24,451 bases of DNA from a virus. The translations under genes and the position numbers were made by a program. The stretch spans positions 1 to 24,451 of the IMG/VR virus record IMGVR_UViG_3300010885_001139; one strand, 5' to 3'. How positions within the stretch are numbered: position 1 is the first letter of the stretch; each line of letters begins with the position of its first letter. The notes beneath the pieces were generated by a model. The model searched no databases and was not told the DNA's origin. It saw only the letters and a program-made list of their open reading frames with translations. This document shows positions 1 to 24,451 of the stretch, one piece after another.

Positions 1-317
1 CTCACAATTGCAAAGTCAAGAATGTATGCTGCATTTTTGGCTAACCATGCTGCATTAGCAGATTCTTGAATCTTGCTGTTCATGTCTCGCGCATTGGAAG
101 TATTGGCCGCATCCAGCTTGGCATATTCCAATTCCAAGTCGGCTAGTTTTTGGGCTGCTTGCGGGTCTCCAGCGATGGCTTTCGCCACGGCCTCGACAGA
201 ATCAGATACGCCAAATTTAGCGGCAATAGCAGACACAGCAGCACCGCCCAAAGGGCCAGCAACGGCGGTAGCCAAAAGAGGCGCAGCGCCCCTGAGGAGA
301 GAAAGTAGTTCATTCAT
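1..317 (-). CDS. Holin-like protein (3-TM holin type), C-terminus cut by window edge
   Basis: A minus-strand frame opens with ATG at 317 (GAAAGG lies just upstream) and stays open to base 1, so about 105 codons are visible and the end is missing. The product starts MNELLSLLRGAAPLLATAVA, followed by GPLGGAAVSAIAAKFGV, an acidic or helical stretch (DPQAAQKLADLELEYAKLD), and then a hydrophobic segment that begins AAYILDFAIV exactly at the window edge. The GPL/GxA N-terminus followed by a DPxAxxKL-type helix and later membrane segments matches what I know of the 'holin of 3TMs' family, whose members sit in phage lysis modules and gene-transfer-agent clusters. Its position after the tail fibre and next to small membrane proteins fits a lysis role. 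The family call rests on pattern memory only, because the diagnostic membrane segments are mostly outside the window. Confidence 0.6.
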   Translation of the reverse strand, partial: MNELLSLLRGAAPLLATAVAGPLGGAAVSAIAAKFGVSDSVEAVAKAIAGDPQAAQKLADLELEYAKLDAANTSNARDMNSKIQESANAAWLAKNAAYILDFAIV

Positions 318-326
318 ATGGGCCTT

Positions 327-476
327 TCAAAATGGTAGATAACTCAACGCTTTGTCCATCGCACGTTTTGCCAGCGGCTCAGGCAAGGCTTTGACAAAAT
401 CCAAGAACCACCATGCGCACATGATGTAACAAGCGATTTTGAACCACTGCTTGAACCCGTCAACGATCTCTTTCAT
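327..476 (-). CDS. Small single-pass membrane protein (49 aa), lysis-region
   Basis: I start this gene at ATG 476 because that ATG overlaps the TGA of the upstream gene (ATGA, 476-473), the same coupling seen at other junctions here. A longer reading from 524 would overlap the upstream gene by about 50 bases. The product has an amphipathic start (MKEIVDGFKQWFKIA), a hydrophobic tryptophan-rich segment (YIMCAWWFLDFV, about residues 18-29) and a basic tail ending LSYLPF. It has no recognisable family. It lies between a larger TM protein and the holin-like gene, so a role in host lysis or membrane targeting is plausible but not shown. Confidence 0.6.
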   Translation of the reverse strand: MKEIVDGFKQWFKIACYIMCAWWFLDFVKALPEPLAKRAMDKALSYLPF

Positions 477-973
477 GTGCATCCGTACTTGTTGCAGTGC
501 AAGTAAAAATAGATGCCGCCCCACGTAATCAGACCGACCAAAGTTAAGCTGAGAACTGTCATCAAGATAGCGTCAATGGCTTCTTTCATCTCACTCTTCT
601 TTTTTGCAGCAGCAACACGTTCGGCTCTTGCTTGCTCGGCAGCTTCAGCCTCCATCTTTGCTGAGCGGCCTTTGATTTTTGTCCACACGTCTATCTTGCC
701 CGAGCTGAAAAACAAATTCTTGAGCTGTTCTTCAAACTCACGGGCCTGTTCAAGCGCCATTTCTAGCTCAAGCGCCTTGCCCATGGCCGAGCCTTTAAAC
801 CCGCCTGCTTTGGCTGTTTGAACGACTTGGATGGCGTTTACTTTGGCATCAAAGTATTTGCCTAAAACAGGGCCTAGTGAACTGATGTCATTGGCAGTCT
901 GGGATGCTTTCTTGACCAGCTTGATGGCAGACTGGACGGCATCTAACGCAGCAAACGGGTCAATTGGAATCAT
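473..973 (-). CDS. Coiled-coil protein with C-terminal membrane segment, lysis-region, function unknown
   Basis: This 166-residue protein is coupled at both ends by ATGA overlaps (973-970 and 476-473). The N-terminal half is alanine-rich and helical. Residues about 70-130 are strongly charged with a long E/K/A-rich helix, including a KAEAEAAEQARAER-like run ending AAAKKKSEMKEAI. A hydrophobic segment follows near the C-terminus (ILMTVLSLTLVGLITWGGIY), leaving a short tail with two cysteines (HCNKYGCT). A long coiled coil plus one membrane anchor next to a holin-like gene is reminiscent of an inner-membrane spanin or another lysis accessory protein. However, the anchor is C-terminal rather than N-terminal, so a standard i-spanin topology does not fit. 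I do not recognise the family. Confidence 0.75.
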   Translation of the reverse strand: MIPIDPFAALDAVQSAIKLVKKASQTANDISSLGPVLGKYFDAKVNAIQVVQTAKAGGFKGSAMGKALELEMALEQAREFEEQLKNLFFSSGKIDVWTKIKGRSAKMEAEAAEQARAERVAAAKKKSEMKEAIDAILMTVLSLTLVGLITWGGIYFYLHCNKYGCT

Positions 974-1194
974 GGCTTATCGGCTTTGCCGTCCAGTTTG
1001 TCAAAGATTTGCTTGAGAATGGTTTTTACTTCAGCTATGTCTGCACGATAGTCGTCTTTAGCCACATAGTTGTGAGGCAGGTCATTGAGCTTGTCTTCAA
1101 GTTTTTGAATTTTTGCTGTAGTTGAGTTAAACACGTACACAGCCAGAAACCCGCCAACAGATACAACAATGTTGAAAAGTTGCTGGTTATCCAT
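970..1194 (-). CDS. Small protein with N-terminal membrane anchor and coiled coil (74 aa)
   Basis: The ATG at 1194 follows directly on the TAA of the gene upstream (1197-1195), and its TGA overlaps the next ATG. The product has an N-terminal hydrophobic segment (NIVVSVGGFLAVYVFN, about residues 8-23), a basic and acidic coiled-coil section (AKIQKLEDKLNDL), and a C-terminal helix (EVKTILKQIFDKLDG). A membrane anchor followed by a heptad-like helix is the layout of many phage lysis-cassette small proteins, such as haemolysin XhlA-type or spanin-like proteins. The sequence alone does not tell which. Confidence 0.7.
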   Translation of the reverse strand: MDNQQLFNIVVSVGGFLAVYVFNSTTAKIQKLEDKLNDLPHNYVAKDDYRADIAEVKTILKQIFDKLDGKADKP

Positions 1195-1494
1195 TTATGC
1201 CACCCACGGTACGCCAGCGGCCTGTACTGGGTTCTTTTGCAGGTCAATCTGGCTTTGCAGGCTGGCTTCAGTGGCGTCTTTATCCACGCCGTTAGCCCAA
1301 ATCCAGTTCAGTACTTCTTGCTCTGTCACGCTTGCGTAAGGGACGGATGGCGTAGCAGCGGCAAAGCTGCAAGTGGAATAGGCAGAGGCCGTGTAATCGC
1401 CGTCAGTTGCGGTGCAAGTCCAGTGCGCACAGAAAATAAATCCTGTTGCAATGTCGTAGTCTGTGACCGGAATGGCCCATTTAAAGTTTGTCAT
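1195..1494 (-). CDS. Small fibre-adjacent phage protein (99 aa), probable DUF7936-like
   Basis: The ATG at 1494 is preceded by AAAGGA with good spacing and lies 15 bases after the fibre gene. The protein has a beta-rich N-terminal half around FKWAIPVTDYDIATGF and an HWTCTATDGDYTASAY segment. A short helical half follows (TEQEVLNWIWA, then ASLQSQIDLQKNP), ending AAGVPWVA. This combination (xFxWxIP start, an HW-x-x-x-x-TDG-x-YxAxxY strand, PYxxxTExEVxxW helix and QKxPxxxxGxPW end) is one I associate with a small uncharacterised family common beside tail-fibre genes in aquatic phages, I believe DUF7936. Its role is unknown; a fibre-assembly or virion accessory function is inferred from position only. 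Confidence 0.75.
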   Translation of the reverse strand: MTNFKWAIPVTDYDIATGFIFCAHWTCTATDGDYTASAYSTCSFAAATPSVPYASVTEQEVLNWIWANGVDKDATEASLQSQIDLQKNPVQAAGVPWVA

Positions 1495-1509
1495 GATTTT
1501 TCCTTTGGG

Positions 1510-3876
1510 TTATTTGGCTTCAAGCGCTGCCAATCGGGTACGGAGACTTTGAATTTCCTTGACCAACATGGGTACAAGTTTAGAGTAGTCCACTGCCATC
1601 ATTTCTTCTGGGTCAGCGGGTTGGTGTACGGCTTCAGGAGCAACGGTCACAAGTTCTTGGGCAATAAAACCAGCACGTTGGTGCGTTTGATCTGTTTTCC
1701 AGTCATAGCTACGAACTTGGATTCCATCGATGACGCTACCAAACTCAGGCGAGTCAACAATGTTTTCTTTTAGTCGCTGATCGGATGTGACGTTGAAAAG
1801 AACTGCTGTTGTTCCTGATTGGGTAATGGAGCCAATTTGACCACCATTATATGCAAACGAAACATAAGCAGCACCTGCAACAGAACCAGTTATATGCCCA
1901 AGTGCAAGATATGTTGTTCCACTATTGAAGTTTACGCCAAGACCTTGCGTTGGAGTGCCGCCTGTTGTTGTAGTCCCCACCATAAAGTTTGCAGAACCAT
2001 CTATGCGTGCGGCTTCTGAACCATTTGTAGTAAAGCGAACAAATGTGTTTCCAATTGAAGCCAATTCCATTCCACTTGTGGTTGCAAATAGATAGCCTGT
2101 GTTTGTGCCTGCGCTACCAAAAGACAAAACTGAAGTGGAAGAGCCGTTAATAGTAATATTTCCACGACCAGCACCAGACACAAGCGCAGAGGTTCCACCA
2201 ACGATAAAATTCCCACTGGAGTCTATACGGGCACGTTCTGAACCACCAACTTGAAATGCAAGTGCAGTTGTTGCATCGTTAGTTTGAATTGCAGGAGTAC
2301 CTCCACCACCATTGGCAGTCATGGTAATCTTGTTTGTTCCACCTGCTTGAGCAGTTACAAATGAAGTAGTGCTTGCGTTTAAAGTTAATCCAACATAACC
2401 AGCACCATACGCATTAGGACTTGTAGTCCCCACACCCAAATTCCCACCAGCATCAAGCGTCATTGCTTGGGTGAAGGTGATGGCGTTACCTGCTGTGCCG
2501 GAGGGGGCGTTGAACCAAGAGTGAGCGCCAGCATTTTGAACATAGCGTGTCGATACGCCAGTGGTTGTGTAAATGTAGTTAGTACCGTTAAAGTATGTGT
2601 TTATACCAACATGAACAGCGCCACTGTTGTATTGTCCAAAATACGATCCACCGCCCATCTGAATAACTTTAAACCCAGAATCCCAAGCACTAGGAGGAGC
2701 ACCCAAGCCAAGGTTGCCTGCGGAGTCCATTGTCATGTTATTGTTCGTACCTGTTACAAATGACAAAATTGCATTTGAACTGCCGCCATAAGCAGAGCCA
2801 TAAACACCAATATAAGCAGTGCTATCTGAGTTTGCAAAGAAAGAACGGCCTGTTGTTGCAGGGCCATATGTCCATGCTGTACCAGATGTGCCTAATTTGA
2901 TGTTGCCGTTAACAGTCAACTTCTCAGACGCCGTAGTCCCCCCAATAACCAGACCTGTGTTGGTCAGGCGCATTTGTTCGGATGCTGCAATTTGCCAAGC
3001 CTGATAGCCGCCGCTTGCTACGTTGTACGTCAACGCTGGCGAAGCAGCACCATATCCACCTACAATTTGTGCATAGTTTGTTGATGCTGCATAAAACGAC
3101 AACTGAGCCGCAGCGTTTGCGCCACCGCCAGTGTTTGACAAACGCAAAAGTTCAAGCGTTGCCCCTGTTGATGTGCCAGAACTTGTTAACAACGTCCCAT
3201 CAAACGTCAGCGCAGACCCCGTAGCCAATGCACTTGTAGAGCTTGCGTAGACAACACCGTTAGCTGTGAAGCTGGTTAAACCTGTGCCGCCTGATGTTGT
3301 AGGCAATGCCGTGCCTGACAAACCAAATGCCAATGTGCCAGATGTGGTGATTGGGCTACCGCTGACAGACAAGAAAGACGGAACAGTTGCTGCGACCGAT
3401 GTAACCGAACCAGCACCAGAACCCGCGCCAATAGCCGTGCGGAAAGCCGATGCTGTCAATGCGGAAACAGTGTTATCAGCGTTAAATTGCGGAAACGTAA
3501 TTGCGGATGGGTTTGTCAGCGTAAACAAATTGCCGCCAACCGTAGTTGCGCCAAGGTTTGTTCGTGCTGCTGCCGCTGTCGTTGCGCCTGTGCCGCCGTT
3601 AGCAGTAGGAACAGTTCCCAAAGAGATAGTATTGCCAACAATTGTGATTGGTGATGTTGCCGTATATGCCGTACTGGTCAATGGGCCAACATCAGATACT
3701 GTCCCGTTTGTGTAAGTGATTCGCAAATACTGAAAAGTTGAAATCGTCACCGGAACGATTGAAACAATGCCGTTACCCGCAACCCCACGGTCAACCGTGA
3801 CTGTATTGCTTGCAGTAGGCATAACTTTTAAAGTCAGGTTGTTTGCATCCGTGACTGTGACTGAAATTGGCCCCAT
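1510..3876 (-). CDS. Tail fibre/spike with C-terminal S74-type intramolecular chaperone
   Basis: This 788-residue protein is counted from ATG 3876, which has AAGGGA six bases upstream. A frame extending to 3921 would overlap the upstream gene and lacks that site. The N-terminal about 100 residues are a beta-rich virion-attachment-like region. The middle consists of Gly/Ser/Thr/Ala-rich repeats with a recurring SExxRI-x-x-(S/G)-x-xF-xVG(T/G)T motif (for example near residues 299, 546 and 620). The C-terminal about 90 residues form an S74 chaperone: SDQRLKEN at about 698, then GIQVRSYDWK, RAGFIAQEL, AVDYSKLVPMLVKEIQSL and a terminal coiled coil. In known S74 domains a Ser and a Lys five residues later release the chaperone by self-cleavage; here they would be S698 and K703. 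This is likely the host-binding distal fibre. Confidence 0.93.
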   Translation of the reverse strand: MGPISVTVTDANNLTLKVMPTASNTVTVDRGVAGNGIVSIVPVTISTFQYLRITYTNGTVSDVGPLTSTAYTATSPITIVGNTISLGTVPTANGGTGATTAAAARTNLGATTVGGNLFTLTNPSAITFPQFNADNTVSALTASAFRTAIGAGSGAGSVTSVAATVPSFLSVSGSPITTSGTLAFGLSGTALPTTSGGTGLTSFTANGVVYASSTSALATGSALTFDGTLLTSSGTSTGATLELLRLSNTGGGANAAAQLSFYAASTNYAQIVGGYGAASPALTYNVASGGYQAWQIAASEQMRLTNTGLVIGGTTASEKLTVNGNIKLGTSGTAWTYGPATTGRSFFANSDSTAYIGVYGSAYGGSSNAILSFVTGTNNNMTMDSAGNLGLGAPPSAWDSGFKVIQMGGGSYFGQYNSGAVHVGINTYFNGTNYIYTTTGVSTRYVQNAGAHSWFNAPSGTAGNAITFTQAMTLDAGGNLGVGTTSPNAYGAGYVGLTLNASTTSFVTAQAGGTNKITMTANGGGGTPAIQTNDATTALAFQVGGSERARIDSSGNFIVGGTSALVSGAGRGNITINGSSTSVLSFGSAGTNTGYLFATTSGMELASIGNTFVRFTTNGSEAARIDGSANFMVGTTTTGGTPTQGLGVNFNSGTTYLALGHITGSVAGAAYVSFAYNGGQIGSITQSGTTAVLFNVTSDQRLKENIVDSPEFGSVIDGIQVRSYDWKTDQTHQRAGFIAQELVTVAPEAVHQPADPEEMMAVDYSKLVPMLVKEIQSLRTRLAALEAK

Positions 3877-3882
3877 GATTTT

Positions 3883-3888
3883 TCCCTT
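3883..3888 (-). promoter_or_regulatory. Ribosome binding site fixing the fibre start
   Basis: AAGGGA ends six bases before ATG 3876 and overlaps the TAA (3889-3887) of the gene upstream. This is the reason for choosing the start at 3876 over the in-frame ATG at 3921. Confidence 0.75.
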
Positions 3889-4372
3889 AACTGATGTTGA
3901 TGATGCCGTCAGAACGGACAAGGAACATAAGGAAAATGATTACATCGTCCTGTGGATTGCTTCCACCAGCGGGAAAACTAATTTTGATGCGTCCAGAAAA
4001 ACAAACGCAATCGTTAAGGTTGATTTGCAATTGAGGGTCACCAGCAACAACAGACCATGCCGATTCATCAATTACCAAAGTAAACGCACCGTTCGCATCT
4101 ACTCGATTGGAAATTGTCAGGTTGATTGTGGTCGGGGTCGGGGTGTAATTTCCTATATCAAAGGAAAGCCCCGTTCGCGTATCCGTAAGGTTTGAAACCG
4201 TCCTACGGATAACTTGCGCGTCAATGGTTGCACCAGTTAGGCTAACTGGTGTTGTGCCGTTTGTAAGAGTTAAATTCCAGTATGTGTGTTGGTTATAGAC
4301 CAACTCGCTGGACAACAATGGTGAGTCAAAACCCGAAACTTGGGTGATGACGTTCTTGGAAAAGACGGGCAT
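3887..4372 (-). CDS. Beta-rich tail/baseplate-type structural protein (161 aa)
   Basis: The ATG at 4372 has AGGA at good spacing, and the gene ends just before the fibre start. The product is rich in Thr, Asn, Ile and Val. It starts with MPVFSKNVITQVSGFDSP, then NQHTYWNLTLTNGTTPVSLT followed by GATIDAQVIRR, an arrangement of two strands, a 'L-T-G-A' turn and another strand. That is reminiscent of N-terminal beta-sandwich domains of phage baseplate or receptor-binding adaptor proteins of BppU type. The end DVIIFLMFLVRSDGIINIS is strand-like and hydrophobic rather than a clear TM segment. Its place immediately before the fibre suggests an adaptor or accessory of the fibre. The function is inferred and the family is not recognised with certainty. 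Confidence 0.8.
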   Translation of the reverse strand: MPVFSKNVITQVSGFDSPLLSSELVYNQHTYWNLTLTNGTTPVSLTGATIDAQVIRRTVSNLTDTRTGLSFDIGNYTPTPTTINLTISNRVDANGAFTLVIDESAWSVVAGDPQLQINLNDCVCFSGRIKISFPAGGSNPQDDVIIFLMFLVRSDGIINIS

Positions 4373-4465
4373 GATTGATTCCTGAACTCAGGTTAGTGAC
4401 ATGTCCTACTTACAAGCAGGGTACGGTGTCATGTCTTGTGGGGCAATTATGCCTTAGAAATTTAT
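4373..4465 (-). other. 93-base gap with several inverted repeats ahead of the fibre module
   Basis: This is one of the few true non-coding gaps. On the plus strand it holds CCTGA/TCAGG (4381-4392), the perfect palindrome GACATGTC (4398-4405) with a partner copy GTCATGTC near 4428-4435, and CTTAGA-6 nt-TCTAAG (4453-4470), which overlaps the stop of the upstream gene. The last is AT-rich and not followed by a U run, so it is a weak terminator at best. I see no convincing -35/-10 pair. The stretch separates the tip module from the fibre module and could carry regulation or be a recombination boundary. Confidence 0.35.
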
Positions 4466-5554
4466 CTAAGTGTATAAAGAACTAGGCAAACTTGGGACAA
4501 AAAGATTGTTGTAATTTCCTTGACTATATGTTGCTGGACTTAGTGGGCCAGTGTAGTCTCCAATTAGTCTATAAACATAAAACAATTGAGTCTGAAAACT
4601 AGAGCCATTTCGCCTAGAACCACCATAATAATAATCTTCATTTGTTTGCAAAAGACCATTTCTTGATAATCTTGTTTGAAAATATTGAGGCACAACGGAA
4701 ACTGGCGATAAATCTGAATAGGCACTTGTAAATGTTTTTATTGTTCCAATAGGTTCAGAGCCGCTTCCAATTGGAAAAGAAACATTTTGTGCAATATTAC
4801 TAATAAACATATTAGCAACATTTGAATCGTAAGTAATATTTCCAGAGGCATCCCACAAATGAATTCCATAATTTGAATTTATTGCTGTTGCACCATCTAA
4901 AGCAAATATATATACATCAGGCATTACAGGTGAAGATGAAGAAAATACATCGGCATTCATGGTAAATGATGATGTAAATGATTCAGGCACATAAGTGTCA
5001 TCAATACTAAACCATGTGTCATAACCAGTTGGAAGGCTAAATAAAATATATCTTTTACGTGCGCTTGAAACTGATGGTATTGTTATTGAACACGTATACC
5101 AATTATAAGTGTTTGGATTTAAGATTGCACCGTTATTACTAATTGACCATGATGAAGAATTTAGTTTTTGTAAATATTGTGGTGTTTTATAAACTCCGCT
5201 AATAATTCTTTCTCCAGCATCGTTAACAGTCAATATTCCATATGTATTTGTTTCAGTTGTATATGTAGAAAATACAATAAATGAACTATCGGTAAATGCA
5301 ATATATCCTGAAGTTATTGCAGTTAAAGTTAATGTTGCATACCCACTTCCATCAGTTCCAATGCTGTATGAATGGCCTCCCGGAATTGATTGAATCAATC
5401 TTAAATAACTTCCACCGGGTACATTTGCAAATGTATATGTTTGACTTGTCCCTGCTGATTGTGTAATTGCTTGTACAAATAAAGCGCCAGCAGGTGTTGT
5501 TGGTGAAACAACGGGCGTGCCACTTAAATTATTTATTTGAAATCCAAAAGTCAT
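4466..5554 (-). CDS. Tail-tip or side-fibre protein with a repeated YG-xxx-xx-G motif (362 aa)
   Basis: The ATG at 5554 overlaps the TGA of the long tip gene (ATGA), so it is translationally coupled to it. The protein is beta-rich with no TM segment. The pattern 'aromatic-G-hydrophobic ... N/D-x-x-G-x-x-x-x-S' appears three times: FGFQINNLSGTPVVS (residues 3-17), YGILTVNDAGERIIS (about 105-119) and YGIHLWDASGNITYDS (about 229-244). Similar motifs are common in small phage tail proteins encoded just after the J-like tip protein. The gene is visibly more AT-rich than its neighbours; a 60-base sample at 4801 is 30% GC against 58% at 3001. Likely a tip accessory or receptor-binding component, possibly of separate origin. 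Confidence 0.75.
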   Translation of the reverse strand: MTFGFQINNLSGTPVVSPTTPAGALFVQAITQSAGTSQTYTFANVPGGSYLRLIQSIPGGHSYSIGTDGSGYATLTLTAITSGYIAFTDSSFIVFSTYTTETNTYGILTVNDAGERIISGVYKTPQYLQKLNSSSWSISNNGAILNPNTYNWYTCSITIPSVSSARKRYILFSLPTGYDTWFSIDDTYVPESFTSSFTMNADVFSSSSPVMPDVYIFALDGATAINSNYGIHLWDASGNITYDSNVANMFISNIAQNVSFPIGSGSEPIGTIKTFTSAYSDLSPVSVVPQYFQTRLSRNGLLQTNEDYYYGGSRRNGSSFQTQLFYVYRLIGDYTGPLSPATYSQGNYNNLFVPSLPSSLYT

Positions 5555-8500
5555 GCTGTTAAATCTCCAATCTGTACACGCAAAACACCAGCAGAATCGT
5601 AAACTTTAATTACGTTGTTTTGCATTAAAAGCCTTGCGCCAGATGTTCCGCTTTGAATAGTTGCATTTCCTGATGAATCAACAATAAATTTACTATTAAT
5701 ATTTAAACTGCCAGCAGTAATTGCCCCTAAGTTTGAGTTAATAGCAGATAAAGAAGATACGTTTATATTTGAAGCAACAACAACTTGACCGTTTAAAGTT
5801 ATTGTTGTTCCATTATATGTAATATTGTTTGTAGAATTACCAACAGCAAAATTACCTGAGGAATAAATTACTGCACCCGAACCCGTCATTGTTGTGCCGC
5901 TAATTGCTGCGGTGTTAGATTGAATTGTTCCGCTTACTGTCAAATTACCTGTGTTGGCGGTAATAGCAGATAGACTTCCAACCTTTAAGTTTGAAAGGTA
6001 AGGCACGTTCCAAGTTGTTTGAGTTGTGCCGGGGTTATAAATACCGTCTGATTGAAACAATGCTTCACCAGCAGAAAGGGTTGGTGGCGTTGCTTGCCAA
6101 ACTTCAGCGCCGCCCCATTCGTTTGTGGGTGGGAAAGCACCCGCGCCAGTTGTGACGTAATACGCTGGAGTTGAATTTAACGATGTTAAAGTTGATTTGG
6201 CATAACAGATTCTTGAACTTAGACCGTCAATTCCGTTTGCACCGTTAGCCCCGTTTGTACCGTTTGTTCCATTTGCACCGTTAGCTCCGTTTGTACCCGC
6301 ATATCCCGATGCAATGATGCTAGACAAGCCCCAATTGATTGTGGTGGTGGTTGCCGTAGCAGTATCGGAAATGTTTACAGTCGCCTCCCAAAGCGTATAA
6401 CCAGCACTAGGCGCTGTCGTAATTGATTGCGACCAACCTGATGGGGTGGGCGTAAAGGATATAGTTGACCATGTATAAGTAGATGTACCAGTTGGGTTTG
6501 CGGGTATCGTAATAGCCCATTGATAAACTTTAGGACTTGCTGTTTGCAAACCATTGGTTCCATTCGTTCCCGGTGTTCCATTGGTTCCGTTTGCTCCGTT
6601 TGCAGTGACTGAGGCCACTGTTACACCAGAAGTCCAACTGATTGTTGAAGTTGTCGTTCCCACAACAACAACGGTTGGTTTAATGGCTGTCCAAAGCTGT
6701 ACGCCAGCCGTTCCGGGATTGGTCGGAATTGAAGTTGTCCAACCACCGCCGCCCGTGTAACTTGAATTTACTCCAGTTGCCCATGTGTAGGTAGATGAAC
6801 CAGTGGTTGCGGATGGTGTTGTTACCGACCATTGATAAAGTGTAGGATTTGCAGATTGATTGCCGTTAGTGCCAGAACTTCCAGTTGCGCCTTGATCTTG
6901 AAAGACGTACTGAAGAATTGCGGTTGCACCTTGAGTAACAGCGCCCAAAGATGATTTATAACGAACAGGAACCGTTAAGGTCGCAGGGGATGAACTCATT
7001 GCAGTTGGAATTCCCCATTGTGCAAATGAGCCACCATCAGTAATTGAGCCAAGGGTTAATCCGCTGGTGGTTGTAATGTCTGCATTGCCCGTAGTGGATG
7101 AGCCGCCAATGCGCCATGTATTATTGACAAACAACGAATCAGAATCTGTTTGCGATGTTACAAAATCAATTGCACCACCCGCCGCAGAACCATATAGTTG
7201 AGTAATCAATCCAGTAAATGAAGGAACAAGGGATGAGTTCCTTGGCACTTGCATTGTTACTGGACTGAATGTTGCCAAGAATGTACCCGCAACAGCCGAT
7301 GTGGTTGGGTTTGGATTCCAGACAAAACTTGTAGACGTTGCTGACAATGCAGACGCGCCTGTTTCATTTGCCACTTTAAAAGCAAAATAATAAGTATCTG
7401 TTGGAAGATTTAAGTTAGTAAACGTGACACTTGTAGATGGCGCAAAAGGTTGTGAGTTTGTAGCATTCTGGAAACTCCAAACTTTCCAATCTGTTGTGCT
7501 TGGACTTGATACGTTTGTATAAAACAAAGTAATTTCAGTTGTGCGTCCGGTTGCTGGAACTCCACAAACAACATCAAAATGCGGAATGGTTGCCGTTGTG
7601 TTGATATTTGCAACCGTTGGCGCTACCAAATTAGTAAAGAAATTAGGGTTTGATAAGTTGCTGTTTGGTGTTGCTGAAAATGCCGTGATTGAAGCATCAT
7701 CGTAAACCAAAACATTGTATTCATTAAGTTCCAATGAAGCGCCCAAATTTCCATCAGGCAAAGAAGCCTCAGAAACTTTTATTACACGGAACAGTTTAGA
7801 CGACCATCCATATGCAGCGTTAGTTACACTAATAACATCACCAGCATCAACTTGAATGCCGTTATAGGTTGTTGCAAAAGTAACAATCAAATCTTCACGC
7901 GCTTGTTCAAGCATTCGATTTGCAAGATATTGCGCTTGCACAGAATCATTGACCAAGCTCAAAGTAATCGTATATTTGTTTACTGGTTCATTAGCAAACA
8001 AAAGACCAGATGGAGTATTCAGATATACGTAGTCTGATTGGTCGCGGTTTAATTTGCTTGGAAATTGCGCTTGAATTTGGTTAATGCTTGAAGAAATATC
8101 AAAAGCACTTACGCGAATTTCACCAACAATATTTGAATCATCAAAAGCAAATGATGCTGAGTCGGCTTTGTTAATAACAATTGCCCATTTGCCTGATGCG
8201 GCATTGTATTGATTCCACGAATCACAAGCCAACATAATTTGGTCAAGGTTAGACAAAACGTCTTGACCCGTATCCAATACGCCGTTAATGCGGTAACGCG
8301 CTTGAGTTGCTGAACCACCCGCTGCTGGCGTATAAGTAATTGTTTGATCTGAATATGTATTTAATGCGGTAGCGGTTGCTGAATCAACAATAGTTGAATT
8401 CATTGCACAACCATATCGAGTATTGGTTATGTAGTCATACCAAACATCACCGGGTTTAGCTACGCCTGTGCTATTCAAATATTGCGAGGCTTTAAATGTG

Positions 8501-9138
8501 ATGGCTTGCATTTGCGTTGTGCCAGCATCACGGTTATAAACCATCTTCACAATTGCAAATGCTGTACCATTCATTTGGCGACCACTAGAAGGCCAGCGTT
8601 GAGCCACGGCAATATCAGAGCCTCCCATTACAGAATTAGGCAATGCAGAGCCGTTTAATGCGGTAATCGTTCCAGCTTCATTTGAAGTGTACAAGTAAAT
8701 ATTCAGATTGCCAGAAATCTTTGTTTGTACGTTGCCAGCACCATCAGTTAAGCTAACTACTTTACTTTGATCGGTTCCGTCAAAAGTAATTATTTGATCT
8801 TGCCAATAAAATTTAGTTCTATCAAAAGAGAATTGTCCATTAGGACTGACTTGTGATACAGCCAAAACGTAATACATTGTTTTTTGATCGGTAGACAAAA
8901 CCGCATCAACGAATATACCGCCAAGGTATGCGTCACCGTAAACAATAGGCAAACTGTTTGTAGTTGCTGGTGGAACTTGCTGACGAACACCATTATCTGT
9001 ATTTGAATTAGCTGATGACGAACTAAATGCGCGAGTCACAATCATTGATACTGCAAAGTTAATTGCAAATCTCGCTATCAATAAATATGCGCCAGTTAAT
9101 TCAACTCCAATTGCGGCAAGTATTAGCGTTGATGGCAT
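5551..9138 (-). CDS. Tail tip attachment protein (J-like) with collagen-like linkers
   Basis: This 1195-residue protein is the largest gene here and follows the GNAT gene by two bases. The N-terminus is hydrophobic (ILAAIGVELTGAYLLIARFA), then comes a typical tip-protein region NSLPIVYGDAYLGGIFVDAV (about 61-80). Residues up to about 480 form the hub-like body (for example YLANRMLEQAREDL and a DVISVTNAAYGW segment). Fibronectin-type or Ig-like strands follow (about 500-600). From about 750 the protein has GXY linkers alternating with about 80-100-residue modules that start (S/P)xxYQW. The C-terminus has phage-fibre strands (LSAITANTGNLTVSGT) ending DSAGVLRVQIGDLTA. By analogy to lambda J it closes the tail end and contacts the receptor or carries fibres. 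Confidence 0.88.
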   Translation of the reverse strand: MPSTLILAAIGVELTGAYLLIARFAINFAVSMIVTRAFSSSSANSNTDNGVRQQVPPATTNSLPIVYGDAYLGGIFVDAVLSTDQKTMYYVLAVSQVSPNGQFSFDRTKFYWQDQIITFDGTDQSKVVSLTDGAGNVQTKISGNLNIYLYTSNEAGTITALNGSALPNSVMGGSDIAVAQRWPSSGRQMNGTAFAIVKMVYNRDAGTTQMQAITFKASQYLNSTGVAKPGDVWYDYITNTRYGCAMNSTIVDSATATALNTYSDQTITYTPAAGGSATQARYRINGVLDTGQDVLSNLDQIMLACDSWNQYNAASGKWAIVINKADSASFAFDDSNIVGEIRVSAFDISSSINQIQAQFPSKLNRDQSDYVYLNTPSGLLFANEPVNKYTITLSLVNDSVQAQYLANRMLEQAREDLIVTFATTYNGIQVDAGDVISVTNAAYGWSSKLFRVIKVSEASLPDGNLGASLELNEYNVLVYDDASITAFSATPNSNLSNPNFFTNLVAPTVANINTTATIPHFDVVCGVPATGRTTEITLFYTNVSSPSTTDWKVWSFQNATNSQPFAPSTSVTFTNLNLPTDTYYFAFKVANETGASALSATSTSFVWNPNPTTSAVAGTFLATFSPVTMQVPRNSSLVPSFTGLITQLYGSAAGGAIDFVTSQTDSDSLFVNNTWRIGGSSTTGNADITTTSGLTLGSITDGGSFAQWGIPTAMSSSPATLTVPVRYKSSLGAVTQGATAILQYVFQDQGATGSSGTNGNQSANPTLYQWSVTTPSATTGSSTYTWATGVNSSYTGGGGWTTSIPTNPGTAGVQLWTAIKPTVVVVGTTTSTISWTSGVTVASVTANGANGTNGTPGTNGTNGLQTASPKVYQWAITIPANPTGTSTYTWSTISFTPTPSGWSQSITTAPSAGYTLWEATVNISDTATATTTTINWGLSSIIASGYAGTNGANGANGTNGTNGANGANGIDGLSSRICYAKSTLTSLNSTPAYYVTTGAGAFPPTNEWGGAEVWQATPPTLSAGEALFQSDGIYNPGTTQTTWNVPYLSNLKVGSLSAITANTGNLTVSGTIQSNTAAISGTTMTGSGAVIYSSGNFAVGNSTNNITYNGTTITLNGQVVVASNINVSSLSAINSNLGAITAGSLNINSKFIVDSSGNATIQSGTSGARLLMQNNVIKVYDSAGVLRVQIGDLTA
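6223..6297 (-). repeat. Collagen-like GXY repeat within the tip gene (second linker)
   Basis: About 25 codons encode G-T-N/G-A-N triplets (residues 948-972, ending GIDG). The DNA shows short near-direct nonameric repeats of the CCGTTAGC/CCGTTTGTA kind. Such triplets form trimeric collagen-like stalks in phage fibres and tip proteins. Repeats of this sort are prone to copy-number change. Confidence 0.8.
6550..6600 (-). repeat. Collagen-like GXY repeat within the tip gene (first linker)
   Basis: About 17 codons encode NGANGTNGTPGTNGTNG (residues 847-863), a short GXY linker between two related modules of the tip protein. The DNA repeats a CCNTTNGTTCC-like unit. Confidence 0.75.
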
Positions 9139-9140
9139 TT

Positions 9141-9587
9141 TTAATCCCTAAAGAAAGTGGCTTCAAGCGGTTTGTATCCGCGCTTGGTGTAGTCTATTAA
9201 AGGAGAGTTTGCCATTACCGTGGTGCAGACAAAATCAACCCGCTTATTGTTTAGCATATCTTGTGCAAGTTCATCAAACTTTATCCACAACCGACCGCCA
9301 ATTGACTTGCCTCGATGCTCTGGCATTACCCACCAAGCCAATTCGCGCAACTCAAGAATTCTTGGACACCAAACATTGTTGGTGATGATTGCGGCAATCA
9401 TGCCCCGATGGTCATCATCAATCAAAATGAATCCACGACCATTAAGCATTTGAAAAATCAAACTGCTTACATGATCGGAATTATGGTTCTCAGGATTGGC
9501 TAAAACACGCACAGGAGCCTCTTTAGCGTATTCCCGCATCATCCACACCAGCGCAGGTATATCGTGTCTTGTAGCTTGTCTTATCAT
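9141..9587 (-). CDS. GNAT-family N-acetyltransferase embedded in the tail-tip operon
   Basis: This 148-residue protein is coupled to the upstream minor tail gene by an ATGA overlap and to the tip gene two bases downstream. The layout is GNAT: an N-terminal IRQATRHDIPALVWMMREY segment (beta 1/alpha 1), the central strand pair GRGFILIDDDHRGMIAAIIT, ELAWWVMPEHRGKSIGGRLW with the acetyl-CoA loop R-G-K-S-I-G at 92-97, then FVCTTVMANSPLIDYTKRGYKP with the typical (N)SPxxxYxKxGY ending. It would transfer acetyl from acetyl-CoA to an amine. The substrate is not indicated; position suggests a tail-tip protein or an activity needed during tail assembly. GNAT genes do occur in tail clusters of other phages, but their role there is not established. 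Confidence 0.9.
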   Translation of the reverse strand: MIRQATRHDIPALVWMMREYAKEAPVRVLANPENHNSDHVSSLIFQMLNGRGFILIDDDHRGMIAAIITNNVWCPRILELRELAWWVMPEHRGKSIGGRLWIKFDELAQDMLNNKRVDFVCTTVMANSPLIDYTKRGYKPLEATFFRD

Positions 9588-10228
9588 TCAGCGCCACCAC
9601 CACCTTGCCAATCAGAAGGCGCTTCTGTTGCAGATTGACTACTCATAATAGGTGGCGAACCAAAATCAAAAAATGTGGATGCAATGACGGGAACTCTATC
9701 CATGCTTGTATCTCCGGGATAAAAGTTTTTCCATACAGTAGGATTTGTTTTTAAACCACTGATTCGGTTTTGCAAGATTGTTCTGAATGATGAACAACTG
9801 ATAGAACAAGTAGCCACACGGCTACGCATTTGTTGATTCCAATCTTCAGTAATAGAAAAATTACCAACATAACCTTGGTATCTTTTAAAGAATTGAAGCG
9901 TTGGCGTTGTAATAATTTGATTATTTGAATCAAAAAACCCGCGCCATACTTCAACCAAAGAACCTTTAATGTCAGCGCCAAGAATGATTGCTACGTTAGC
10001 ACCATCCACGCCCGTCAAGCTGATGGTCAAATCACCACTTGTTGCTTTGGTTTCACGCTTAATGTCACCGATAGAAAGCAAACTTCCCAAGTTGCTATAC
10101 GTAATTCCGCTAACCGTGATGGGTTGAGCCGCATTGCAAAATGTATAAGTTGCAGTTGCAGTAGTGAGTTGAATAAACTCGCCATAGTTAATTGATGGGC
10201 TTTCAAGAGCCGCAATTGTTGTACTCAT
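9584..10228 (-). CDS. Minor tail / tail-hub protein (214 aa)
   Basis: The ATG at 10228 overlaps the TGA of the previous gene, and the TGA at 9584 overlaps the next ATG. The protein has an N-terminal strand-rich domain: YGEFIQLTTATATYTFCNAA, then ITYSNLGSLLSIGDIKRETK and GDLTISLTGVDG. A middle EVWRGFFDSNNQI segment and a cysteine-containing 'RVATCSISCSSFRTILQNR' region follow. The C-terminus is GSPPIMSSQSATEAPSDW and a GGGG-rich tail. This arrangement matches minor tail or baseplate-hub proteins encoded between the tape measure and the tip protein (lambda L or DUF2163/BR0599-type). No NlpC/P60 peptidase gene follows; a GNAT gene takes that place. Confidence 0.8.
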   Translation of the reverse strand: MSTTIAALESPSINYGEFIQLTTATATYTFCNAAQPITVSGITYSNLGSLLSIGDIKRETKATSGDLTISLTGVDGANVAIILGADIKGSLVEVWRGFFDSNNQIITTPTLQFFKRYQGYVGNFSITEDWNQQMRSRVATCSISCSSFRTILQNRISGLKTNPTVWKNFYPGDTSMDRVPVIASTFFDFGSPPIMSSQSATEAPSDWQGGGGAE

Positions 10229-10878
10229 CCTGTAATGTCCTCTCTAAAGACAAATGGCGAGTCCCATTGAACAAACGCTCCATTCGTCATTGGGTTAAGT
10301 GTATACGTTGGACAAGATTCTGCCAACATATAAAACGTACAAGCATTGCCTACAGCAGTTAAAGTTCCAATGCTTACTGTTCCGATAACTGGACGATGCA
10401 ATGTAACTGTTACCGTAGAGCCAGAACCTCGCAAAACATCAGCAGTTACTTTATAGGGATACAAACCCATTTGAAGAAAATCACCAGCCTTAAAAACATT
10501 AGCTGATGAAGAAACAGAAGGTAGATTTCCAATTGTAATGGTTGTTGAATTTGCAACAGGCACAGAAGCCAAAGTCAAAGCCGCCGCTTGAACTAAGGTT
10601 AAGTTACCCTGATAAGAATCAAACCAAGACAAATTGGCACTTGCAAATGAAATTGATTCTGGCAATTGTCGGTCTTTGTTGTCAATCGCTTGAATTACAT
10701 TTCTTACTTGTGGGTAATACAAATAGTTGTGAGGCGTAACAGTAAACACCCACGGCACAGATGTCAAATATTGCGCTACACGCATTTGACCTGATCGACT
10801 TACCTGTTGACCAACAGTCCTACGGTTATTAACCGACATTGACTGCTGAATCTCAAATATATCTTGAAAACCAGCCAT
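10225..10878 (-). CDS. Minor tail protein (217 aa)
   Basis: The gene starts at ATG 10878, sharing a base with the tape-measure stop (TAATG), with GGGAGA upstream, and ends in an ATGA overlap. The product includes SRSGQMRVAQYLTSVPWVFT, then TPHNYLYYPQVRNVIQAID, a beta-rich middle (TTITIGNLPS, FLQMGLYPYKVTADV), and 'VTVTLHRPVIG'. The 'G-D-F-L-Q-M-G-x-Y-K-V-T-xDV' segment is typical of distal tail or minor tail proteins lying directly after the tape measure. It probably helps form the tail tip to which the hub and J-like protein attach. Exact family not recognised. Confidence 0.8.
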   Translation of the reverse strand: MAGFQDIFEIQQSMSVNNRRTVGQQVSRSGQMRVAQYLTSVPWVFTVTPHNYLYYPQVRNVIQAIDNKDRQLPESISFASANLSWFDSYQGNLTLVQAAALTLASVPVANSTTITIGNLPSVSSSANVFKAGDFLQMGLYPYKVTADVLRGSGSTVTVTLHRPVIGTVSIGTLTAVGNACTFYMLAESCPTYTLNPMTNGAFVQWDSPFVFREDITG

Positions 10879-13307
10879 TATGTTCTCCCTGTTGTTGTGG
10901 CAAGGCTTTTAGCGCCATATTGATTAGCTGCCCATACTGCTGTTGAGCTTCCCAACAAACGGTCTTCAAACGATTTGGTATCAATGGCATTTATGTAATT
11001 GTTTGTGACGTTGGTTGTACTGCCAGAATTAGCCAAAGAATTATTTGGAATAATTGTTCCTGAACCGCTAGGTACAAAAAGTTCCGGGCCTTTTTCACCA
11101 ATCAAATATGGTGAACCACTAGACACAGAACCACCAACAGCTTTTGGAGTTAAATATTGATTAAATGATGAGTCTAATGCAGGGGCTGTTTGTGATGGCC
11201 CCATTTGCCCACCAGTAAATGAATTAATAAGCATGTTCATTAATCCAGTGGCTTGCGCTTTTAACTGAATAGCAATCAAATCTTGAATGATGCTTTTGGC
11301 TAAATCTTTAAATGACAGTTTTCCTGTCTTAACAAAGTTGTCAATGGCACTTGCCATATTTCCCCATACAGAATCATATGATTCTTTTAGTTTTTTAGCA
11401 CTATCTTCAATTTGGACATTAAATGTCTCAAGAGCTTGTTGTTTATTTGCTTGGGAATTTAAAAATGCTTCATCTTCCTTGCCAATGTTTTCTTTACGTT
11501 GCAAATCGTATTTGTACTTTATTTCAGCAATCTTTTGTTCTTTTTCTGTTGCGGCAATCATTGAATAACGCAACTCCAAAAGACCTTTTTGTATTTCAAG
11601 ATTTTTAGTTGCGCTAGTAGCCGCCAAACTTCTTTGCTCCATTTCTTTGCCTCTAGCATTAGCAGCATCAATTTCTGCTTGTTGAGCTTCTGCAATAACT
11701 TGAGCCTGTTCAATTCCACGCTTCATCCAGAACTGTTTAATCTTTTCTGCTTTTTCAGCTTCAAACTGAAGTTCTTTTTGGTCAAAAATGCGTTTGTTTT
11801 CAAGAGTAAATTTACCTTTTTCTGTTTCATTCTTTTGAGCCATTTCAATTCTGGCATCAGCAATTTTCTTATCTGATTCAAGAGTAAGTTTGCCTAAGTC
11901 AAAAGAAGCATTCATTGCAATAACAAACTTAGTTTCTGCAACTTGCTTTTCTAGCTCTCCAGCAAGTTGAGCGTACTTTGTTCCAAACTCTTTATAGTTT
12001 TTAATTGCAGCAGTATTTTTTTCTTCATCGGCAGCTTTTTTTGCAGCAGCCTCTGATTCACTAACTAGCTTCTGAGTAAGTACAGCAAATTCAGCTTGCT
12101 TCTTTGCAAGGGCTTCTCTGTTTGCGCTTCTGTTTGCCATACTTGATGTATCAGTACCACCAAGTTCAGAATTTAAACGAGCAATTTCAAGCCCCATTTT
12201 TGTCAATGATTCGGATGTTGTTTCTGGCCTACCAATGCTAAGAATTGCCTCTTTGACAATATTGATTGTGTCTCCAAGACCTTTCCACATTTTTTCAACA
12301 GTACCAAGTTGACGTTCTTGTGAAGACAAACTTTGACCAAGCAAATCCGATGTCAAAATAATTGCTTGTTGTGTTTTGCCTTGTAAGTCCAGAGCTTCAA
12401 TTTGTTTATATTGAGCAAGCGTCAAGAAGTGATATTTATCGTTAAGAGACTTTGCGGAATTTGCAGTTCCATCTAATGAAGGAATTAATTTATCTGCCGC
12501 TTCTTTTGCGGTTAATCCACTTAATTTAGAAAATTGAAGAATAGTCCTAGATACAGAATCAAAAGATCGTTCCGAAAATGAGCCAGCTTCAGCAAGTGAG
12601 CCAATAACATCACGGGCTTTTGTATAGCCCATAGATAAATCATCGCCAATATTTTTGGAAAGCAATTGAATTTTGCTTGCAGTTGTTCCAGCAAAATTAC
12701 CAGTCAAAATTAAATCATCACGCAATTTAGATGAATCTTGACCACCTTTATAAAATGCATACCCTAAAGCTGCAACAGAACCAACAGCCGCAGTCATGGC
12801 AACATTAAATGGTGTAATAAATGTTGCCAACATGCGGAACATATTTCCAAGGCCACCCATTGAATCTTTAAGCTGTCCACCTTGTTGAATTAAAGCAATC
12901 ATTGGATTGCCGCCAGAAGCAAGCTGCGTGAACAAGTCAGTTGTTTGATAGGTAAGACTGAGCTTTTGTTGCTCATTCATTCCTGTTGTTACTTTCTTTT
13001 GAGAAGTAGCAATTGCTTCATATGCTTTAGCTTGGTCTAAAAGCTGTTGCTTCAACAAAGGTGAAGCATTCATAAAACGACCAGAGCTTAATTCTCTTTC
13101 TACAAGTTGAACTTTTGTAAGAGTTTTTCCGTAATCTTCTGTTGCATTTTTAAGGTCTGCCAAAGCACCAGCAGCCGCATTTGAATCACGTTTAATTGCC
13201 GCAGAAAGTTTCTTATTTTCTGAAATGGCTTTATCAACATCAGCAGCAAAAGAAGCCGTGTCAATGCCAAGGACAACACCAAGTCTAGCAATATTATTGG
13301 ATGCCAT
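10878..13307 (-). CDS. Tape measure protein (lambda H-like)
   Basis: This 809-residue protein starts at ATG 13307, sharing a base with the upstream stop. The N-terminal 'LGVVLGIDTASFAADVDKA' is the usual tape-measure opening. Next are a TMP_2-like region (LSLTYQTTDLFTQLASGGNP about 116-135, with ALIQQGGQLKDSMGGLG) and a hydrophobic helix (about 160-187). Long charged coiled coils run from about 370 to 630. A lambda-H C-terminal segment follows (SVWGNMASAIDNFVKTGKLS about 646-665, then FKDLAKSIIQDLIA). The end has GSPYLIGEKGPELFVPSGSG then TIIPN, a hallmark of these proteins. It sets tail length and is packed by the G and GT chaperones. At about 0.15 nm per residue a tail of roughly 120 nm is expected (inference). 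Confidence 0.93.
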   Translation of the reverse strand: MASNNIARLGVVLGIDTASFAADVDKAISENKKLSAAIKRDSNAAAGALADLKNATEDYGKTLTKVQLVERELSSGRFMNASPLLKQQLLDQAKAYEAIATSQKKVTTGMNEQQKLSLTYQTTDLFTQLASGGNPMIALIQQGGQLKDSMGGLGNMFRMLATFITPFNVAMTAAVGSVAALGYAFYKGGQDSSKLRDDLILTGNFAGTTASKIQLLSKNIGDDLSMGYTKARDVIGSLAEAGSFSERSFDSVSRTILQFSKLSGLTAKEAADKLIPSLDGTANSAKSLNDKYHFLTLAQYKQIEALDLQGKTQQAIILTSDLLGQSLSSQERQLGTVEKMWKGLGDTINIVKEAILSIGRPETTSESLTKMGLEIARLNSELGGTDTSSMANRSANREALAKKQAEFAVLTQKLVSESEAAAKKAADEEKNTAAIKNYKEFGTKYAQLAGELEKQVAETKFVIAMNASFDLGKLTLESDKKIADARIEMAQKNETEKGKFTLENKRIFDQKELQFEAEKAEKIKQFWMKRGIEQAQVIAEAQQAEIDAANARGKEMEQRSLAATSATKNLEIQKGLLELRYSMIAATEKEQKIAEIKYKYDLQRKENIGKEDEAFLNSQANKQQALETFNVQIEDSAKKLKESYDSVWGNMASAIDNFVKTGKLSFKDLAKSIIQDLIAIQLKAQATGLMNMLINSFTGGQMGPSQTAPALDSSFNQYLTPKAVGGSVSSGSPYLIGEKGPELFVPSGSGTIIPNNSLANSGSTTNVTNNYINAIDTKSFEDRLLGSSTAVWAANQYGAKSLATTTGRT

Positions 13308-13792
13308 TATTTGTTCCTTCTGCGGTTCAATTTCGCAACGTACTCAGGGATTATCGTTGATAGTTGGCTCCTAAGTGACTCAATAACTTGTTCTGCATGA
13401 GAGTCAAGTGCTGGACGTAAAAATGGCTGTGCAGTAGTTCTGGCATTCCCAAATTCTTGAGACAAAGAAACAGCACTTTTTTTTGCGGAAACAACTGAAA
13501 TTACGGCATCAGTCTCACTGACATATTCCGATCTTTTATCTGCTTCAGTTGGAATTCTTGAATCCAACCTTATTGTATTTCTAAGGTGGATTGGGCCATC
13601 ACTTTTGGAGTCATATGGGGCATCCATAGCCGCCGCATACAAAACAGGCATCATTGCTACATTAGCAGCTTTAGAAAGTGTTTGACGGGCCACCAAATCC
13701 GTCCGATACATTTGCCCAACAGCCAGCAACTGTTGTTCTAGTTCAGCGAACCCTTCCATTCGGAATGTTCTTGGATTTGGTGTGTATCCCAT
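13307..13792 (-). CDS. HK97 gp10-like virion protein
   Basis: This 161-residue protein starts one base after the T-frame stop and ends sharing a base with the tape-measure ATG. It opens with RMEGFAELEQQLLAV and a helix of the 'LSKAANVAMMPVLYAAAMDAP' kind, then the 'HLRNTIRLDS' turn, a VSETDAVISVVSAKKSA strand pair, EFGNARTTAQPFLRPALDSH and a basic end. 'G-x-x-E-L-x-x-x-L', 'A-P...T-G/HLR-x-S/T', and 'E-F-G-x-x-x-x-x-A-x-P-F-L-R-P-A' are the diagnostic pieces of the HK97 gp10 family (head-tail joining or tail-completion). In most genomes this gene lies between the connector and the tail-tube gene; here it is next to the tape measure. Confidence 0.88.
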   Translation of the reverse strand: MGYTPNPRTFRMEGFAELEQQLLAVGQMYRTDLVARQTLSKAANVAMMPVLYAAAMDAPYDSKSDGPIHLRNTIRLDSRIPTEADKRSEYVSETDAVISVVSAKKSAVSLSQEFGNARTTAQPFLRPALDSHAEQVIESLRSQLSTIIPEYVAKLNRRRNK

Positions 13793-13793
13793 G

Positions 13794-14138
13794 TCAAACC
13801 TCGAAGTATGGTGCAGCGCCCGGACTCATGGACATAAAAGCCAGAAGCTGCTTTTGGGCTTGTGCTTTCTGTTCTTCTTCTGTCATTGGCGGGACAATGT
13901 ACTCATGCGTTGATGGAAGAACATCTTTCATTGTAAACGCCTGAGAACCCTGCTTCATTTTCGAGTTTAAGTTGCCCGTAGTCAAGGCACTTAAAGCCAG
14001 AAGGATGGCCTTGTTTCCAAGATAACCATCACTTATCAATATCTCGATATTTCGCCAATCATCAGACGGAATATTATCGGGACACCCACCATGTGCCAGA
14101 ACATATGCTCTAGCTTGTAGGTTAATGTCCCGGATTAG
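13794..14138 (-). CDS. Tail assembly chaperone T segment, made only as G-T frameshift fusion
   Basis: This frame carries no usable ATG until well inside it and begins exactly where a -1 slip at the heptamer A AAA AAC would place ribosomes coming from the G gene. It reads LIRDINLQARAYVLAHGG, then CPDNIPSDDWRNIEILISDG, then YLGNKAILLALSALTTG, 114 residues to the stop at 13794 with no interruption. The 'ARAYxLAHGG-x-P-x-x-I-P-x-D-D-W' piece is typical of T segments of tail chaperones. Joined to the 153 residues of G it gives a 267-residue protein. A TTG at 14039 would give only an internal fragment and is not a likely start. The fusion is expected at low abundance and holds the tape measure during tail assembly. 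Confidence 0.88.
   Translation of the reverse strand, partial: LIRDINLQARAYVLAHGGCPDNIPSDDWRNIEILISDGYLGNKAILLALSALTTGNLNSKMKQGSQAFTMKDVLPSTHEYIVPPMTEEEQKAQAQKQLLAFMSMSPGAAPYFEV
14078..14132 (-). promoter_or_regulatory. Predicted frameshift-stimulating stem-loop
   Basis: CGGGACA (14132-14126) pairs perfectly with TGTCCCG (14084-14078), a 7-bp, GC-rich stem with a 41-nt loop. The stem starts five nucleotides after the slippery heptamer, the spacing expected for a -1 frameshift stimulator. Inside the loop ATGT/ACAT can form a short inner hairpin, and a pseudoknot or multi-branch fold is possible. Confidence 0.7.
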
Positions 14139-14596
14139 TTTTTTCTTGAATCTTTGTATCCGGGTTGGATTGCCTCAGAAATACAACTCAATAGTTCAAG
14201 CTGCACAGACATCGGCCATTCAGCTTCAACTTCTTCATAAGTCAGATCATCAAAGTTTCCAGCTTCAGGAACAAGCAACTTGATGTATTCAACAATTCGG
14301 GTTTCAACGGTCAAGATTGTGTTGACCAATTCCTTTGTGGAACGATTATCAACAACAACATCATCCTCTGAAATAACTACGCCTTCAATTGGTTCATCAC
14401 GAAAACTACAAGTCATTTTGTCAAAGCGCAACTTGGCTTCAACTTCATCAACTTTGTTAATTCGCTCTTGGATTTCTTCCATTTCCTTAGACAAAGGAAT
14501 ACGAACTTTAAATGTGTGACCACCCAACAGGAACGTCTTAGTTCGCAATGCTTGGGATTGGTATTTGTCGCCAAAGGCGCTAGAGAGTCTTGTCAT
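14135..14596 (-). CDS. Tail assembly chaperone G (0-frame product)
   Basis: This 153-residue protein lies just before the frameshift site and tape measure. It contains 'KTFLLGGHTFKVRIPLSKEM' (beta strands followed by a helix), an acidic coiled helix (EEIQERINKVDEVEAKLRF), a beta turn 'VISEDDVVVDN', and C-terminal helices ending YKDSRKN. A compact beta hairpin followed by acidic helices and a terminal lysine/asparagine-rich codon run is the layout of lambda gpG-type chaperones. These bind the tape measure and the tube protein. The gene ends AGA AAA AAC TAA, so the last codons form the slippery site. Confidence 0.85.
   Translation of the reverse strand: MTRLSSAFGDKYQSQALRTKTFLLGGHTFKVRIPLSKEMEEIQERINKVDEVEAKLRFDKMTCSFRDEPIEGVVISEDDVVVDNRSTKELVNTILTVETRIVEYIKLLVPEAGNFDDLTYEEVEAEWPMSVQLELLSCISEAIQPGYKDSRKN
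14138..14144 (-). promoter_or_regulatory. -1 programmed ribosomal frameshift heptamer A AAA AAC
   Basis: On the minus strand the G gene ends AGA-AAA-AAC-TAA. The heptamer A AAA AAC is in the zero frame with the two tRNAs in the P and A sites over AAA and AAC, one codon before the stop. A -1 slip gives AAA-AAA then CTA-ATC-CGG, which continues open for 114 codons. The perfect 7-bp stem follows five nucleotides downstream. Confidence 0.88.
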
Positions 14597-14605
14597 GTCA
14601 GTTCC

Positions 14606-14827
14606 TTATCGTGTAGTACGGATGATTTTTTGATATATAGCTTCGTTTAGAGCAATGGCATAATCCACCGCTTGCTCTGGCGAGATTGTATTAGCATGGT
14701 TACGCGCAATCTCATGGGCTAATGAAATTGCGGTAATCCTTTGCTGTGTAAACCCAAACCAATCTTTTCGTTCACTAGATTGAGTTATCAAATAACTCAA
14801 CAAGTCACTCGTATCTTGTATTTTCAT
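14606..14827 (-). CDS. Small helical protein between tail-tube and chaperone genes (73 aa)
   Basis: The ATG at 14827 follows the upstream stop by two bases, and the gene ends nine bases before the G start. The product is helical with no membrane segment: MKIQDTSDLLSYLITQSSER, then KDWFGFTQQRITAISLAHEI, ARNHANTISPEQAVDYAIAL and a basic end. The conserved-looking 'SPEQAVDYAIxLNEAIYQKII' helix resembles short phage proteins sometimes seen near tail chaperones, but no function can be assigned. It may be a tail assembly accessory. Confidence is in its being a gene, not in a role. Confidence 0.65.
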   Translation of the reverse strand: MKIQDTSDLLSYLITQSSERKDWFGFTQQRITAISLAHEIARNHANTISPEQAVDYAIALNEAIYQKIIRTTR

Positions 14828-14829
14828 GT

Positions 14830-15024
14830 TTAGTCTTTTGTTGTGGTCTTTGATGGCGTGTATGGGTTGTATTTCATCAGAAGGGCTAGAGCCACAGCTT
14901 CAGCAGTATCTGCTTGTGCGGTAGTACCAGCAACTTCAGCAGCATCAACAGGCAAACTACGGGCGACAGATTCAATGTCGCCGTAAGTGCCAACGATGAT
15001 CTCAATGGCTTCTGAGACTTGCAT
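14830..15024 (-). CDS. Small protein of unknown function (64 aa), coupled to tail-tube gene
   Basis: I start at ATG 15024, which overlaps the TAA of the second tail-tube gene (TAATG), because a longer reading from 15078 would lie inside that gene and has no support. The product is MQVSEAIEIIVGTYGDIESV followed by ARSLPVDAAEVAGTTAQADT and an AVALALLMKY helix. It is acidic and alanine-rich with no TM segment or recognisable domain. With no ribosome site of its own, it depends on coupling. It sits between tube and chaperone genes, where small tail-assembly accessory genes are common. Confidence 0.65.
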   Translation of the reverse strand: MQVSEAIEIIVGTYGDIESVARSLPVDAAEVAGTTAQADTAEAVALALLMKYNPYTPSKTTTKD

Positions 15025-15542
15025 TATGTGTTCGACCAGCCGTACTGGTTGCCCCGTGGGTGAACAGTAAATGTACACTTGGCTTCAGCACCGGGAGCAG
15101 CATCAATTTGAAACTGACTCACACGACCGTTAAAAGCATATGCAGTAGTTGTAGCGCCATCAGTAGCGGCCACAACAAAAGTGCGGTCAATCACGCCAGA
15201 AGCAGCATCACCACGAATCAACAACAAAGCCGCATCAGATGGGTTCCAAGCAGCAGTAATGGTCAAACTGGTAGGAGCAGACTGAGTTGGGATTTTGTCC
15301 GATTGACGCGAACCAGCAACCATAAATGATGCCACGGCATCATCTTGACCGAAAGCTGGAACAGCCTCAACAGGCAACAAAGTACCAGAAGCGCCAGTAC
15401 CGTTTGCGACAGTACCAACAATGGTGGCTACTTGAGCCGTCCACACAGACAAATTAGCGGTTGTCAGTGCGGTAGGGGTAGCGCCAGTTTGCATCCACAT
15501 TGATGCGCTAAAACCGGGAAGAATTTTATTCGGTGCAGCCAT
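15024..15542 (-). CDS. Major tail-tube protein paralogue 2 (172 aa)
   Basis: This gene starts with the strongest ribosome site in the block (AAGGAG five bases before ATG 15542). It shares with paralogue 1 the N-terminus M-A-x-P-NKILPGFSA and a long C-terminal core: LLPVEAVPAFGQDDAVASF, VAGSRQSDKIPTQSAPTSLT, ITAAWNPSDA, GVIDRTFVVAATDG and AEAKCTFTVHPRGNQYGW. By eye about 90% of the last about 118 residues match, whereas the region after the N-terminus (about residues 15-52) differs and is longer here. The position before the G/T chaperones and tape measure identifies it as a tail-tube subunit. Tube and assembly roles follow from lambda-like tails; how two versions share the tube is not known. 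Confidence 0.82.
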   Translation of the reverse strand: MAAPNKILPGFSASMWMQTGATPTALTTANLSVWTAQVATIVGTVANGTGASGTLLPVEAVPAFGQDDAVASFMVAGSRQSDKIPTQSAPTSLTITAAWNPSDAALLLIRGDAASGVIDRTFVVAATDGATTTAYAFNGRVSQFQIDAAPGAEAKCTFTVHPRGNQYGWSNT

Positions 15543-15547
15543 GATTA

Positions 15548-15553
15548 CTCCTT
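15548..15553 (-). promoter_or_regulatory. Strong ribosome binding site for tail-tube paralogue 2
   Basis: AAGGAG ends five bases before ATG 15542 and overlaps the stop of paralogue 1 (TAAGGAG). Paralogue 1 has the weaker AAGGAA, so initiation could be skewed toward paralogue 2. Confidence 0.7.
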
Positions 15554-16046
15554 ATGCGTTGTTAGACCAACCATACTGGTTACCGCGAGGGTGAACAGTA
15601 AAGGTACATTTAGCTTCAGCGCCCGGAGCAGAATCAATTTGGAATTGACTTACACGAGCATTGAAAGCGTAATAAATGATGTTTGTGCCGTCAGTTGCAG
15701 AAACAACAAAAGTACGATCAATAACACCAGAAATGGCATCGCCTCGCATCAACAACAAGTTGGCATCCGAGGGATTCCAAGCTGCGGTAATGGTCAAGCT
15801 AGTAGGCGCTGATTGGGTTGGAATCTTGTCCGACTGACGCGAACCAGCAACAGAGAAAGATGCAACAGCGTCATCTTGTCCAAAAGCGGGTACGGCTTCA
15901 ACAGGCAGCAAATTACCAGATACGGCAATTGCGGCAACACTAGCCACCGTTGACAATGCAGAAGTTGCCAAGGCAGTTGGAGAAGAAGTAGGTTGGCAGT
16001 AAAGTGCCGCGCTAAATCCGGGCAAGATTTTGTTTGGGAGAGCCAT
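15552..16046 (-). CDS. Major tail-tube protein paralogue 1 (164 aa)
   Basis: The ATG at 16046 is preceded by AAGGAAC in a 30-base gap after the tail terminator gene. The product is M-A-L-P-NKILPGFSA, a variable Ala/Ser/Thr-rich part (about residues 14-44), then a core shared with paralogue 2 including VEAVPAFGQDDAVASF, SRQSDKIPTQSAPTSLTITA and a C-terminus RGNQYGWSNNA. Nucleotide comparison of the two genes shows many synonymous differences in the conserved core, so the duplication is not recent, and amino-acid conservation points to constraint. The 'ITAAWNPSD' and 'FTVHPRGNQ' strands are consistent with a tube-subunit fold, judged from neighbourhood and length. Confidence 0.82.
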   Translation of the reverse strand: MALPNKILPGFSAALYCQPTSSPTALATSALSTVASVAAIAVSGNLLPVEAVPAFGQDDAVASFSVAGSRQSDKIPTQSAPTSLTITAAWNPSDANLLLMRGDAISGVIDRTFVVSATDGTNIIYYAFNARVSQFQIDSAPGAEAKCTFTVHPRGNQYGWSNNA

Positions 16047-16076
16047 TTTAGTTCCTTAAAGAGTTAAACAAATATC

Positions 16077-16496
16077 TTATGCTGGAATGTCGAGTGTGCA
16101 ATCAAGAAAAATCTGTGCAAGTTTTTCATCGTTGTTATAAGAGTTGTATAACCAAAATACATCGGCTTTTGATATTTGAAAACCATTTGTATTCCCGCCA
16201 AACAACCCACTATAACCATGCAGAGATTGTAATATCTGATTGGAAATTGTAAAACCGTCTTCAATTACTTGTGTAAAAATAGAGATTTGAAAAGTTGGGC
16301 GGTCAATTCCTTTAACCGATTGAACTGGCCCTGTATAAACTGGTTGATGAACATTTCGTAGCATCCATGTTATGAATTTGGGCTGTGATGCAAAGTTGCG
16401 GTTAAACGCTGCATATACAGGCACAGGCGAAACAATACTGTTCAGTTGATACTGAATAGCCTTTGCATATTGAACCGGATTCTGTTGTGTTGCCAT
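16077..16496 (-). CDS. Tail terminator / tail completion protein (139 aa)
   Basis: The gene starts at ATG 16496, immediately after the TAA of the head-closure gene (TAA ATG). It has an N-terminal helix (QNPVQYAKAIQYQLNSI), a short strand (VPVYAAF), then PTFQISIFTQVIEDGFTIS with a following helix NQILQSLHGYSG, and ends with strands IFLDCTLDIPA. Helix - PVY(A/D) - strand - P-x-h-x-I-x-x-F - helix - L-x-G-x-x-G is the layout of the DUF3168 or gpU-type tail terminator. It likely caps the tube and joins head to tail. The family is inferred from arrangement rather than a diagnostic motif. Confidence 0.72.
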   Translation of the reverse strand: MATQQNPVQYAKAIQYQLNSIVSPVPVYAAFNRNFASQPKFITWMLRNVHQPVYTGPVQSVKGIDRPTFQISIFTQVIEDGFTISNQILQSLHGYSGLFGGNTNGFQISKADVFWLYNSYNNDEKLAQIFLDCTLDIPA

Positions 16497-16841
16497 TTAA
16501 ACCGCCGTTACAGGGTCTGTACGGTAACACATAATGACAACACTCATTCGGTCATCAGCTTCACGGGCATTATCAATACGCCAATCGTTTCCACGCCATG
16601 TAATTGAATACAAATCTTGCCTGTCAACGATTGATTTAATATTCGGTGTGTAGTTCAAAGTGAAATTCACTAAGTCTTGATACAACCGATATTTATCAGC
16701 AATCTTTAAACTGTTAGCAACAGAATGAACACGCGCACGGGTATCAAACCACTTGGTCTGAGTAGTTGATTGTTCGCCAAAATCAGACTCACCAAAAGTA
16801 AGATTGTTTACAGCGATATTTTCAAACCGTGCAATTGCCAT
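16497..16841 (-). CDS. Head closure / stopper protein (114 aa)
   Basis: This small beta-rich protein follows the connector and precedes the tail terminator. The N-terminus is MAIARFENIAVNNLTF, the middle is KYRLYQDLVNFTLNYTPNIK, and the end is the best-known part: YSITWRGNDWRIDNAREADD then RMSVVIMCYRTDP. 'I-x-W-x-x-x-x-W-x-I-x-x-x-x-E-x-D-x-R-x-x-x-h-x-h-x-C-Y/x-R' is the C-terminal strand pattern of the head-tail joining family (HK97 gp7-adjacent, SPP1 gp16-like). These seal the capsid after packaging. The call rests on this strand and the position. Confidence 0.78.
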   Translation of the reverse strand: MAIARFENIAVNNLTFGESDFGEQSTTQTKWFDTRARVHSVANSLKIADKYRLYQDLVNFTLNYTPNIKSIVDRQDLYSITWRGNDWRIDNAREADDRMSVVIMCYRTDPVTAV

Positions 16842-16857
16842 TTATAATACCTATTGC

Positions 16858-17529
16858 TCACATTATTAATGGTTTATATGGGCGCAAAAGTGCTTCAACA
16901 CCAAATGGAATCTGCTTCAATTTGGTTTCTGTTGTATCACTACGATTGTTGTACAAATGAGTCAACAAAAGCAATCCAGCTTGTTTAATTACAGGATAAG
17001 CGGAAATCGGATTGGCTACGGTTGAATATTCAATGACTAGCGGGGCTGTCATCACAGTGTTGATGTCAGTAGGCAAGCTGCTCACAATTACTTTATTGCC
17101 AGAAGCATCATAGTAATAATTCGGGCTTGTTACGATAACAAACGCTGGAGGAAATGAATCATTCCAATAGCCAACAGAATTTACAGTCACTCCAGATTGT
17201 GCTGGATTGGTGTTTTGACTAACTTCTGGCAAATCAAGACTGATAGGTGACGCAGCAAGGCTCTCAGAACCGTACCAGACGCGATAAGTCACAGGAAAGA
17301 TAGATAGACCAAGGAAATCCTCAATAGCTTGTCTAGTGGCTATTCCAAGGCTTGTGATGTACGCATCCTGACTTGTATCATCAAACAAGTTCAGTTGATT
17401 GGTCATTTCATCAAGTGTCAACCATGCCGTAGTGTTATCACGGCCAATCTGTTCAAACTTTGTGTAGTTGAATGGATTGCGTGTCTGCGCCCCGAAAGGC
17501 GCAGCGTATTGATAGTTGTCAAAACTCAT
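16858..17529 (-). CDS. Head-tail connector (HK97 gp6-like)
   Basis: The ATG at 17529 lies three bases after the second capsid gene stop. The 223-residue product has 'AWLTLDEMTNQLNLFDDTSQ' then DAYITSLGIATRQAIEDFLG (about 55-74), a YRVWYGS segment, beta strands including VTVNSVGYWND, and a C-terminal helix 'YPVIKQAGLLLLTHLYNNRS' ending GVEALLRPYKPL. The 'hLTLDExxxxL...D...I..L...A...IE.fLG' start and 'P..hkqAhLLLh.HLYnNR' end are those of gp6-type connectors of HK97-like phages. It forms a ring under the portal. Confidence 0.9.
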   Translation of the reverse strand: MSFDNYQYAAPFGAQTRNPFNYTKFEQIGRDNTTAWLTLDEMTNQLNLFDDTSQDAYITSLGIATRQAIEDFLGLSIFPVTYRVWYGSESLAASPISLDLPEVSQNTNPAQSGVTVNSVGYWNDSFPPAFVIVTSPNYYYDASGNKVIVSSLPTDINTVMTAPLVIEYSTVANPISAYPVIKQAGLLLLTHLYNNRSDTTETKLKQIPFGVEALLRPYKPLIM

Positions 17530-17532
17530 GGT

Positions 17533-18561
17533 TTAGATACCAACAAGTCGGATGCCAGCGAACGGGTCGCGCACGGTACTTACCAAACGTTTTTCAGCAT
17601 ACAGCACCGTAAAACCGGGGTTTGTTTGTTCCATTGCTTGAATTGACATTTCTTCAACATCAGCAATAGTTACAAAACGGGGCCAGTTTGCCAAATAAAT
17701 ATTGAACTTGCCAGCACCAGTGGTTTGCATATTGGAATTTGGAATCACGGGGAAACCAAAAATATTGACCACAGCGCCACCGTCACCATCACCAACTTCA
17801 GGGAATTGTTTAATCAATGCCGCACCGCCAAGGCTTCGCAATTCATGTATTGTTTGTGGGTGCATCATCCATGCAGTGCCGGGAAGATTCCAATATTGCG
17901 ATGGGAACAAACGAGCCATATCAACAATGTCAGCATAGGTTACTGCTGCCGCTGCTTGACTAAATGTTGCAATCGAATGGATACCGTTGGTGATTGCTGT
18001 GCCGCTTGACCCATAAGCCGATGCGCTTGCAGTGGTATACATATTCAAGCCACGCAAGCCGCTTGTTCCGCCAGTGGTAGTTGTTGTAGAGCCACTTTGG
18101 TCATTGTTTAACACCATTGAAGCGCCTTCAATAGCTGCAAATTCCAGCATCAAATCTTCAACAAGTGTTTCATTTAAATAATTTACATCCGACATTACCG
18201 CCGAACGAATTGGCAATTGAGCAGCCACCACACGGGTAGGCAATTGCCAAATTGATGTATCTGTATTTGGAGTACCGCTGTTGGGGGTAAATGTATAACC
18301 CCAAGGGTTTGTTTGATTTGCCGCATTACCTGTCTTTGCTACAAACTGAACGCTTGAGCCAGCAGCAGGGATAACACGCGACATTTCACGAATTGGGTTT
18401 GCATATCGCAAAGCAGCAAACGCATTATCAAAGAAAGTACGACCGCCAACCCCGTCACCAGAGCCTGTAATTCCAGACGCTTCGCGCAAGTCAATCGTGA
18501 CTTTGTCGCCCGTCTCAAGTGTTTGTTTAATGCTTGTCAGGATTCGTTCGGTGATTTTCAT
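17533..18561 (-). CDS. Second HK97-fold major capsid protein paralogue (342 aa, no delta domain)
   Basis: The gene follows the terminator by 19 bases with AAGGACG upstream of ATG 18561. It aligns to the first capsid protein starting about residue 26 here and 105 there: EAS-x-x-T-x-x-GD-G-x-GGRT, FAALR-x-ANP, GSS-x-QF, KTGNA. That block is by eye about 60% identical. Later anchors are TSIWQLP, LPIRSAVMSD, LEFAAIEGASM, NNDQ, SGLRGL, 'SIATF', SQYWN and EKRLVSTVRDP. The approximately 100-residue N-terminal delta-like coiled coil of paralogue 1 is absent, leaving only about 25 residues. It may co-assemble with paralogue 1 or be a minor or decoration-like capsid subunit. Confidence 0.88.
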   Translation of the reverse strand: MKITERILTSIKQTLETGDKVTIDLREASGITGSGDGVGGRTFFDNAFAALRYANPIREMSRVIPAAGSSVQFVAKTGNAANQTNPWGYTFTPNSGTPNTDTSIWQLPTRVVAAQLPIRSAVMSDVNYLNETLVEDLMLEFAAIEGASMVLNNDQSGSTTTTTGGTSGLRGLNMYTTASASAYGSSGTAITNGIHSIATFSQAAAAVTYADIVDMARLFPSQYWNLPGTAWMMHPQTIHELRSLGGAALIKQFPEVGDGDGGAVVNIFGFPVIPNSNMQTTGAGKFNIYLANWPRFVTIADVEEMSIQAMEQTNPGFTVLYAEKRLVSTVRDPFAGIRLVGI

Positions 18562-18579
18562 GGTTCGTCCTTATGATGG

Positions 18580-18606
18580 AAAAAGGCAGGGGACGAATCC
18601 CCCGCC
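18580..18606 (-). terminator. Rho-independent terminator between the two capsid genes
   Basis: On the minus strand GGCGGGGGA pairs with TCCCCTGCC (9 bp, one G-U) around a TTCG tetraloop, and five T residues follow (18584-18580). It begins just after the stop of capsid gene 1 (tandem TGA TAA) and ends 18 bases before the start of capsid gene 2. A strong hairpin plus U run is the textbook intrinsic form. Because the downstream genes have no visible new promoter, it must be leaky or there must be a promoter I cannot see. Confidence 0.85.
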
Positions 18607-18621
18607 ATCTTTACCTGATTA

Positions 18622-19965
18622 TCAGGTCGCAGTGCCAGTGGAGCGATAGCGCACCAAAGCATTAGGGTCACGAACCGAGGTTGCCAAACGCTTTTCCCCG
18701 AAAAATGTAATATATCCGGGTTGTGTTTGGTCGTAGCGGCGCATAACCATGTTCAGACGATCAATGATGGTGTGACCGCGAGTGAAGTCACCAAAGTACA
18801 TCGGGAACAGGCTAGAAGTACCAGCCGAGCCAGTTGTCGCTTGCGATGGGTTGTCCAGATACTTGTTCACGACAACATCAAAGCCCAACAAACGACCAAC
18901 AATACCGTCAGTTTCCAAAGGCGACATACGCTCAAACACTGGAGTGCCGTTGCTATCAGTCAAACCACGAATCTGAGCCAACAGAATCGGGTTAATCATG
19001 AACTTAGCACTGGCAGTCCAATATTGCTGAGGCAATTGATAGATGAAGTTCACAACGTCTTTGTAAGTGATGTTTGCAGCACCAACAGTGTTCACGTTAG
19101 AAGTCAACTGGTCATAAGTTGCCAAGCTATGCAGACCGCTAGTAGAGCCAGTACCAGAAGTACCAAATGCAGCCACGGAACAAGTACCGCCAGCATAGGT
19201 TGCATTAGCGCCAGCGTATTGGTCAAGACCGCGCAGACCAGCAGTGCCACCGTATGTATTAGGCGAATCAGTCTGATCGTTGTTTTGAATCATTGATTGG
19301 GCTTCAACTTGAGCGAATTCCATCAACATATCGTCAACCACGTTAGCTTCCAAGCCATCAATATCGTCCAAAGCAGCGGTACGGATTGGAAACTGAGTGT
19401 TCAAGTCTTGCAAAACGAGTTGCCAGATGCTTGTGTTTTCAGTTGTAGGCGAACCGTTGTTCTGGATTGGGTAACCCCAAGTAGCACCAGCGTTACCCGT
19501 TTTTACGCGAAACTGGTAGCTAGAACCATCAGTAGCAACAGTGCGAGACAGACCACGCATGGGGTTAGCCAAACGCAGAGCAGCAAACACAGGGTCATAA
19601 GCGGTACGACCGCCTTTACCGTCACCACCAGCAGTCAGAGCCGAGGCTTCTTTCATGTACGCTTCGGCTTGCGATTCGTCAGCAAAGATTTTCAGCTCAG
19701 TCTCAACACGGCCACCATTTTTGTGGAAAGTAGCGAGTTGTTCTTTAACAGAACGGTTCACATCTTTACGCACAGACGAGGTAGGAGCCTTGATAAACTC
19801 AGGCATTTGAATAGAAGCAACTTTGGCTTCCAGAGCAGAAACCATCTCTTGCATTTCAGCTTTAACAGCTTCAATAGCAGCAGGGATTTTGGCTTCAACG
19901 GCAGACACTGCATCGGCTTGTTTAGCTTCGATGGCATCCAATTTGTCGAGAATAACTTGGGACAT
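18622..19965 (-). CDS. Major capsid protein 1 (HK97 fold) with N-terminal delta-like domain
   Basis: This 447-residue protein has a start at ATG 19965 with AAAAGG upstream. Residues 1 to about 100 form an Ala/Glu/Lys-rich helical section (AIEAKQADAVSAVEAK, AIEAVKAEMQEMVSALEAK) of the HK97 delta-domain kind. It normally acts as an internal scaffold and is removed by the protease encoded upstream. The core then runs EASALTAGGDGKGGRTA, FAALRLANPMRGL, SSYQFRVKTGNAG, 'SIWQL', LNTQFPIRTAAL, DMLMEFAQVEAQSMIQNNDQ, GTAGLRGLDQY, YWTASAKFMINP, GFDVVVNKYL and EKRLATSVRDPNALVRYR. These are HK97-type capsid features. The gene ends with TGA TAA and a strong terminator follows. Confidence 0.95.
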   Translation of the reverse strand: MSQVILDKLDAIEAKQADAVSAVEAKIPAAIEAVKAEMQEMVSALEAKVASIQMPEFIKAPTSSVRKDVNRSVKEQLATFHKNGGRVETELKIFADESQAEAYMKEASALTAGGDGKGGRTAYDPVFAALRLANPMRGLSRTVATDGSSYQFRVKTGNAGATWGYPIQNNGSPTTENTSIWQLVLQDLNTQFPIRTAALDDIDGLEANVVDDMLMEFAQVEAQSMIQNNDQTDSPNTYGGTAGLRGLDQYAGANATYAGGTCSVAAFGTSGTGSTSGLHSLATYDQLTSNVNTVGAANITYKDVVNFIYQLPQQYWTASAKFMINPILLAQIRGLTDSNGTPVFERMSPLETDGIVGRLLGFDVVVNKYLDNPSQATTGSAGTSSLFPMYFGDFTRGHTIIDRLNMVMRRYDQTQPGYITFFGEKRLATSVRDPNALVRYRSTGTAT

Positions 19966-19968
19966 GAT

Positions 19969-20769
19969 TTAACCTTTTAGGCGTTGGTCAAGGAGTTTAA
20001 GAAGTTCACGTTGCTCAAGAGCAGCAATGATCTTCGCTTCGGTTGCCTCCGCATCAGAATCGCTCTGACTTGGCGCACTTTCAATCGGCTCTTTTACAGC
20101 ATCACGCTGTTCAATTACCGACTTGAACACAGATGCGGCGGCAACCGACATCTGCTTGGACAGACCTGCATCCCGCAAGGCTTCTTCCAATACTTTTAAA
20201 TCAGCAGAACCATCTGGACGGAAATATTCCAGTTTCTTGACTTCTGCTGCGGGGTTGTTTGGGTACATAACAATGCTGGTTTCCCGTAGGCCACCTTTGG
20301 TAATCTGAAAATAACCTTCATCTGCCAAATCAGCCGAACCCATAGTAAATGGAGTTCCGTCTTCTTTGACCCATTGATATTCTTCAGCAAATGCGCCAAC
20401 AGAAACTCCACCAAACATGGTTGGAGATTCGCACATTACTTGATAAAGGTCTGAGCCTTGAGTTGTATTGAGATACAAGCGTCCAGTACCACTCATGCCA
20501 GTTTCATCCATTTCAAACTGAGTCCATTCACCAACAGGAACGGCATCAGAATTATGGTTTACATACATTGGCAATGGTCGGCCTAAATCAGCGAATTCTC
20601 CAGCCCAATCCATAAATCCTTCTGGTGTATAGAAAAATTTACGTCCATCAGCGCCTTCACGAGCGCCCCAAGTTGTAAAACGGGCTTCAATCTTGCCAGT
20701 TGGCTCTCCGCTGGCAGTCTTCTCTGTCAGGTTGAGTTTGGCTTCGCATACTAGATGGATTTGTTTCAT
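19969..20769 (-). CDS. Prohead maturation protease (S78/HK97-type)
   Basis: This 266-residue protein has ATG 20769 with AGGGG seven bases upstream. The protease fold is visible: IEARFTTWG, then 'LPMYVNHNSDAVPVGEWTQF' with catalytic-type H72, 'DETGMSGTGRLYL', 'FGGVSVGAFAEE' with S123, and GLRETSIVMYPNNPAAEV with E163. H-x(51)-S and the downstream R-E-x-S-h-V-x-x-P-x-N-P-x-A are the S78 family landmarks. The C-terminal about 50 residues are helical, acidic and charged, and may act as a scaffold-like extension. It would cleave the delta domain of the neighbouring capsid protein. It ends three bases before the capsid ATG. Confidence 0.93.
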   Translation of the reverse strand: MKQIHLVCEAKLNLTEKTASGEPTGKIEARFTTWGAREGADGRKFFYTPEGFMDWAGEFADLGRPLPMYVNHNSDAVPVGEWTQFEMDETGMSGTGRLYLNTTQGSDLYQVMCESPTMFGGVSVGAFAEEYQWVKEDGTPFTMGSADLADEGYFQITKGGLRETSIVMYPNNPAAEVKKLEYFRPDGSADLKVLEEALRDAGLSKQMSVAAASVFKSVIEQRDAVKEPIESAPSQSDSDAEATEAKIIAALEQRELLKLLDQRLKG

Positions 20770-20902
20770 TTATTGCCCCTAAAGCAATTGATTGGTCATT
20801 GTCTTGTATTTTAGGGGGATGCCCTTCAATAAAAGGCAGCTTTATTCTAGGTCGTTTGACCTGTTTTGCCAATACTACCAGATATTTTGTATCTGAGTTC
20901 AT
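20687..20902 (-). CDS. Possible small ORF between portal and protease (71 aa), overlapping the protease start
   Basis: An ATG at 20902, four bases after the portal stop, opens a frame that ends inside the protease gene. The product begins MNSDTKYLVVLAKQVKRPRI, then KLPFIEGHPPKIQDNDQ, and is basic without a domain I know. The overlap with the protease is about 83 bases, and the last third resembles random reading of that gene (SMRSQTQPDREDCQRRANW). In this very compact cluster a 137-base non-coding gap would be unusual, which is the main argument for a gene. The ribosome site is weak. It could equally be a leader or plain spacer. Confidence 0.35.
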   Translation of the reverse strand: MNSDTKYLVVLAKQVKRPRIKLPFIEGHPPKIQDNDQSIALGAINETNPSSMRSQTQPDREDCQRRANWQD

Positions 20903-20906
20903 ATTA

Positions 20907-22304
20907 TCAGGTTTTCCCGATATTCATTTTGCGCTTCTGGCTACCACCACCGCCACCAGTATCTTGAGGCGATACTCCAGTTGCTGTATCTGCTGATTTA
21001 GCATCTTTAACCAATTCATCCCCCCCTTCAATATTGGCACGGCCAAGATATTCACGGGCTTCATTTGGAGTCAAAATGCCATTAGATACGCCTTGAACAG
21101 CAAAGTTCATTTGGTCTAAAGGCGCACCTTTTAGGAAATCCTTGGTATCAAACTCAATTTTCAGCGATGGATAACCCTGTAAAAGATGCTGCTGCAATTT
21201 CTCTTGGATATTAACCAACATCGGATACATGGAAGTTTTGTAAAACTCATCAACAACAGTTTGAGTATTGTTGTATTTTTGGTCGTGGATGCCAATCATG
21301 CTTGGCGGCACACCAAACAAACCACAAATACGCTTCATGGTTTGCTCTTTTAAAGCGGCAGCATCGGCATCTTGCAGCGTCAGCATGGTCAAAGGCGTGT
21401 ACTTCATACCTTGGTCAAGCAACATTGATTGCCCGGGCTTAGAAGGGTCTGCCTGACGGGAGCCAGTCATGTTATTCCATGTTTCTTTCAGTCGAGCAGC
21501 AATTTCCTTGAATTTGCCATCAGGAATAACCGCATCAGTTGTAAACATACCAGAAGGCTTTGCGCCATTCTGCATAACGTAGTTAGCATACAAATCAATG
21601 TCTTGGTCAAGCGCCACCAACTCAGTTGCCAAAATTCCTTTGTTAAAACCAGCAGAACCTTGCCATGCGGCCTCTTTAACGTGCATGATCTGATGAGCTT
21701 TAAGTGGCTCATCACGCGAAAAACCGTAGCTTGGCGTAGATAAACGATAAGACGGGTATCGAGTCGGTGTAATGCTTACAGCAATCAATGTGCTATCCAT
21801 GATGTACATCTCAAGCGGAGTTTCCATTGCACTTGCTTGGTCTTTTCTCCACCAAAGGGTAAAAGCCTCACCAGAAAGTTCTAGCCACATAATCCATTGA
21901 TACCAAAACTCATATTTGCTTTGGAAGTTGTTTGGGCTTGCCAATAACTTAGCAACTTGTTTGGCTTTGGCTTTATCTCGCGCACCAACATCAGAATTTG
22001 TGATGGCATTTGAATATTTGCCGTCATCCATTTCACACATTACATTGATTTGAAGTTGAGCCAAAGCACGGGCCTTAATACCAATACAAGACATGATTGT
22101 GCTGTTTCGAGTCAGTACAGACATATCGACAGGACGACCAGCATTGGTCGTACTAGCGGTCGTGACGTACAGAATCTGAGTATTTACATTAGGGGTTTTA
22201 TTATTGCCTTGGAAGACAATATTGTTACCCAAAGCCGTTTGGCCAAATAATGTGTTGCTTTCAGATAAGCCTTTTTTACCCTTGAAAATATCAAACATTC
22301 CCAT
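20907..22304 (-). CDS. Portal protein (HK97-type)
   Basis: This 465-residue protein starts at ATG 22304 with TAGGAG seven bases upstream. It begins MGMFDIFKGKK (an ATG two codons later is possible). Typical portal landmarks follow: VDMSVLTRNSTIMSCIGIKA (start of the core), 'LLASPNNFQSKYEFWYQWIM' then LELSGEAFTLWWR, MYIMDSTLIAV, 'HQIMHVKEAAW', ALDQDIDLYANYVMQNGAKP, 'ICGLFGVPPSMIGIHD', NNTQTVVDEFYKTSMYPML and NGILTPNEAREYLGRANIEG with GDELV. It forms the dodecameric DNA channel at one vertex and binds terminase. The C-terminal tail is Gly-rich and basic. Confidence 0.95.
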   Translation of the reverse strand: MGMFDIFKGKKGLSESNTLFGQTALGNNIVFQGNNKTPNVNTQILYVTTASTTNAGRPVDMSVLTRNSTIMSCIGIKARALAQLQINVMCEMDDGKYSNAITNSDVGARDKAKAKQVAKLLASPNNFQSKYEFWYQWIMWLELSGEAFTLWWRKDQASAMETPLEMYIMDSTLIAVSITPTRYPSYRLSTPSYGFSRDEPLKAHQIMHVKEAAWQGSAGFNKGILATELVALDQDIDLYANYVMQNGAKPSGMFTTDAVIPDGKFKEIAARLKETWNNMTGSRQADPSKPGQSMLLDQGMKYTPLTMLTLQDADAAALKEQTMKRICGLFGVPPSMIGIHDQKYNNTQTVVDEFYKTSMYPMLVNIQEKLQQHLLQGYPSLKIEFDTKDFLKGAPLDQMNFAVQGVSNGILTPNEAREYLGRANIEGGDELVKDAKSADTATGVSPQDTGGGGGSQKRKMNIGKT

Positions 22305-22328
22305 GATTAGCTCCTATTTGCCAATACT

Positions 22329-24008
22329 TTACCACTCTAATGACCTAAAGCCAAATGATTCGCCAACAAAAGCGTTATCTAAATGACAATGCAAAGCCAT
22401 AATCATCGAAATAATCCCGTCTACTTTGGCAGATGGGTCGGCCTCGTTCTTTCTCAGTTTCACATTGGCGTTTACATCAACATATATTTCAATGTTAGAG
22501 ATTTGCCACCCAAGGAACGGGTTGCCATCATGCTTAATTGCCTTCTTCAGTATCAGTTGTTCCGCTGTCTTGGACGGGTTCGATAAGACTGCCATACCTT
22601 GACCCACCTTTTTAACAGGAAGCCCGTAGCCGTAAAGGTTAGCCACCAAACTGGCAGCGTTATACGGGTCAAAGCCGATTTCTTTAACATCGTGTTCCTT
22701 ACATTGGTTTTGTATATACGACTCAATCTCAACCATATCCGTTACGTTACCCTGAGTCAACTTCAATATTCCTGTTGAAATTGCTTGCTGATAAATTGGC
22801 AAATAATGGTTAGGAATGAAGTCCATTGATTCTTCAGGAAGGAAAAACTGGAACTTGGAGTAGAAGTCTTCTTCACTGTACCGATGCAAAGTACAAACGG
22901 CGTTCAAATCTCGACTATGAGCCAAGTCAAAAGCCATAAATGTTGCTTCTGGCTTATCGGCAGACATTGGCGCAGCCGATTCATCCCAAAACCGCCTGTC
23001 AATCCAAGCTGAGTTGGCAGATACATAAATGTTTAATTGCTTGCACAAAAACTCATTCAAGCTGGCAGGTTTAGCCGAGGCTTCTTCTGCCATATGCTGA
23101 ATGTGAGCCTTGGTAACTGAGATACCTAACATGGGATTTGCTTTACCCCATACATCAGGGTTTGACCATTCATCACCCGGGTCAATGCCATAAAGCAACC
23201 CAAACCATCTAAAGTTGTCTGTGGCAGCGCCACGCAATATGGAGCGTAAATGAGTCAAATCTTCATAGAACTTTGTGTCTTTAGTGAAACTGGCCGTGGT
23301 CAGGTACATCCTTAATGGGTTCTTACGAGCGCCCATGCCAGAGTGCAAGACCTCAATAGAACCACGTTCTGTAATCTGAGCCGCTTCGTCAATCATGGCA
23401 ACAGATGGGTTCTTACCGTCACCTGTCTTTCGGTTTTCCCTAGACAAAGCACGATAAGTAGAAGTCGAGTCTCCAGCTTTCTTCAGTTCATTGCGATACA
23501 CAATAAACTTTGACTGAAACTCTATTTTCATTGATTCAATGATTGCTTTGGATGAATCAAAGCAAATAGTGGCCTGTTCCCGGTTGGTCGCCAGCGTAAA
23601 CACCTCAGCGCCAGCATCACCAAATTGCAGTTCGTATAGCGACACAATAGAGGCAAGAGTTGTCTTGCCCGATTTGCGAGGCACAAACAAAATTACGTCC
23701 GTCACCCATCGGGTCGTAACATCACCTTTGGCTCGAAACGCATAAACCCCGGCTAACCAAAGAATCTGAAATGGTTGTAATTCAATTTGTTTTCCAGCAT
23801 CCGGGCCTTTGACATGCTTACAGAACTTTACGAACCGTAGGACATGCTCAATCTTTTCGGCAATGAATTCATAAGGCGCATCCCTACGCTCCACCATGTC
23901 AAGGAATCTCTGGCAAGCCAGCTTTACATCCTCACACGCCTGAATATCACCCCTAGTTACACCTGCTGCATACTGAAAGGCAGACTCAAGCTGTGGCGAA
24001 TAATTCAT
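22329..24008 (-). CDS. Terminase large subunit (Terminase_1 family)
   Basis: This 559-residue protein overlaps the small-subunit stop by 23 bases. The ATPase has a Walker A 'VPRKSGKTT' (109-117), Walker B VAMIDEAAQ (203-211, D207/E208), and the coupling segment 'RMYLTTASFTKDTKFYEDLT'. The C-terminal RNase-H-like nuclease has FMAFDLAHSRDLNAV (D361), EIGFDPYNAASL (D447) and KVDGIISMIMALH (D530), the three acidic residues expected. The SxxRxxKxGDGKNPS-type loop before Walker B ('RENRKTGDGKNPSVAMID') is also typical. It translocates DNA into the prohead through the portal and cuts at packaging ends. The start is not clearly marked by a ribosome site, so the first residues are less certain. Confidence 0.96.
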   Translation of the reverse strand: MNYSPQLESAFQYAAGVTRGDIQACEDVKLACQRFLDMVERRDAPYEFIAEKIEHVLRFVKFCKHVKGPDAGKQIELQPFQILWLAGVYAFRAKGDVTTRWVTDVILFVPRKSGKTTLASIVSLYELQFGDAGAEVFTLATNREQATICFDSSKAIIESMKIEFQSKFIVYRNELKKAGDSTSTYRALSRENRKTGDGKNPSVAMIDEAAQITERGSIEVLHSGMGARKNPLRMYLTTASFTKDTKFYEDLTHLRSILRGAATDNFRWFGLLYGIDPGDEWSNPDVWGKANPMLGISVTKAHIQHMAEEASAKPASLNEFLCKQLNIYVSANSAWIDRRFWDESAAPMSADKPEATFMAFDLAHSRDLNAVCTLHRYSEEDFYSKFQFFLPEESMDFIPNHYLPIYQQAISTGILKLTQGNVTDMVEIESYIQNQCKEHDVKEIGFDPYNAASLVANLYGYGLPVKKVGQGMAVLSNPSKTAEQLILKKAIKHDGNPFLGWQISNIEIYVDVNANVKLRKNEADPSAKVDGIISMIMALHCHLDNAFVGESFGFRSLEW

Positions 24009-24360
24009 CTACGTCACTTACTTTGCTGCTGAATTTTGGACGGCCACGGGCCACCAATGCAAGTTCAGCCAATATCTTGACCGCCTTGTCCAACGATTCA
24101 GTGCGAATCTTGTACCAAGCACTTGGCGCTTCACCAGAGTTGTAAGAATACAAATGCCCATCAGATTGAATATTGATGTGAGCAGTAAGGAAACTATCTA
24201 CCGTAATAACCAATATGCCAATCAGCAATTCGTCTGATGCCGTCAATGGGCCAGTTGAACCCTCAACTTCAGCACGGATGGCCGTCTCAAAAGTCGATGA
24301 GTCCCAAGTGCTTGGGTCTTTAAGGTAGCCAAGAATGTGGCGAGGTGGTTTTTTGGTCAT
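23986..24360 (-). CDS. Terminase small subunit (P27-like)
   Basis: This 124-residue protein starts at ATG 24360 with AAAGGA seven bases upstream. It is mostly helical: PLTASDELLIGILVITVDSF, then LTAHINIQSDGHLYSYNSGE, then the C-terminal helix AWYKIRTESLDKAVKILAEL ending ALVARGRPKF. 'L-T-x-x-D...h...', a Gly-containing middle turn, NP/P-x-x-x-I-x-x-x-x-x-x-x-h-x-x-x-x-A-E-L and R-x-R/K end are P27-family features. It directly precedes and overlaps the large subunit. It recognises the packaging site; no such site is identified here. Confidence 0.82.
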   Translation of the reverse strand: MTKKPPRHILGYLKDPSTWDSSTFETAIRAEVEGSTGPLTASDELLIGILVITVDSFLTAHINIQSDGHLYSYNSGEAPSAWYKIRTESLDKAVKILAELALVARGRPKFSSKVSDVDELFATA

Positions 24361-24451
24361 AACGAGTTCCTTTGTGTCTTGTCATGGCTCAAGCGTACCA
24401 CAAACGGCATCCGTACACCCCCTACTGACTTAGTACGTGTGCGTAATTGAC
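24361..24451 (-). promoter_or_regulatory. Leader region upstream of the small terminase gene (window edge)
   Basis: These 91 bases before the terminase start carry a ribosome site (AAAGGA, 24373-24368) and an imperfect CGTAC/GTACG inverted repeat (around 24414-24440). No convincing promoter or cos/pac sequence can be called. The upstream gene, if any, is outside the window. Confidence 0.3.

Follow-up and report, generated by a model that had tools for sequence, protein, structure and literature searches.

Two adjacent HK97-fold capsid paralogues in a widespread group of small freshwater phages, the second a candidate low-copy vertex subunit

Results

Organization of the capsid locus

The window, by which we mean the whole stretch of the virus record analysed here (24,451 bases), carries two intact capsid open reading frames on the minus strand, designated MCP1 and MCP2. 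Genes on this strand follow the order small ORF, terminase large subunit, portal, prohead protease, MCP1, MCP2, head-tail adaptor and tail genes. The features considered below are as follows:

22329..24008, minus strand: terminase large subunit
20907..22304, minus strand: portal protein
19969..20769, minus strand: prohead protease (Peptidase_S78), the sole one seen in the window
18622..19965, minus strand: MCP1, HK97-fold major capsid protein with an N-terminal helical delta domain, 447 aa (ORF, profiles, structure model)
19651..19965, minus strand: MCP1 delta domain, approximately residues 1-105 (secondary structure; start of the MCP2 alignment at about 104-105)
19609..19650, minus strand: MCP1 N-arm motif EASALTAGGDGKGG, residues 106-119, candidate maturation cleavage region
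18585..18606, minus strand: terminator-like hairpin of 9 bp, 7 of them G-C, with a loop of 4, then T5 (18584-18580)
18568..18572, minus strand: AAGGA ribosome-binding-like site upstream of MCP2 (read from the sequence)
17533..18561, minus strand: MCP2, HK97-fold capsid paralogue without a delta domain, 342 aa (ORF, profiles, structure model)
18511..18555, minus strand: MCP2 short N-terminal helix, residues 3-17
18442..18483, minus strand: MCP2 N-arm motif EASGITGSGDGVGG, residues 27-40, the same motif as in MCP1
16858..17529, minus strand: head-tail adaptor, directly 3' of MCP2 with no hairpin between

Further along the same strand, two adjacent tail-tube-like genes (16046-15552 and 15542-15024) are 77% identical, the second matching the phrog_158 major tail protein. 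A GNAT acetyltransferase-like gene lies inside the tail module (9587-9141, minus strand; PF00583, phrog_1249), and a tail fibre-like protein (3921-1510, minus strand) ends in a C-terminal intramolecular chaperone domain (Peptidase_S74).

MCP1 and MCP2 are paralogues that differ at the N-terminus

The original prediction had described the pair as adjacent HK97-fold capsid paralogues, one of them with a delta domain, and this description was confirmed. BLASTP aligned MCP1 with MCP2 at 39% identity over 345 columns (E = 5e-69), and profile-profile comparison of the two families gave a probability of 100% (E = 7.5e-87). Both proteins scored above the curated cut-offs of PF05065 (109.3 bits for MCP1 and 77.1 bits for MCP2; cut-off 24.2) and TIGR01554 (120.1 and 71.1; cut-off 27.5). 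Pfam-A hmmscan at E <= 0.001 returned PF05065 alone, with no match of either protein to the T4-type capsid family. Structure models of middling confidence (pLDDT 57.6 for MCP1 and 63.7 for MCP2) had the HK97 fold, with the RcGTA capsid (PDB 6tb9) as the best match for both (VIA-align Z of 13.2 for MCP1 and 21.6 for MCP2) and HK97 as the next. The alignment starts at about residue 105 of MCP1 and 26 of MCP2, as had been noted, and the estimate of about 60% identity over the first 55 core residues was borne out by measurement (33/55 between MCP1 105-159 and MCP2 26-80). The alignment likewise places the C-terminal EKRL-x-S/T-x-VRDP motif in both proteins.

A further claim, that MCP2 lacks a helical start of some 100 residues, stood in part. 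The delta domain is indeed absent: the MCP1 model has long predicted N-terminal helices (residues 2-51 and 65-82) where MCP2 has a 15-residue helix, and only MCP1 combines a delta domain with an adjacent protease gene, that for Peptidase_S78 directly upstream. The shortfall, however, is about 79 residues, with 104 residues preceding the aligned core in MCP1 and 25 in MCP2, and the MCP2 N-terminus retains a conserved short helix and the N-arm.

The pair is inherited together

The closest annotated relative of the window is Methylophilaceae phage P19250A (KX815270), to which a large uncultured group that includes the window is related; this group consists of widespread small freshwater bacteriophages with two related shell-protein genes side by side. 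P19250A has the same gene order, both capsid genes and a hairpin between them, and its annotation gives the MCP1 relative as a capsid protein of a gene transfer agent but the MCP2 relative as a hypothetical protein. Literature searches gave no description of the MCP1/MCP2 pair. Unlike the capsid pair, the tail-tube duplication is not universal: one copy was found in P19250A and in many loci, against two in the window.

Loci were collected from five viral-contig scans and one genome scan, which yielded several hundred. ORFs were classified with models of each family, and redundancy was reduced by counting distinct sequences. Both genes were intact in 289 fetched loci, representing 231 distinct sequence pairs, and in all 289 they stood in tandem in the order MCP1-MCP2; the remaining fetched loci end inside or beside the capsid pair. 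Relatives with only one of the two genes were sought as a check on the original prediction. Among the loci fetched, none with room for the partner lacked it, and the five viral-contig scans and the genome scan gave no close relative with a single capsid gene. With the 80 best loci kept, these scans reach more distant relatives to a limited extent, and single-capsid phages may exist among those. When 369 genomes of the class to which the genome of locus L216 belongs were searched, that genome and one weak match were the only results. Two BFVD proteins, A0A6J5SIT1 and A0A6J5N0Q7, are 37-43% identical to MCP2.

Three loci carry an insert of 540-640 bases between MCP1 and MCP2. That of L131 (5704-6246) was identified by phrog_314 as a homing endonuclease, Pfam giving no name, and the proteins at the same place in L084 (5929-6528) and L074 (5462-6004) are similar to it by eye; the insert occupies the place of segD between T4 genes 23 and 24. 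In one sublineage (L312, 5931-7256; L296, 5936-7261) MCP2 is extended at its N-terminus by a domain of some 100 residues, matching phrog_2859 (function unassigned), which stands where MCP1 has its delta domain.

Origin and selection

A FastTree phylogeny with six single-capsid outgroups resolved an MCP1 clade (local support 0.90) and an MCP2 clade (0.997), joined to each other with support of 0.977. Because the two form separate clades, a single duplication that preceded the diversification of the sampled group, and that all loci seen have kept, fits best. A recent tandem duplication is excluded by these clades and by the level of identity between the two proteins. MCP2 was also checked for premature stops and relaxed selection, and neither was found: the gene is intact in all pairs and its median pairwise dN/dS is 0.098 (0.117 for MCP1), values of about 0.1 that indicate strong purifying selection on both genes and rule out a pseudogene.

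MCP2 diverges faster than MCP1, with a mean pairwise identity of 0.67 against 0.74 and a root-to-tip distance of 0.68 against 0.39. In several pairs MCP1 is 93-97% identical and MCP2 just 64-71%, which suggests that MCP2 has been swapped by recombination, as a module. Since MCP2 alleles about 65% identical appear to swap while MCP1 remains above 93%, a tight pairwise fit between the two proteins would not be needed. The window compared with L084, and L115 with L038, show MCP1 identities of 94-97% and MCP2 identities of 66-67%.

A conserved hairpin and codon bias separate the two genes

Between MCP1 and MCP2 the window reads GGCGGGGGATTCGTCCCCTGCC and then TTTTT. By a fixed rule (at least 7 pairs, at least 5 of them G-C, and a T-rich tail), a strong terminator-like hairpin was detected at 160 of 172 MCP1-MCP2 boundaries and at none of 601 TerL-portal, portal-protease, protease-MCP1 and MCP2-adaptor boundaries. 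A larger set gave 168 strong hairpins among 188 distinct sequences (186 by relaxed criteria) and none after MCP2 (0/200). In P19250A this hairpin is the sole such element found in the first 27.4 kb of the plus strand. Shuffled intergenic sequences formed one in 0.2 of 98 cases; the shuffles and the other boundaries together exclude a chance hairpin. Five of six consensus stem pairs have changes on both sides that preserve pairing. The presence of the hairpin across the group is new here.

The hairpin appears to mark where the high-dose capsid gene ends and to leave MCP2 on the low-dose side, the position that gene 24 has in T4: it precedes MCP2 and none follows, and MCP2 is therefore grouped with the low-copy genes. 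HK97 and Bcep176 also have a hairpin 3' of their single capsid gene, and T7 has a terminator there, so we take the element as an indication of dose grouping and not of a vertex role. In some members the T-run is weak, and the hairpin may therefore also act in mRNA 3'-end stability.

Mean ENC was 41.4 for MCP1, 44.6 for MCP2, 47.7 for portal and 48.0 for adaptor, and the value was lower in MCP1 than in MCP2, meaning stronger bias, in 122 of 133 loci. The bias of MCP2 is still fairly strong, exceeding that of portal or adaptor. Taken together, hairpin and codon bias point to a lower dose of MCP2 than of MCP1.

Conservation differs between core segments

Segments of the core, with domain boundaries taken from predicted secondary structure, were compared within and between the two classes. 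The N-arm motif E-A-S-x-L/I-T-G-x-G gave a between-class/within-class conservation ratio of 0.91 and the A-domain, at the capsomer centre, a ratio of 0.47, the lowest of the core segments; the N-arm and many P-domain residues are common to MCP1 and MCP2. Contacts between neighbouring capsomers of HK97-type shells involve the N-arms and P-domains, and those within a capsomer the A-domains. The pattern for this reason suits two homomeric kinds of capsomer that still fit together. Unlike HK97, whose record shows a single capsid gene, MCP1 and MCP2 do not conserve the cross-link residues K169 and N356, the aligned columns being mostly A/P/S/T and G in an E-loop alignment that is uncertain; E363 of HK97 is kept in the aligned column.

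Discussion

Three roles had been suggested for a second capsid protein: part of a mixed shell, a pentamer-specific subunit and a size switch. A pentamer-specific or otherwise low-copy subunit fits best, because both the conserved hairpin and the weaker codon bias point to a lower dose of MCP2; a mixed shell in its equimolar form fits poorly. As would be expected of a dedicated vertex protein, MCP2 is an adjacent, divergent paralogue that is co-inherited with MCP1 at every locus with both genes. Judged from sequence, MCP2 is very probably a low-copy shell protein of some kind, and it is probably the pentamer (vertex) protein. We also lean, if only somewhat, towards the fuller proposal that a two-protein HK97 shell evolved independently in this abundant group, with the delta-less paralogue forming all pentamers and its dose set by an attenuator hairpin.

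On the pentamer reading, the hairpin would terminate most transcripts after MCP1, with less MCP2 made as a result. The MCP1 delta domain would serve as a built-in scaffold driving procapsid assembly, and MCP2 would co-assemble with MCP1 through the shared N-arm and P-domain contacts, while its diverged A-domain would favour another type of capsomer, the pentamer. MCP2 would then form the pentamers of all vertices except that of the portal, and MCP1 the hexamers, giving 360 MCP1 to 55 MCP2 copies if the shell is T=7 like that of HK97, an assumption drawn from genome length (38.7 kb for P19250A, 39.7 kb for HK97). The single prohead protease would trim both proteins near the shared EAS-A/G-L/I-T motif, so that MCP1 loses about 105 residues and MCP2 about 27.

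The main rival to the pentamer reading is random co-assembly, in which MCP2, as a minor component, is built into MCP1 capsomers either randomly or at particular positions such as those near the portal, to give shells of variable composition. Such behaviour is documented for the two-component Family 2B encapsulin of Streptomyces lydicus, whose two HK97-fold shell proteins tile randomly (PMC12407261). There too, two HK97-fold shell genes lie in one operon and their products co-assemble; unlike a DNA-filled head, the assembly is a bacterial compartment with irregular tiling. The N-arm and P-domain residues common to MCP1 and MCP2 would permit mixing, as would the exchangeability of MCP2 alleles. 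Yet mixing should preserve the A-domain contacts within capsomers, and no core segment has diverged more than the A-domain; random mixing also predicts universal retention in 289 loci less well than a required position does. We consider it a possible but unlikely account.

Alternatively, MCP2 might determine size or shape, fixing curvature such that without it the MCP1 shell would be different or open. The SaPIbov5 protein Ccm acts in this way by taking over pentamers (PMC8569155), and such a function could coexist with a pentamer role. Against this, MCP2 is no accessory but is present in every relative with room for it, and the longer contigs are mostly of like length, about 35-41 kb. As a separate explanation it is improbable. 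We give still less credence to MCP2 being a tail, neck or internal protein outside the icosahedral shell: it does adjoin the head-tail adaptor on the low-dose side of the hairpin, but it has a complete HK97 fold, the N-arm, the E-loop region and conserved residues shared with MCP1, and it scores above the PF05065 and TIGR01554 cut-offs. That MCP2 is the main shell protein and MCP1 mainly scaffold is hardly credible: MCP2 does resemble a mature capsid protein that lacks the delta domain, but the hairpin and the codon bias suggest that MCP1 is the abundant one of the two, and MCP1 retains a full, well conserved shell core.

As a pentamer protein, MCP2 would be analogous to T4 gp24 and SaPIbov5 Ccm, and separately evolved. 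T4 gp24 forms the vertices and loses 10 N-terminal residues, compared with 65 for gp23 (PMC9958956). The paralogues are adjacent in T4 as they are here, and the major capsid gene is followed directly by a hairpin terminator in T4 and by a terminator-like hairpin here, ahead of the second gene; the T4 record has the order gene 23, hairpin, segD, gene 24; the second protein has a much shorter N-terminal propeptide, and a homing endonuclease gene can lie between (segD in T4; L074, L084 and L131 here). In contrast, T4 is a myophage of large size whose scaffold proteins are separate, whereas in these small HK97-type phages the scaffold is part of MCP1; identity is about 20% between gp23 and gp24, against 39% for MCP1 and MCP2; and the vertex location is established for gp24 and proposed for MCP2. 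Ccm, a homologue of the phi12 capsid protein with a shorter delta domain, co-assembles with it, forms pentamers only and makes no shells alone (PMC8569155). It differs in being encoded by a phage parasite and in keeping a delta domain of 87 residues, whereas MCP2 has none and is encoded by the phage itself.

If this assignment is correct, the T4-type division of labour would have arisen a second time, in phages whose capsid protein has the scaffold fused to it. Such an unrelated case in a small phage would show that specialization into hexamer and pentamer proteins is repeatedly reachable, and the pair would permit tests of how a shell is built when one of its two subunits carries the scaffold. 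The pentamer reading would also assign a function to a protein family that annotations now list as hypothetical.
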